Source: Bacteroidota bacterium
GTDB taxonomy: Bacteria; Bacteroidota; Bacteroidia; Chitinophagales; Chitinophagaceae
Length of the DNA stretch: 64,000 nt
NCBI GenBank assembly: GCA_024640255.1
Contig: JAHEFI010000047.1
Location: 80,689-144,688 of the forward strand
Direction: 5' to 3'
Shown here: positions 1 to 64,000 of the stretch, piece by piece
Layout: each line of letters opens with the position of its first letter
Numbering within the stretch: the first letter of the stretch is position 1
Notes under the pieces: generated by a model
Databases searched by the model: none
What the model was told of the DNA's origin: nothing
The model's input: the letters and a program-made list of their open reading frames with translations, nothing else
Made by a program: the position numbers and the translations under genes

Positions 1-34
1 CCTTTATGTGGGTTTTGGGGTAATGTTAATTTTT

Positions 35-415
35 TCATCCTAATAGTCTTTTATATCTCTCTTCATCCTTTTTATTAATTCTTCTTGCTCTTACAGATGG
101 GATAGGAGCAGGTGCATCTTCAATATTTGACACCACCAAATTGTATACTGCTATATCTTTTACGATTTCTCTATATCGCTCTTTCCACTTGTCGGGAAAT
201 TTATTTCGTAGTTGTATTACGAATACTTTATCAATTTCTGATTCAACTTCAACCTGATACACAAATGATTTTCTTGCAAATCGGTATACTTTAATACCGC
301 ATTCTTTTAGCCATCGCCTGGTTGTTCCTTCATTAGTGGAATGAATCCTTTCAGAAACTTGTTCTAGTGTTAGTGTGTCGAGCGACTTTGGCTCTTTTAC
401 ATATTCATCAAACAT
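35..415 (-). CDS. small hypothetical protein with HTH-like N-terminus, accessory-element type
   Basis: 126-aa ORF; 'LTLEQVSERIHSTNEGTTRRWLKECGIKVYRF' resembles a DNA-binding/excisionase-like helix-turn-helix. Confidence 0.5.
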   Translation of the reverse strand: MFDEYVKEPKSLDTLTLEQVSERIHSTNEGTTRRWLKECGIKVYRFARKSFVYQVEVESEIDKVFVIQLRNKFPDKWKERYREIVKDIAVYNLVVSNIEDAPAPIPSVRARRINKKDEERYKRLLG

Positions 416-520
416 CTTTTATCTTCTCCCTGTTCTCTTTTTTTTACGGGAGTGAGAATTATTACTATGAATAACATAAAGAAAATTTATCATAAATAAA
501 AGTCAAATGGAATTTTCTTT

Positions 521-919
521 TTACTTTTTAATTGGAATATATTGGTCAGCGATAGTGTTGTTTTCAGGCCAATAGAAAACTTCCCAGTAACCATTTAAGC
601 TATAGCCAATGTCCCTATATACCTTTCGGTATTCCTCGCAATTTTTATCAAGACCTTTTAGTTTTAACTCTGCTACCACATCATTAAAATTTTTCCCCTT
701 AATGCTTCTAATAAATATTTCATCTGGCACCCATCTTAAAATTCCGTTTTCATCTTCAAATACTTCATGTTGATGGTGCCAGTCAAATTCTACAATATCA
801 ATATGGCACCTTAATTTCCATCCAGACCTATTAATAATTTTCATTGCAAACTTTTCTGGAAGGTAGATCTGGAATAGACTTACACTTGCCAGTTTGTGCA
901 TTATTTTTTCACTGATCAT
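521..919 (-). CDS. hypothetical protein
   Basis: 132-aa ORF with normal codon usage; no family recognised. Confidence 0.5.
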   Translation of the reverse strand: MISEKIMHKLASVSLFQIYLPEKFAMKIINRSGWKLRCHIDIVEFDWHHQHEVFEDENGILRWVPDEIFIRSIKGKNFNDVVAELKLKGLDKNCEEYRKVYRDIGYSLNGYWEVFYWPENNTIADQYIPIKK

Positions 920-1006
920 GCTTTAAATTTCTCTGGCAAAAAAAGCACCCAGTGTTATTTACTGAGTGCCTCATTCATTAATTCTTAATTAGCTTAAAAT
1001 TAGCAA

Positions 1007-1378
1007 CTAATTATTTTTTTTCGTTATTTTTCTCTCAATATAGTCTTGCACAAAATACTCAAAATTCTCGTAATCCCAATCTCTTGGAGTATCTTTAAAG
1101 TAAAAATGCACAATAGATTCAATGTCGCATTCATCATCTAATGTATATTCTACCCAATCATCTTCTTCACAAATTGCATCAGCTATTTCTTCGCCATACT
1201 TATCTGATGCCCAACTATGAAAGGCACCTCCTGCTCTACAATACATAGTACTACCATCAGGGTAATAAGGCGGTTTGGACTCAGTCCAAGTGCTTAGGTA
1301 TTTTGTAACTAATTCAATTTCCTCTTTAGAGTAATTTTGTAACTCTAAGATTTGTTCTGCGGAAAATCTATATCCCAT
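1007..1378 (-). CDS. hypothetical acidic protein
   Basis: 123-aa ORF; no family recognised. Confidence 0.5.
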   Translation of the reverse strand: MGYRFSAEQILELQNYSKEEIELVTKYLSTWTESKPPYYPDGSTMYCRAGGAFHSWASDKYGEEIADAICEEDDWVEYTLDDECDIESIVHFYFKDTPRDWDYENFEYFVQDYIERKITKKNN

Positions 1379-1838
1379 AACTTTAAATTTTTTTGGGTTG
1401 CCCCGGTTTAAAATGTTTTATTTCACTCATGCGATCGTCATGAGCTTAAAATAAAATATAGAGAAAGAATTAGAAAAAATCAAGTGCATGTGGATAAGTA
1501 TTTAAAATGTGAATATCAAAGTAATATCGTTATATAATTATTAAAAAGCACAACCCCTTCCCTGTATCCCCGCTTGGTTACCCCCTAGTTCATCTATTCA
1601 CAAAGCGCATGATATCTTGATTGAACAATTTTTTGCTCAATCCAAAAAATGAGTAAATAAGCCAAAAAAAATTTCCAAAAATTTTTCCAAAAATTGACTT
1701 TACTTGTAATATGATTGTATTTATATTATAATAGAGCAATAATATTTGTGGTGAGTATTATTGATAAGCACATAAGAGATTGAATAAGATCCTCTGATAG
1801 TAAGTAAAGATCACCACGCTGAAATCAGGGGATTTTTT

Positions 1839-4313
1839 ATGGGATATTATAATTTAAAAACAAACAAAGAGGATTTAGTTAAACTTACTTACACTATCAC
1901 AATAGATCCAACATCTCAATTGACCAAACCATCTAAAAATGATGGTTCAGTAGGTAAGATTTCAAATAATTTAAGATTGGTTACAGGTTTAACTATAAAT
2001 GATTTCCAACGACTATCAGAAAGGCCGCTTTCTTATACTTGGTTTGGAGGTTTGTTAGATGGCGCACCAAAAAATGAAAATTGGCTGCAGCAATCGGTAT
2101 TTGCAATTGACTTTGACCAAAATAAAATATCAATTAAGGATGCAATCAATAGACTTAAGAGTGTTTATATTCATCCACAAATATGGTACACAACTCTTAG
2201 TTCAACCGAAGAACATTTGAAGTTTCGAATCGTGCTATTTGTTGATACACCCATTACAAATATCAATTATAGAGATAATATTGTAAATGGACTATTGAAG
2301 ATTTTTCCAGAAGCTGACCAGGCATGTAAAGATGCAGGTAGATTCTTCTATGGTGGAATTGAGTCACATGTTATAAGTTACGAACCAATTCCAACTCATA
2401 TTCTGCACGATAATGTCTGTGTGGAACATATAAGCAGGGATAAAGGTAGAACAAGGGGAATAAAACCGGCCAATTTAGATGAAACCTTCCAACTTGGAGA
2501 AAAAAGGGATGTTCAATATAATATATATAGGAATGACCATATTTCTCCATCAAATAAATGTAGTAAAAATTATATACATCCTACTTATGTAGTTGGCGAA
2601 AATGTAATAGATATTAATAAAGCTAGAGCTAATGTTAAAATATTGGATGAGTTCTTAAATGGGACTTGGTTGTATCACACACAATTATTTGGTTTAGCAA
2701 CTAATCTAAATTACATAAAAGGTGGTAAAAAGCTAATGAAAGAAACTATGGAGAAGTATAATAAAATGGGTTTGACCAAATACACAGAAAACAATTTCAA
2801 CATCATAAAATATGTAAACAAAGTTAATTATTACCCTCAATCAATTAAGTCATTTTCCCCTTATGAAGAAGATGAAGAGCTTCACGATTTGATTACAGCA
2901 ACTAAGAATATTCGAGGACATATTGGAGTAATCGAACCAATAAATAAAATGCCACTTGTTGAGGCTGAATTGCTCTTCAAGGAGCGTTTTAATGAAGCCT
3001 TATCTGATATTACAAATAGTATCTACCTTTTCGTTTTGCCAACCGCAATTGGTAAAACAGAGGCTTTAACAAGCATTAATGCAACTATTGCAGCACCAAC
3101 TAACGAATTAAAGAATGAAATTTCCTCAAGAATGAAGATTGAGTATATCAGCACACCTGATATGGTTTATTTTGAGAATGAATCTTTAAATCGAAAAATT
3201 GACTATTACTACAAAATAGGGAAACCTAAAAAAGTGATAGCGCTATTATATGATATAAGAGAAAACAAAAATTCAAACAATTCAATAAATGACCAACAAA
3301 TAGCTTCTAATTACCTTTCACAACTTATTTGTTCAAAGAATTCCACCCAAACAGTATTGACAACTCACTCTAGGGCTATACATAGTAGTTTTAATAATAG
3401 TACAATAGTTTTTGATGAAGACCCAATAAGTTCTTTAATTGATATTAAACAAATGGATTTAACAGATTTAAGGAAGATTTCATATGAATTGGGTAACAAT
3501 ATAGAGTTTAATAGTGTTTTAGAACTACTTGAATCTTCATCAAAAGGTGTTATTTATTCAACTCCAACTCAATCAATTGATATAGAAGCGATGATTGAAA
3601 ATATTTCATTATCGAATATTGAATCTAATATTTTTGACTTTTTTTCAAGTGATTATTTTATTAGAGATACTTTTGAACCTCATATTATAAATTATGTTGT
3701 AAAGAGAGAGTTGCCAAAAGATAAGAAGATAATAATATTATCAGCTACCTTATCATTATTTGTTTATAAAAAGCTTTTTGGTGAGAGATTGAAAATAGTT
3801 GACATAAGAGATGTTGAGCAAGTAGGTAGTGTTATACAATATACAAAACGCGCTTGCTCTAGGAATAATCTAAAATCATATGTTAAAGATGTCAGCAGTT
3901 TAGTTGGTAATAAGCCTGTTATTACTTTTAAATCATATGGGGGTCAATTTAAGAATGCAATAAAAGAAATGTATTTTGGAAATTGCTCTGGCTATGACTC
4001 TATGAAAGGAAAGGATTTGGTGGTTGTAGGGACTCCTCATCGTAATCAAGTTCAGTATCTATTAATGGCAAAGACTCTTGGGATTGATCTTAAAACATCA
4101 GATATTACCATTACATATCAAAAAGTGACATATAATGGATTTCGATTTATGTTTAATTGTTTTGACCATGAAGATTTGAGGGAAATTCAGTTATCATTAA
4201 TTGAATCTGATTTAATTCAAGCTATTGGTAGAGCAAGGACACTTAGAGAAAAAGCTACTGTGGAGGTATTTTCAAATTTTCCACTTAGACTAGCAGATGA
4301 TTTTATAATATAA
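1839..4313 (+). CDS. replication protein: N-terminal primase/polymerase-like region plus helicase/NTPase region
   Basis: N-terminal 'FAIDFD' and 'AGRFFYGG' resemble AEP/PrimPol motifs; Walker A-like 'LPTAIGKTEAL', Walker B-like 'TIVFDEDP', SF2 motif VI-like 'QAIGRARTLR'. Confidence 0.6.
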   Translation: MGYYNLKTNKEDLVKLTYTITIDPTSQLTKPSKNDGSVGKISNNLRLVTGLTINDFQRLSERPLSYTWFGGLLDGAPKNENWLQQSVFAIDFDQNKISIKDAINRLKSVYIHPQIWYTTLSSTEEHLKFRIVLFVDTPITNINYRDNIVNGLLKIFPEADQACKDAGRFFYGGIESHVISYEPIPTHILHDNVCVEHISRDKGRTRGIKPANLDETFQLGEKRDVQYNIYRNDHISPSNKCSKNYIHPTYVVGENVIDINKARANVKILDEFLNGTWLYHTQLFGLATNLNYIKGGKKLMKETMEKYNKMGLTKYTENNFNIIKYVNKVNYYPQSIKSFSPYEEDEELHDLITATKNIRGHIGVIEPINKMPLVEAELLFKERFNEALSDITNSIYLFVLPTAIGKTEALTSINATIAAPTNELKNEISSRMKIEYISTPDMVYFENESLNRKIDYYYKIGKPKKVIALLYDIRENKNSNNSINDQQIASNYLSQLICSKNSTQTVLTTHSRAIHSSFNNSTIVFDEDPISSLIDIKQMDLTDLRKISYELGNNIEFNSVLELLESSSKGVIYSTPTQSIDIEAMIENISLSNIESNIFDFFSSDYFIRDTFEPHIINYVVKRELPKDKKIIILSATLSLFVYKKLFGERLKIVDIRDVEQVGSVIQYTKRACSRNNLKSYVKDVSSLVGNKPVITFKSYGGQFKNAIKEMYFGNCSGYDSMKGKDLVVVGTPHRNQVQYLLMAKTLGIDLKTSDITITYQKVTYNGFRFMFNCFDHEDLREIQLSLIESDLIQAIGRARTLREKATVEVFSNFPLRLADDFII

Positions 4314-4387
4314 TCAATCACAAATTTGTTTTTGTATAAATTTTAGGCAAATGTCAATCTTAATCTTTTCATAATTCTGATAATTTT

Positions 4388-4443
4388 TTTGTCGTAAAAA
4401 TTTTGATAATAATTAAAAGAATACAATACACATTTACGACAAA
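4388..4443. repeat. 11-bp perfect inverted repeat TTTGTCGTAAA...TTTACGACAAA, 34-bp spacer
   Basis: arms 4388-4398 and 4433-4443 read directly. Confidence 0.7.
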
Positions 4444-4622
4444 TTTCATTCATTAAATTAACGATATTGATATCTGTAGAAAAGTTAATATCAATTATAA
4501 ATCAGGTCTTAAAACTTATGTGCCACAAAAAAGGAATTGAGCTATTCGTGAATAATAGTCGTTTTTAATTGAAATTATTTAACACAAAATTGATACTAAT
4601 TGATATTTATATTTAAAAGAAT

Positions 4623-4775
4623 ATGAAAATTAAAAACATGAAAGAAAGAGGTGCAAACAATAAGTTGAAGATTTTGATTAAAGAGCAACAATTCAAGATT
4701 TTGGCCAAAAATTTACTAATTGAACAAGATAAAAACAGAATTAAAACTATTCATCTTATAAAAGTTGAAAAATAG
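4623..4775 (+). CDS. putative 50-aa basic small protein
   Basis: MKIKNMKERGANNKLKILIKEQQFKILAKNLLIEQDKNRIKTIHLIKVEK*; below the ORF-track cutoff; lies in an otherwise unexplained intergenic region. Confidence 0.3.
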   Translation: MKIKNMKERGANNKLKILIKEQQFKILAKNLLIEQDKNRIKTIHLIKVEK

Positions 4776-4786
4776 AAGATAAGTTT

Positions 4787-4898
4787 TGCCAGAAAAAATC
4801 TGAACACTGATCAGTGTAAATTCTTAATAAATCCTATATCTAATTCATTTTCAATATGTTAATTAAATGCCAGAGAAAATCTGATCATTGATTAATGA
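4787..4898. repeat. two imperfect direct repeats (~30 bp), each with a palindromic core
   Basis: TGCCAGAAAAAATCTGAACACTGATCAGTG (4787) and TGCCAGAGAAAATCTGATCATTGATTAATG (4868); first copy contains the perfect palindrome ACACTGATCAGTGT (4804-4817). Confidence 0.65.
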
Positions 4899-4938
4899 CT
4901 ACATATTTATAAATAGATCGTTTCGTCAGTAAGCTAAG

Positions 4939-4971
4939 GGCTTGTTATTCATGGAATAGCAAGCCTTTTTT
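4939..4971 (+). terminator. Rho-independent terminator
   Basis: GGCTTGTTATTC-atg-GAATAGCAAGCC hairpin followed by TTTTTT. Confidence 0.65.
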
Positions 4972-5593
4972 AATCCAACTCAAACAATCCTAAAGCACTA
5001 GAAGTTTCATAATTGGTGTATCGCAAAGTTGTGTTAATGTTTGAATGGCCAACTAGACGAGAAACTTTGATCAAACTAAGTGAATCGCCATTATCAAACC
5101 CTTTTTTAATTGCTCCAACGACCCAACTTTTTCGAAGTAAGTGTGAAGAGCAATTCCCAATATATCTAATGCCATATTCATTTAAAATACGTTTCAATAA
5201 CCTATTAAAGTTTTGGATTGACATATGTTCAGCTCCTTTCCCTTTTTGAGAGGTGAAAATATAATCATTGGATTTTGGCTTATGAATTTTATTCACCAAT
5301 TGAACTACTTGATAGAGTTTTGTACTCATAATTAGTACCCTTTCTTTTCCTGTTTTCCTCTCAATTCTAATAAATCTATCGCCAGGTTGTAAGCTGCTTA
5401 AATCGCCCCATTTTAAGCCCAGATTGTCAATGACTCTTAAACCAAGTCTGCATCCAATTGAGATAATTAGTAGGGCCAGAGCCTCATTTTTTGACTTAAA
5501 AAGCGAGTATCGATTAATTAGCTTAGTTTCTAATTCTACTATTCTGTCCCATTCAAGGGAGTAAGTTGTGGTTTTTTGGCCTTTTTGACTCAT
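4970..5593 (-). CDS. short tyrosine recombinase/integrase (catalytic-domain sized)
   Basis: 207 aa; 'CRLGLRVIDNLGLKWGDL', 'RKTGKERVLIM', 'SSHLLRKSW', 'LVGHSNINTTLRYTNYE' give R-K-HxxR-H-Y motifs. Confidence 0.85.
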   Translation of the reverse strand: MSQKGQKTTTYSLEWDRIVELETKLINRYSLFKSKNEALALLIISIGCRLGLRVIDNLGLKWGDLSSLQPGDRFIRIERKTGKERVLIMSTKLYQVVQLVNKIHKPKSNDYIFTSQKGKGAEHMSIQNFNRLLKRILNEYGIRYIGNCSSHLLRKSWVVGAIKKGFDNGDSLSLIKVSRLVGHSNINTTLRYTNYETSSALGLFELD

Positions 5594-5748
5594 TTTTTTG
5601 TTTATTTCTGGCTAAAATGAGTGTTTTATGATCAATAAACAAGCAAGAAAAGTTAAAAATTGATCAATTTAGATCTTTTATAAGACATTGATATCCAATG
5701 TAAAAAATGTACACTTTGAGACATTAGTGAATGTTACGATGTATTTTT

Positions 5749-5774
5749 ATTTGTGAAATCACTCTGCACAGAAT
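5749..5774 (+). promoter_or_regulatory. operator-like site upstream of the WYL gene
   Basis: ATTTGTGAAATCACTCTGCACAGAAT; matches the reverse complement of 6822-6847 at 21/26 positions; followed by a TAnnTTTG-like GAATTTTG. Confidence 0.6.
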
Positions 5775-5803
5775 TTTGTATCTTCATATGTATTATATAT
5801 TTT

Positions 5804-6817
5804 ATGTCAGTAAACAAAAATGCTTTAATTAGGTACAAAGTATTGGATTCCTGTTTTCGAAACCATGCTAAGAGGTATTTTATTGAAGATTTAATTGACG
5901 AGTGTTCTAATGTGCTTGCAGAATTGAATTCTAATTCTAATGGAATAAGTAGAAGGCAAATTTTTCAGGACATACTTTTTATGGAAAGTTCAGAAGGATG
6001 GAGTATTGAGTTAGAAAAAAATAGGGTAGGAAAAAGAATCTACTACAGGTATGTTGATCCAAAGTATTCGATTAATAATATGCCGTTAAATGAACTAGAA
6101 ATAAATCATTTAAAATCTGCAATGGATATTCTTTCCCAGTTTAAAGGAATGCCTCAATTTGAGTGGATGAATGAAACATTGCCTAAGCTACAACATAGGA
6201 CTACAAAAGGTTTAAACGAAAAAACAATAATTGAATTTGATTCAAATCAATATTTAAAAGGGATTGAAAATTTAGGAGTGATATATAATGCGATTTTTTA
6301 TAAAAAGGTATTATCAATTAAGTATTTTCCTTTTGAAGCCACTGAGGTATTTGATATTATTATACATCCTTATTATTTAAAACAATTTAATAATAGATGG
6401 TTTTTATATGGATACAATCCTGTTAAAAATAAGTATGATTGGAACTTAGCACTAGATAGGATTAAAAGTATTGAGGAGTTGAATGAACAGTATCAAATAA
6501 ATGATACAATTGATTGGCAAGAATATTTTGAAGATATAGTTGGTGTCACAAAGCCCGAAAATGCAAAAGTTGAAAATGTTGTTTTGCTTTTTAAGGGTAA
6601 AACGTGTCACTATATTGAATCTAAACCTATTCATGGCTCTCAAAAGTTGAAAAGAATAGATAGCGGAACGGTAGAAGTAAATTTAAACGTAGTAATAAAC
6701 TATGAAATAGAACGACTGATTTTATCCTACGCGGATAGTGTAGAAGTATTAAAACCAAAGAGCCTAATAGATTCAATAATTGAAAAAACAAAGCTAGCCT
6801 TATCGCAATATAAATAG
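5804..6817 (+). CDS. WYL-domain transcriptional regulator
   Basis: N-terminal wHTH and 'IIIHPYYLKQFNNRWFLYGYNP' WYL-type signature; the track ORF starts at GTG 5753, but ATG 5804 (MSVNKNALIRYK) is the more likely start. Confidence 0.8.
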   Translation: MSVNKNALIRYKVLDSCFRNHAKRYFIEDLIDECSNVLAELNSNSNGISRRQIFQDILFMESSEGWSIELEKNRVGKRIYYRYVDPKYSINNMPLNELEINHLKSAMDILSQFKGMPQFEWMNETLPKLQHRTTKGLNEKTIIEFDSNQYLKGIENLGVIYNAIFYKKVLSIKYFPFEATEVFDIIIHPYYLKQFNNRWFLYGYNPVKNKYDWNLALDRIKSIEELNEQYQINDTIDWQEYFEDIVGVTKPENAKVENVVLLFKGKTCHYIESKPIHGSQKLKRIDSGTVEVNLNVVINYEIERLILSYADSVEVLKPKSLIDSIIEKTKLALSQYK

Positions 6818-6821
6818 TTTT

Positions 6822-6847
6822 ATTCTGTGCAGATTGACTACACAGTT
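6822..6847 (-). promoter_or_regulatory. operator-like site upstream of the methyltransferase/kinase gene
   Basis: ATTCTGTGCAGATTGACTACACAGTT with CTGTG-N11-CACAG dyad; overlaps TTG (6834) upstream of TACTTTTG (6854-6861), a Bacteroidota -33/-7 type pair. Confidence 0.6.
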
Positions 6848-6878
6848 AAACAATACTTTTGTTATGTAGAAAATATAT

Positions 6879-9341
6879 ATGAAAAAATTAGTTGAGGCAA
6901 ATATGAACAAAGAGATTGAAAATATTAAAGAAAGAATGTGGATGCCAATTAACATGGTTAGAGGTAAATTGGACCCTTTCGAATACTATTATGTATTGTA
7001 TTTATTTGTGTTACATAAAGAAGGTTTGATAGATAATCCTGTTCCATTTGGTGATCATGAAAATAACAGAGAGTGGGTGTTTAACAGTTTAAGAGAAGAA
7101 TTTTATCCAATCAAGCAGAAACTAATTTCATCTGGGATCTATAAAAGTTTAATTGATTGTATTAAAGAATTAAATTTTCATACTCCTGGCTTTGATTTTG
7201 GAGATGCTTTTGATTCGGTTTTGTATAAACTTTCAAAACAACATGATAGGATTTCAGAAAGTCTCTTGCCTCTAGAAATTAGTCGTTTTGCAATTTCATT
7301 AGCAGGTCCATTATCAGCAAAAACAGTCTATAACCCATTTTCAGGCTTGAATAGTTTTGGGGTTTTATCGAAAAATGTAAAGCATTATATTGGACAAGAG
7401 TATAATCATAATTCATTTATAATTGGACAACTAAGATTAATTGCTCATAATAAACTCTCTTGTTCTACAGTAATTGAATCAGATGTAATTTCTAATTGGC
7501 AACTTAATCAAGGCGGGTTTGATATAATTATTTCTAATCCTCCATTCGGTTTAAGAATTCAAGAGAATGCCCCTGATATGTTTTCAAACAATTGTGAGAG
7601 TTATTTAATCGGAAAGTCATTTAATAGCTTGAGTCAAAATGGCAAAATGATTTTAGTAATATCACAACGGTTTCTTTTTGCAAATGGAGCTGAAAGGCAT
7701 ATTAGAGAGCAACTAGTTGAACGCGGTTGGATTGAAAATATTATTTCAATACCAAGCGGCATTTTGAATAATACCTCTATTTCTTTATGTATTTTAGTAA
7801 TTAACAAAAGTAATTCAAGGGATAATTTAGTTCATTTTGTTGATGCAAATTCCTTTGTAGAAGTTAGGGAAGATCGAAGTAAAGTATTAAATGATAATGC
7901 TTTAATTAATTTTATTGATCAAAAAATTGAGAACGATTATTCTGTATTTGCTTCTACAGAAAAAATAAAATCAAACGATTTTAATCTTTTCCCTACAAGA
8001 TATTTAAGGCATGAAGAAATTATAATCGCAGGGGAGCAGCTTTCTTCAATTTTAGAAATTGCTTCAAGACAACAAAGGGCAGTCAATGATACCTCTGCAA
8101 AATTTGTTAAAATACGAGACCTTAAAGAGGATAGTTTGAATTTTCTGTTGAATGTTGATCAAATTGAAACTACAGATATTCCTAGAAACGGGGTTAAGAT
8201 AGAAGAAGATGTTATTTTAGTTGCAGCAAGGTGGAAGACCTTGAAGCCTACATTTTTTAAATATAATGGCACTCCTATATTTGTTTCTCCTGATATTTTT
8301 TGTTTTAAGTTGAAATCTGAAATTTGCGATTTAGAATATTTAATAAATGAATTAAATCTAGAATCCTTTAATAGACAAGCAGATATATATAGAACAGGAA
8401 TTGTAGTTCCTTCAATTAGGCTCCAGGATTTCTTAAGTTTAAAAATTCCTATACCTTCTTTAGAAATACAAAAAGCTAAGGTAAAAGGGGCAAAGGAGGC
8501 AAATGTTAAAATTGCATTATTAGAAGCCGAGAGTAAAGCTCAAGCATTTGGTTTAGAGAATCTACTATATGAAAATTATGCTTCTGTAAAACATTCATTG
8601 GGCAAGCCATTGCTTAATATTAATTCATCTTTAATTAATATTGAAAAAGCAATTGAAAAGTACAATGTTGATTGGAAAAAAATTAAAGTGAGTGATAGAT
8701 TCGAAATTAATATTGATGATTGTTTCAAAAGTATTTATTCTAATCTTGAATTAATTCATAATATTTTAAGAAATGATAAAGGCTTTGATGTAAAGCAATA
8801 CAAATTGGTTCCTATTAATATTATTGGATTTTTTGAAGAATATAAAAGAGAGATTGTTTCACAGCAAAAATCAAATACCTCAACAACTTTAATTATTGGC
8901 GAAGAGTTGTATTTAGAAAACTCTGAAGTCATTTATGTTAATGCTAATTCAAATTTGTTAAAAGTTGCATTGAATAATATTGTTGATAATGCCATTAAGC
9001 ACGCATTTATAGACAATAATCAAGAGTATAAATTACAAATCAAACTTGGATTAAGTCAAGATGAAATCAGTAAAAATTTCTTTGTAAAAATTGAAGTTTC
9101 AAATAATGGCAAAAGTTTCCCAGATAAATTTGATTTAGAAAAACTAGTAAGAAAAAATTCACAAGCAGGGAATACTGGGAATACAGGAATCGGAGGTTAC
9201 GATTTAAATGAAATTATAAAATATTTTAATCACGGCAGGTCAACGCTAGATTTATTAATCAAAGATGAAAATGAGGAATTTTCAACAACATACATTTTTT
9301 TAATTCCAATAATAATTTCAGATGTTAAAGAAGCAATATAA
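6879..9341 (+). CDS. HsdM-like N6 adenine methyltransferase domain + HsdS-like TRD + histidine kinase (HisKA-like/HATPase) fusion
   Basis: 'FGDAFDSVLYKL', degenerate motif I 'VYNPFSGLNSFG', motif IV 'NPPFG' (7536-7550); HsdS-like 'FLSLKIPIPSLEIQKAK'; H-box-like 'SVKHSLGKPLLNINSSL' (His at 8592); N-box 'NNIVDNAIKHAF' (8973); G-box-like 'NTGIGGYDLNEI'. Confidence 0.75.
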   Translation: MKKLVEANMNKEIENIKERMWMPINMVRGKLDPFEYYYVLYLFVLHKEGLIDNPVPFGDHENNREWVFNSLREEFYPIKQKLISSGIYKSLIDCIKELNFHTPGFDFGDAFDSVLYKLSKQHDRISESLLPLEISRFAISLAGPLSAKTVYNPFSGLNSFGVLSKNVKHYIGQEYNHNSFIIGQLRLIAHNKLSCSTVIESDVISNWQLNQGGFDIIISNPPFGLRIQENAPDMFSNNCESYLIGKSFNSLSQNGKMILVISQRFLFANGAERHIREQLVERGWIENIISIPSGILNNTSISLCILVINKSNSRDNLVHFVDANSFVEVREDRSKVLNDNALINFIDQKIENDYSVFASTEKIKSNDFNLFPTRYLRHEEIIIAGEQLSSILEIASRQQRAVNDTSAKFVKIRDLKEDSLNFLLNVDQIETTDIPRNGVKIEEDVILVAARWKTLKPTFFKYNGTPIFVSPDIFCFKLKSEICDLEYLINELNLESFNRQADIYRTGIVVPSIRLQDFLSLKIPIPSLEIQKAKVKGAKEANVKIALLEAESKAQAFGLENLLYENYASVKHSLGKPLLNINSSLINIEKAIEKYNVDWKKIKVSDRFEINIDDCFKSIYSNLELIHNILRNDKGFDVKQYKLVPINIIGFFEEYKREIVSQQKSNTSTTLIIGEELYLENSEVIYVNANSNLLKVALNNIVDNAIKHAFIDNNQEYKLQIKLGLSQDEISKNFFVKIEVSNNGKSFPDKFDLEKLVRKNSQAGNTGNTGIGGYDLNEIIKYFNHGRSTLDLLIKDENEEFSTTYIFLIPIIISDVKEAI

Positions 9342-10491
9342 AATACTTTGGATTGATGATAAATTCAATGAAATGATAGATTTTCAGATACTCGCTGAAG
9401 GCGAAGGTCTCCTTTTGCAAGGATTTAAATCCTTTGAAGAAGGGTTTGCTGAACTAGAGAAAAGTAATAAAAAATATGATGCAGTTTTATTAGACGGTTT
9501 ATTTTTTGAAAAAAGAGACCAAGAGTCTGGAACGGAAGACGAGATAGCATTAGGAGCTGCAATTGCAAGAATCAATGAGCTTAAAAATAAAAAAAACTAT
9601 CCATGGTTTGTCTTGTCTGGTCAAGATCAATTTACTAAAACAAAAAATTCATTATTAACTGCAAATAAAAAAAGGTGTTTTGACAAAACAAACCCTGCAG
9701 ACATTTTTGAGTTATTCAGTGCAATAAAAATTGAGTCTGATAATGAAAAAGAAACTTCAATAAAACATAAGTATTACAAGGCCTTTGAATTATGTACTTC
9801 AAAATATATTGGAGAGGATAGTGTAAATGGTCTTTTGTATTTACTTATTGGTTTAGAATATCAACAAGAAAATCAAAACTCAGAAGAAAAGTTAAATGCT
9901 ATCAGAAAAATAATAGAAAATATATTTGATGTTTTTTACAAAATTGGCGTTTTACCTCATGAAATTGCACGTTCAAATGGTTCAATCAATAAATCAGGAG
10001 ATTTTTTAGCTGGTTTAAATAAACAATATAAATATAATGAGCAGATATTACATCCTGTTATAGCACTTCACTTAATAAATATTTTAGATCTTACTCAAGA
10101 TGGATCTCATTCAAGAGGTGATTTAAAACTAGGAGTAGATGATTTTATTAAATCCCAAAACACCTCATATCTTTTTAATAGTATAGTTTTTCAATTACTA
10201 GATATAATGATTTGGTGTAAGAATTATTTCAACAATCATCAAGATTATAAATATAATAACAGAATAACTGAATTATTAGAGGTTGACACAACAAGCTTTT
10301 ATGAAGGAATCATTGAACAAGATAGTAATAGAAACTTTTATTGTGGAGAATATATTTTAGGGTATAATCATATAATAAACAATAATTTTAAAATTGGAGA
10401 TAGAATTAAGATTACTGAATCAACTGAAAACACAAATAATAGAACTAATTCGCTTTATCCAAAACATGCTAAAAAATTTATAATATTATGA
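9322..10491 (+). CDS. receiver-domain (REC) protein with uncharacterised C-terminal domain
   Basis: 'ILWIDDK', phosphoacceptor-like 'YDAVLLDGLF' (Asp codon 9493-9495), 'VLSGQD', 'CFDKTNP' (Lys codon 9685-9687); overlaps the upstream kinase gene by 20 bp. Confidence 0.75.
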   Translation: MLKKQYKILWIDDKFNEMIDFQILAEGEGLLLQGFKSFEEGFAELEKSNKKYDAVLLDGLFFEKRDQESGTEDEIALGAAIARINELKNKKNYPWFVLSGQDQFTKTKNSLLTANKKRCFDKTNPADIFELFSAIKIESDNEKETSIKHKYYKAFELCTSKYIGEDSVNGLLYLLIGLEYQQENQNSEEKLNAIRKIIENIFDVFYKIGVLPHEIARSNGSINKSGDFLAGLNKQYKYNEQILHPVIALHLINILDLTQDGSHSRGDLKLGVDDFIKSQNTSYLFNSIVFQLLDIMIWCKNYFNNHQDYKYNNRITELLEVDTTSFYEGIIEQDSNRNFYCGEYILGYNHIINNNFKIGDRIKITESTENTNNRTNSLYPKHAKKFIIL

Positions 10492-10545
10492 TAACAGGAT
10501 AAACAAGATCAAGAATAAAACAAATTTTAAATTAATTTATATATT

Positions 10546-12111
10546 ATGACAAGAGAACAAGAAAGAGATGAGCTGCACCGCACCATCTGGCAAATAGCAA
10601 ACGACTTACGAGGTAGTGTTGACGGATGGGATTTTAAGTCTTATGTACTTGGGATGCTGTTTTACAGGTTCATTTCAGAAAATCTTACTTCTTATATAAA
10701 TAAGGAAGAGCAACGTACAGGACATAGCAATTTTGACTACGCTTCTATTTCTGACAAAGATGCTGAGTTAGGTAGGGTGGACACAATAAAAGAAAAAGGA
10801 TTTTACATTTTACCTTCAGAATTATTTCTAAATGTTCGCAAGAATGCAAAGACAGACGAAGACTTGAATGAAACATTAAGTCGTGTTTTTAAGAACATCG
10901 AGAACTCTGCAAAAGGAACGGATAGTGAAGATGACCTAAAAGGTTTATTTGATGACATTGATGTAAACAGCAACAAGCTCGGTGCAACCGTAACAAAACG
11001 AAATGAGGTATTAGTAAAAATTATGGATGCCATAGGCGGATTGCAATTCGGTGATTATCAAGAAAACACCAATGACACATTTGGCGACGCATACGAGTTT
11101 TTGATGACTATGTATGCAAGTAATGCAGGTAAATCTGGAGGAGAGTTCTTTACTCCACAAGAAGTATCTGAGCTATTGGCAGAAATTACAGTAGTTGGCA
11201 AAAAGCAAGTAAATAAAGTATATGATCCCGCATGTGGTTCTGGTTCATTACTTTTAAAATTTGCGAAAGTTTTAGGCAAGGATAATGTTAGACAGGGATT
11301 TTATGGACAAGAGGTAAATATAACGACGCATAATTTATGTCGTATCAATATGTTTTTACATGACATAAATTACGAAAAGTTTAATATTGCTCATGGTGAT
11401 ACTTTAACTGATCCAAAACATTGGGATGATGAACCTTTTGATGCAATTGTTTCAAATCCGCCATACTCAATAAAGTGGGAAGGCGATACTAATCCACTTT
11501 TAATTAATGATCCACGCTTCTCTCCTGCCGGGGTATTAGCTCCTAAAAGCAAAGCAGACTTGGCTTTTACCTTACATATGTTGCACTGGCTTTCTACATC
11601 GGGTACCGCAGCCATTGTTGAGTTTCCAGGTGTTTTGTATCGTGGTGGTGCAGAACAAAAAATCCGAAAATATCTAATTGACAACAATTATATAGATGCG
11701 GTAATACAGCTTCCTCCAGATTTATTCTTTGGTACAACTATAGGTACTTGCATTATTGTGTTGAAGAAAAGTAAGAAGGATAACGCGACATTATTTATTG
11801 ATGCTTCTGCAGAGTTTGTAAGAGGAGGAAATAAAAACAAATTAACAGATTCCAACCGCAAGAAAATACTGAATGCTTATATTGAAAGAAAAGACCATGA
11901 CCATTTTGCAAAGTTGGTTTTAAACAAAGACATTTCTGACAATGATTATAATATTGCGGTAAGCAGTTATGTAGAGCAAGAGAATATCACAGAGGAAGTT
12001 GACATTGAAATGCTGAACGCACATATTGCCGAAATAGTAATCAAGCAAAATAAATTGCGAACAGCTATTGATGAAATTATTGCAGATTTAGAAGGAGGTG
12101 CAAATGAGTAA
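10546..12111 (+). CDS. hsdM: type I restriction-modification system, modification subunit
   Basis: 'GEFFTPQEVSELL', 'YDPACGSGSLLLKF', 'IVSNPPYS'. Confidence 0.95.
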   Translation: MTREQERDELHRTIWQIANDLRGSVDGWDFKSYVLGMLFYRFISENLTSYINKEEQRTGHSNFDYASISDKDAELGRVDTIKEKGFYILPSELFLNVRKNAKTDEDLNETLSRVFKNIENSAKGTDSEDDLKGLFDDIDVNSNKLGATVTKRNEVLVKIMDAIGGLQFGDYQENTNDTFGDAYEFLMTMYASNAGKSGGEFFTPQEVSELLAEITVVGKKQVNKVYDPACGSGSLLLKFAKVLGKDNVRQGFYGQEVNITTHNLCRINMFLHDINYEKFNIAHGDTLTDPKHWDDEPFDAIVSNPPYSIKWEGDTNPLLINDPRFSPAGVLAPKSKADLAFTLHMLHWLSTSGTAAIVEFPGVLYRGGAEQKIRKYLIDNNYIDAVIQLPPDLFFGTTIGTCIIVLKKSKKDNATLFIDASAEFVRGGNKNKLTDSNRKKILNAYIERKDHDHFAKLVLNKDISDNDYNIAVSSYVEQENITEEVDIEMLNAHIAEIVIKQNKLRTAIDEIIADLEGGANE

Positions 12112-13312
12112 GATTAATGATTTAATACAGCAATATTGTCCCCAAGGTATAATATTTAAAGAACTTTGGGAAGTAACAATTTGGGATAAAAGATTTAATG
12201 GTGTTGACAAATCAAAACAACTAAAGGTTTCTTCTTATAAGCATGTTTCTTCTGCTATTTTAAAAAGCTTAAAAAAAGAAAGAGGAACTGTAAAATTATT
12301 ATCTACAGGTAAATTTGATGGGTGGACAACTGAAATTGAAGCAGGGAGCAATCTTAATTTTGGAGAAGTCATTACTATTCCATCTGGTGGCACGGCTAAT
12401 ATTAAGTATTATAATGGGAAATTTGTAGACAGTGGAAACATCTTAGCGAAAGCATTTGATAAGACTATAAGTTTAAAGTTTATTTACTATTATCTTTTGT
12501 CAAAAAATGAAATAGTTGAGAGTTTTTTCAGGGGTGCAGGTGTAAAACATCCAAATATGACAGATCTTTTGAAACTTCAAATCCCAATCCCTCTCCTCCC
12601 AATTCAAGAAGAAATCGTAGCTATCTTAGATAAGTTTACAACATTAGAAGCGGAGTTAGAAGCGGAGTTAGAAGCTAGAAAAAAACAATACACTTTTTAT
12701 CGAGATTCTTTGTTATGTTTTGAAGGAAAAGATGTGAAGTGGATGACACTTGGAGAAATTGGTAATGTTTGTATGTGTAAAAGAGTTTTTAAAAATGAAA
12801 CTACTAGCAGTGGGGATATACCATTTTATAAAATTGGAACTTTTGGAAAAGAACCTGATTCTTTCATTTCTAAAGAACTATATCAAGAATATAAAAATAG
12901 ATATTCATTTCCAAAAAAAGGTGATATTTTAATTTCAGCTTCAGGTACAATTGGCAGAACTGTAATTTATAATGGTGAGCCCGCTTATTTTCAAGATAGT
13001 AATATAGTTTGGATAAATAATGATGAATCAATTGTTACAAATAGATTTTTATTTCATTATTATAAAGTTGTGAAATGGCAAACAGATAATGGTGGAATAA
13101 TTTCTAGATTGTATAATGACAATTTAAAAAAAACTAAAATTCCTATTCCAACTTTTTTAGAACAAGAACGAATTGTCAAAATTTTAGATAAATTTGATAT
13201 ATTAGTAAACGACATTTCAATCGGCTTACCAGCTGAAATTAAAACACGCAGAAGGCAAAATGAGTTCTACAGAAATCAATTATTGACCTTTAATTCTGTA
13301 AGCAATGAATAA
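12104..13312 (+). CDS. hsdS: type I restriction-modification system, specificity subunit
   Basis: two TRD halves, each ending in HsdS-type 'IPIPLLPIQEEIVAILDKFTTLEAELEAELEARKKQY' / 'IPIPTFLEQERIVKILDKFD'; start ATG 12104 overlaps the hsdM stop. Confidence 0.92.
   Translation: MSKINDLIQQYCPQGIIFKELWEVTIWDKRFNGVDKSKQLKVSSYKHVSSAILKSLKKERGTVKLLSTGKFDGWTTEIEAGSNLNFGEVITIPSGGTANIKYYNGKFVDSGNILAKAFDKTISLKFIYYYLLSKNEIVESFFRGAGVKHPNMTDLLKLQIPIPLLPIQEEIVAILDKFTTLEAELEAELEARKKQYTFYRDSLLCFEGKDVKWMTLGEIGNVCMCKRVFKNETTSSGDIPFYKIGTFGKEPDSFISKELYQEYKNRYSFPKKGDILISASGTIGRTVIYNGEPAYFQDSNIVWINNDESIVTNRFLFHYYKVVKWQTDNGGIISRLYNDNLKKTKIPIPTFLEQERIVKILDKFDILVNDISIGLPAEIKTRRRQNEFYRNQLLTFNSVSNE
12644..12675 (+). 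repeat. 12-bp tandem repeat (TTAGAAGCGGAG, ~2.7 copies) in the hsdS central conserved region
   Basis: read directly; encodes LEAELEAELEA. Confidence 0.9.
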
Positions 13313-16300
13313 GTATTATATAGTAGCTGAAAGTGCTGAAAGTACAGTCGTTTCTGAATATAAGTCTCCCTACAAAAGAGAAACAAATCACCAGACTGAA
13401 GACCAATTAGAGAAAGCATTCATTGCCTTACTTCAAAGTCAAGCATATGAATATTTAGTTATTAACAGCGAAACTGAACTTATAAATAACCTTCGCCGAC
13501 AGTTAGAGAAATTAAATAACTATACTTTTAGCGATAATGAGTGGAATCGTTTTTTCAAAAGTAAAATTTCAAATCAGAATAGTGGCATTGTTGAAAAAAC
13601 AACGATTATACAAGAAGATTACATTCAAAATTTAGATTGCGATAATGGCTCTATTAAGAATATCAATTTTATAGATAAACTCAATATACATAACAATCAA
13701 CTTCAAGTCTTAAATCAATATGAAGTTGCTGAAGGGAATAGGCCCAATCGTTATGATGTAACAGTTTTAGTAAACGGATTTCCACTAGTTCATATAGAGT
13801 TAAAAAAAAGGGGAATTGACATAAAAGAAGCATTTAATCAGATAAATCGTTATAATAGAGAGTCATTTTGGGCTGGATCAGCACTATTTGAATATGTACA
13901 ACTATTTGTAATCTCTAATGGCACTTTTACCAAATATTATAGTAATACAACAAGAAGTTCACATATCAAAGAGCAGAGTCAATTTGGTCCTAAAAAAGGT
14001 AAACGAACTAGTAATAGTTTTGAATTCACATCATGGTGGGCAGATTCAAATAACAGGCCAATTTTAGACTTAATGGATTTTGGACGTACATTTTTTGCAA
14101 AACATTCCTTATTAAATATCATTTGCAAATACTGTGTATTTACTTCAGATAAATTATTGTTGGTCATGCGACCATATCAAATAGTGGCCACCGAAAAAAT
14201 TTTGAACAAAATTAATGTTGCCAACAATTACAAAAACTTTGGAACTATAGATGCTGGAGGTTATATTTGGCATACTACGGGTAGCGGTAAAACTCTTACC
14301 TCATTTAAAACAGCTCAGTTAGCTAGTAAACTTCCTTTTATAAAGAAAGTTTTGTTTGTAGTAGATAGAAAAGATTTAGACTATCAAACAATGAAGGAGT
14401 ATGATAAATTTGAAAAAGGAGCAGCCAATAGCAATTCGAATACTTCAATTTTAAAAAAACAACTTAGTGATTCAAATGCCAGTATCATAATCACTACAAT
14501 ACAAAAGCTCTCTATTCTAATAAAAAAAGAAAAAAATCATAGCTTATTCAATGAGCCAGTTGTTGTCATTTTTGATGAGTGCCACCGTTCACAATTTGGT
14601 GATATGCACCTAGCTATTACTAGAGCTTTTAAGAAATATTACCTTTTTGGTTTTACCGGTACTCCCATTTTTGCAATTAATGCAAACAGCAGCAACAAGC
14701 CTAGTTTAAAAACAACCGAGCAGGCATTTGGAGATAAGTTGCACACTTATACTATAGTTGATGCCATCAATGATAAAAATGTACTTCCATTTCGTATTGA
14801 TTATGTATCAACCATGAAAGAGCAGGAAAATATCAAAGATGAAAAGGTTTGGGATATTGATAGAGAGAGGGCATTGACAGAACCAAAACGAATTACTAAT
14901 GTTGTAAATTATATTTTGGATCATTTTGACCAAAAGACCAAACGAAACAGTAAATCATACAGCTTCTTGTCACTTAAAAATATTTACGAAGTCGTATCTT
15001 CTAAAGATCGTAACAAAATCAAAGAAATAAGAGTAAAAATTGCTCTTTCAGGCTTCAATTCCATATTTGCAGTAAGTTCCATTGACTTTGCTAAACTTTA
15101 TTATTATGAGTTTAAAAAACAACAACAAACCTTACCTGAAATACAACGTTTAAAAATTGCTACTATTTTCAGCTTTGGTGTAAATGATGAAGAAGATGGA
15201 TTGCCAGATGAAAATTCAGAAGGCACTGAGGGTTTAAGTACATCAGATAGAGATTTTCTCGAAACAGCTATAAGTGATTATAACGAGATTTTCACAACTA
15301 ATTATGATACATCAGCAGATAAATTTCAGAACTATTACAAAGATGTATCATTAAGAATGAAAAATCGAGAAATTGATTTACTTATCGTAGTAAACATGTT
15401 TCTTACTGGTTTTGATGCAACTACTTTAAATACATTATGGGTTGATAAGAACTTGCGACTACACGGATTATTGCAAGCTTATTCAAGAACCAACCGAATA
15501 TTAAATTCTGTAAAAACTTTTGGAAATATTGTTTGCTTCAGAAATCTTGAAAAAGCAACAAATGAAAGTATAGCATTATTTGGAGATAAAGAAGCTGGTG
15601 GAATTGTTCTGTTAAAAACCTTTGATCAATATTACAATGGGTATAAAGATGACAAAAAAGTTACGCCTGGCTATGTGTCGTTAATAGATGAGCTAACAAC
15701 AAAATACCAGTTAGGCGAACCTATTATAGGAGAACAGAAAAAGAAATCCTTTATAAAACTTTATGGAGTGATATTAAAAGCAAGGAATATTCTTTCTGCA
15801 TTTGACGAATTCAAAGGAAAAGAAATTCTGACCGAAAGGGATCTGCAGGACTATCACAGCATATACATTAATCTTTACCATGAATTTCGTAATAAAAAGA
15901 CTGGAGATGTGGAAAATGTTAATGACGACATCGTATTTGAGATGGAGCTGATAAAGCAGGTTGAAATAAATATAGACTACATTATAGAATTGATTAAAAA
16001 ATATCATGAAAGTCATTTCAAAGACAAAGAAATTCATATCGCTATTAATAAAGCTATTGATTCTAGTTTAGAATTAAGGAATAAGAAAGATCTCATAGAA
16101 AAATTCATTCAGTCACTTACCCCTAGCACTGATGTTACAAATGATTGGCAAAGTTTTATTGAGGAGCAAAAGATAGAAGAATTAAATCAAATTATTATCG
16201 AGGAAAATCTTGATAAAGGTGAAACATACAAATTCATGAAAAATGCATTCAGAGATGGCTATATACAAACAACTGGTACTGGATTAGCTAAAATATTACC

Positions 16301-16424
16301 TCCAGTATCAAGGTTTACTCCTAATGGAGAAAGAACCGAAAAAAGAGAAACTGTAATTGAAAAAATAAAAATATTTTTCAATCGATTCTGGGATATTTCT
16401 GGAGAAAAGTCTGATTTAGGTTAA
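13305..16424 (+). CDS. hsdR: type I restriction-modification system, restriction/translocase subunit
   Basis: nuclease-type 'NRYDVTVLVNGFPLVHIELKKRG', Walker A 'WHTTGSGKTLT', 'VVIFDECHRSQFG', 'LFGFTGTPI'. Confidence 0.95.
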   Translation: MNKYYIVAESAESTVVSEYKSPYKRETNHQTEDQLEKAFIALLQSQAYEYLVINSETELINNLRRQLEKLNNYTFSDNEWNRFFKSKISNQNSGIVEKTTIIQEDYIQNLDCDNGSIKNINFIDKLNIHNNQLQVLNQYEVAEGNRPNRYDVTVLVNGFPLVHIELKKRGIDIKEAFNQINRYNRESFWAGSALFEYVQLFVISNGTFTKYYSNTTRSSHIKEQSQFGPKKGKRTSNSFEFTSWWADSNNRPILDLMDFGRTFFAKHSLLNIICKYCVFTSDKLLLVMRPYQIVATEKILNKINVANNYKNFGTIDAGGYIWHTTGSGKTLTSFKTAQLASKLPFIKKVLFVVDRKDLDYQTMKEYDKFEKGAANSNSNTSILKKQLSDSNASIIITTIQKLSILIKKEKNHSLFNEPVVVIFDECHRSQFGDMHLAITRAFKKYYLFGFTGTPIFAINANSSNKPSLKTTEQAFGDKLHTYTIVDAINDKNVLPFRIDYVSTMKEQENIKDEKVWDIDRERALTEPKRITNVVNYILDHFDQKTKRNSKSYSFLSLKNIYEVVSSKDRNKIKEIRVKIALSGFNSIFAVSSIDFAKLYYYEFKKQQQTLPEIQRLKIATIFSFGVNDEEDGLPDENSEGTEGLSTSDRDFLETAISDYNEIFTTNYDTSADKFQNYYKDVSLRMKNREIDLLIVVNMFLTGFDATTLNTLWVDKNLRLHGLLQAYSRTNRILNSVKTFGNIVCFRNLEKATNESIALFGDKEAGGIVLLKTFDQYYNGYKDDKKVTPGYVSLIDELTTKYQLGEPIIGEQKKKSFIKLYGVILKARNILSAFDEFKGKEILTERDLQDYHSIYINLYHEFRNKKTGDVENVNDDIVFEMELIKQVEINIDYIIELIKKYHESHFKDKEIHIAINKAIDSSLELRNKKDLIEKFIQSLTPSTDVTNDWQSFIEEQKIEELNQIIIEENLDKGETYKFMKNAFRDGYIQTTGTGLAKILPPVSRFTPNGERTEKRETVIEKIKIFFNRFWDISGEKSDLG

Positions 16425-16514
16425 AATAATGTTTATTATTTAGTATAAGTGAACATTAATGTAATTTTAAAAGGGATTAGATATGTTTCACATATTTTAA
16501 ACGTTTTAATATAA

Positions 16515-17228
16515 ATGGGCAAAAAAAAATTTCAAAAACAATTATTAAAATTATTATTAGTTATTTCAGTATTTATCATCATTTCTAATGATTTTGTCTT
16601 AGAAGATATTACCGAAATTGTTTCATTTGGACATGAACTAGGTAATGTCCTTTCAAACTTGAGTATGGCATTTATTTCAAGTTATATTTTTTATTATGTT
16701 GTTGTTGTGTTGAAAGAAAGAAAAGATAAATTAAATATTAATATTTCAGTTCATGAATTGACAAATCAATTAGTTGGGAGAGCATATAGCGTTTTTTACA
16801 AATTAGTTGAGGGTGCAGGCATTGAAAATTTTAATTTTGACATCCAGAATATTACTTTAAGTGATTATATTATTTTATGTCAAAAAGTTAATCCTAATCA
16901 GATTTCAACTAATAATTTACTTGGGACACCAGGAAATTTTATAGAAGCTACCTATGGACAATTGATTTATAATAATTCTGTTGCAAATGTTATGATGTTA
17001 TCTGAAAAGATTTTTGTTTATATGCCTTATTTAGATACTGAATTTGTCCATCATATAAACAGACTTCTTAGTTCAACATTTTTCATTATTGCCCCATCGC
17101 TTAATGTAAAGACAAGAAATACTGATTTTACTGCTTATGCCAACCCAATGTTTGAATTTTTAGAATTAGTAAGAGATCTAGATAAGTATAATAGTACAAT
17201 TATTAAAAAATCAATAAATCCGTATTAA
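16515..17228 (+). CDS. hypothetical membrane protein with two N-terminal TM segments
   Basis: 237 aa; hydrophobic stretches 'LLKLLLVISVFIIISNDFVL' and 'MAFISSYIFYYVVVVL'; 90 bp downstream of hsdR, same strand. Confidence 0.6.
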   Translation: MGKKKFQKQLLKLLLVISVFIIISNDFVLEDITEIVSFGHELGNVLSNLSMAFISSYIFYYVVVVLKERKDKLNINISVHELTNQLVGRAYSVFYKLVEGAGIENFNFDIQNITLSDYIILCQKVNPNQISTNNLLGTPGNFIEATYGQLIYNNSVANVMMLSEKIFVYMPYLDTEFVHHINRLLSSTFFIIAPSLNVKTRNTDFTAYANPMFEFLELVRDLDKYNSTIIKKSINPY

Positions 17229-17248
17229 AAAATTAATTACTCAAATTA

Positions 17249-17614
17249 TTAATTCAAATTCACTATATAGTCGTAGTAATTTAAAATATAGTTTTCTGCC
17301 AAGTTTATGTCTTTTGTATTAAATTTAGTTTTATACCCAACTTTCACATCTTCGTTATAAAATGAATGTTGTTTAATTACTTGTTCAGCAATCATTTCTC
17401 TGTCATATATCTTTCCATTTTCCATATCTAAGATGTCAAAATAATGTCTTTTGAGTGTTGTCTTTAATTCAACTCCATTAGAGATGTATTTAACAGGTTT
17501 CTTTTCAGTAATGGAATTGATGATTTGGTCAACTTCGGATACGACTGGTTCTTTATAGTCTTCAACTAGAAATTTTAAAATGAAACAAACAAAAAGAAAT
17601 ATAATATAGGTCAC
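17249..17614 (-). CDS. hypothetical protein, N-terminal hydrophobic segment
   Basis: 121-aa ORF. Confidence 0.45.
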   Translation of the reverse strand: MTYIIFLFVCFILKFLVEDYKEPVVSEVDQIINSITEKKPVKYISNGVELKTTLKRHYFDILDMENGKIYDREMIAEQVIKQHSFYNEDVKVGYKTKFNTKDINLAENYILNYYDYIVNLN

Positions 17615-17705
17615 TGTTAGATTTTAATTAAAATTAAAGAAGTTTATTGATTTAATCCTTGTAATTTTCTTCAAATTTATATCTTACTTTTTAAATAATT
17701 TTAAG

Positions 17706-18887
17706 ATGAAAACTATTACTCGAAGAGAACTTTATGATCTAGTTTGGTCAAAGTCAATCACTAAAATCTCCAAGGAGATAAATATTAAGGAAAGCGTGAT
17801 TAGAGGTATTTGTCAGTCGTACAAAATACCTCTTCCAATTAATGGTTATTGGTCAAAGATCCAATTTGGAAAAGAGGTTGAAGTTTTTCCCTTTATAGAT
17901 GATTTTGAAGGATCAGATATTATTGAATTATTTCATTTCATTCCAACCCCTTATGAGGAAAAAAAGAAAGAAGATGTTATTTTGATTGAAGACTTTGTTA
18001 AAGAAACATTACCAAGTTACCCCACTAAATTGGAAAATCCTTTGGAAGTTATTATAGAAACTCAAAAGTATTTAACAAGAAAAGATAATTATAATTACTA
18101 CCAATCAAGAAAAGACAATACACCATTTATTAATGTACAGGTATCAACAAAGGAATTAATAGACAGATCATTATTATTTTTAGATACACTTCTCAAACAA
18201 TTTATTGCAAGAGGCCATGAGGTATTATCTGAAAATTGGGGTACAAAAGTCATTATTCAGAAACATAGTTTACCAATTAGAATGAGAGAAAGTTACAATA
18301 GGGTGAAGAAAACGAATCCTAAATGGTATGATTCTGAAGATAAAGTAGCTAATGGAGTTTTGTGCTTTCAGATTGACGAAAGTTATAGAAGAATTGAATG
18401 GAGAGATAGTGATTCAGTTAAATTAGAAGATAAAATTCCTAGTATCATAGCCAAATTTGAAGAAATATGTTATCAGAGGTACGAAGATGATTTACAAAAA
18501 ATTAGAGAGGATATTAGAAAGCATGAAATTTATAAACTTATCCAAGCAAGAAAACAAGTCGTACAAATACATTTAGAAAAATTCAATAAGCTATTAAGAG
18601 AAAGTAAAAGATATAGAAAAATACAAGATATGAGAACATATGTTGATTCTCTCAAAAAGATTGAGAGTGACAAACCTGAGTTGAAAGAGTGGATTGAATG
18701 GTCGACTTCAGCTATTGATTGGTATGACCCTTTGATAAAGTTGGATCACCCATATTTGAAAGATGTTGACAGAGAAACTTTAACAGTCAAAACATTAGAT
18801 ATAGATGTTGAGAATTGGTATGATAATTACAATACTCATGAATACGAGTATGATGACAAGGAAGAGTATTGGCATGATGATTACTAA
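17706..18887 (+). CDS. hypothetical protein of a widespread 'TRxELYxLVWSxPxTKxAKE' type
   Basis: 'ITRRELYDLVWSKSITKISKEINIKESVIRGICQSYKIPLPINGYWSKIQFGK' N-terminal HTH-like module. Confidence 0.6.
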   Translation: MKTITRRELYDLVWSKSITKISKEINIKESVIRGICQSYKIPLPINGYWSKIQFGKEVEVFPFIDDFEGSDIIELFHFIPTPYEEKKKEDVILIEDFVKETLPSYPTKLENPLEVIIETQKYLTRKDNYNYYQSRKDNTPFINVQVSTKELIDRSLLFLDTLLKQFIARGHEVLSENWGTKVIIQKHSLPIRMRESYNRVKKTNPKWYDSEDKVANGVLCFQIDESYRRIEWRDSDSVKLEDKIPSIIAKFEEICYQRYEDDLQKIREDIRKHEIYKLIQARKQVVQIHLEKFNKLLRESKRYRKIQDMRTYVDSLKKIESDKPELKEWIEWSTSAIDWYDPLIKLDHPYLKDVDRETLTVKTLDIDVENWYDNYNTHEYEYDDKEEYWHDDY

Positions 18888-18894
18888 TATAAAA

Positions 18895-19000
18895 CATTGA
18901 TAATCAATATTTTTAATATTTTATCAATCAAATAAATCTATTTTATCAATCAATTTTGACTTTTTTTGATCGATAAAGCATAATTTTATGATCGATAAAA
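18895..19000 (+). promoter_or_regulatory. cluster of four TTTATC(A/G)ATCA sites upstream of fic
   Basis: TTTTATCAATCAA at 18919 and 18941; inverted TTGATCGATAAA at 18966 and TGATCGATAAAA at 18989; 22-bp spacing within each pair. Confidence 0.7.
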
Positions 19001-20055
19001 TAACTATGCCAAAGAAAACTGACAATAGAAGGGATGATATAATCCAATTTATAAGGAATAATCCAAAATGCTCTTCTAAAGAAATACATGATGGATTAGG
19101 ACTTAATATGAGTGTTATTACATTGCGTAGAGTATTGCAAGAATTAAGTACAACTGGTTTAATTAATGCACTGGGAGCATTAAAAAGTAGAAGATATGAA
19201 ATAAGTAGTGCTTATAATATCATAAGACCAATTGATATTGAAAAATATTTTGAAAAGGAGATTGATGATAGAATTATTCAAGATAGATTTAATCATGATT
19301 TGATTACTCAAACACTAAGTAACATTTCAATTTATACAGATTCCGAAATTGATAATTTAAACAAATTACAAGAAAAGTTTAAGTCAAATTCATCTAAATT
19401 AAGTGCAACTGAATATAAAAATGAATTAGAGCGTTTAGCAATAGATTTAAGCTGGAAGTCTTCTCAAATTGAAGGTAATACCTATTCTTTATTGGAAACA
19501 GAAAGACTATTAAAGGATAAAGAAACTGCAGCTGGTAAGACTAAAGATGAAGCAACGATGTTGTTAAACCACAAAGATGCATTAGATTTTATTATTGGTC
19601 ATCCAGATTATATTAATCCATTAACTGTTTCAAGTATAGAAGATATACATAGTATATTGGTTAAGGATTTAGATATTTCAAGAAATGTTAGAAAGGGTAG
19701 GGTAGGTATATCTGGTACAAATTACAAGCCACTTGATAATGAATTTCAAATCAAAGAGGCACTTAAGTCAATGTGTGATATTGTAAATTCAAAAGAAAAT
19801 GTATTTGAAGAAGCGTTATTAGCACTTGTACTAATATCCTATATACAACCATTTTCCGATGGTAATAAAAGGACTGCAAGGATTATTAGTAATGCAATTT
19901 TGATGAATAATCACTACTGTCCAATTTCATTTAGAACTATAGATTCCATCGAGTATAAGAAGGCCATGTTGATATTCTATGAACAAACCAACATCAATCC
20001 TTTTAAAAACATCTTTATTGGACAATTCGAATTTGCTGTGAATACTTACTTTTAA
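18988..20055 (+). CDS. Fic-family protein with N-terminal winged helix; active-site motif QPFSDGNKRTAR
   Basis: inhibitory-type 'SSQIEGN', 'GRVGISGTNYKPL', 'YIQPFSDGNKRTARI'; ATG 19006 (MPKKTDNRRDD) is an alternative start. Confidence 0.85.
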   Translation: MIDKITMPKKTDNRRDDIIQFIRNNPKCSSKEIHDGLGLNMSVITLRRVLQELSTTGLINALGALKSRRYEISSAYNIIRPIDIEKYFEKEIDDRIIQDRFNHDLITQTLSNISIYTDSEIDNLNKLQEKFKSNSSKLSATEYKNELERLAIDLSWKSSQIEGNTYSLLETERLLKDKETAAGKTKDEATMLLNHKDALDFIIGHPDYINPLTVSSIEDIHSILVKDLDISRNVRKGRVGISGTNYKPLDNEFQIKEALKSMCDIVNSKENVFEEALLALVLISYIQPFSDGNKRTARIISNAILMNNHYCPISFRTIDSIEYKKAMLIFYEQTNINPFKNIFIGQFEFAVNTYF

Positions 20056-20118
20056 TTACAATGCACACTTATTACTAAAAGTGAATATTGTTATAGACTA
20101 TATATAAATTGTTAATGT

Positions 20119-20460
20119 TTATTCAGAATCAAATGAATAGAGAAAATTTTCTTCAAAATCATGTTTATTCGCCATCTCTCTTAATTTCTTATATCCTTTT
20201 CCCAAACACCCTCACATTCAGAGCTGAAATCTCAATAGCGGTCATAATTTTGGGGTCTATGTAATGTGTTTTTTTAGAACACCTCTATCTGCACTATTAG
20301 TTACTAAACCTGTTTCCACACCCAATTCTTTGTTTTGCCAAGAGATATATGTTTTGAGCAATTCGCACAGTTTGATGCGTTTGATTTTTTTCAACTATTG
20401 AAAGACAATTATAATTATTGGGAAAGGAATCAAAATATCTTTCATTAAATCTTAGATATC
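20119..20460 (-). pseudogene. frameshifted remnant of an unidentified protein gene
   Basis: minus-strand pieces in different frames: RYLRFNERYFDSFPNNYNCLSIVEK / KRIKLCELLKTYISWQNKELGVETGLVTNSADRGVLKK / THYIDPKIMTAIEISALNVRVFGK / GKGYKKLREMANKHDFEENFLYSFDSE*; breaks fall in A-runs. Confidence 0.6.
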
Positions 20461-20484
20461 TTTACCATATATTTTTTGTATTTA

Positions 20485-23280
20485 CTAAATTACCTTTTTC
20501 TCTTTAAACTCTTTTGGAGTAATATTAAATTTAGATTTGAATACAGTAGAAAAATAGGCTTGAGAGGAAAACCCAACTTTATAAGCCACTTCTGAGATGG
20601 TAATATTCTCATTTAGTAATAAATACTTTGCCCTTTGTAATCGCACTGATAAAATATATTCATTTATATTATAACCAAGTAACGCCCTTACTTTCCGGTA
20701 TAGTTGAACCCTAGAAACACCGATTTCTCTACAAATATCATCTACAGAAACGTTTTCATTAGACAAGTTTTTCTCAACAATTGATGTAAAGTCATTAATG
20801 AACTTTCTATCTAATTTATTGGGCATATTTGATTTGGATTCACTTGTTAATTCACTAGTGAAATGATTTTTTAATGTAAATCTATTTTTTAAGATAGCAT
20901 TTATTGTTTCTTCTAAGTATTCAAAATTAAAAGGTTTTGTAATGTAAGCATCTGCCTTTGTTTTCATGCCTTCAATCTGATCTTCATTTGCATTTTTTGC
21001 AGTTAGTTGAATAACAGGTATATGTGATGTTTTTACATCATTTTTGATAATTTCAGTTAGTGCAAATCCATTTAATTTAGGCATTATTATATCAGTTATT
21101 ACTAAATCTGGTATATATTCGTAAATCAAATTCAATCCATCCTCTCCATTTTCTGCTGTAATAATTTCGTAATTAACATTTAGTTTATTTTTTAAGAATT
21201 CTCTTAAATCAACGTTATCCTCTATTAAAATAATTGTGTATTCAGCATTTGATATGGAGTTATTATTTTCAATTTCAATTGGAATAAAATCATTTATGTA
21301 CAATCCAGATATCGACTTATCTAATGTATTAGCAGTATTACTGTTTTGTTCATCTAATGGAATTGGTACTTCTTTAATTATTGGCAAAGTAATTATAAAC
21401 TCAGTGCCTAAACCTTTTTTGCTATTTATTTGAATCGTCCCATTAAGTAAATGAATTAATTCCTTTGATAATGATAGTCCAATACCTGTACCTTGAAGCG
21501 TACTGCTATGTCCTTGGTAAAATATATCAAAAGCATGTTGAGCCTCTTCCTCGGTCATGCCAATTCCATTGTCAATTACTCTTATTGTAGCTGTATTGTC
21601 TTTAATGTTATTTTCTACAATGATCGAGATATTTCCATATTCTTCTGTAAATTTAAACGCATTTGAAAGTATATTAAAAAGTACTTTGTCTAGCATTTCT
21701 AAGTCGGTGGAAATATTAAAAGGTTCAGCTTTAAATTTTGTATTGTAAACTATATTCTTCTTTTTTGCAAGATTATTAAAGTTAAAAGCAATTTCAGAAA
21801 TAAAGTGTTGTAAGTCAAAAGTTGAAATTTTTAGATTCATCTTACCTTCTTCAATTTTCCTAAAGTCCATCAATTGATTAATAAGTCTTAATAATCGATT
21901 TGCATTCCTTTCTATTAATTCTAGATTTCCTTTAAGCGTGAAGTGTAATTTTGATGATTTTAGAGTATCTTCTAAAGGAGCCATTATCAATGTTAATGGA
22001 GTTCTTAGTTCGTGAGATATGTTTGTAAAGAAATTGAATTTTGCATCTGAAGCTTCTTTAAGTTTTTCGATTAAAATTTCAAGATTATTTTTTTGCTTTA
22101 TTATCTCATTATTTTGATTCTCAATTTTAATTCTAATTTTTTTATTTTCATTCAAATAAAATAACAATACTCCACCTAAAATAATCATTAACGCTAAAGT
22201 TATTGAGATTGCTAAAATTATATTTGTTTGATTTTTTGTAATTTTTATTTGTTGGTTAATTTTTTCTTGTCGCTTATCTATATCAATTTGTTGAGAATTT
22301 ATCTTTGTGCTTTGTTGAAATAAGGTATTTACATTAGACGAATCAATAACCGTTTCCTTTAGCAGGTTGATCTTAGCGAATGGTTTTTTATTTAAAATGT
22401 CTAAAGCTGTTAGTATCGCTTCTTGCCCGCCTGTAGGGTAGGTTACTGTTGCAGTTAATTGTTTTTTATCAACCATATCCATGCCTAAACCTGGATTTGG
22501 CAAACCGTCCACACCAATGATTTTAAGTTTAGGATTTCCACCAATTTTTTTGTTGATTTCATAAATATGTTTAGCAATAAAATCAGTATGTGCAAATACA
22601 ATGTCAATGTCTTTATGTTTTGATAGTACATTAATTAGTTCCTTTTCGTAATCAACTTGATGATCTTCTAATTCTTTTATTATTTTGATCTCTTTTTCTT
22701 GAGCAATAAAATCTATAAATCCTTTTTCTCTATCTATAAATGGAGAAGCGTTTGAGATTCCCTTTATTACCAAAACATTTCCCTTCTTTTTTAATAAATT
22801 AATGGCATATTTAGCTGCAATTTTTCCAATCTCATAGTTAGATCCGCCAATAAACGAGGTATAATTTTCCGAATTTATCCTTCTATCTATCAGAACTACA
22901 GGAATTCCAGATTGATATACTTTCTCTAAAATTGGAGTTAATGGAATTGAAGCGATTGGGCAAACAATTAATAGATCTACCTTAGCTTTTACTAGCTCTT
23001 CAATTTGAGCAATTTGTTTATTTGCATTTTCACCTGCATCTTTTTTTATGAATTCAATATTATCGTGAAATGAGACTTCTCTTTTCATTTCTGAATTCAT
23101 TGTTTTTCTCCAATCATCATCAGATTGAACTTGTGAGAAGCCAATTTTGAATTTATGTTCTTCATTTTCTGTCCCATTGCATCCTAAACCAGCAATACAT
23201 ATATATAATAAAATAATTATATAAAATAATGAACTAACAAGTTCAGTCCTGCTTTTCAAATTTTTTATGCCTTTATTCAT
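20485..23280 (-). CDS. hybrid two-component system (HTCS): periplasmic sugar-binding sensor, histidine kinase, receiver, AraC HTH
   Basis: Peripla_BP-like N-terminus 'IGFSQVQSDDDWRKTMNSEM', 'NISHELRTPLTLI', 'PDLVITDIIMPKLNG', C-terminal AraC HTH; divergent from a fructan PUL. Confidence 0.93.
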   Translation of the reverse strand: MNKGIKNLKSRTELVSSLFYIIILLYICIAGLGCNGTENEEHKFKIGFSQVQSDDDWRKTMNSEMKREVSFHDNIEFIKKDAGENANKQIAQIEELVKAKVDLLIVCPIASIPLTPILEKVYQSGIPVVLIDRRINSENYTSFIGGSNYEIGKIAAKYAINLLKKKGNVLVIKGISNASPFIDREKGFIDFIAQEKEIKIIKELEDHQVDYEKELINVLSKHKDIDIVFAHTDFIAKHIYEINKKIGGNPKLKIIGVDGLPNPGLGMDMVDKKQLTATVTYPTGGQEAILTALDILNKKPFAKINLLKETVIDSSNVNTLFQQSTKINSQQIDIDKRQEKINQQIKITKNQTNIILAISITLALMIILGGVLLFYLNENKKIRIKIENQNNEIIKQKNNLEILIEKLKEASDAKFNFFTNISHELRTPLTLIMAPLEDTLKSSKLHFTLKGNLELIERNANRLLRLINQLMDFRKIEEGKMNLKISTFDLQHFISEIAFNFNNLAKKKNIVYNTKFKAEPFNISTDLEMLDKVLFNILSNAFKFTEEYGNISIIVENNIKDNTATIRVIDNGIGMTEEEAQHAFDIFYQGHSSTLQGTGIGLSLSKELIHLLNGTIQINSKKGLGTEFIITLPIIKEVPIPLDEQNSNTANTLDKSISGLYINDFIPIEIENNNSISNAEYTIILIEDNVDLREFLKNKLNVNYEIITAENGEDGLNLIYEYIPDLVITDIIMPKLNGFALTEIIKNDVKTSHIPVIQLTAKNANEDQIEGMKTKADAYITKPFNFEYLEETINAILKNRFTLKNHFTSELTSESKSNMPNKLDRKFINDFTSIVEKNLSNENVSVDDICREIGVSRVQLYRKVRALLGYNINEYILSVRLQRAKYLLLNENITISEVAYKVGFSSQAYFSTVFKSKFNITPKEFKEKKVI

Positions 23281-23569
23281 TTAAGAAAATTATGAATTAA
23301 TCAAATAATTCAATTTATATAATTGTATCAATTCATTCAAAATTGCATCTTTTATGAGTATAACCATTTTTTTTTGTGTTTATTGAATCTTTTTTTATAA
23401 AAGCATGGTACAATTTTGAATAAATTTTATCATTTAGATCGTTCATTAATTGCCTAAACAATTGAATTATAATCTTTTATAATAAAACTCAAATTTAGAA
23501 TATATTGATTCGGATTTAGAGTTCTTTACATTGCCAGCATGATAATTTGGATTCTTAATTACGATTGTT

Positions 23570-24919
23570 ATGGTTAAGTCCAAACTTTTTCATTGGTCTA
23601 TTGTGGCCTCTCTTGCTGGTTTTATATTCGGTTTTGATACCGTAGTAATTTCTGGCGCCAATTTACCTATTAAGAATTTATGGCATACCACTCCTTTGTT
23701 TCATGGTTTTTTCATAATGTCAATGGCATTGTGGGGGACATTATTTGGTGCTCTTATTGGCGGTATGCCAACTGAAAAATACGGTAGAAAAAAAGTATTA
23801 ATTTTTGTTGGCATTTTATTTGCAATTTCTTCTTTAGGATCGGCTTTTGCATTCAATCCTTATAGCTTCTCATTTTTTAGATTTATAGGTGGTGTTGGAA
23901 TAGGTATTTCATCAGTTGTAGCACCAACTTATATTTCAGAAATTTCGACACCTACAACAAGAGGTAAATTAGGGGCTCTTTATCAATTTAATATTGTATT
24001 TGGAATTCTAATAGCATTTTTATCAAATTATTTTTTTCAAGGTGTTGGGGGTATTAACGATTGGAGATGGATGTTAGGCATCTTATTTATCCCATCGCTC
24101 GTATATACTATAATGGTATTTAATATTCCAGAAAGTCCGAGATGGTTAATATTACATTCAAAAAATATTTTACTTGCTTCAACTATTATGGAAGTAATGA
24201 AGGTTGAAAATATTGATAAAGAAATTACGAATATATTAAATAATAGAGATAATACTAAACCAACTATTTTTCAAATTATTAATGATAAAAAATTTAGAAT
24301 AATAATAGGTTTAGCTTTTTTTATAGCTTTTTTTAATCAAATGTCAGGAATTAATTTTATTCTTTATTACGCACCTGAAATTTTATCTAGAGTTGGACTT
24401 GCTGAAAAAGATTCATTACTAAACTCTATATTAATTGGAGGAGTTAATTTACTTTTCACCTTTATTGGATTATACTTTATTGATAGAATAGGTAGAAGAA
24501 AATTAATGATTTTAGGCTCAATAGGTTATATTATTAGTTTAGTAATGATTTCAGGTTGTTTTTTATCACATTCTAATTATTCTATATTAATATTTTTTAT
24601 TTTGACATTTATTGCTTCACATGCCATCGGACAAGGAGCAGTAATTTGGGTTTTTATATCAGAAATATTTCCAAATCAATTTAGGGCAATAGGACAATCA
24701 TTTGGGGCAAGTATTCATTGGGTTTTTGCTGCAATAATTACATTATTTACACCCTATTTTTTAGATGAAAAATTTGGAATATTTAAAGATAATCCATGGC
24801 CAATTTTTGCATTTTTTGCTTTTATGATGTTAATACAATTTATCTGGGTGTTATTTAAAATGCCAGAAACAAAAAACACTTCATTGGAAGATTTAGAGAA
24901 AAAATTATTAGTCAAATAG
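23570..24919 (+). CDS. MFS sugar porter (probable fructose/sugar transporter)
   Basis: 'GFIFGFDTVVISGA', 'KYGRKK', 'PESPRWL', 'DRIGRRKLM', 'PETKNTSLEDLE'. Confidence 0.9.
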   Translation: MVKSKLFHWSIVASLAGFIFGFDTVVISGANLPIKNLWHTTPLFHGFFIMSMALWGTLFGALIGGMPTEKYGRKKVLIFVGILFAISSLGSAFAFNPYSFSFFRFIGGVGIGISSVVAPTYISEISTPTTRGKLGALYQFNIVFGILIAFLSNYFFQGVGGINDWRWMLGILFIPSLVYTIMVFNIPESPRWLILHSKNILLASTIMEVMKVENIDKEITNILNNRDNTKPTIFQIINDKKFRIIIGLAFFIAFFNQMSGINFILYYAPEILSRVGLAEKDSLLNSILIGGVNLLFTFIGLYFIDRIGRRKLMILGSIGYIISLVMISGCFLSHSNYSILIFFILTFIASHAIGQGAVIWVFISEIFPNQFRAIGQSFGASIHWVFAAIITLFTPYFLDEKFGIFKDNPWPIFAFFAFMMLIQFIWVLFKMPETKNTSLEDLEKKLLVK

Positions 24920-24965
24920 TATAAAAATTTCGATTGCTCGATTATTTAAAATTAAAAATTAAACT

Positions 24966-27900
24966 ATGAAAAAAACCTTTCTTGTTTTTATTGTAATGAT
25001 TCTAGCATTACAATATGCTTCTGCACAAAGACAGTTGACTGGTTCTGTCAAAGATGCAAACACAAATCAGCCACTTGTTGGTGCGAGTATTATTGTTCAA
25101 GGTTCAACTAAGGGAGTTGCAACTAATGCTGAAGGTAAATTTAGTATTACTTTACCAGGCAAAGCTGAAAATATCATTGTTGGCTTTGTTGGTTTTGACT
25201 CTAAAGTAATTTCAATTGTGAATAAAACTGAAGTAAATGTTTTATTATCAGGCGTGAAAGACCTTGATGAGACTGTTGTGATTGGTTATACTTCACAAAG
25301 GAAAAAGGATTTAACAGGTGCTGTTGCTGTTGTTGAATTGTCTCCTGTGAAAAATAATAGTTCTGGAAATGTAATGCAATCATTACAAGGAAGGGTTGCA
25401 GGCCTATATATCGAAAAAGATGGTTCACCAAATGGTTCAAATGGACGTATTTTAATCCGTGGTGCCAATACATTAGGCAATAATGACCCATTATATGTAA
25501 TTGATGGTATTCCAACCACAAGACCTGAAGTTTTTCAAAATTTGAATCCAGCAAATATTGCTTCAGTTCAAGTTTTAAAAGATGCATCTGCTGAATCTAT
25601 TTATGGAGCTAGAGCATCGAATGGAGTGATTATTGTTACCACAAAAAATGGCGGTAATTCAAATGGTAAAGTTGAGTTACAATTTAATTCTAGTACTTCA
25701 TTTCAATCTGAAAAATCTATGAGATTTAAGATGTTAAATGCAGTCGATAGAGGAAAGGCTTTATGGCAAGCTTCTGTAAATGACGGTCAAGATCCTGCAG
25801 CTGGATACGGAGAGATTTATGATTTTAATTGGAATAAAGATTTTAAAAATCCTCAATTAACAAGCGTTACACCAAAACCATTTGTTGGTGGAGATCCAAA
25901 TACACCATTTGGTAACACAGACTGGCAAAGTGAGATGTATAAGACTGGTGTAGTAACTAACAATACATTAACAGCCTCTGTTGGGAATAAAAATTCTTCG
26001 ATGACTTTTAGCCTTGCACATTTAAAGAATTCTGGAATGTTGAAGTTTACTGGTTATGAAAGGACTAGTGCAAGTGTCAGCGGAATAACACGTTCTTTTA
26101 ATGATAAAGTATCATTAGGGTTCAATTTTAATATTGCAAATTCTAATGAAACGCTAACTGCTCGTGATTTAGGCGGTGCTTCAACTACTTTCTTAGCTGT
26201 AACATTAGCTCCTACAATTCCAGTGTATCAAAAAGATGGTAAAACCTATGCAGGTGAATTAGGAGCAGGATATTCAGATAGAAATAATCCTCTACATATG
26301 CAAGATTTAGCTAAGTGGAATAATGCAAATAGGCTAAGTTCTTTTGGTAACGTGTTTTTAGAAATTCAGCCAATAAAGAATTTATATTTCAAATCAAATA
26401 TTGGTGCTGATAATGCATATTTTAATAATAAAGTTATTACTCCAACTTTTTCTGAAGGAGCTTTAAATAGAACAACTAATAGCTTATCTTTTGATCAAAA
26501 TCATTACTTAAGTACAACCTTTTCAAATACATTAAGATATAATCTAGATCTAAATGAAAATAACAGATTCAAAATATTGGTTGGTACTGAATTAATCAAA
26601 ACGAATTTAGATTATCAGTTTAGTAAAAAAGAAGGCTACGCTCTTCAAGAAAAAGACTACTTCACTTTAAGTGCAGGTACTGGAAATACAACATTAACTG
26701 GTGGGTCAACTGGTCATAGTTTATTCTCGCAATTTGGAAGAGTTGATTATAGTTTCTCAGATAAATATTTAGCTGCTGTTACTGTAAGAAGAGATGGTTC
26801 TTCAAGATTTGGATCAGATAATAGATATGGTATATTTCCAGCTGCTTCTTTAGGTTGGAGAATTGACAGAGAGGGTTTTATGAAGAATAATCAAATTTTT
26901 TCTGAATTAAAAGCTAGAGTTGGAGTAGGTAGAGTTGGTAATCAACAAATTGGTGATTTAGCTCGATTTGGATTATTTGATACGAGATACGGAACAACAA
27001 TGGCACAATTGGTTGGAGGCTTTTGGGAACAATATATGAATATAGGTACAGCCTATTCATTGTCTGGTGCAAATACTGGTACCTTACCTTCTGGCTTTGT
27101 TCAAACACAAGCTGCAAATTCAGGTTTAAAATGGGAAACTACCGACGAAGTAAATGCTGGAATTGATTTCTCCATTTTGAGAAATTCTATTTTTGGTTCA
27201 TTTGATTATTTTTCAAGAAATACTTCAGGTATATTAATTACGCCACCTGTTGCTTCAGCTTTAGGTGAAGGGCAATCAAAAGCTGTTAATGGAGCATCTA
27301 AAAGTAATAAAGGATGGGAGTTTGTTATAGGCTACCAAAGTCAACAAAAAGGCGATTTTAAATATAATGTAAGATTAAACCTTGCTCATTTTAGAGATCA
27401 AATTACAGAGTTGCCAGAAAGTGTTAGACCAGCATATCCAGGAAATCTTGTAAGTACAATTTTAGGTCACTCTCAATTTGACATTTTTGGATATAAGTCT
27501 AATGGTTTATTTCAATCTCAGTCTGAAGTTGATGCAGCACCTAAACAAATTGGAGCAGGACCTGGACGTATTCGTTATGTTGATATTAACAAGGACGGAA
27601 AAATTGATGATTTAGATAGAACTTGGATTGGAACTACACTTCCATCTCTAGAATATGGAGCAAGAATTGATGTTAGTTATAAAAACTTTGACTTGTCTAT
27701 TTTTGGATCAGGTGTTGCTGGTAAAACTGGGTTTGATGTATATACTTTATTTAATAATTTAATGAGAAGTAGAGAGAATGTAGGGCCAGGTGTGTTTAAT
27801 GGGTGGACTCCAAGTAATAAGCAAACAAATGTTCCAGCTTTGACATTATCTGACAATAATAATGAAGGAAGGGGTTCTGATTATTTCTTCGTGAATGCAT

Positions 27901-28103
27901 CTTATTTTAAATTAAGAAATATTCAATTAGGATACACAGTTGATACCAAAAAGGTATTCAATCGTATAAGAATTTACGGAATGGCTGAAAATTTATTTTG
28001 GATTAAAAGTAAAAAGTATACAAGTCCGGATCCTGAAAGAATTGATTTAGATCCAGTTCCAATTCCTAAAACTTTTACGATAGGTATTAACGCATCATTT
28101 TAA
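24966..28103 (+). CDS. susC: SusC-family TonB-dependent outer-membrane transporter
   Basis: CarboxypepD_reg-like N-terminus, 'DETVVIGYTSQRKKDLTGAV', plug 'PLYVIDGIPTTRPEVFQNLNPANIASVQVLKDASAESIYGARASNGVIIVTTK'. Confidence 0.95.
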   Translation: MKKTFLVFIVMILALQYASAQRQLTGSVKDANTNQPLVGASIIVQGSTKGVATNAEGKFSITLPGKAENIIVGFVGFDSKVISIVNKTEVNVLLSGVKDLDETVVIGYTSQRKKDLTGAVAVVELSPVKNNSSGNVMQSLQGRVAGLYIEKDGSPNGSNGRILIRGANTLGNNDPLYVIDGIPTTRPEVFQNLNPANIASVQVLKDASAESIYGARASNGVIIVTTKNGGNSNGKVELQFNSSTSFQSEKSMRFKMLNAVDRGKALWQASVNDGQDPAAGYGEIYDFNWNKDFKNPQLTSVTPKPFVGGDPNTPFGNTDWQSEMYKTGVVTNNTLTASVGNKNSSMTFSLAHLKNSGMLKFTGYERTSASVSGITRSFNDKVSLGFNFNIANSNETLTARDLGGASTTFLAVTLAPTIPVYQKDGKTYAGELGAGYSDRNNPLHMQDLAKWNNANRLSSFGNVFLEIQPIKNLYFKSNIGADNAYFNNKVITPTFSEGALNRTTNSLSFDQNHYLSTTFSNTLRYNLDLNENNRFKILVGTELIKTNLDYQFSKKEGYALQEKDYFTLSAGTGNTTLTGGSTGHSLFSQFGRVDYSFSDKYLAAVTVRRDGSSRFGSDNRYGIFPAASLGWRIDREGFMKNNQIFSELKARVGVGRVGNQQIGDLARFGLFDTRYGTTMAQLVGGFWEQYMNIGTAYSLSGANTGTLPSGFVQTQAANSGLKWETTDEVNAGIDFSILRNSIFGSFDYFSRNTSGILITPPVASALGEGQSKAVNGASKSNKGWEFVIGYQSQQKGDFKYNVRLNLAHFRDQITELPESVRPAYPGNLVSTILGHSQFDIFGYKSNGLFQSQSEVDAAPKQIGAGPGRIRYVDINKDGKIDDLDRTWIGTTLPSLEYGARIDVSYKNFDLSIFGSGVAGKTGFDVYTLFNNLMRSRENVGPGVFNGWTPSNKQTNVPALTLSDNNNEGRGSDYFFVNASYFKLRNIQLGYTVDTKKVFNRIRIYGMAENLFWIKSKKYTSPDPERIDLDPVPIPKTFTIGINASF

Positions 28104-28124
28104 GAATTAATAAAATAAATAAAA

Positions 28125-29831
28125 ATGAAAAATAAAATATTATTAGCTTTTGTGACTTCAGGACTATTGATTATTAGTTCTTGTTCAAAAGTATTAGATT
28201 ATAATCCGAAAGGAGTGCTTTCTTCAGCAGATTTAACATCTCCTACAGCAGTTGAAGGATTAGTTACTTCAGCTTATGCAGCAATAGGTAATGGAGATAT
28301 GATTGGACCAATTTATAGCAATTGGGCTTATGGAAGTGTAAGATCTGACGACGCCTATAAAGGAGGTGGAGGAACTGGAGATGTTTGGGAAATTGATGCC
28401 ATGGAGCATTATAACTTAGTATCTCCTTCAATGGGGGCTTTTGTTTCTAGAAGTTGGCAAAATTTATATAAATCTATTTCAAGAGCAAATGTTGCACTTA
28501 GAGCTGTTAATTCACTTACAGATGTGCAATATCCAAATAAAAAAGTAAGATTGGCTGAATTGAAGTTTTTAAGAGCTCATAGCTATTTTACTTTGAAGCG
28601 ATTATATAAAAATATTCCAATTTTTGATGAAACTACTGCAGATACTGCTATATTAAAAGTTTCAAATACTTTATCAAACGATGAGTCTTGGAATAAAATT
28701 GCTGCTGATTTCCAATTTGCTATTGATAATTTACCAAATACACAAACTGAAATTGGCAGAGTTAATAAATATGCAGCTCAAGCTTACTTAGCTAAAACTA
28801 GACTTTATCAAGCATACGAGCAAGATGTTAATAATAAAGTAGTAAATGTAAATAAATCTAGATTACAGGAAGTAGTAAACTTAATTCAGTCTATAATTAC
28901 ATCAGGTAAATATTCTTTAAGTAATGATATTGCAGATAATTTTTTACCTGAAACTGAAAATGGACCTGAATCAATATTTGCAATTCAATTCACCATTAAT
29001 GATGGAACCACATCTGGTCGTTTAAGCTTTGAAGATGGATTAAACTATCCCCATGGTGCACCACAATATGGATGTTGTGGTTTCCATGCACCTAGCCAAA
29101 ATCTTGTAAATGCTTTTACTACTGATGCTAACGGGTTGCCTAATTTTGAAACATTTAATAATTCAATTGCTAATTTAAAAACTGCTACTGTAGATGTTCG
29201 TATTGATCATACTGTGGGCATTGACGGCCATCCTTATAAATATGACAATACCAAGCCATTTAGTAATAGTTGGGTTCGTGATGCAGGCGTGTATGGCAAT
29301 TTCCATACAATGCGAAATCAACAATTGGCAAATAGTTCTTCATATTTTAAACTTGGGCCATTCATGGGCACAGCAAAAAATTATGATATAATTAGATATG
29401 ATGATGTTTTATTAATGCTAGCTGAGGCTTACATTCAATTAGGTCAACAAGATAAAGCGCTTCCTATTATAAATCAAATCAGAACTAGAGCAGCAAATAG
29501 TACAGCAAGATTAAAAAAATCAGATGGAACTTTTGCGTCTAATTATAATTTAAAGAATTATTCTGCAGCAGGATGGACTCAAGATTATGCTCTAAAAGCA
29601 CTACAGTGGGAAAGACGTCTGGAATTTGCTACAGAAGGAGAAAGATTTTTTGATCTTGTTCGTTGGGGAATTGCTGAGAAAACTTTGAATGAATATATTA
29701 ATATAGAAAAAGTGAGAAGAACTTTTTTAACTACAGCGAAATTTACGGCAGGTAGAGATGAGTATTTACCAATTCCTCAATCAGAGATTACGTTTACTAA
29801 TGGACTATATAAACAAAATCCAGGTTATTAA
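28125..29831 (+). CDS. susD: SusD/RagB-family surface glycan-binding lipoprotein
   Basis: lipobox 'IISSCSK', C-terminal 'LQWERRLEFATEGERFFDLVRWG'. Confidence 0.95.
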   Translation: MKNKILLAFVTSGLLIISSCSKVLDYNPKGVLSSADLTSPTAVEGLVTSAYAAIGNGDMIGPIYSNWAYGSVRSDDAYKGGGGTGDVWEIDAMEHYNLVSPSMGAFVSRSWQNLYKSISRANVALRAVNSLTDVQYPNKKVRLAELKFLRAHSYFTLKRLYKNIPIFDETTADTAILKVSNTLSNDESWNKIAADFQFAIDNLPNTQTEIGRVNKYAAQAYLAKTRLYQAYEQDVNNKVVNVNKSRLQEVVNLIQSIITSGKYSLSNDIADNFLPETENGPESIFAIQFTINDGTTSGRLSFEDGLNYPHGAPQYGCCGFHAPSQNLVNAFTTDANGLPNFETFNNSIANLKTATVDVRIDHTVGIDGHPYKYDNTKPFSNSWVRDAGVYGNFHTMRNQQLANSSSYFKLGPFMGTAKNYDIIRYDDVLLMLAEAYIQLGQQDKALPIINQIRTRAANSTARLKKSDGTFASNYNLKNYSAAGWTQDYALKALQWERRLEFATEGERFFDLVRWGIAEKTLNEYINIEKVRRTFLTTAKFTAGRDEYLPIPQSEITFTNGLYKQNPGY

Positions 29832-29929
29832 TATATTCTAAAGTCCTAGTTAACAAATATTTTTCAAATTGGTAAGAGATCAAGGAGTGTAATTAATAAT
29901 TCTTGATCTCTTACCTTTAATATTCTCTT

Positions 29930-31453
29930 ATGAAAATGAAATACTTCTATTTTCATTTGATTATTTTAAATATTATTTTTGTTCAATTAAATGCACAGAA
30001 ATTAATAAAAAGTAATCAAGAAAAATTTAGACCTCAAATACATTTTACTCCAGAAAAAAATTGGGTCAATGATCCAAATGGTATGATTTTCTACAATGGA
30101 ACTTATCATTTATTTTTTCAACATAGTCCTAATGCTTCAGTGTGGAAAGATATAAGTTGGGGACATGCAACAAGTAAAGATCTAGTTAATTGGACTAGAA
30201 AGCCTATTGCGATTTATCCTGATTCACTAGGTTTAATATTTTCCGGATCTGTAGTTTTTGATAAGTTTAATACAAGCGGACTTGGTAAGAATGGAGTAGC
30301 TCCTTTGGTAGCAATCTATACTCAACATGACATGTTAAAGGAAAAATCAGGTAGAAATGATTTTCAAAATCAAAGTATTGCCTTTAGTTTGGATGGTGGC
30401 GAGCATTGGAACAAGTATGTTAATAATCCCGTATTAAAATCCCCTGGTATAAGAGATTTCAGAGATCCGAAAGTATTTTGGAATAAATCAACAAATAAAT
30501 GGATCATGAGTTTGGCAGTAGTTGATCATATTTCTTTTTATTCTTCAAAAGATTTAATTAATTGGACAAAAGAGAGTGATTTCGGAACTGGATTAGGAAA
30601 TCATGGAGGTGTTTGGGAATGTCCTGACTTATTCCCTTTAAAATTTGAAGGGAAACAGTTATGGGCTTTATTGGTTAATACAAATCCCGGGGGACCTAAT
30701 AAAGGGTCGGCAACTCAATATTTTATTGGCAATTTCGATGGAAAAAAATTCGTTCCATATTCAACTGATGAAAAATGGATTGACTATGGACCAGACGAAT
30801 ACGCCGGTGTAACTTGGGAAAACACTGCCAATAAAAAATATTTCATAGGATGGATGAGTAATTGGATGTATGCAAATATTGTCCCTACTGAAAAATGGAG
30901 AAATTCATTCACCTTAACTAGAGAGTTGAGTATCGGCAAATTTAAGAATGATTTTATCATCAAAAGTAATCCGATATCTGCAATTAAAAGCTTAGAAGTT
31001 GATTCAGAAGAGTTAACATCATTAATTAGCAGTTCAGATTTGAATATCACTAATAAAATAAAAAATTTCACTGTTCCTTCAAAAATTGAAATAGAATTTG
31101 AAAAAAACAATGATGTTATAATTTGTTTTGCAAATAAAAATAAAGAACAATTAAAAGTTGGTTTTGATGATTTAAAAAATCAATTTTTTATTGATAGGAC
31201 AAAATCTGGTATTACAGATTTTCATAAAGATTTCGCTACAGTTAGTATAGCGCCAAGGTTATGTGATAATTCAAAGGTGAAAATGACATTGTATCTAGAT
31301 AAATCTTCTATTGAGCTTTATGCTGATGATGGTTCTACTGTAATGACTTCTATTATTTTTCCAAACTCAGACTACAATACCGTTAATCTTAGTTCAAAAA
31401 AGAATTCAAAAATTAATAAACTTAAATATTTCCAATTGAAATCAATATGGTAA
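29930..31453 (+). CDS. glycoside hydrolase family 32 (levanase/inulinase-type fructanase)
   Basis: 'WVNDPNGMIFYNGTYHLFFQ', 'RDPKVFW', 'ECPDLF'; signal peptide. Confidence 0.95.
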   Translation: MKMKYFYFHLIILNIIFVQLNAQKLIKSNQEKFRPQIHFTPEKNWVNDPNGMIFYNGTYHLFFQHSPNASVWKDISWGHATSKDLVNWTRKPIAIYPDSLGLIFSGSVVFDKFNTSGLGKNGVAPLVAIYTQHDMLKEKSGRNDFQNQSIAFSLDGGEHWNKYVNNPVLKSPGIRDFRDPKVFWNKSTNKWIMSLAVVDHISFYSSKDLINWTKESDFGTGLGNHGGVWECPDLFPLKFEGKQLWALLVNTNPGGPNKGSATQYFIGNFDGKKFVPYSTDEKWIDYGPDEYAGVTWENTANKKYFIGWMSNWMYANIVPTEKWRNSFTLTRELSIGKFKNDFIIKSNPISAIKSLEVDSEELTSLISSSDLNITNKIKNFTVPSKIEIEFEKNNDVIICFANKNKEQLKVGFDDLKNQFFIDRTKSGITDFHKDFATVSIAPRLCDNSKVKMTLYLDKSSIELYADDGSTVMTSIIFPNSDYNTVNLSSKKNSKINKLKYFQLKSIW

Positions 31454-31488
31454 TTGTAACAATTTTCGCATAGGGCATGTTCTGGTTT

Positions 31489-31516
31489 GCCGCCTGCATT
31501 ATGTAGGCGGCTTTTT
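31489..31516 (+). terminator. Rho-independent terminator downstream of the PUL
   Basis: GCCGCCTGCA-TTA-TGTAGGCGGC then T-run. Confidence 0.75.
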
Positions 31517-31588
31517 TATTTTTTTAAAAATTGTTAAGCGGCAAATATTAATCCTTGTATAAACTAAATATAATGTTGAATCTAGAAG

Positions 31589-32110
31589 GTGAAAACACCT
31601 ACTGCATATACTATTGCAAATATGTTTAAGAAATTGCAATTATTTAGTTCTGCTGCATTTAGTATTGGGCATGGTGGTAATGATGCTCAAAAAGTAATGG
31701 GTATTATAGGAGCCGCATTAATAGCTAATGGAAGTATCCAAGATTTTAGTTCTTTACCTAATTGGGTACCAGTAGCTTGTTATTTAGCCATTGGTTTAGG
31801 TACAATGAGTGGCGGTTGGAAAATTGTAAAAACAATGGGATCGAAGATTACTAAAGTAACTCCTTTGGAAGGTGTGGCTGCAGAAACGGCAGGAGCATTT
31901 ACTTTGTTCTTCACTGGTCAAATGGGTATTCCCGTGTCAACAACACACACTATTACGGGCTCTATTATTGGTGTAGGCGCAACAAAACGTTTAAGTGCGG
32001 TTAGATGGGGGGTGACTACCAACTTATTATGGGCTTGGATTTTGACAATACCTGTAAGTGGAGTGTTAGCAGCTATAATATATTATTTTGTAAATTACTT
32101 TGTTAATTAA
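31589..32110 (+). pseudogene. 5'-truncated inorganic phosphate (PiT) transporter, C-terminal part only
   Basis: 'SIGHGGNDAQKVMGIIGAAL', 'GVAAETAGAFTLFFTGQMGIPVSTTHTITGSIIGVG' are PiT signatures; N-terminal half absent, in-frame TAG just upstream of the GTG. Confidence 0.75.
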
Positions 32111-32246
32111 TTGAAAGAGCAAATTTTAAAATTTTTTAAATTATGCGTGAGGAAATTTCCCATTCAAATCAGTTAAATTCGGTAAAATGTTCACTTTTGT
32201 AATTTTAATTAATTGAAAATCAATATAAAAGAAATCTAAAATCCTA

Positions 32247-32288
32247 TTCATAACCCTGAGGTCTCGGGTTCAAATCCCGATCTCGCTA
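32247..32288 (+). other. orphan 3' half of tRNA-Met (CAT), putative att site
   Basis: anticodon loop TTCATAA, 3' anticodon stem CCCTG, T-arm TCGGG-TTCAAAT-CCCGA, acceptor TCTCGCT-A; upstream sequence lacks CAGGG, D-arm and 5' acceptor. Confidence 0.75.
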
Positions 32289-32290
32289 CA

Positions 32291-32322
32291 AAGCCTCTCA
32301 ACAAAGTTGAGAGGCTTTTTTG
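32291..32322 (+). terminator. Rho-independent terminator
   Basis: AAGCCTCTCAAC-AAA-GTTGAGAGGCTT then T-run. Confidence 0.9.
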
Positions 32323-32336
32323 TTTTGAGGCTGTGT

Positions 32337-32461
32337 CGAAAGCTTGCTTTCGTAAACAGACGAAAAGCAAAAAAGCCAAACAGCAAACGCAGTTTGTTGT
32401 TTGTAAGGCTTTGGGTAAGGCGAACCTGTTGGGGATGACAATGCGAAGCATTGGCAATCCC
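32337..32461. repeat. array of three hairpins of unknown function
   Basis: CGAAAGC-tt-GCTTTCG; AAAGCC-AAACAGCAAAC-gca-GTTTGTTGTTT...GGCTTT; GGGAT-ga-CAATGC-gaa-GCATTG-gca-ATCCC. Confidence 0.7.
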
Positions 32462-32537
32462 ATATTTGGTCATCTAGTTAAATTAAGAGACTTATATTGT
32501 TATTGTATGAACTCCTAATTGAGATTTTTTAATTATT

Positions 32538-33590
32538 TTATCTGTATGCCTTTATAATTTTATTTCTAATTTGATCTTTGACTTGTTGAGAGGCAAAAGA
32601 ATGATCAATTGCTTCAAGATTACATTTTTTGAACTGTTCAAGATTCCAATTGAATATATTTTTTACTAATTGATACTCTGAATTCAGCGTTATATTTGAA
32701 ATAGTTCTACAATCTGTATTGATACTCATTGAAACACCTGATTTGTAAATTTGATTTAATGAATGGTTTTCTATTTTATCAAAAACATTTGTCTGAATAT
32801 TACTCGTGGGACATACTTCTAAGTGAATATTATTATTCTTTAAATAAGTTAACAAAGCTGAATCTTCAATTGATCTTACTCCATGACCAATCCTTTGCGG
32901 ATGAAAATTTAGTAAAGTTTCCCATACACTTTCTGCACCTTTTGCTTCACCAGCATGAGCAGTACATGGAATTCCAAATTGCCTCATCATTTCAAATGCT
33001 TTAATATTGTTATCGATTGGGAATCCAGCCTCATCTGCTGCAATATCAAAACCCACAATGTGAGTGCCATAATACTTCTTAACTAGTTCTGCTGTTTCAA
33101 GGCTTTGAGCTTCAGTAAAATGTCTTAGTGTACAAAGAATAATACCAATTTCAACACCATATTTTTTACTCCCTTCTTCAGTTGCTTGGTTTACAGCTTC
33201 CACTACTTCATTAGGCTTTAATCCTTTAAAAATATGCTGTAATGGGGCAAATCTAATTTCGGCATAAACAATATTATCCCTTTTTAATTGTTTAATGAGG
33301 TCTAATGTTACCAGCCTAAGTTCTTTTTTTGTTTGCATCAACTCAAATCCCTTTACTGCTCTCTTTATATAATCTGCCAAATTATTGCATTTAGGAGGAG
33401 CTATAAATGATTCCTGATATTGCTTATAGCTAATTTGGGGTTTGATTTTTTTAACGACCTCATAACTTAATGAACAATCTAAATGTTGATGCAGCTCAAC
33501 CTTAGGAAGTTCAGAGAAAGGTATTTTTTGTCCAAATAACGATTTTGTAAATAGGGAAGTTATAAATATAAGAATAATGATTTTCTGCAT
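32538..33590 (-). CDS. add: adenosine deaminase, predicted exported
   Basis: 'PKVELHQHLDCSLS', 'CTAHAGEA', 'RIGHGVRSI', 'MSINTDCR'; N-terminal signal-like sequence. Confidence 0.88.
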   Translation of the reverse strand: MQKIIILIFITSLFTKSLFGQKIPFSELPKVELHQHLDCSLSYEVVKKIKPQISYKQYQESFIAPPKCNNLADYIKRAVKGFELMQTKKELRLVTLDLIKQLKRDNIVYAEIRFAPLQHIFKGLKPNEVVEAVNQATEEGSKKYGVEIGIILCTLRHFTEAQSLETAELVKKYYGTHIVGFDIAADEAGFPIDNNIKAFEMMRQFGIPCTAHAGEAKGAESVWETLLNFHPQRIGHGVRSIEDSALLTYLKNNNIHLEVCPTSNIQTNVFDKIENHSLNQIYKSGVSMSINTDCRTISNITLNSEYQLVKNIFNWNLEQFKKCNLEAIDHSFASQQVKDQIRNKIIKAYR

Positions 33591-33646
33591 AATTATTTTT
33601 TTGCAATTTAACTATTTGATATTATAAAAATTGGGACATTTGTCTC

Positions 33647-34225
33647 ATGGTATTAAAAAACGAGAACCTTTTAAAATTAATCACAGAAATTGCTATAGCT
33701 TCTAATACTAATAAATTAGAAGTTGTTCATTTTAAAAAAAATGAACACATAGTTGATGAAAATAAATTCCTTAAATACTTATATGTAATTAAGGAAGGAG
33801 TATGCAAATGTGTTATTAATGAAAGTAAAAATGATAAAAAATTTATCATTGAGTTTATTGGTAGTGGAGAAATAGTTGGTGAAATTGAAGCAATTTTAGG
33901 TACTAAAACAATGGCTCAAGTGATTGCAATAACTAATTTAGTTGTATTCAAAATTGAGCTTAATACTTTTAAAAAGCTACTTGATGAAAATAAGAAGTTT
34001 AATGATCTAATTTTGATTGAATTAGCAAATAAGTTAAAAAATACTGGAGTTAGGACTTCCATTCAACAATTAAATACAATTGGTAGTTCATTAATAAAAA
34101 TTCTGAAAATTCAGAAGGAACAAAATCTCATATTTAGTAAAAATGATCTTGCTGAATACCTAGGTATTACAATTAGAAGTTTAAATAGAGAGTTGAAAAA
34201 ACTGAATATAAATCAACTTGATTAA
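33647..34225 (+). CDS. Crp/Fnr-family transcriptional regulator
   Basis: cNMP-binding fold 'IVDENKFLKYLYVIKEGVCKCVI', C-terminal HTH 'FSKNDLAEYLGITIRSLNRELKKL'. Confidence 0.85.
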   Translation: MVLKNENLLKLITEIAIASNTNKLEVVHFKKNEHIVDENKFLKYLYVIKEGVCKCVINESKNDKKFIIEFIGSGEIVGEIEAILGTKTMAQVIAITNLVVFKIELNTFKKLLDENKKFNDLILIELANKLKNTGVRTSIQQLNTIGSSLIKILKIQKEQNLIFSKNDLAEYLGITIRSLNRELKKLNINQLD

Positions 34226-34382
34226 TTAAAAATTGTTTTAGAACTTCCTTGCTTGAATTGAACTGATGGTGATGCTGACCCTCTTGGTCAGCCACTTTAT
34301 TCAGAAGTATTTTACGAACAATATAGGTTTTCTCATTTTAAGAATATTTACTAACTTTAGTTAGTTTATCTAAAATACTGTT

Positions 34383-35438
34383 ATGAAAAATATTCTTGTA
34401 TTTGGTATGGGAAAGGTAGGGTCCTTGGTGGCAACCCTTTTGAGTCAACAATTTAAAGTTACTGGATTTGATCAATTTGTTGAAAAAGGCAAATATAAAT
34501 TCAAGATCATTGAAGCAAATGTAAAAGACCTTAAATTATTAGAAGAAGTCATTAAGCAACATGATGCAGTGGTTTCTTGTATGCCATTTTATTTAAATTT
34601 ACCTTTAGCAAAAATTGCATTTAAACATAAGAAACATTATTTCGATTTAACAGAAGATGTTTCTACTACCAATGCCATTCGTAAAATGGCTAAAACAGCA
34701 AAATCAGTTTTGGTTCCACAATGCGGTTTAGCTCCAGGTTTTATTGGCATTGTAGGGGCAGATTTAGCAAAGTCTTTTACAAAAATTAGAGATATTGAAT
34801 TAAGAGTAGGGGCACTTCCCCGATATCCAAATGGATTACTTGGATATTCATTTACATGGTCACCAGCAGGGGTAATAAATGAATATATCAATGATGCTGA
34901 AGTAATACATAATGGAGTGCGAAAAATGGTTCCATCATTAGAAGGAGTAGAATATATTAATATTGAGGGACAAGAGTTTGAAGCATTCACCACTTCAGGA
35001 GGGTTAGGGACTATGTGTGAAACTTTCGAAAACAAATTGGATACCTTAAATTATAAAACCATTCGTTATCCTGGACATGCCAAATTGATGAAATTCTTAT
35101 TGTATGAATTAATATTAAAAAATAATAAATCATTATTGGAGAATATTCTTACAGAAGCAAAACCACCAGTTCAAGAAGATATTGTATATGTATACGCTGT
35201 AATTGAAGGCTGGAAGAAGAATACTTTGAAAAGAGAAGAATATTACAAAGCTTTTACTCCAATAACCATTGACGGTCAACATTGGAGAGCTATATCCTGG
35301 ACTACAGCTGCTTCATTATGCGCAGTTATAGAACTAGTTGCAAAAAAGAAATTAGCTCAGAAAGGTTTTATCAAACAAGAGGAAATTAATTTCAGAGATT
35401 TATTATCTACTAGTTATGGCAAGTATTTTAAAAATTAG
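34383..35438 (+). CDS. saccharopine dehydrogenase-family protein
   Basis: Rossmann 'ILVFGMGKVGSLVATLLS', 'VLVPQCGLAPGFIGIVG'. Confidence 0.88.
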   Translation: MKNILVFGMGKVGSLVATLLSQQFKVTGFDQFVEKGKYKFKIIEANVKDLKLLEEVIKQHDAVVSCMPFYLNLPLAKIAFKHKKHYFDLTEDVSTTNAIRKMAKTAKSVLVPQCGLAPGFIGIVGADLAKSFTKIRDIELRVGALPRYPNGLLGYSFTWSPAGVINEYINDAEVIHNGVRKMVPSLEGVEYINIEGQEFEAFTTSGGLGTMCETFENKLDTLNYKTIRYPGHAKLMKFLLYELILKNNKSLLENILTEAKPPVQEDIVYVYAVIEGWKKNTLKREEYYKAFTPITIDGQHWRAISWTTAASLCAVIELVAKKKLAQKGFIKQEEINFRDLLSTSYGKYFKN

Positions 35439-35872
35439 TTTTTCAGTGAAATCCAACTCCCTTCTTCTACTTCCACTTCTAATTCGCCTAAATCCCACCC
35501 GCAATAGCCAATAAAAAGTTGAATTTGATCTTGTTTAGCGCCATTAGTATTAATGGCATGGATTACTTGTTCCATATTACCACCCATATAAAGACCATTG
35601 GATATTAATTCTCCTCCTTCAATGAGATCTGGTCGTTTGTGTAATACAAATAAATGATCTCTATCCACTGGTCCACCATCCATTAGAGGGAATGGTTTGC
35701 TATGATTGAATTCAATTAATTCATGCAAAGATTTCCCAAAAGGTTTATTCTTTACAAAACCCACAGTTCCTTCCTCATTATGTTTAACAATTAAAATGGT
35801 TGTATTCTCGAAGAAACTTCCTTTTAATTCCTCAGTGCTTTTGATAAACATGCCTGCTTTTAGATCCTTCAT
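35435..35872 (-). CDS. YqgE/AlgH (UPF0301) family protein
   Basis: 'DLKAGMFIKSTEELKGSFFENTTILIVKHNEEGTVGFVKNKPF', 'GYCGWDLGELEVEVEEGSW'. Confidence 0.9.
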   Translation of the reverse strand: MKDLKAGMFIKSTEELKGSFFENTTILIVKHNEEGTVGFVKNKPFGKSLHELIEFNHSKPFPLMDGGPVDRDHLFVLHKRPDLIEGGELISNGLYMGGNMEQVIHAINTNGAKQDQIQLFIGYCGWDLGELEVEVEEGSWISLKN

Positions 35873-35900
35873 AAATTAAAATGTCGTGAAAAATATTTTT

Positions 35901-36452
35901 CTAATCTTTGAGTTCTTTCTTCAAAATACACATGCCTCTATACTCTTCTTTCATTAAATGAAAAATAGTATCGGATAATCGAAATCTACCTACTAGCTCG
36001 TAGCCCATTTTGGCATAAAATTTCATAGCTAGAACGGCGGTATCCATGGCCTTCAGAAAAATGTATTTCTTTTGATAAGAATGGGCAATATCAAAAACGT
36101 AATTCATTAAATAAGTTCCAAGTCCCTTATTTACTGCAGTGTAATCAATATAAATTCTTTCTAATTCAATGCCTTCTTTTTTATTGCCGCCTTTAAGGGC
36201 TGCATCAATATTAATTTTCAAATAGCCTACTGGCGTTTTATTGATGTATGCTATATAATGTAAGCAGTTTTCATTTTCTATCTCGAGTTTCAATTTTGAA
36301 GCAGGGTAAGCAAATTCATTCATATACCAATCCATGCCACCAGTATTCCATAAATGCGCATAGTGATGTACATAAATACTTTTAGCCAAACTGCTTAAAG
36401 CTTCGGCAGAACTACTGTCTATTTTTTTGATTTCTATGTATTCCAATGACAC
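35901..36452 (-). CDS. GNAT-family N-acetyltransferase
   Basis: 'IELERIYIDYTAVNKGLGTYLMNYV', 'AMKFYAKMGYELVGRF'. Confidence 0.85.
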   Translation of the reverse strand: MSLEYIEIKKIDSSSAEALSSLAKSIYVHHYAHLWNTGGMDWYMNEFAYPASKLKLEIENENCLHYIAYINKTPVGYLKINIDAALKGGNKKEGIELERIYIDYTAVNKGLGTYLMNYVFDIAHSYQKKYIFLKAMDTAVLAMKFYAKMGYELVGRFRLSDTIFHLMKEEYRGMCILKKELKD

Positions 36453-36560
36453 TATTGATTATTATAAGTATTTCTTAATTCAATTATATATTAAATTACA
36501 ATTTACATTATAATAATAAATATTCCTTCTTATATCATTCTTTTATGATTGGAATTCGAT

Positions 36561-38168
36561 TTAATGTTGCACCACAATCTTCTTACTTGATATGAACTGA
36601 TCGGTTTCAAAGTTCAAGAAGTAAACTCCATTGGGTAAACCAGATATATCAATTTCTTTGTTTTTGGTAAGTAAAACCGTTTCTCCCATAATATTCAAGA
36701 GCTTAATTTGAAAGTTTTGAATGGTCGTTTTGCCTTCCACGATTATAGTGTTTGTAGCTGGGTTAGGGTATACTTTAATAAAATCATTACTGATGATTTC
36801 ATTCACTCCAGTCACCAAAGAAGGCACAATTGCATAAGAGTAGGCAATATCTCCATTTTTTCTATTTGCATTTTCTTCAGTAGGTAAATAGGTTTTAATA
36901 TAATCTACTTGAGCTTTATCTGGTCCAACAGTCACATATAAATAACCTCTATTAGGCATTAATATGCCGTTTACATAACCATAAGCAGTACCTGTAATGG
37001 TAGTTAAGTTTTTTGCCGATGGTTGAGGAACTTCTTGATAAACTATACCATCTTTATCTTGTTTAGCAAATAAATGATCATGTCCATGAAAATATATACT
37101 TGCTTTATTTTCAAACATTAAATAATGAATGGGTTTATCCCATCCAACTCTATTAGCACTAAAGCCAAAAGTAGAATCAGTATTTCGACCACCCATTTCA
37201 TATAAATGGGCAAATTCAGAACCTCCTCTACCTTCAGTTCCTGAACCTCCTACTAATTGATGACTAAATAAAAACTTATATTTTGCTTTACTGTTGCTTA
37301 GTGTTTTCTTTAACCAATTATATTGCTCTATGCCTAAACTCCATCCCCATTCTGGCTTTGTTTTTGTATACATATATGGATCTATCACTACAAATAAGGC
37401 ATCTCCCCACTCCCAGGCATAATAGTTTTCTCTGATTCCAACCATAGGTTCGGATACCGTATTACCTGAATAAAATGGATTAGGATATGGATTGGGGAAA
37501 TAAGTTTTTCTTATAAGAGCTGCCATGGTGGGTAAACTACTTTCATTAGTATTTGGAAGCCATCCAAGTTCACCTTCATGATTTCCTAATGTAACGTATA
37601 AAGGAGCTGAGTGAGTGAGTTCATTAAAGTACTTTCTAAAAAGCAATGTTCTATCAATAATCGCAGCCTTATTTATAACTGGTAGTTTGTCATTCATAGT
37701 ATTATCTCCTAAATCAACAATAAAGTCTGGCTTTTTGGAAAGCATATGCTGCAATGTTAATTTATATGCTTCTGGATCGCAATTGCTATCTAAATGTGGA
37801 TCTGCTTCTACTACAAAAGAAAAAGTTGAGCCGGATTTTCTTTGAGTTTGAAAATAGTGTTCAGCTCCGTTTGTATAAGTACTGTTTCCAGTAAGTTTAT
37901 ATTTTGTTCGATAATAGTATTTTGCATTAGGCAATAAATTACTAAAATTTACTTCAATTGGTGTATCAGCAATAGTTGTATAAACAGGTGTATTATTTGT
38001 GTAGGAACCACTACTTAATCCATATTCCCAATAAACATTGACTGCTTTATCAAATAATATACTCATTGTCATACTAGTATCTGTTGGGCGTCCTAAGATC
38101 TCAGTATAATTTTGTGCATTTGTAAAATGACTAATTATAATAAACAATATTGTTATTAATTTTCTCAT
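36561..38168 (-). CDS. metallophosphoesterase (purple acid phosphatase-like) with T9SS C-terminal domain
   Basis: 'DLGDNTMND', 'LGNHEGE', 'FHGHDH'; C-terminal 'KVYPNPATNTIIVEG...GLPNGVYFLNFETD'. Confidence 0.88.
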   Translation of the reverse strand: MRKLITILFIIISHFTNAQNYTEILGRPTDTSMTMSILFDKAVNVYWEYGLSSGSYTNNTPVYTTIADTPIEVNFSNLLPNAKYYYRTKYKLTGNSTYTNGAEHYFQTQRKSGSTFSFVVEADPHLDSNCDPEAYKLTLQHMLSKKPDFIVDLGDNTMNDKLPVINKAAIIDRTLLFRKYFNELTHSAPLYVTLGNHEGELGWLPNTNESSLPTMAALIRKTYFPNPYPNPFYSGNTVSEPMVGIRENYYAWEWGDALFVVIDPYMYTKTKPEWGWSLGIEQYNWLKKTLSNSKAKYKFLFSHQLVGGSGTEGRGGSEFAHLYEMGGRNTDSTFGFSANRVGWDKPIHYLMFENKASIYFHGHDHLFAKQDKDGIVYQEVPQPSAKNLTTITGTAYGYVNGILMPNRGYLYVTVGPDKAQVDYIKTYLPTEENANRKNGDIAYSYAIVPSLVTGVNEIISNDFIKVYPNPATNTIIVEGKTTIQNFQIKLLNIMGETVLLTKNKEIDISGLPNGVYFLNFETDQFISSKKIVVQH

Positions 38169-39805
38169 TTACTAATTATTATTTTTTGGCTTTTTTGCCA
38201 AGTATCTGTTTTGATGGTCAGTACATATACCCCATTGGGTAATGTGCTAATATCAATTTGTTTTTGATTTGATATGAGTACTTGATTTCCTACTTCATCA
38301 AATAGTATTGACTCAAATTTAATAATGGGGGATACAAAATTTAAATTAATTAAATTACTCGTTGGGTTAGGATAAATTTTTACAAAATCGCTGATATGCT
38401 GGTTGTCTATATCATTTATTCCTGTAACCAAACAAGTGCCAATGGTATAACTAAATCCAATTTCTCTATTTTTATGTTTTCCATCAAGGGTGTCTTTGGG
38501 TAAATAAGCTTTTACATATTCCACTTTCACACAAGTGCTAGATACGGTTACTTTAATATGTCCAGTGCCGTCAAGTGTGTCTGAAGTATAAGCATCTGCA
38601 TTGGCAAGTTTCCCAATCATATAGGTAGAATCACTAGGCATGGGAACTTCTTGGTAATGTATGCCATCTAAAACTTCATGTGCAAACAAATGATCATGAC
38701 CTTGGAAAAATATATTTACTCCATTGTCCTTGAATAATTGATGAATGGGCTTTCCCCAACCTGGTCTGTTTTTATCAAATCCATAAGTTTTACCATCTGC
38801 TTCATATCCTCCCCATTCAAATAATTTAGCATTGGTTAAAGCTCCTCTACCTTGTCCTCTAATGTGATGCGCAAAAACAAACTTGTATTTTGCTGTACTT
38901 GTTTCAAGTGTATTTTTCAGCCAAGTGTATTGTTTTAATCCCAAAGACCAATCCCAGTTCTGAGGCTTATCTGAATTTACATTTTGATATCTATAAACAT
39001 CTAATACAACATAAAGCGCATCCCCCCATGTCCATGCATAATAATTTTCTGGACTTCCAATACCATATGGTTCATTATCCATATTTCCTGAATAAAAACT
39101 ATTTGGAGAGGGATTTGGATAATAATATTTTCTCCAATAAGTACCCCATACTGCAAGATTATTAGGAGGATTTTGATTTAAATAAAAATCATTTTCGCCT
39201 TCATGATTTCCTAAGCTAATATAAAACGGAATAGAATGACAAATAGCTCCTAGGTATTGCCTATAATCTTTATGTAATAAATTTAAATCATTCGAAGTAA
39301 TGGTGGTTGGATAGTGATCATCACCAAATATATCTCCAAGTGAAAGCATGAAATCTGGTTTATCTAAGGCTTGGTTATTAAGAGTAACCTGATACATACT
39401 TCTAATTCCTTTTTTATCATACAAGTGTTCATCAGACTCTACAGTAAAAGTAAATGCTTCACCTTTATTTCTTTGAGTTTGAAAAAAATACTCAGTACTT
39501 GCATTAAAACTAGTGACTGCATTATTCTTATATCTTAGTCTATAATAATATTTTGTATTTACTGTTAAATCAGAAAGTGAAACAGTGTAAGTTTGATTGG
39601 CAGAACTGAAGTAGGTCGAACTGGTTTTGGTATAAGTTTGAGCACTGGTGCCATATTCGATATAAAAATCTGTATTTTGATCAAAAAGTAAACTTACAGA
39701 AATGGATTTATCTGTTGGTCGACCAAGTATAATCGAGTAATTCTGTCCCAATAGTTTATGGTTGCCTAAACAAGCAACTAGAAGTATAAAAAATAATTTA
39801 CGCAA
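38165..39805 (-). CDS. paralogous metallophosphoesterase with T9SS C-terminal domain
   Basis: same motifs as the neighbour ('LGNHEGE', 'FQGHDHLFA', 'KIYPNPTSNLINLNF'); overlaps it by 4 bp. Confidence 0.88.
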   Translation of the reverse strand: MRKLFFILLVACLGNHKLLGQNYSIILGRPTDKSISVSLLFDQNTDFYIEYGTSAQTYTKTSSTYFSSANQTYTVSLSDLTVNTKYYYRLRYKNNAVTSFNASTEYFFQTQRNKGEAFTFTVESDEHLYDKKGIRSMYQVTLNNQALDKPDFMLSLGDIFGDDHYPTTITSNDLNLLHKDYRQYLGAICHSIPFYISLGNHEGENDFYLNQNPPNNLAVWGTYWRKYYYPNPSPNSFYSGNMDNEPYGIGSPENYYAWTWGDALYVVLDVYRYQNVNSDKPQNWDWSLGLKQYTWLKNTLETSTAKYKFVFAHHIRGQGRGALTNAKLFEWGGYEADGKTYGFDKNRPGWGKPIHQLFKDNGVNIFFQGHDHLFAHEVLDGIHYQEVPMPSDSTYMIGKLANADAYTSDTLDGTGHIKVTVSSTCVKVEYVKAYLPKDTLDGKHKNREIGFSYTIGTCLVTGINDIDNQHISDFVKIYPNPTSNLINLNFVSPIIKFESILFDEVGNQVLISNQKQIDISTLPNGVYVLTIKTDTWQKSQKIIISK

Positions 39806-39915
39806 AATCTATGGGTATTTATATGTTTAATTTAGACCAGCCAATGGGTTAAAAGTTTAATATTGAATTAAACTTTTGTGTAAATGAATGGTCTAACTAA
39901 CATAAAGCCAGGTAA

Positions 39916-40518
39916 ATGAAAAATAGCATCTACATATTAAGTTTTTCAATTTTATTGGCAGCCTGTCAAAAATCAACTAATGCTGTGGTGGCACCTGTAA
40001 CGCCAGTTACCCAAACACCGGTTACTCAAACTCCAGTGTCTAGTGCTCCAACAATTGCTAATCAATTGAAATTCAGTGGAAATGGATTTTTACACAATGG
40101 CACTTATCCCAAATTATATACCTGTGATAGCTTGGGAATATCTCCTGGTTTACAATGGTCAAATGCTCCTGCATCCACTACAAGTTATGCTATAACCATG
40201 TATACTATACCTCCCACTGGAGATAAGCATGTCTATATTGTACTTTATAATATCCCTGCTACTATTAGTTCCATCCCTGATGATTCAAAATCTATAGGTG
40301 TTTTTGGAATTAATACGGTGAATGGGAAAACCACTTATACACCTCCTTGTTCCCAAGGTCCTGGGGCAAAAGTATATGTTTTAACTATGTATGCTTTGAA
40401 TGCCGCTCCAACAATTACGGTACCCAATACTCAGGTAACAATGGATATACTATTGGCGGGCATGAAAAATAAAATTTTAGATAGTGCTGTAATGAGCGTA
40501 ACCTACACAAGACCCTAA
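39916..40518 (+). CDS. YbhB/YbcL (PEBP/Raf kinase inhibitor-like) lipoprotein
   Basis: lipobox 'LLAACQK'; 'CDSLGISPGLQWSNAPASTTSYAITM...HVYIVLYNIPATISSIP'. Confidence 0.85.
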   Translation: MKNSIYILSFSILLAACQKSTNAVVAPVTPVTQTPVTQTPVSSAPTIANQLKFSGNGFLHNGTYPKLYTCDSLGISPGLQWSNAPASTTSYAITMYTIPPTGDKHVYIVLYNIPATISSIPDDSKSIGVFGINTVNGKTTYTPPCSQGPGAKVYVLTMYALNAAPTITVPNTQVTMDILLAGMKNKILDSAVMSVTYTRP

Positions 40519-40520
40519 TT

Positions 40521-41933
40521 ATGAAAAAACTACTTTATCTGATTTTAGTGTTTTTCTTTTTTAATTCCAATGATACATTCGCTCATCCAGGGGGCCATTA
40601 TCATAAAGGGGATGGCAATGTTTTAAATACATGGAGATTAAATTCTGGAAAGACCATTCAAGGAAATTTTTCTTTTGCAAAAGACAATACAATCTATCTT
40701 GAACAAGAAGAAGGTAAAATAGTTTCTATTTTAATCAGTGATTTAAGTATTCAAGACCAACAATTGGCCAAATGGAAAATAAATAAGATTAATCATTTCA
40801 ACATTTCTGATAATATAAACACATTTCCTGAAACCAGTAGTCCATTCAAATACCTTCCTTTATTCTTATTATGTCTTAGTGTTATAGCTATATATTTTTT
40901 AAATAAACATTTCTTTAAAAATTATATCTTTAATTCAAGACTTGGATTAAGTACTTTTAGTTTTCTTTTTGTTGTTACTATTATTATAGCATGTAGTAAA
41001 TCAACTACAACAACTACTTCAACAATTAGTACTCCAATTAATACAACACCCAGCAATCCTGTTGTAGTGGTTATTCCAAAAACAAATACTGCTTCAATAG
41101 ATTCAGCATTTTCTGCCTTTAAGCCTGCTATTTCTACTACTTGGGACGATACTTATTTTTACATAGCTTCTAATGGTATACCTAATCACAATATGATGAT
41201 TGGAATTACTAGTTGGCAACAGCAAGTACCCATTACACAGCCTTATAATGGAACCAATAGCTGGTCCATTCCATTACAACCAACTTATGCAACAATACCA
41301 TTAAGTACTAAAACCAATTTAATGAAAGGTGCAGTAGCAGTGGCGGTGAATGGTATACCAATTTTTAATGCATTAAATAATAGAGGAGAGGACTCCTATA
41401 AAATTGGTGAATTAGATAATTGGGGTGGACATTGTGGAAGAGGGGATGATTATCATTATCATGCAGCGCCACTTCACTTATCTACTACCAATGGTTTAAA
41501 ACCCATCGCATACGCAGTAGATGGATTTGCTGTATATGGATCAAAAGAACCTGATGGAGCTGTAATGAATGTATTGGATACTTGTCATGGTCATATTGGA
41601 ACAAATGGCACCTATCATTATCATGGTACTACTGATTATCCTTATGTTGTGGGTGCCATGAAAGGAAAAGTTACTTTGGATCCAGCTACCACAGCGCCTG
41701 AGAATCAAGTTATTCCTCAAGCATTTACCAAGCCAGTTCGTCCTGCAACAAGTCCGTTAACTGGGGCAGTGATTACTGATTTTACTGCTGTGGGAAGCAA
41801 TGGTTATTTGCTTACCTATAAAAGAGGTACTAAAAATGGGTATGTAAAATATAGTTGGGATGCAAGTAATAAATACACTTTCATTTTAACAGACACAGCT
41901 GGTGTTTCTGTTACGAATGTATATCAGAGATAA
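40521..41933 (+). CDS. YHYH-domain protein with N-terminal extension
   Basis: 'GRGDDYHYHAAPLHL', 'CHGHIGTNGTYHYHGT'; N-terminal signal plus TM plus internal lipobox-like 'IIIACSK'. Confidence 0.8.
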   Translation: MKKLLYLILVFFFFNSNDTFAHPGGHYHKGDGNVLNTWRLNSGKTIQGNFSFAKDNTIYLEQEEGKIVSILISDLSIQDQQLAKWKINKINHFNISDNINTFPETSSPFKYLPLFLLCLSVIAIYFLNKHFFKNYIFNSRLGLSTFSFLFVVTIIIACSKSTTTTTSTISTPINTTPSNPVVVVIPKTNTASIDSAFSAFKPAISTTWDDTYFYIASNGIPNHNMMIGITSWQQQVPITQPYNGTNSWSIPLQPTYATIPLSTKTNLMKGAVAVAVNGIPIFNALNNRGEDSYKIGELDNWGGHCGRGDDYHYHAAPLHLSTTNGLKPIAYAVDGFAVYGSKEPDGAVMNVLDTCHGHIGTNGTYHYHGTTDYPYVVGAMKGKVTLDPATTAPENQVIPQAFTKPVRPATSPLTGAVITDFTAVGSNGYLLTYKRGTKNGYVKYSWDASNKYTFILTDTAGVSVTNVYQR

Positions 41934-41936
41934 ATA

Positions 41937-43208
41937 TTAATGCTTATACACTTTGCCATCCTTCATAACCCAATCTACATTTTGTAAAACGCTTATGTCT
42001 TTAGTGGGGTCTTTCTTTAAAGCAATGATATCTGCAAAACTTCCTTCTTTGATTTCACCAATCTTACCTTGCATGCCTAATAATTCGGCAGCAGTAGTGG
42101 TTGCTGTTTGAATAGCTTGCACTGGACTTAATCCCCACTCAACAAAATAAGTAAAGTCTTTAGCTTGTGGTAAACTCCAATCATAACCACCAATATCAGT
42201 ACCATAGGCTAGTTTAACACCCATCTTAATGGCTTTCTTAAAAGTAGCTTGAATAGATTGTTGAAAATATAAATTAATAGGGCTTCCTAATTTGGCTCTT
42301 CCTTCTGCAACATATTCATTCACAAATAAAGTAGGGCACCAGAAAATTCCTTTTTCCGCCATGACACGCATACATTCTTCATCCATGCCACTTCCATGTT
42401 CTATACTTGAAGCACCTGCATTAATAGCTGCTAATATTCCATCTCTTGTCATAGCATGTGCCACTAATTTTTTTCTACTCGTTAAAGTTTCATCTCCAAT
42501 GGCTTTAATTTCTTCGGTTGTAAAATTGGGAATAGATCTAAAAGAGCCATCTGCTAATCTATAATAACCACGATCTGCATATATTTTAATCCAATCAGCG
42601 CCTTGTTCAATTTGTTGTCTTACTGCTCTTCTTGCTTCATCAGCACCAGTAATTTCTATTACCCCTTTTGGTAAATGTATTTCCCAAGAATAGTCTGATG
42701 CTTTTATTGGATAGTGCCCTGTAGTATTCATTGCTAAAGTAGAAACAATCATTCTTGGTCCGCTGATTACGCCTTTGTTAATGCCTTTTTTAAGATCTAC
42801 ATCTGCAAATCCAGCACCTTCTGTACCTAAATCACGAATGGTTGTAAAACCATTCATTAAAGACTTCTCAGCACTTTTAGTGGCTCTGATGGTTCTATAT
42901 GGAATTGATTCTTTTAACACTTGTACATCATAATCTTCCGAAGTGATATCGCCTTGTAAAAGCACATGTGTATGACAATCAATCATTCCTGGCATTACAA
43001 AATAGTTACTAAGATCTATAATAGAGTCTGCTGCACTAACAGCATTGCTTACAGAAACCACTTGATTACCTTTAATCAAAATGTTTTGTTTCTCAGAAAC
43101 AATGCCCGTTTTGCTATCTAGTAGCTTACCGCATTTAATTAAAATAGTTTTCTGAGCACTAGTGGCTGCAGAAAAAAACAAGCTTAGTCCAAGAATTAAA
43201 TTACGCAT
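41937..43208 (-). CDS. amidohydrolase family protein (imidazolonepropionase/Xaa-Pro dipeptidase-like), exported
   Basis: 'VMPGMIDCHTHVLLQGD', 'SSIEHGSGMDEE', 'LAYGTDIGG'. Confidence 0.9.
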   Translation of the reverse strand: MRNLILGLSLFFSAATSAQKTILIKCGKLLDSKTGIVSEKQNILIKGNQVVSVSNAVSAADSIIDLSNYFVMPGMIDCHTHVLLQGDITSEDYDVQVLKESIPYRTIRATKSAEKSLMNGFTTIRDLGTEGAGFADVDLKKGINKGVISGPRMIVSTLAMNTTGHYPIKASDYSWEIHLPKGVIEITGADEARRAVRQQIEQGADWIKIYADRGYYRLADGSFRSIPNFTTEEIKAIGDETLTSRKKLVAHAMTRDGILAAINAGASSIEHGSGMDEECMRVMAEKGIFWCPTLFVNEYVAEGRAKLGSPINLYFQQSIQATFKKAIKMGVKLAYGTDIGGYDWSLPQAKDFTYFVEWGLSPVQAIQTATTTAAELLGMQGKIGEIKEGSFADIIALKKDPTKDISVLQNVDWVMKDGKVYKH

Positions 43209-43261
43209 AAGATAAAGTTTTATGTATTCTAAAGTTAATCATTTAATTGTTACATTAGAGT

Positions 43262-44845
43262 ATGAAAATCACTGCTAAATACCTTGTTCTACAAATCTGT
43301 AGTCTTTTATTAATTTCTCAAACTGTAATAGCTTCTGAAAAATCGAATAAGCCAAGAATTATCATAACAGCTGATCCAGAGTTGGATGATAATAATTCAA
43401 TGATTCGTTTTTTATTATATAGTTCAGAATTTAAAGTAGAGGGATTAATTTATACCAGTAGTCAGTTTCATTGGAAGGGAGATGGCAAGGGAACTAAATT
43501 TATGGTGCCTGGAAGAGAGTATACTAAATATGGCTTGAATTTATGTCCATGCACTTCCTATAGATGGAGAGAAGGGGAGAGATTTATTCACGAAGCAGTG
43601 GAAGCTTATGGAAAAGTGTATTCCAATTTAAAAATTCATAATCCTGCTTATCCAACACCAGCATACTTAAAATCCAAAGTAAAATATGGGAATATCGAAT
43701 TTGAAGGTGATTATTCAAAAGACACAGAAGGTTCCAATTTAATTAAATCGGTTTTATTGGACGATATACCCGGACCTGTTTATATTACTGCATGGGGAGG
43801 TCAAAGTACAATTGCAAGAGCGCTTAAATCTATAGAAGACGAGTTCGGTCATACCTCCAATTGGAAGCAAATAAAAAAGAAAGTAACTGATAAACTTGTT
43901 TTATTGCCTTCAGGTGAACAAGACAATACCTATGCAACTTATATTAAACCAAATTGGCCAGGCATTGATTATAGACAATTTAAAAATGGACCTAATTATG
44001 GTTATGGTGCACAATTGGTAGCAACTACAGAAAATGCATCATTGCTAACTAGTGAATGGATGAGAACAAATATTAGCTCTAAAGGACCTTTAGGTAGTAT
44101 ATATCGAGTATGGGGCGATGGTAAACAGATGGTAAAGAACGATCCCTTTGATTATTTTGGGTTAGATGGGTATACAAATGAAGCATTAAAAAAAATGGGT
44201 TATATAGTTTGGATGCCAAAGCAGGAAAAAGGGTCATGGCTGGGTGAAGGAGATACAGGTACGTTTATGAATATAATTTCAAATGGTTTGGAGGCAGATG
44301 AAAAAGAAACTGCCGGAGGATGGGGAGGTAGACCTTTTATTCCAGATCCAGCAACTTATATAGATCCATTTAGTAATGATACTACAAAAGTGAAGGCATT
44401 AGTGATCTCTGAAGATTTTTTAAAGAAACAAGCAGCATTAAAAGCCAATGAAATTCCCTATCCAAATTTCTTTCCTGCTGCACAAAATGATTTTGCTGCA
44501 AGAATGCAATGGAGCATAACGAATCAATTTAAATTAGCCAATCATGCTCCAGTGGTTCAAATAAAAGGACAACAAAACTTTTCTATCAAAGCAGGAGACA
44601 TAATCAAACTACAAGCATTAGTAAAAGATTCAGATGGAGATGATTATACTATCAAATGGTGGCAATTTAAACAGAGTGGAACTACTCCTGCTTTACATAT
44701 TACAAATGAGCATACACTGAATGCGACTATTGAAGTGCCAAAAGATATTTCTTCAAAAGAAATAATGGAAGTAGTTGTTGAGGTTACAGATAAAAGTGAG
44801 ACAGCTTTAACTAGATATCAGGTTATACATTTGAAATTACAATAA
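43262..44845 (+). CDS. DUF1593-type, nucleoside hydrolase-like exported protein
   Basis: 'PRIIITADPELDDNNSMIRFLLYSSEFKVEGLIYTSSQFHWKG', 'PVYITAWGGQSTIARAL'. Confidence 0.85.
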   Translation: MKITAKYLVLQICSLLLISQTVIASEKSNKPRIIITADPELDDNNSMIRFLLYSSEFKVEGLIYTSSQFHWKGDGKGTKFMVPGREYTKYGLNLCPCTSYRWREGERFIHEAVEAYGKVYSNLKIHNPAYPTPAYLKSKVKYGNIEFEGDYSKDTEGSNLIKSVLLDDIPGPVYITAWGGQSTIARALKSIEDEFGHTSNWKQIKKKVTDKLVLLPSGEQDNTYATYIKPNWPGIDYRQFKNGPNYGYGAQLVATTENASLLTSEWMRTNISSKGPLGSIYRVWGDGKQMVKNDPFDYFGLDGYTNEALKKMGYIVWMPKQEKGSWLGEGDTGTFMNIISNGLEADEKETAGGWGGRPFIPDPATYIDPFSNDTTKVKALVISEDFLKKQAALKANEIPYPNFFPAAQNDFAARMQWSITNQFKLANHAPVVQIKGQQNFSIKAGDIIKLQALVKDSDGDDYTIKWWQFKQSGTTPALHITNEHTLNATIEVPKDISSKEIMEVVVEVTDKSETALTRYQVIHLKLQ

Positions 44846-44876
44846 TGAAATATAATTAACCATTCAATATAGTCCT

Positions 44877-47039
44877 ATGAAATTCAAAATATATATTATT
44901 GGAATACTTGCATTACAGTTAATAAATGCATGTAAACCAACCAAGCATTCTTATGAAGACTGGAGAGTGTATGGTGGTTCTAAAGAAAATATTAGGTATT
45001 CCTCTTTAACGGAAATAGATACCAATAACGTCCAGCAATTAACTCCGGTTTGGGAATTTCATACTAAGGATACTGGTTTTTTAACACAGTTGCAGTTTAA
45101 TCCCATAGTGATTGGTAATTCATTGTTTGCCATTTCTCCTAAGTTAAAATTGTTTTCATTAGATGCAGTAACAGGTAAACAACAATGGATGTTTGATCCT
45201 TATGAAATAAATAATAAAGACGTAAAAGGACTGGGATATTTTGCCATGAATGTTTGTAGAGGTGTAACCTATTTTGCAGATGGTGATTCTAAAAGATTAT
45301 TTTATGCTGCGGGTTCTAGTTTGTTTAGTATAGATGCCTTAACTGGTAAGCCTATTCAAAGTTTTGGAGTAGATGGCAAGATTGATTTACATAATGATTT
45401 GGGAAGGGATGTACAAGATTTATATATTGCCATGACCAGTCCAGGAATTATATATAAAGACATGATCATCATTGGAACAAGAGTTGCTGAAGAAGCAGCT
45501 GCGGCACCTGGCTATATTAGAGCATACGATGTGTACACTGGAAAATTAAGATGGATTTTTCATACCATTCCACAACCTGGTGAAGCAGGATTTGAAACAT
45601 GGGATGACAAAGAAGCATGGAAACATATTGGTGGAGCTAATGCCTGGGCGGGGTTTAGTATGGATGAAGAAAAAGGAATTTTGTTTGCTCCTATTGGATC
45701 TGCTTCATTTGATTTTTATGGTGGTAAAAGAACTGGCGACAATCTATTTGCGAATAGTGTGCTTGCATTAGATGCAGCTACTGGAAAAAGAATTTGGCAT
45801 TTTCAAACCGTGCATCATGATATTTGGGATAGAGATTTGCCCACTGCACCTGCATTAGTGACAATCACCAAAGAGGGAAAGAAAATAGAAGCTATTGCAC
45901 AACCCACTAAATCGGGATTTATTTTTTTATTGGATAGAGCTACTGGTAAACCAATTTATCCAATTGAAGAAAAGGCTGTACCATACTATTCTGAATTAAA
46001 TGGCGAAAAACTTTCTAGAACCCAGCCATGGCCTACTGTTATTGAGCCATTTGCTAGACAGTCATTGACCGAAAAAGAGTTGAATCATTTGGTTCCTGAA
46101 AGTTCTTATCAAGCTATTAAGAAAAAATTAGCGGAAGTAAGTACTGGATTTATATTTAATCCAAATACTAAAAAGGGAACTGTTATTTTTCCTGGTTTTG
46201 ATGGCGGTGCAGAATGGGGTGGACCTGCTTTTGATCCAACAACTGAAATAATGTATGTGAATGCCAATGAAATGCCATGGATTTTAACAATGGTTGAAAA
46301 TAATAATAAAGTGCTAGTTAATGAAAATAATGCAGCAGCAGGTAAAAGAATTTATACTTCTAATTGTATGGCATGTCATGGTCCAGAAAGAAAGGGCAGT
46401 GGAAATTATCCCACTTTAATTGGGGTTGATAAAAAATATACTTCTAGTTCTTTTATCAATTTAATAGCCTCTGGAAGAAGAATGATGCCGGCCTTTAAGC
46501 AGCTTAAAAAAGAAGAAGTGGAAGCGCTTGCTTCTTATGTATTAGATTTAAAAGACAAACAATTACAAACATATAAAGGACCACAAAAAACAACAGATCC
46601 ATATTGGGAGCTGCCTTATAATTCTACAGGGTATAATAAATTTTTAACCAAAGAAGGATATCCTGCAGTGATGCCGCCTTGGGGTACTTTAAATGCCATT
46701 GATTTAAAATCTGGTAAAATAATTTGGAAAGACACACTAGGTGATTATCCTGAACTCTTAGCAAAAGGTATTCATACAGGTACTGAAAATTATGGTGGCC
46801 CTGTAGTTACCGCAGGTGGTTTAGTATTTATTGCAGCAACAAAAGATAGCAAAATGAGGGCTTTCAATAAGCGCAATGGAAAACTCTTATGGGAAACTAC
46901 TTTACCTGCTCCTGGATTTGCAACACCCACAGTGTATTCTATTGGTGGAAAGCAATATATTGTTATTGCCTGTGGTGGAGGTAAATTAGGTACGAAATCC
47001 GGGGATTCTTATATAGCTTTTGCTTTAAACAAAAAGTAA
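44877..47039 (+). CDS. PQQ-dependent dehydrogenase with inserted cytochrome c domain
   Basis: 'DWRVYGGSKENIRYSSLTEID', 'WDRDLPTAPALV', heme site 'SNCMACHGPERKGSG' internal to propeller repeats. Confidence 0.9.
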   Translation: MKFKIYIIGILALQLINACKPTKHSYEDWRVYGGSKENIRYSSLTEIDTNNVQQLTPVWEFHTKDTGFLTQLQFNPIVIGNSLFAISPKLKLFSLDAVTGKQQWMFDPYEINNKDVKGLGYFAMNVCRGVTYFADGDSKRLFYAAGSSLFSIDALTGKPIQSFGVDGKIDLHNDLGRDVQDLYIAMTSPGIIYKDMIIIGTRVAEEAAAAPGYIRAYDVYTGKLRWIFHTIPQPGEAGFETWDDKEAWKHIGGANAWAGFSMDEEKGILFAPIGSASFDFYGGKRTGDNLFANSVLALDAATGKRIWHFQTVHHDIWDRDLPTAPALVTITKEGKKIEAIAQPTKSGFIFLLDRATGKPIYPIEEKAVPYYSELNGEKLSRTQPWPTVIEPFARQSLTEKELNHLVPESSYQAIKKKLAEVSTGFIFNPNTKKGTVIFPGFDGGAEWGGPAFDPTTEIMYVNANEMPWILTMVENNNKVLVNENNAAAGKRIYTSNCMACHGPERKGSGNYPTLIGVDKKYTSSSFINLIASGRRMMPAFKQLKKEEVEALASYVLDLKDKQLQTYKGPQKTTDPYWELPYNSTGYNKFLTKEGYPAVMPPWGTLNAIDLKSGKIIWKDTLGDYPELLAKGIHTGTENYGGPVVTAGGLVFIAATKDSKMRAFNKRNGKLLWETTLPAPGFATPTVYSIGGKQYIVIACGGGKLGTKSGDSYIAFALNKK

Positions 47040-48942
<1,903 letters not shown>

Positions 48943-49096
48943 AAGACTAATTTGTCATCAAATTTACCTTTTTAAACAATGATTTATGCTCCAATCTATC
49001 TAAATCAGTAAAAATGGTAGAATTCTCATTAATAGATATACTTCATTGGGTTTGATTAAGTTTAATTTACACCTTGTATAAACAATCAAACATGCT

Positions 49097-50713
49097 ATGA
49101 AAAAATTATTATTTGTTGTAATAATCTTAACTGCTTTTTTTCAAACAAAAGCACAAGAGCAACCAGATATTACTAACTCGTTAGTTCTAAAAGTCGAAGG
49201 AGGATCTATTAAAGGCTTAATAAATCAAGATGTAGTTTCCTATAAAGGAATTCCTTTTGCAGCGCCACCAGTGGGTCAGTTGCGATGGAGGGCGCCGCAA
49301 CCAGTGATTGCATGGGATGGTGTTCGTGATGCATCTAATTTTGGTAAAGATTGTGCTCAAGCTGCTTTTGGACCAAATGCAGACTCTATATCCAAAACAT
49401 CTTCTGAAGATTGTTTATGCTTAAATGTTTGGGCTCCTTCAAAAAATAATACAACCAAAAAACTACCAGTAATGGTTTGGATACATGGTGGGGCATTTAT
49501 GTTTGGAAGTGGTGCTCAACAAGATTTTTCGGGTGAAAAATTTGCCAAACAGGGTGTTATTTTAGTAACAATCAATTATAGATTAGGAAGACTTGGATTT
49601 TTTGCTTTTCCTGCTTTAACAAAAGAACAACCTAAAGAGTTTAAAGGCAATTATGCTTATATGGATCAAATTGCTGCACTAAAATGGGTGAAGAATAATA
49701 TAGCTGCATTTGGAGGAGATCCAAATAATGTAACCATTTTTGGAGAATCTGCAGGTGGCGTTTCAGTACAATCTTTAATTTCAATTCCATCAGCAAAAGA
49801 TCTTTTCCAAAAAGGAATTATTGAATCTGGTGGAGGTAGAGATGGAGTTTTAACTGGAAGACCAATAAATAAAGAAAATGCAGATTCTTATTATCCAGTT
49901 TCTGCTGAAACGATTGGTGTGAATTTTGCAAAAAGATATGGCATTAATGAAACAGATGAAATTGGTTTAGCAAAATTAAGAGCACTAACTGTTGCACAAA
50001 TTATTGACAAAGGACAAGAGAGAGATGCAAGTTCTGGGGCTCCAACCTATTCTGGGCCAATTTTTGATGGTCAGCTGGTAGTTGAAACTGCACAATCTTT
50101 CTATAATTCCAATAAAGCATCCAATGTATCTGTGATGATTGGGTCTAATAGTGCAGAAGTTCCAGCAGGATTTGTAAATGCCCAAAACAAAGACGAATTA
50201 TTTTCGCTTTTTGGTAAAATGAAAGAAGAAGCAAAGCAGGTTTATGACGAAGATGGTAAAACGGAATTTGGTCAAATTTTATCAATGGTTAATACAGATA
50301 AAGTGTGGGCAGAACCTGCAAGATTTACAGCTAATGCAATTACTAAAAAAGGGGGTATTGCATATGTTTATTTATTCTCTTATGTTTCACCTGCTATGAA
50401 ACAGTATATGCGTTATGGTGCTGCTCATGCTTCAGAAATTTCTTATGTTTTTGACAATCTTAGATCAAGAAATAACGATCCTATAAGTGAAACAGATAAG
50501 GCTGTAGCAACAATGATGAATACCTATTGGGTGAATTTTGCAAAATATGGTAATCCAAATGGAGTGGGTTTAGCAAAGTGGCCAAAATTTTCAACAGACA
50601 CAGATGAATTAATTGAATTTTTGGGTGATGGAACGGCCATTGGAAAAGCTAATCCTAAAAAGAAAAGACTGGATTTAATTCAAAAAGCAGTTGAGTCTGG
50701 CAATTTGCATTAG
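49097..50713 (+). CDS. carboxylesterase type B
   Basis: 'YKGIPFAAPPVGQLRWRAPQP', 'EDCLCLNVWAP', 'VWIHGGAF', 'TIFGESAGGVSV'. Confidence 0.93.
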   Translation: MKKLLFVVIILTAFFQTKAQEQPDITNSLVLKVEGGSIKGLINQDVVSYKGIPFAAPPVGQLRWRAPQPVIAWDGVRDASNFGKDCAQAAFGPNADSISKTSSEDCLCLNVWAPSKNNTTKKLPVMVWIHGGAFMFGSGAQQDFSGEKFAKQGVILVTINYRLGRLGFFAFPALTKEQPKEFKGNYAYMDQIAALKWVKNNIAAFGGDPNNVTIFGESAGGVSVQSLISIPSAKDLFQKGIIESGGGRDGVLTGRPINKENADSYYPVSAETIGVNFAKRYGINETDEIGLAKLRALTVAQIIDKGQERDASSGAPTYSGPIFDGQLVVETAQSFYNSNKASNVSVMIGSNSAEVPAGFVNAQNKDELFSLFGKMKEEAKQVYDEDGKTEFGQILSMVNTDKVWAEPARFTANAITKKGGIAYVYLFSYVSPAMKQYMRYGAAHASEISYVFDNLRSRNNDPISETDKAVATMMNTYWVNFAKYGNPNGVGLAKWPKFSTDTDELIEFLGDGTAIGKANPKKKRLDLIQKAVESGNLH

Positions 50714-50811
50714 ACAAATATTAGCAAAAGGTAAAAATGGTAGAATTTGCAGTTATTTATATAACAACATAATATTAGAAAAATTGATCTTTGCACTTTA
50801 AAATGTTCAAC

Positions 50812-51672
50812 ATGAAAAAAATATTAGGATTTCTATTAACCATTGTGGCTTTAATAAATAGCAATGAAATAATTGCGCAAGATAATTCCATCTTTACTTT
50901 AGGAGAGAAAAACATTAACACGCACAATACTGGATCAGTGTGGTTAAAAGAAATTAGTACACCTGATAGTGTTTTTGAATTTGGTATGGCTTTTGCAAGT
51001 TTCGCTCCCAATGCTAAACTAGATTGGCATATGCATCCAGGAGGTCAAATTTTAATTATTACAAATGGAATTGGGTATTATCAAGAGAAAGGAATGCCAA
51101 GACAGGTGGTTCGTAAAGGTGATATTATCAAATGTGCTCCGAATGTTTTGCATTGGCATGGATCTACTCCTAATACTGGGTTTTCTTATATCGCTAGTTC
51201 TCCATCTCAAAAAGGTAAAACTATTTGGAAAGAGCCAGTAGACGAGAAAGAATACAATGTGATTGACCCATCAGTTCCAACTGCCAATACTTTAGAGCAA
51301 ACAATTAAAAACTTATCAAAGAAAAAATGGGATTGGATGTCTGCAAAAAATGCCGATTCTTTAAGCGTTTTGTTTGACGAAAAGTGTGAATTTGTGCATA
51401 TGGGTGGAACATGGGGTAAGGAAAGAGAAGTGGATATTATTAAAGGGGGTTTTATCTGGTACAAAAAAGCCGAAGTATACAATACATCTGTTAAGTTTTA
51501 TGGAAACACTGCTATCGTATTGAGTGACATTGACTTAGTAGCTGTGGTAGGAGGCAAAGATGCGATCAATCCATTTATGGTTACCGAGGTTTATATAAAT
51601 GAGGGTGGTTTATGGAAACTTGGACAGCTTACTTTTTCACATTTGGCTAGACCTCTGAAGTTGCCAAAGTAA
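50812..51672 (+). CDS. exported cupin + nuclear transport factor 2-like (DUF4440-type) fusion
   Basis: cupin 'DWHMHPGGQILIITNGIGYYQEKG'; C-terminal 'DWMSAKNADSLSVLFDEKCEFVHMGGTWG'; ATG 50812 gives the signal peptide MKKILGFLL. Confidence 0.8.
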   Translation: MKKILGFLLTIVALINSNEIIAQDNSIFTLGEKNINTHNTGSVWLKEISTPDSVFEFGMAFASFAPNAKLDWHMHPGGQILIITNGIGYYQEKGMPRQVVRKGDIIKCAPNVLHWHGSTPNTGFSYIASSPSQKGKTIWKEPVDEKEYNVIDPSVPTANTLEQTIKNLSKKKWDWMSAKNADSLSVLFDEKCEFVHMGGTWGKEREVDIIKGGFIWYKKAEVYNTSVKFYGNTAIVLSDIDLVAVVGGKDAINPFMVTEVYINEGGLWKLGQLTFSHLARPLKLPK

Positions 51673-51782
51673 AAAAGGTTACCATTTATCAATTTGTTTA
51701 AAAAAGGTGAATTTTTACCCAAATAAATGGGTTAATTTTAAAAGGTAATGAAATTGTTTCATTCAAGTATAAAAACTGCTAT

Positions 51783-52253
51783 ATGTCAAAATTTAATTTA
51801 AAAGTAAACGGCAAAAATCATGAGGTGGATGTAGATCCAACTACCCCGGTATTATGGGTGTTACGTGATCATTTAAACCTAATTGGAACCAAGTTTGGAT
51901 GTGGAGTGGGTTCATGTGGTGCATGTACTATTCATTTAAATGGCCGTGCTTTAAAATCATGTCAATTACCAGTTGCTGCTGTAGGCACTCAACCCATTAC
52001 AACAATCGAAGGTGTAGTGGAAGAAGTAGGTGAAATGCATCCAGTACAAAAAGCTTGGTTAGAATTAGACGTTGCTCAATGTGGTTATTGCCAAACTGGA
52101 CAGATTATGGCAGCAGTAGCTTTATTAAAAACAAAACCAAACCCAACAGAGGAAGAAATAGAATCTGCGATGAGTGGAAATATATGTCGTTGTGGAACTT
52201 ATGTAAGAATCAAAGCAGCTATTCAACAAGCGGCAAAATCATCAACCAAATAA
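51783..52253 (+). CDS. iorA: (2Fe-2S)-binding subunit of molybdenum hydroxylase, isoquinoline 1-oxidoreductase alpha-like
   Basis: 'FGCGVGSCGACTIHLNG', 'CGYCQTGQ...GNICRCGTYVRIKAAI'. Confidence 0.9.
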   Translation: MSKFNLKVNGKNHEVDVDPTTPVLWVLRDHLNLIGTKFGCGVGSCGACTIHLNGRALKSCQLPVAAVGTQPITTIEGVVEEVGEMHPVQKAWLELDVAQCGYCQTGQIMAAVALLKTKPNPTEEEIESAMSGNICRCGTYVRIKAAIQQAAKSSTK

Positions 52254-52264
52254 AATTGTAAAAA

Positions 52265-54514
52265 ATGGAAAAGTCAACAAATAATCAAAGCAGACGTTCA
52301 TTCCTGAAAGTTACATCTTTAACTGGTGGCGGAATGATGATTGGATTTAGCTGGTTAGCTAATTTATTACCTAATGAAGCTTTAGCAACAGCTGCGAATG
52401 CTAATGATTGGGTAGAGCTTACCGGATTTATTAAAATTACTCCAGACAATCAAGTAAAAATATTTAACCCTAACCCAGAGTTTGGAACCAATGTAATGAC
52501 TTCTTTACCAATGATGGTGAATGAAGAATTGCAAGCAGATTGGTCTAAAGTAATTGTAGAAATGGGTGATTACGATACACCAAGATTTAAAAGTCAGTTT
52601 ACTGGAGGAAGTAGAGGTATGGCGCAAGGTTGGAAGCCATTAAGAACTGCTGGTGCTACTGCAAGAATGATGCTAATGCAAGCTGCAGCTAATGAATGGA
52701 ATGTGCCTGTAGCAGAATTAACAGTAGCTAATGGAGTGGTATCACATAAAGCATCTAATAGATCTGCGAATTTTGGAGCATTAGCAACAGCCGCTTCAAA
52801 ATTAACGGCACCCACTAATGTAGAATTAAAAAAGAATTCCGCTTTTTCTTTAATTGGTACACCACAAAAAAATAAAGTGGGTAAAGATATTGTTGCTGGA
52901 CATTCTTTATTTACGATGGATTATAAGCATGAGGGAATGTTAATTGCCATGGCAATACATCCACCAGCATTTGGTATGACTTTAAAATCTTTTGATGCAA
53001 CAGAAGCATTAAAAATGCCAGGTATTAAAAGCGTATTTGATATTCAAGTATATAAAGATGGTTACAAAAGAGCCGGGTTTGATACAAGAGCATTCAATAA
53101 ATTAGTAGTAGTGGTAGGTAATTCTACATGGGAAGTAATGAATGCAAGAAAAAAAGTGAATGTACAATGGATACCCACTGAAACCACTAAAGAAATTGTT
53201 GCAGCATGGGGCGGACAAAGAGAAGAAATTGTACCTGCTGGTTTAGAAAGTACAGATGAGCATATGAAGCAAATGTATGCGATGCAACAAAAGCCTGCGA
53301 AATTGTTAAGAAAAGATGGAGATCCTGAGACTGCTTTTTCAAAAGCTGCTAAAGTGATTGAAAGAACTTATTCAGCGCCTTTCTTATCACATAATCCAAT
53401 GGAGCCAATTAGTTGTTTCGCGCATATCACTGATGAGAAAGCTTATTTTGTTGCACCAATTCAGATACCTGAAATGATGAAGCAAAATATAGTAAGCAAT
53501 TTGGGTATTCCTGGTGATAAGATAGAAATGAAATTAACTAGAATGGGTGGTGGTTTTGGAAGACGAGCATATGGACACTATATTGTTGAAGCTGGATTGA
53601 TTTCACAAAAAATAAAAGCGCCAGTAAAATTAATTTACACAAGAGAAGACGATATGACCAATGGTATTTATCGTCCAACTTATATGGTTACTTACAAAGC
53701 TGCAATAGACGCAACTAATAATGTAACAGCTATTGCTATCAAAGGGGGTGGTATACCAGAAGGAGCAGTGCATGAGAATCGTTTCCCTGCTGGAGCTTTT
53801 GAAAATTATATTGCAGAAGGATGGGAAATTCCTTCTAATATTACGATTGGTGCATTTAGAGCACCAGGCTCCAACTTTATTGCTTCTGCTGAGCAAAGTT
53901 TCTTGGATGAATTAGCTGAAACTATTGGTAAAGATCCATTAGATTATCGCTTAGAGTTATTAAGAAAAGCAAAAGCAAATCCAGTTGGTAAGAGAAATGA
54001 TTATGATGCTGATAGATATATTGCTGTATTAGAATTGGTAAAAGAAAAATCTAATTGGGCTGCAAGACCTAAAAATGCAAAAAGAGGTGTGGCAGCTTAT
54101 TTCTGTCATAGTTCTTATGCTGCACATGTGGTAGATGTGACTATGAAAGATGGCCAACCAGTAATCGATAAAGTTGTATCAGCTATTGATTGTGGCGTTA
54201 TAGTTAATCCAGAGGGTGCTGTAAATATGGTGGAAGGTGCTGTAGTAGATGGTATTGGTAATGCCTTGTATGGTGGTATGAGAATTGAAAAAGGTGTTCC
54301 AATGCAAAAGAATTTAAATCAGTACAGAATTATCAGACATAAGGAAGCCCCTAAAAAAATTGAAGTACATTTTGTTCAAAATAATTTTGATCCAACAGGT
54401 TTGGGAGAACCTCCATTCCCACCAGTATTTGGAGCATTAGCTAATGCATTGTATAAAGCAACAGGAAAGCGTTTATATAATCAACCTTATTTGAACGAAT
54501 TAAATAAAAGCTAA
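52265..54514 (+). CDS. iorB: molybdopterin-binding subunit, isoquinoline 1-oxidoreductase beta-like, Tat-type signal
   Basis: 'SRRSFLKVTSLTGGG' twin-arginine; 'RMGGGFGRRAYGHY', 'GAFRAPGSNF', 'GLGEPPFPPVFGALANALY'. Confidence 0.9.
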   Translation: MEKSTNNQSRRSFLKVTSLTGGGMMIGFSWLANLLPNEALATAANANDWVELTGFIKITPDNQVKIFNPNPEFGTNVMTSLPMMVNEELQADWSKVIVEMGDYDTPRFKSQFTGGSRGMAQGWKPLRTAGATARMMLMQAAANEWNVPVAELTVANGVVSHKASNRSANFGALATAASKLTAPTNVELKKNSAFSLIGTPQKNKVGKDIVAGHSLFTMDYKHEGMLIAMAIHPPAFGMTLKSFDATEALKMPGIKSVFDIQVYKDGYKRAGFDTRAFNKLVVVVGNSTWEVMNARKKVNVQWIPTETTKEIVAAWGGQREEIVPAGLESTDEHMKQMYAMQQKPAKLLRKDGDPETAFSKAAKVIERTYSAPFLSHNPMEPISCFAHITDEKAYFVAPIQIPEMMKQNIVSNLGIPGDKIEMKLTRMGGGFGRRAYGHYIVEAGLISQKIKAPVKLIYTREDDMTNGIYRPTYMVTYKAAIDATNNVTAIAIKGGGIPEGAVHENRFPAGAFENYIAEGWEIPSNITIGAFRAPGSNFIASAEQSFLDELAETIGKDPLDYRLELLRKAKANPVGKRNDYDADRYIAVLELVKEKSNWAARPKNAKRGVAAYFCHSSYAAHVVDVTMKDGQPVIDKVVSAIDCGVIVNPEGAVNMVEGAVVDGIGNALYGGMRIEKGVPMQKNLNQYRIIRHKEAPKKIEVHFVQNNFDPTGLGEPPFPPVFGALANALYKATGKRLYNQPYLNELNKS

Positions 54515-54588
54515 AAAATTTAAATCTTTAACTCATTAAAAAAGATTGCTTAGGCAGTCTTTTTTAATTAATATTCAAATTAATTAAA

Positions 54589-55008
54589 ATGAAAAAAGCA
54601 ATACTTTTTATTTCACTAGGAATGATGGCATTAGCAAGTCAATCTTTTAAACAAGCTAATTCATCTAGTTTGTCAAATGGAAAAAATGTATATGAGACTT
54701 ATTGTATGTCTTGTCATATGGACAATGGTACAGGTGTGCCTGGGGCATTCCCTTCATTGGTTAAAACAGGTAATTTGGCGGATAAAAATAGATTAGTTAA
54801 AATTATATTACAAGGTGTTCGTGGTCCAATTAATGTAAAAGAAACAAAATATGATGGAGAAATGGCTAGTATTAGTTTATCTGATAAAGAAACAGCTGAT
54901 GTAATTAATTATATTCGAAATTCTTGGGGCAATAAAGCACCTATGATCACTGTTCCAGAAGTAGCGGCTGCTAAAAAAGCAGTTGTAAAAGGGTATCAAG
55001 CTTATTAA
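54589..55008 (+). CDS. cytochrome c
   Basis: 'YETYCMSCHMDNGTGVPGAFPSL' (CxxCH), 'ADVINYIRNSWGN'. Confidence 0.9.
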   Translation: MKKAILFISLGMMALASQSFKQANSSSLSNGKNVYETYCMSCHMDNGTGVPGAFPSLVKTGNLADKNRLVKIILQGVRGPINVKETKYDGEMASISLSDKETADVINYIRNSWGNKAPMITVPEVAAAKKAVVKGYQAY

Positions 55009-55019
55009 ACATTCAATAA

Positions 55020-56138
55020 ATGAAAGAACTGGTTGAAATAATTCGTGCATATGACCAAGCCAAAAAAAATGCAATGCAAACAGTTTTGGCTACAGTTGTT
55101 CATGTAGAAGGCTCGTCTTATAGAAGACCCGGTGCAAGAATGCTTGTTTTAGAATCTGGTTTAATGATTGGCGCAATAAGTGGTGGATGTTTGGAAGGTG
55201 ATGCGCTAAAAAAAGCTTTATTAACTTTTACGGATCGAACTACAAGGTTAATTACTTATGATACTAGCAATGAAGATGATGCTACTGTGGGAATACAACT
55301 AGGTTGCGAAGGTGTTATTCAAGTTTTATTTGAATATATAAACCATAGCCAAGAAAACAATCCTATTGAACTTTTAAGAAAAGCTTGTAACAATAGACAA
55401 AAAGCAGTAATTGTTACTTTATTTGATGTACAAGACAAAAAAAATCCTTTAATGGGAACTGCTTTTTTATTGGACGAACAAGAACATTTTGAATCTAATG
55501 TAGTAGCAGAAATTAACACAAGTATTTTAGTTGATGCTCGACAAGTGTTAACAAATGCAAGTGCACATTTTAGTCAGTATAAAATAGGAGAAAAATCCAT
55601 CCAAGCTTTTTTAGATTATATACAACCACCTATTTCCATTGTGATAGTTGGTGCTGGCAATGATGCTATTCCTTTGTCACAAATGGCGGATTTGTTAGGA
55701 TGGGAAGTAAAAGTAGTAGATGGAAGGAATACACATGCTAAACAAGATAGATTTATTAGTGCTTGTCAGGTGTTGGTGAGTAAACCAGAAAAAGTGTTAG
55801 AGCAAATAAAAATAGACAATCGTACTTGTTTTGTTTTAATGACCCATAATTATCAATACGATTTACAAATGCTTAAAGCTTTATTGCCTTTGGATCTTCC
55901 TTATATTGGGTTATTGGGTCCCAAAAAGAAATTAGAAAAGGTATTAAATGAATTAGCAGAACAAGGATATGTTCCTACAGAAGCACAATTAGCAAATGTA
56001 TATGGTCCAACTGGATTAGATATTGGGGCAGAAACAGCAGAAGAAATTGCAAGTAGTATTATTGCTGAGATTCAAATGGTATTGAATAGAAAAGAAGGCA
56101 TTCAACTAAGAAATAAAAATACACCCATTCATCAATAA
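55020..56138 (+). CDS. xdhC: XdhC/CoxI-family Mo-cofactor insertion/maturation protein
   Basis: 'VVHVEGSSYRRPGARMLV', 'GAISGGCLEGD', 'IGLLGPKKK', 'GLDIGAETAEEIASSIIAEI'. Confidence 0.92.
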   Translation: MKELVEIIRAYDQAKKNAMQTVLATVVHVEGSSYRRPGARMLVLESGLMIGAISGGCLEGDALKKALLTFTDRTTRLITYDTSNEDDATVGIQLGCEGVIQVLFEYINHSQENNPIELLRKACNNRQKAVIVTLFDVQDKKNPLMGTAFLLDEQEHFESNVVAEINTSILVDARQVLTNASAHFSQYKIGEKSIQAFLDYIQPPISIVIVGAGNDAIPLSQMADLLGWEVKVVDGRNTHAKQDRFISACQVLVSKPEKVLEQIKIDNRTCFVLMTHNYQYDLQMLKALLPLDLPYIGLLGPKKKLEKVLNELAEQGYVPTEAQLANVYGPTGLDIGAETAEEIASSIIAEIQMVLNRKEGIQLRNKNTPIHQ

Positions 56139-56764
56139 TGGATACTGTGCATCAATATAAAATTGACAACTGCGCTGTAGTGATTATTGCTGCAGGAGAA
56201 AGCAAGCGTTTAGGTTCTCCAAAACAGTTATTATTATTGGATAAGGATTCCATGTTGAATAGGTTGATTAAAATGGTGCAAAAAGCAGTTGATTTTCCTA
56301 TCTATTTAGTTTTAGGGGCAAATGCGGAAAAAATAAAAGCACAATTGCCTAATGTAAGCTTGAATATTGTTGAAAATACTGAATGGCAGGAAGGTATGGG
56401 AAGCTCCATTCGATTGGGTGTGCAAGCAGTGGCAAGTAGTGCGAATAAACACGACGGAGTATTAATACTAGTTTGTGATCAACCTTATTTATCTGAATCG
56501 TCAATAAAAGACTTGATTGCACTTCAAGCAATTAAGAATACAGCTATAGCTGCATCTTTTTATGCAAATATTGCTGGAACGCCTGCATTGTTTCATCAAT
56601 CTGTTTTTTCAGATTTATTGGCATTAAAAGGAGATCAAGGCGCAAAAAGAATAATACAAGAAAGAGACCAAGAACTTGCTAAATTGCAGTTCGAAAAGGG
56701 TGTATTAGATATTGATACACCAGAAGATTATCAACAATTACTGAAAGAGGCGAGCAAGCAATGA
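56138..56764 (+). CDS. mocA: MocA-like molybdenum cofactor nucleotidyltransferase
   Basis: 'VVIIAAGESKRLGSPKQLL', 'MGSSIRLGVQAV', 'LVCDQPYLSES'. Confidence 0.88.
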   Translation: MDTVHQYKIDNCAVVIIAAGESKRLGSPKQLLLLDKDSMLNRLIKMVQKAVDFPIYLVLGANAEKIKAQLPNVSLNIVENTEWQEGMGSSIRLGVQAVASSANKHDGVLILVCDQPYLSESSIKDLIALQAIKNTAIAASFYANIAGTPALFHQSVFSDLLALKGDQGAKRIIQERDQELAKLQFEKGVLDIDTPEDYQQLLKEASKQ

Positions 56765-57741
56765 TAAAAGACAAATTTAATAGAGTACACGATTATTTAA
56801 GAATCTCCTTGACGGATAACTGCAATCTAAGATGCTTTTATTGCATGCCTGAGGAAGAGTATCATTTCACGCCTTCTAGTAAATTAATGCAGGCAGATGA
56901 AATTGAAGCGATTGCCGCAGTTTTTGTAAGAGAAGGTGTTAAAAAAATAAGATTAACTGGCGGTGAGCCCTTGGTAAGAAAAGACTTTGCTAATATTTTA
57001 AAAAGATTGTCTACTCTTGGAGTACAAATAACCATGACAACCAATGCAACAAGGTTACATGAATTTGTGGTTGATATAAAAAATGCAGGTATTCAATCCT
57101 TAAATATTAGCTTGGATACATTGCAAAAAGACAGATTTATTTTAATGACCAAGCGTGACCAATATGAACAAGTAATGAGTAATATTCAGTTATTACTAGA
57201 AAATGGTATTGGTGTTAAAGTAAACGTGGTAGCAATGAAAGGCATTAATGATGAAGAGATCAATGATTTTGTTAGATGGACTAAAGAAACGCCTATTCAT
57301 ATAAGATTTATAGAGTTCATGCCATTTGATGGCAACCAATGGAATAGAGATAAGGTAATTACACTGCAAGAAATATTAGATAAAGTCAAAACTGAATTTG
57401 ATTTTTCTTCATTAGAGAGAAATGCACATGAAACTGCTAAGAATTATCAAGTAAATGGACATAAAGGAACTTTTGCAGTAATTAGTACAATGAGCGCACC
57501 ATTTTGTGGCGATTGTAATAGAATTCGATTAACGGCTGATGGCAAAATGAAGAATTGTTTATTCTCTACCTCTGAAACAGACATATTAACTGCTTTGAGA
57601 AATGGGGAAGATATAACCCCTTTAATTCATCAAAATATTGCCACTAAAAAAGAAGCACTAGGAGGACAATTCACTACAGATTTAGAAAAAATTGAAGCAA
57701 AGGACTTGCATAATAGAACTATGATAAGTATTGGAGGATAA
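56761..57741 (+). CDS. moaA: GTP 3',8-cyclase
   Basis: 'DYLRISLTDNCNLRCFYCMPEE', 'IRLTGGEPLVRKDF', 'CGDCNRIRLTADGKMKNCLF'. Confidence 0.96.
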   Translation: MIKDKFNRVHDYLRISLTDNCNLRCFYCMPEEEYHFTPSSKLMQADEIEAIAAVFVREGVKKIRLTGGEPLVRKDFANILKRLSTLGVQITMTTNATRLHEFVVDIKNAGIQSLNISLDTLQKDRFILMTKRDQYEQVMSNIQLLLENGIGVKVNVVAMKGINDEEINDFVRWTKETPIHIRFIEFMPFDGNQWNRDKVITLQEILDKVKTEFDFSSLERNAHETAKNYQVNGHKGTFAVISTMSAPFCGDCNRIRLTADGKMKNCLFSTSETDILTALRNGEDITPLIHQNIATKKEALGGQFTTDLEKIEAKDLHNRTMISIGG

Positions 57742-58942
57742 ATTTAATGAGTATTCTATGGTAAGTGTAAATGAAGCAAAAAATATCATCAGGAATCAAA
57801 TATTTTCTCTCGATTCAATAATATTGAATTTAGATGATGCTATGGGTTATGCTGTAAATGAGAACATTATATCTCCAATCAATGTGCCATCTTTTATACA
57901 ATCCTCTATGGATGGGTATGCTTTTGCTTTTGATGATTTTAAAAGTGCTGCATCATTTACAATTATAGATACTATTCAGGCAGGAGACAGTTCTTCAAAT
58001 AAGATTCAGCAAAACCAAGCGGTAAGAATATTTACTGGAGCAGCTTTGCCTATTGGGGCAGATACGGTCTTGATGCAAGAGAAAGCAAAAGTGGAGGATG
58101 ATCAATTATTTGTGTTAGACGAAAAACTGCAAAAAGGAACTAATGCAAGAAGTATTGGCGCAGACATGCAAGAAAATGCAATTGCTGTAAAGAAAGGGAC
58201 CATATTGACTCCAGGCGCTATTGGCTTGTTGGCAAGCTTGGGTATTACTAAAGTATCAGTTACACGAAAACCTACTATCAATATTATATTAACAGGTAAT
58301 GAGTTGCAGGATATAGGCAAGCCATTGACTCCTGGTCAAATTTATGAATCAAACTCTCATACATTAAAAGCAGGACTAAATAGATTCGGCATTAAAGAGG
58401 TTAATTTTATAAAAGTTGCTGATCAATTAGAGGCGGTTACAGAAGCGATCAAGGTATCGCTAAACAAATTTGATTTAACAATTTTGACAGGAGGAATTAG
58501 TGTTGGGGATTTTGATTTTGTTTTAGAGGCTTGTCAACAAAATAATATAGAGCAGATTTTTCATAAAGTAAAGCAGAAACCAGGAAAGCCACTATATATT
58601 GGGAAAAAAGAAACAAAGGTGGTTTGTGCATTGCCGGGTAATCCAGCTTCTGTATTATCTTGTTTTAATCATTACGTTAGCATAGTGCTTGATCAATTAT
58701 CCAATACTTCTTTAGAAATGAAGACGGTACAAGCTAGCTTAACCAATACTTATTCAAAACCAATTGGATTAACTCATTTCTTGAAAGGCTTGTATAATCA
58801 TGTCACCAATGAAGTGACTATCTTAGATGGACAGGAATCATTTAAGATGAGTGCTTTTGCTATGGCCAATTGTTTTGTAGAGTTACCAGAAGATATATTA
58901 GAAATTCGTTCAAGTGAAATCGTAAAAATACATTTGTTTTAA
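57731..58942 (+). CDS. moeA: molybdopterin molybdotransferase
   Basis: 'VPSFIQSSMDGYAFAFDD', 'FTGAALPIGADTVLMQE', 'GGISVGDFDF', 'ALPGNPASV'. Confidence 0.95.
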   Translation: MEDKFNEYSMVSVNEAKNIIRNQIFSLDSIILNLDDAMGYAVNENIISPINVPSFIQSSMDGYAFAFDDFKSAASFTIIDTIQAGDSSSNKIQQNQAVRIFTGAALPIGADTVLMQEKAKVEDDQLFVLDEKLQKGTNARSIGADMQENAIAVKKGTILTPGAIGLLASLGITKVSVTRKPTINIILTGNELQDIGKPLTPGQIYESNSHTLKAGLNRFGIKEVNFIKVADQLEAVTEAIKVSLNKFDLTILTGGISVGDFDFVLEACQQNNIEQIFHKVKQKPGKPLYIGKKETKVVCALPGNPASVLSCFNHYVSIVLDQLSNTSLEMKTVQASLTNTYSKPIGLTHFLKGLYNHVTNEVTILDGQESFKMSAFAMANCFVELPEDILEIRSSEIVKIHLF

Positions 58943-58957
58943 CCCTTAATTTTTATA

Positions 58958-59683
58958 ATGAGCATCAGTTTTTTTATATTATTATTTATCGTAGCATTAT
59001 TATACGCTTCAGTAGGACATGGAGGAGCAAGTGGTTATTTGGCTTTGATGGCCATCTACGGATTTGCACCTGATATTATGAAACCTTCTGCATTAATTTT
59101 AAACTTATTTGTCTCTCTTACTTCCTTTATTATGTTCTATAAAGGCGGTCATTTTAAATGGAAATTATTTTTGCCATTTGCCTTGGCTTCAATTCCATTT
59201 TCTTTTTTAGGGGGTACAATTAGTTTAGATGCAGTAATTTATAAAAAAGTATTAGGAGTGCTTTTATTATTGCCTGTGATTCGTTTTTTCTTTTATCCTA
59301 ATACGGAAGAAGCTAACTTAAAATCCAATAATATTATACTGTCCATATTGATTGGCGCTATTATTGGATTCTTATCTGGATTAATTGGCATAGGAGGTGG
59401 CATTATTTTATCTCCTGTTTTGTTGTTATTAAACTGGACCAATCAAAAACAAACTGCTGCCATTAGTGCCTTGTTTATTTTTGTCAATTCTATCGCTGGA
59501 TTAATTGGCCAAATCTCTAAAGGAGTTCATATCGACAGTTCGGTTTATAGCTTTGTTGCCATTGCTTTTGCAGGTGGTTTAGTAGGTGCTTGGCTGGGTT
59601 CTTTGAAATTCAATCAAAATATATTGAAATATACTTTAGCAATAGTTTTATTAATGGCATCAGTTAAACTAATTTTAACCTAA
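58958..59683 (+). CDS. TSUP (TauE/SafE)-family membrane transporter
   Basis: 'YASVGHGGASGYLALMAIYGF', 'GFLSGLIGIGGGIILSPVLLLL'. Confidence 0.92.
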   Translation: MSISFFILLFIVALLYASVGHGGASGYLALMAIYGFAPDIMKPSALILNLFVSLTSFIMFYKGGHFKWKLFLPFALASIPFSFLGGTISLDAVIYKKVLGVLLLLPVIRFFFYPNTEEANLKSNNIILSILIGAIIGFLSGLIGIGGGIILSPVLLLLNWTNQKQTAAISALFIFVNSIAGLIGQISKGVHIDSSVYSFVAIAFAGGLVGAWLGSLKFNQNILKYTLAIVLLMASVKLILT

Positions 59684-59692
59684 TATTTAATA

Positions 59693-59926
59693 ATGACAGT
59701 CGAAGTACAATTTTTTGGACAATTAATAGACAAAACAGGCAAGTCCTCTATTCAAATAGAGCACACAGCTAGTTTGACTCAGTTGAAAGAAATATTGTTC
59801 TCTGACTTTCCTCTTTTAAAAGGCTCAAAATTCATCATTGCAATTAATAATAAAATGGCCACTGAGCATTCTGCTATCCCTAAAGATGCAAAAATTGCTT
59901 TAATGCCACCCTTTTCTGGAGGATAA
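59693..59926 (+). CDS. moaD: molybdopterin synthase small subunit
   Basis: 77-aa ubiquitin-like protein ending in 'PPFSGG'. Confidence 0.92.
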   Translation: MTVEVQFFGQLIDKTGKSSIQIEHTASLTQLKEILFSDFPLLKGSKFIIAINNKMATEHSAIPKDAKIALMPPFSGG

Positions 59927-59927
59927 A

Positions 59928-60734
59928 ATGGAAAAGTCAAAAGAATATATATTAAGATACCAAAGACAAATCACCTTAAATGGTTTTGGAATTGTAGCGC
60001 AAGAAAAGCTAACTAATGCCAAAGTTTTAGTAGTGGGCGCCGGAGGATTAGGATGTCCAATCTTGCAATATTTAGTTGCGGCAGGAGTAGGTGAAGTGGG
60101 TATTATAGATAATGATCAAGTTGCTCTTTCCAATTTAAATAGACAAACCTTATTTGGTCAAGAAGATATTGGAAAAGATAAAGCTATCATTGCTGCTCAG
60201 AAATTAGCTGAACAAAATAATTTAGTTAAGCTAAATGTATTTCAACAAAATTGTGATCAGTCATTTGCATTGGAACAATTTCCTTATTATGATATTATAG
60301 TGGATGCTACAGATAATTTTGCCACTAGGTATTTAATTAATGATGCTTGTGTTTTATTGAAAAAGCCGTTGGTGTTTGGCGCTGTATCACAATTTGAAGG
60401 CCAAGTAGCCGTATTTAATGTAATGAAAGAGGGTCAATCTTTAAATTATAGGGATCTATTCCCGGTACCTCCTAAAAACAATGAAGTGTTGAGTTGTGCA
60501 GAGGGAGGGGTATTAGGGGTATTGCCTGGAATCATCGGAATGATGCAAGCAATGGAAGTGATTAAATTAATTACAGGAATGGGAGAAGTCTTAGCAAATG
60601 AATTATTAACTTACAATGCTTTGAGTCAGGAAAATTATAAAATTCAAATAGTACAACATTCAGATAGTGAAAAAAATATGCCAACCACATTGGAGGCATT
60701 TACTAGTTTAAATTATCAATGGTTATGCAGTTAA
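59928..60734 (+). CDS. moeB: MoeB/ThiF-family adenylyltransferase (no rhodanese domain)
   Basis: 'RYQRQITLNGFGIVAQEKL', 'VLVVGAGGLGCPILQYLVAAGVGEVGIIDND', 'NLNRQTLFGQEDIG', 'DATDNFATRYLINDAC'. Confidence 0.93.
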   Translation: MEKSKEYILRYQRQITLNGFGIVAQEKLTNAKVLVVGAGGLGCPILQYLVAAGVGEVGIIDNDQVALSNLNRQTLFGQEDIGKDKAIIAAQKLAEQNNLVKLNVFQQNCDQSFALEQFPYYDIIVDATDNFATRYLINDACVLLKKPLVFGAVSQFEGQVAVFNVMKEGQSLNYRDLFPVPPKNNEVLSCAEGGVLGVLPGIIGMMQAMEVIKLITGMGEVLANELLTYNALSQENYKIQIVQHSDSEKNMPTTLEAFTSLNYQWLCS

Positions 60735-61159
60735 AGAATATTTTTATGGAAGGGGCCATACCTCCAAGCTTTATTGCTGATAGTATTGCCAAACATGCTT
60801 CTAAGACTGGCATTGGGGGGCATAATATTTTCTTAGGACAGGTTAGGACAGATGATATAGAGGGTAAAAAAGTATCCGCCATTGAGTATACAAGTAATGT
60901 TGAAATGGCTTTGGAGAAAATGCATGAAATTAGAGAGTCAATTTTTGCTAAATATGCTATTACTTGCATGCATGTGCATCATAGTTTGGGAAAGGTGAAT
61001 GCAGGTGAATTATGTTTATTTGTATTTACTTCTTCTAAGCATAGAAAAGTTGCCATAGATGCTTGCACAGAATGTGTAGAAAAAATAAAAGCAGAATTAC
61101 CTATTTGGGGAAAAGAGTTATTTGAGGGAGAGGGTTATCAATGGAAAGTAAATAGTTAA
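60719..61159 (+). CDS. moaE: molybdopterin synthase catalytic subunit
   Basis: 'GGHNIFLGQVRTDDIEGKKVSAIEYT', 'MHVHHSLGKVNAGEL', 'ELPIWGKELFEG'. Confidence 0.93.
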   Translation: MVMQLKNIFMEGAIPPSFIADSIAKHASKTGIGGHNIFLGQVRTDDIEGKKVSAIEYTSNVEMALEKMHEIRESIFAKYAITCMHVHHSLGKVNAGELCLFVFTSSKHRKVAIDACTECVEKIKAELPIWGKELFEGEGYQWKVNS

Positions 61160-61176
61160 ATTTATCAATTTTTATC

Positions 61177-62085
61177 ATGGTTAATATTACTCATAAATCT
61201 TCAACATTAAGAATTGCTATTGCAACAGGCATTGTTAAAGTGTCTGATCAAAAAACTATTGATGCTATACAAAACAAATTAGTGCCGAAAGGAGATGTAT
61301 TTGAATTTAGTAGAGCTGCAGGATTATTGGCATGTAAAAAAACTTATGAAGTAGTTCCCGATTGTCATCCCTTACCTATTGAGTATACCTCTATAACGCA
61401 TGCTGTTAATGGCTTAGAAATAAAAATAACAGTTGAAGTTCATACAGTGTATAAAACCGGTGTCGAAGTGGAAGCTATGCACGGAGTAATGATTACGGCT
61501 TTAACAATGTATGATATGTTAAAGCCAATTGATAAGCATGTAGAGATAATGAATGTTCAATTAGAAGAAAAAAAAGGAGGCAAGTCTGATATTAAATACG
61601 CTTATCCTGAAACGCTGAAAGTGGCAGTGATTACATGTAGTGATACTATTAGCAAAGGTATGGGAGAAGACAAGAGTGGGTTAACGGTAGAAACACATTT
61701 GCAAAAACATCATTTATCCGTTACCAATAAAAAAATAATTGCTGATGATTTTGATACTATTCAAACTGAAGCAAAAAATTTAGTGAATGAAGGATATCAA
61801 TTAATCATATTTACAGGAGGTACCGGTTTGTCTTCTAGAGATATTACTCCAGATGCAATAAGACCCTTAATTGAAAAAGAAGTGCCAGGGGTAATGGAAG
61901 CTGCAAGAAATTACGGACAACAAAGAACCCCTTATGCAATGCTTTCTAGAGGTATTGCAGGTTTTGTTGGAGATAGTTTGCTTATTACACTACCGGGCTC
62001 ACCTAGGGGTGCAGAAGAAAGTATGAATGCCATCTTCCCTTATATTTTACATGTTTTCAAAGTAAAAGAAGGGGTGAAGCATTAA
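61177..62085 (+). CDS. bifunctional MoaC-MoaB fusion
   Basis: MoaC part 'LACKKTYEVVPDCHPLPIEYTSI', 'VEVEAMHGVMITALTMYDMLKPID'; MoaB/MogA part 'VAVITCSDTISKG...DKSG', 'LIIFTGGTGLSSRDITPDAI', 'LITLPGSPRGAEESM'. Confidence 0.95.
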   Translation: MVNITHKSSTLRIAIATGIVKVSDQKTIDAIQNKLVPKGDVFEFSRAAGLLACKKTYEVVPDCHPLPIEYTSITHAVNGLEIKITVEVHTVYKTGVEVEAMHGVMITALTMYDMLKPIDKHVEIMNVQLEEKKGGKSDIKYAYPETLKVAVITCSDTISKGMGEDKSGLTVETHLQKHHLSVTNKKIIADDFDTIQTEAKNLVNEGYQLIIFTGGTGLSSRDITPDAIRPLIEKEVPGVMEAARNYGQQRTPYAMLSRGIAGFVGDSLLITLPGSPRGAEESMNAIFPYILHVFKVKEGVKH

Positions 62086-62103
62086 TTCAATAAAAAATAT
62101 ATT

Positions 62104-62682
62104 ATGCGTATTTATAAATTTTCTTTTCTTATTGTGTCATTGTTTGTATTAACTGCTTTACATGCACAAACAGATAGTACTACACTTGAAAAAGTAACCG
62201 TAAAAAAAAGACTTCCTTCTCCTGTTACTATTGTGAATGACCGTTATGCTTCAAGAGGTATGTTTAAAAATACGGTGAATGTAAAAATGTTGGATTTTAT
62301 TAATAATCCTCCAGCTGCAACCAATTTACCCATACTTGAATATTTAAGAGGAAAACTAGCTGGTGTTTTTATTGAAAGAGGCATGAATGGAAATTATGTG
62401 ATCACTTCCGGAAGGGTTAAAACATTTACCGATGATGCAGGTGTTAAAATTTATTTAGATGAACAATTAATAGATGCTGAATTTTTAGCGGATATATTTC
62501 CTAAAGATGTTGCATTGGTAAAATATTTTCAACCGGGTGCTTCTATGAGCACAGCATTAGCAGCTTCTTCTGGCACTTTAGCCATTTATACCAGAAAAGG
62601 GGAAGATATGTTCAATTTTAGTGATAAAGCCGAAATGAAAGCCATCAATAAGATAGTTGATTCATTAAAGAAGAACCAATAG
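62104..62682 (+). CDS. small exported TonB-receptor plug-like protein
   Basis: 192 aa, signal peptide, 'PILEYLRGKLAGVFIERG', 'DVALVKYFQPGASMSTALAASSGTLAIYTRKG'. Confidence 0.6.
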   Translation: MRIYKFSFLIVSLFVLTALHAQTDSTTLEKVTVKKRLPSPVTIVNDRYASRGMFKNTVNVKMLDFINNPPAATNLPILEYLRGKLAGVFIERGMNGNYVITSGRVKTFTDDAGVKIYLDEQLIDAEFLADIFPKDVALVKYFQPGASMSTALAASSGTLAIYTRKGEDMFNFSDKAEMKAINKIVDSLKKNQ

Positions 62683-62714
62683 GCTTTTCCTTATTTTTGT
62701 GAAAACTTTTTTCC

Positions 62715-64000
62715 TTGTCAGCACCGGTATTATTAATAACCCCGCCATTTACACAACTGAATACACCGTATCCAGCAACTGCTTATTTGAAAGGATTTTT
62801 TAATACCAAAAACATTTCATCTGTACAGGCCGATTTTGGTATTGAAGTGATTTTAGCCTTATTCAATAAACAAGGACTTCAGCATTTATTTGAAACTATT
62901 GAACAAAAAGAAATCATCTTATCTGAAAATGCATCAAGAATAATTGCATTAAAAGATAAGTATATACATACCATTGATCAGGTAATTCAATTTTTACAAG
63001 GAAGACAGAATACCTTAGCGCATAGTATTTGTACTAGAAAGTTTTTACCTGAAGCCAATAGATTTAACCAGATAGATGATTTAAAATGGGCATTTGGTAG
63101 TATGGGTAAATTAGATATGGCTAAGCATATTGCTACATTATATTTGGAAGACCTAAGTGATTTGATTCAAGAAACAGTGGACGAGCATTTTGGATTTAGT
63201 AGATATGCAGAATCATTAGGTAGATCAGCCAATCAATTTGATGAATTATATGAAGCTTTGCAACAAGCTTATACCTTTATTGATGAAATTTTAATAAAAA
63301 TAGTATCAAAGAGAATCGAAGAGACTAATCCAAAACTAGTTTGTTTATCAGTTCCTTTTCCTGGTAACTTATATACTTCTTTAAGATGTGGACAATGGAT
63401 TAAAAAACAATATCCAAGCATTAAAGTAGCAATGGGTGGCGGTTTTGCCAATACTGAATTGAGATCTTTAAGTGATAAAAGGGTTTTTGAATTTTATGAT
63501 TATATCACTTTAGATGATGGAGAAGCACCTTTAGAAGTATTAATTAATCATATCGATGGTAAAGAAACCATTGAAAATATGAAACGTTGTTTCACACTTG
63601 TTAATGGTGAAGTAGCTTATATTAATAATAGTTCTTGTGCAGATTATAAACAAGGGCAGGTAGGCACACCAGATTATACCGGCTTATTATTGGATCAATA
63701 TATTTCAGCTATTGAGGTAATCAATCCCATGCATAGTTTATGGAGTGATGGAAGATGGAATAAATTAACCATGGCACACGGATGCTATTGGGGTAAATGT
63801 ACTTTCTGCGATATCTCTTTAGATTATATTAAAAATTATGAGCCTTTAACTGCTGGAATATTAGTGGATAGAATGGAGGAACTCATTGCTGCGACAGGAG
63901 AAAGAGGTTTTCATTTTGTAGATGAAGCAGCTCCACCAAGTTTAATGAAGGCATTAGCTATTGAAATTATCAAGAGAAAATTAGTAGTGAGCTGGTGGGC
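62715..64000 (+). CDS. B12-binding-like radical SAM protein (partial, runs off window)
   Basis: manual translation from TTG 62715: LSAPVLLITPPFTQLNTPYPATAYLKGFF...VCLSVPFPGNLYTSL...'MAHGCYWGKCTFCDIS' [4Fe-4S]-type Cys cluster; absent from the ORF track. Confidence 0.8.
   Translation, partial: MSAPVLLITPPFTQLNTPYPATAYLKGFFNTKNISSVQADFGIEVILALFNKQGLQHLFETIEQKEIILSENASRIIALKDKYIHTIDQVIQFLQGRQNTLAHSICTRKFLPEANRFNQIDDLKWAFGSMGKLDMAKHIATLYLEDLSDLIQETVDEHFGFSRYAESLGRSANQFDELYEALQQAYTFIDEILIKIVSKRIEETNPKLVCLSVPFPGNLYTSLRCGQWIKKQYPSIKVAMGGGFANTELRSLSDKRVFEFYDYITLDDGEAPLEVLINHIDGKETIENMKRCFTLVNGEVAYINNSSCADYKQGQVGTPDYTGLLLDQYISAIEVINPMHSLWSDGRWNKLTMAHGCYWGKCTFCDISLDYIKNYEPLTAGILVDRMEELIAATGERGFHFVDEAAPPSLMKALAIEIIKRKLVVSWW

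Follow-up and report, generated by a model that had tools for sequence, protein, structure and literature searches.

Histidine kinases carrying an HsdM-like methyltransferase and a target-recognition domain point to a possible exchangeable switch controlling the DNA-cutting defences of Bacteroidota

Control of DNA-restriction defences, or a back-up to them, is the probable role of the gene pair described here, which would act as a portable two-component system in the cytosol; this reading is assigned a probability of roughly 55%. The pair lies on the forward strand of the window, the whole 64,000-nucleotide stretch of DNA that was analysed, and couples a histidine kinase whose input region resembles a type I modification enzyme to a receiver protein. 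The analysis suggests that many different DNA-cutting defence systems across Bacteroidota are headed by such a switch. What governs restriction in the course of infection, and when it first enters a new host, is still to be explained, and phosphorelay control has hardly been considered so far. A sensor assembled from the DNA-reading parts of a restriction enzyme itself, and swapped among unrelated systems, would make that control addressable through point mutants of H572 in the kinase and D58 in the receiver.

Architecture and signalling residues of the sensor-receiver pair

The sensor is a single open reading frame of 820 aa (6879..9341) and overlaps by 20 bp that of the 389-aa receiver (9322..10491), coordinates identical to those of the preliminary description, which had read the sensor as an HsdM-like methyltransferase followed by a target-recognition domain (TRD) and a kinase. 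Pfam, a family profile and an AlphaFold model agree on this order. The HsdM-like N6-adenine methyltransferase domain covers residues 107-380 (7197..8018; Pfam N6_Mtase, 3e-33) and includes motif IV, NPPF, at 7536-7547; the HsdS-like TRD covers residues 440-538 (8196..8492; Methylase_S, 9e-6); and the GHKL/HATPase_c ATP-binding domain covers residues 691-810 (8949..9308; 2e-6), with all three matches exceeding the Pfam gathering cut-offs. The codon of H572, the predicted phospho-accepting histidine, lies between the last two domains at 8592..8594. The profile built from 46 relatives matches the HsdM structure 3lkd (EcoR124II M), the HsdS chains 5ybb_D and 3okg, and histidine kinases (4i5s, YycG), each over the expected segment.

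The AlphaFold model of the sensor (pLDDT 83) matches HsdM structures in a fold search, and its best structural matches include the Ocr-bound type I methyltransferase 7eew and EcoR124I with Ocr/ArdA. One long helix (residues 528-593) spans the end of the TRD through H572, and no transmembrane segment is apparent in the model, as had been proposed. By Pfam, the window sensor carries a single TRD in one chain with its methyltransferase, with no separate two-TRD HsdS partner arrangement, and a single GHKL domain, C-terminal in the window copy and in 46 kinases, HATPase_c being detected in 45 of the 46. Because the same architecture recurs across dozens of genomes, an assembly artefact is ruled out as the origin of the fused C-terminus.

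The receiver protein comprises a receiver (REC) domain (9322..9741) with the D58 codon at 9493-9495, a helical domain (9742..10257) and a C-terminal OB/cold-shock-like domain (10270..10485). A single-sequence Pfam search of the window receiver gives no REC match; its AlphaFold model (pLDDT 90.6) matches CheY/PhoP receivers with a TM-score of up to 0.78 on the target, which supports the receiver-domain gene that had been described next to the kinase. The helical domain shows a HEPN-like pattern, which is not proven: comparison with DUF4145-like HEPN by hhalign places the histidine columns in register at a non-significant probability of 1% (P 0.05), and none of 49 receivers has a HEPN match in Pfam. 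The C-terminal domain matches S1CSD-TOTE-2 in 20 of 49 homologues and OB_RNB in 17 of 49, gives weak cold-shock matches, and is lacking in about 10 of 51 homologues, judging by receiver length. No DNA-binding output is recognisable in the receiver. Stand-alone proteins of about 80-100 aa that resemble only this C-terminal OB-like domain occur at five loci (L010-L013 and L015), and at L053 a 968-aa protein with an N-terminal cold-shock domain, perhaps TOTE-like, is encoded at 13962-16865, downstream of a cassette without restriction genes.

Alignment of the family reveals that the predicted signalling residues are fixed in both proteins. H572, N700, N704, N742, G744, G770 and G772 are invariant in all 48 kinases, while the acidic pair D12 and D13, D58 and K122 are invariant in all 51 receivers, as are R195 and H263 of the helical domain. 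The H-box histidine, N and G boxes, acidic pair, phospho-aspartate and lysine picked out in the preliminary description are thus upheld, and neither the predicted folds, nor the recurrence of the fusion, nor the conservation of these residues contradicts its reading. Invariance of H572, the N and G boxes, the acidic pair, D58 and K122 is strong evidence, though not proof, of selection on phosphotransfer.

Genomic setting and exchange among restriction systems

In the window, the cassette heads a complete type I restriction-modification operon in the order WYL regulator, kinase, receiver, hsdM, hsdS, hsdR. The WYL/WCX-domain transcription regulator is encoded at 5804..6817 (Pfam WYL, 6e-9; WCX, 7e-11), its reading frame having been called from a GTG at 5753, with homologues suggesting a start near 5804. 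HsdM follows the receiver at 10546..12111 (N6_Mtase, 7e-116; HsdM_N, 2e-22), then HsdS with two TRDs at 12098..13312 (Methylase_S, 3e-49) and HsdR at 13305..16424 (HSDR_N, SWI2_SNF2 and EcoR124_C). The source genome holds one HsdM_N-type HsdM, that of this operon, and one copy of the receiver. Neither the WYL gene nor the hsdMSR operon figured in the preliminary description. Upstream of the WYL gene, two palindromic stretches with TGATCA (5622-5679) form a candidate operator, and a short tyrosine recombinase of 207 aa is encoded just ahead of the operon on the reverse strand (4970-5593), which suggests a mobile element or the edge of an island. Past the restriction operon lie a Fic-domain protein (18988-20055) and, on the reverse strand at 20485-23280, an apparently ordinary hybrid two-component system unrelated to the cassette, in which a periplasmic binding domain, kinase, receiver and AraC are discernible by eye.

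A single scan of one genome collection, with the closer set of members as query since the most divergent ones gave no usable pattern, yielded 48 loci. These belong almost throughout to Bacteroidota, with one spirochaete MAG and two Aliifodinibius in addition. Within the class, about 11 of 388 genomes carry the cassette, once five hits confined to the small C-terminal domain are set aside; within the phylum, 13 of 396 do. The kinase adjoins and precedes the receiver in all 46 assessable loci, with a median gap of 1 nt and a co-directional next gene in 46 of 47, and in 29 of the 46 the gene directly before the kinase encodes a WYL protein. The neighbourhood survey that the preliminary description had called for finds hsdM and hsdS nearby in 35 of 46 loci. 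Two or three of the other 11 end at contig ends; about eight have some downstream sequence in which an hsdM-hsdS pair is missing, and the cassette is therefore not confined to type I restriction. A YprA-type DEAD/MZB helicase, GmrSD, a PLD protein or a DEAD/ResIII helicase is encoded near or next to the cassette at other loci.

Several copies lie on elements capable of transfer or close to their genes. A mobilizable Myroides plasmid carries the same gene order with two extra genes ahead of hsdR. The gut contig MT835483, deposited as a phage, has the same order at low identity in a divergent cassette that adjoins an apparent conjugation coupling gene, and to us it looks like an integrative conjugative element. 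Phage-like genes precede the cassette in Rufibacter roseus (L019/L021), a locus that IMG/VR also includes, and this copy is probably prophage-borne. Searches of viral contigs with the TRD-kinase alignment gave no match, nor did searches of plasmids for the divergent receivers L014 and L016. A decayed cassette, with WYL gene, kinase and receiver all interrupted by stops, was observed in one MAG (L041, 6325-10973).

Comparison of closely related sensors with their neighbours discloses how loosely the two are associated. Among close pairs, defined by at least 55% identity in the ATP-binding domain, receiver domains average 73% identity and sensor TRDs 57%, whereas the accompanying HsdM and HsdS proteins average 32% and 21.5%, about the same as over all pairs. 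The 15 members of a single sensor clade accompany HsdM proteins from most of the nine clusters that form at 40% identity, and near-identical sensors are found with unrelated restriction systems. The converse is seen between the window and locus L032, where HsdM is 92% and HsdR 83% identical and sensor and receiver are 32% identical. On these sequence comparisons, the sensor module and the restriction system are exchanged independently. Mantel tests find sensor-HsdM co-evolution essentially absent: there is almost no co-variation, and a correlation at the N-terminus (r 0.15, P 0.01) is too weak to build on. This fits portability but also mere co-residence in defence islands. The sensor retains a conserved TRD even where the HsdS and HsdM encoded next to it are wholly different, which makes it unlikely that the sensor recognises the site targeted by the adjacent enzyme.

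The preliminary description had inferred that a soluble two-component pair reads DNA sequence or methylation state. Its architecture, the soluble pairing and the conserved phospho-residues stand; the simple form of DNA reading does not fare as well, given this constancy of the TRD and the erosion of motif IV set out below.

Proposed mechanism and competing explanations

The methyltransferase domain of the sensor is degenerating across the family and is probably a reader rather than an enzyme, because motif IV decays within the family and is intact in the neighbouring HsdM proteins. The canonical form, (N/D/S)PP(F/Y/W), is present in 28 of 48 sensors, against NPP[FY] in 37 of 37 neighbouring HsdM; HPPF, TPPF, APPF/APPL, NPPL, NAPF and RLPI are among the forms found in the remaining 20. 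Motif I is altered to NPFAG and conserved as such, and the acidic residue of motif II, E174, is kept in 95% of sensors. The window copy may still methylate, since it retains NPPF. Variation among close sensors is greatest at the N-terminus and at residues ~200-320, and in one close pair both dN and dS jump within the variable segment; this joint rise of synonymous and non-synonymous divergence is a sign that the segment arose by segmental recombination.

From these features we infer a dimeric clamp, its ligand, a phosphotransfer step, an output and a direction of control. The sensor would probably be a homodimer joined through its kinase helices, whose two HsdM-TRD arms could make up a clamp similar to the HsdM2S core found in type I enzymes; the kinase dimer would replace the HsdS scaffold, a role suggested by the long helix that extends out of the TRD and past H572. 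The clamp would be engaged by DNA in some specific state, or by another occupant of the DNA channel, and this would alter the helix and switch the kinase, which would then phosphorylate D58 of the receiver. With no DNA-binding output recognisable in it, the receiver may use its helical and OB domains to contact protein or RNA and so influence the adjacent restriction enzyme or the cell, while the WYL protein would set transcription. Candidate signals are the state of the DNA, an anti-restriction protein or SAM status, and candidate outputs are the control of restriction or a back-up effector. More tentatively, and at somewhat less than even odds, these histidine kinases may be immune sensors of a new, intracellular class, in which a repurposed HsdM-TRD clamp with expendable catalysis would monitor DNA or anti-restriction proteins and the phosphorelay would govern any restriction system that travels with the kinase.

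An explanation that shares much of this evidence, considered unlikely, is that the methyltransferase-TRD arms act as a decoy or guard, mimicking HsdM2S in order to detect anti-restriction factors such as the DNA mimics Ocr and ArdA or SAM depletion, with the receiver as a back-up effector. Decay of the catalytic motif while the fold and E174 persist, diversification of the N-terminus and residues ~200-320, as expected for a variable ligand and with recombination indicated in one pair, the failure of the sensor to track HsdS and the Ocr- and ArdA-bound structures among its best matches are all consistent with it, and a comparable logic is known from PrrC with EcoprrI and PARIS with Ocr (PMC12707154). 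However, the receiver would be at most a putative toxin, its HEPN comparison is non-significant, and a simple guard needs no REC output.

Decidedly less probable is a methylation reader serving establishment or restriction alleviation, which would report unmethylated host sites and restrain HsdR when the operon enters a new cell. HsdM-derived modules distinguish the methylation states of their site, the cassette heads restriction-modification operons on a mobilizable plasmid and probably on other mobile elements, and the window copy keeps NPPF. Against this, a TRD that is conserved while HsdS is fully changed cannot, as a rule, share its recognition site with the enzyme to be guarded against.

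It is very improbable that the sensor is an extra working methyltransferase subunit whose activity the fused kinase regulates: the 28 canonical copies, that of the window included, would allow it, but 20 of 48 members have lost a motif that every neighbouring HsdM preserves. A MORC-like GHKL ATPase that performs conformational work rather than phosphotransfer beside a receiver-like protein is scarcely credible, for although paraMORC-type GHKL ATPases do occur next to restriction-modification systems (PMC2292703, PMC3710099), the H-box histidine and all REC catalytic residues are invariant and the GHKL homology of the sensor points to histidine kinases.

Relation to known systems

For the portable two-component module, the nearest precedent is the HEF_HK (PF19191)/Response_reg_2 (PF19192) pair, a two-component-like pair beside restriction-modification genes (Bellieny-Rabelo 2021, PMC8011034) that had not entered the preliminary description; by sequence profile it is nevertheless a different family. 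Both are soluble, with adjacent kinase-like and receiver-like genes by restriction-modification genes and conserved phospho-residues. The input of HEF_HK is a paraMORC HATPase_c_3 domain, mainly with type II C5 restriction-modification, whereas that of the window sensor is HsdM-TRD, mainly with type I. Profile searches give no PF19191 or PF19192 match at the window and list none among 49 receivers and 46 kinases, ruling out membership of that family, and Pfam finds no N-terminal HATPase_c_3 (paraMORC) domain in the sensor family.

A fusion of HsdM-TRD, or of HsdM, with a histidine kinase was not found in any report among the open-access papers searched, and the terms 'histidine kinase' and 'two-component' occur nowhere in a broad 2025 review of restriction-modification (PMC12707154). 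In PADLOC the sensor falls under two models, MTase_I and Specificity_I, and the window receiver under none; a few relatives weakly match its unnamed candidate PDC-M16B. The module would join two-component signalling to bacterial innate immunity, in a form that a current defence catalogue thus divides into 'MTase_I', 'Specificity_I' and an unknown.

The type I HsdM/HsdS proteins, including the intact Vibrio methyltransferase with Ocr (7eew), share the HsdM fold and TRD with the N-terminal two thirds of the sensor, which differs from them in its appended histidine kinase, its unmaintained catalytic motif and its one TRD per chain. Detocs, a three-gene defensive two-component system whose best-described effector is a PNP cleaving ATP, resembles the window pair in its two-component logic and acts in phage defence (PMC11249213). 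PADLOC, which may lack a Detocs model, returned no Detocs-like match. We know of no methyltransferase or TRD input in Detocs. PrrC-EcoprrI and PARIS keep anti-restriction under surveillance (reviewed in PMC12707154) by means of extra genes that respond to inhibited restriction, with ATPase/nuclease effectors and no phosphorelay. BrxR/CapW-type WYL regulators are encoded at the head of defence operons (PMC12255303); the predicted WYL regulator of the window likewise heads its operon and, unlike them, is one gene of a kinase-receiver cassette.
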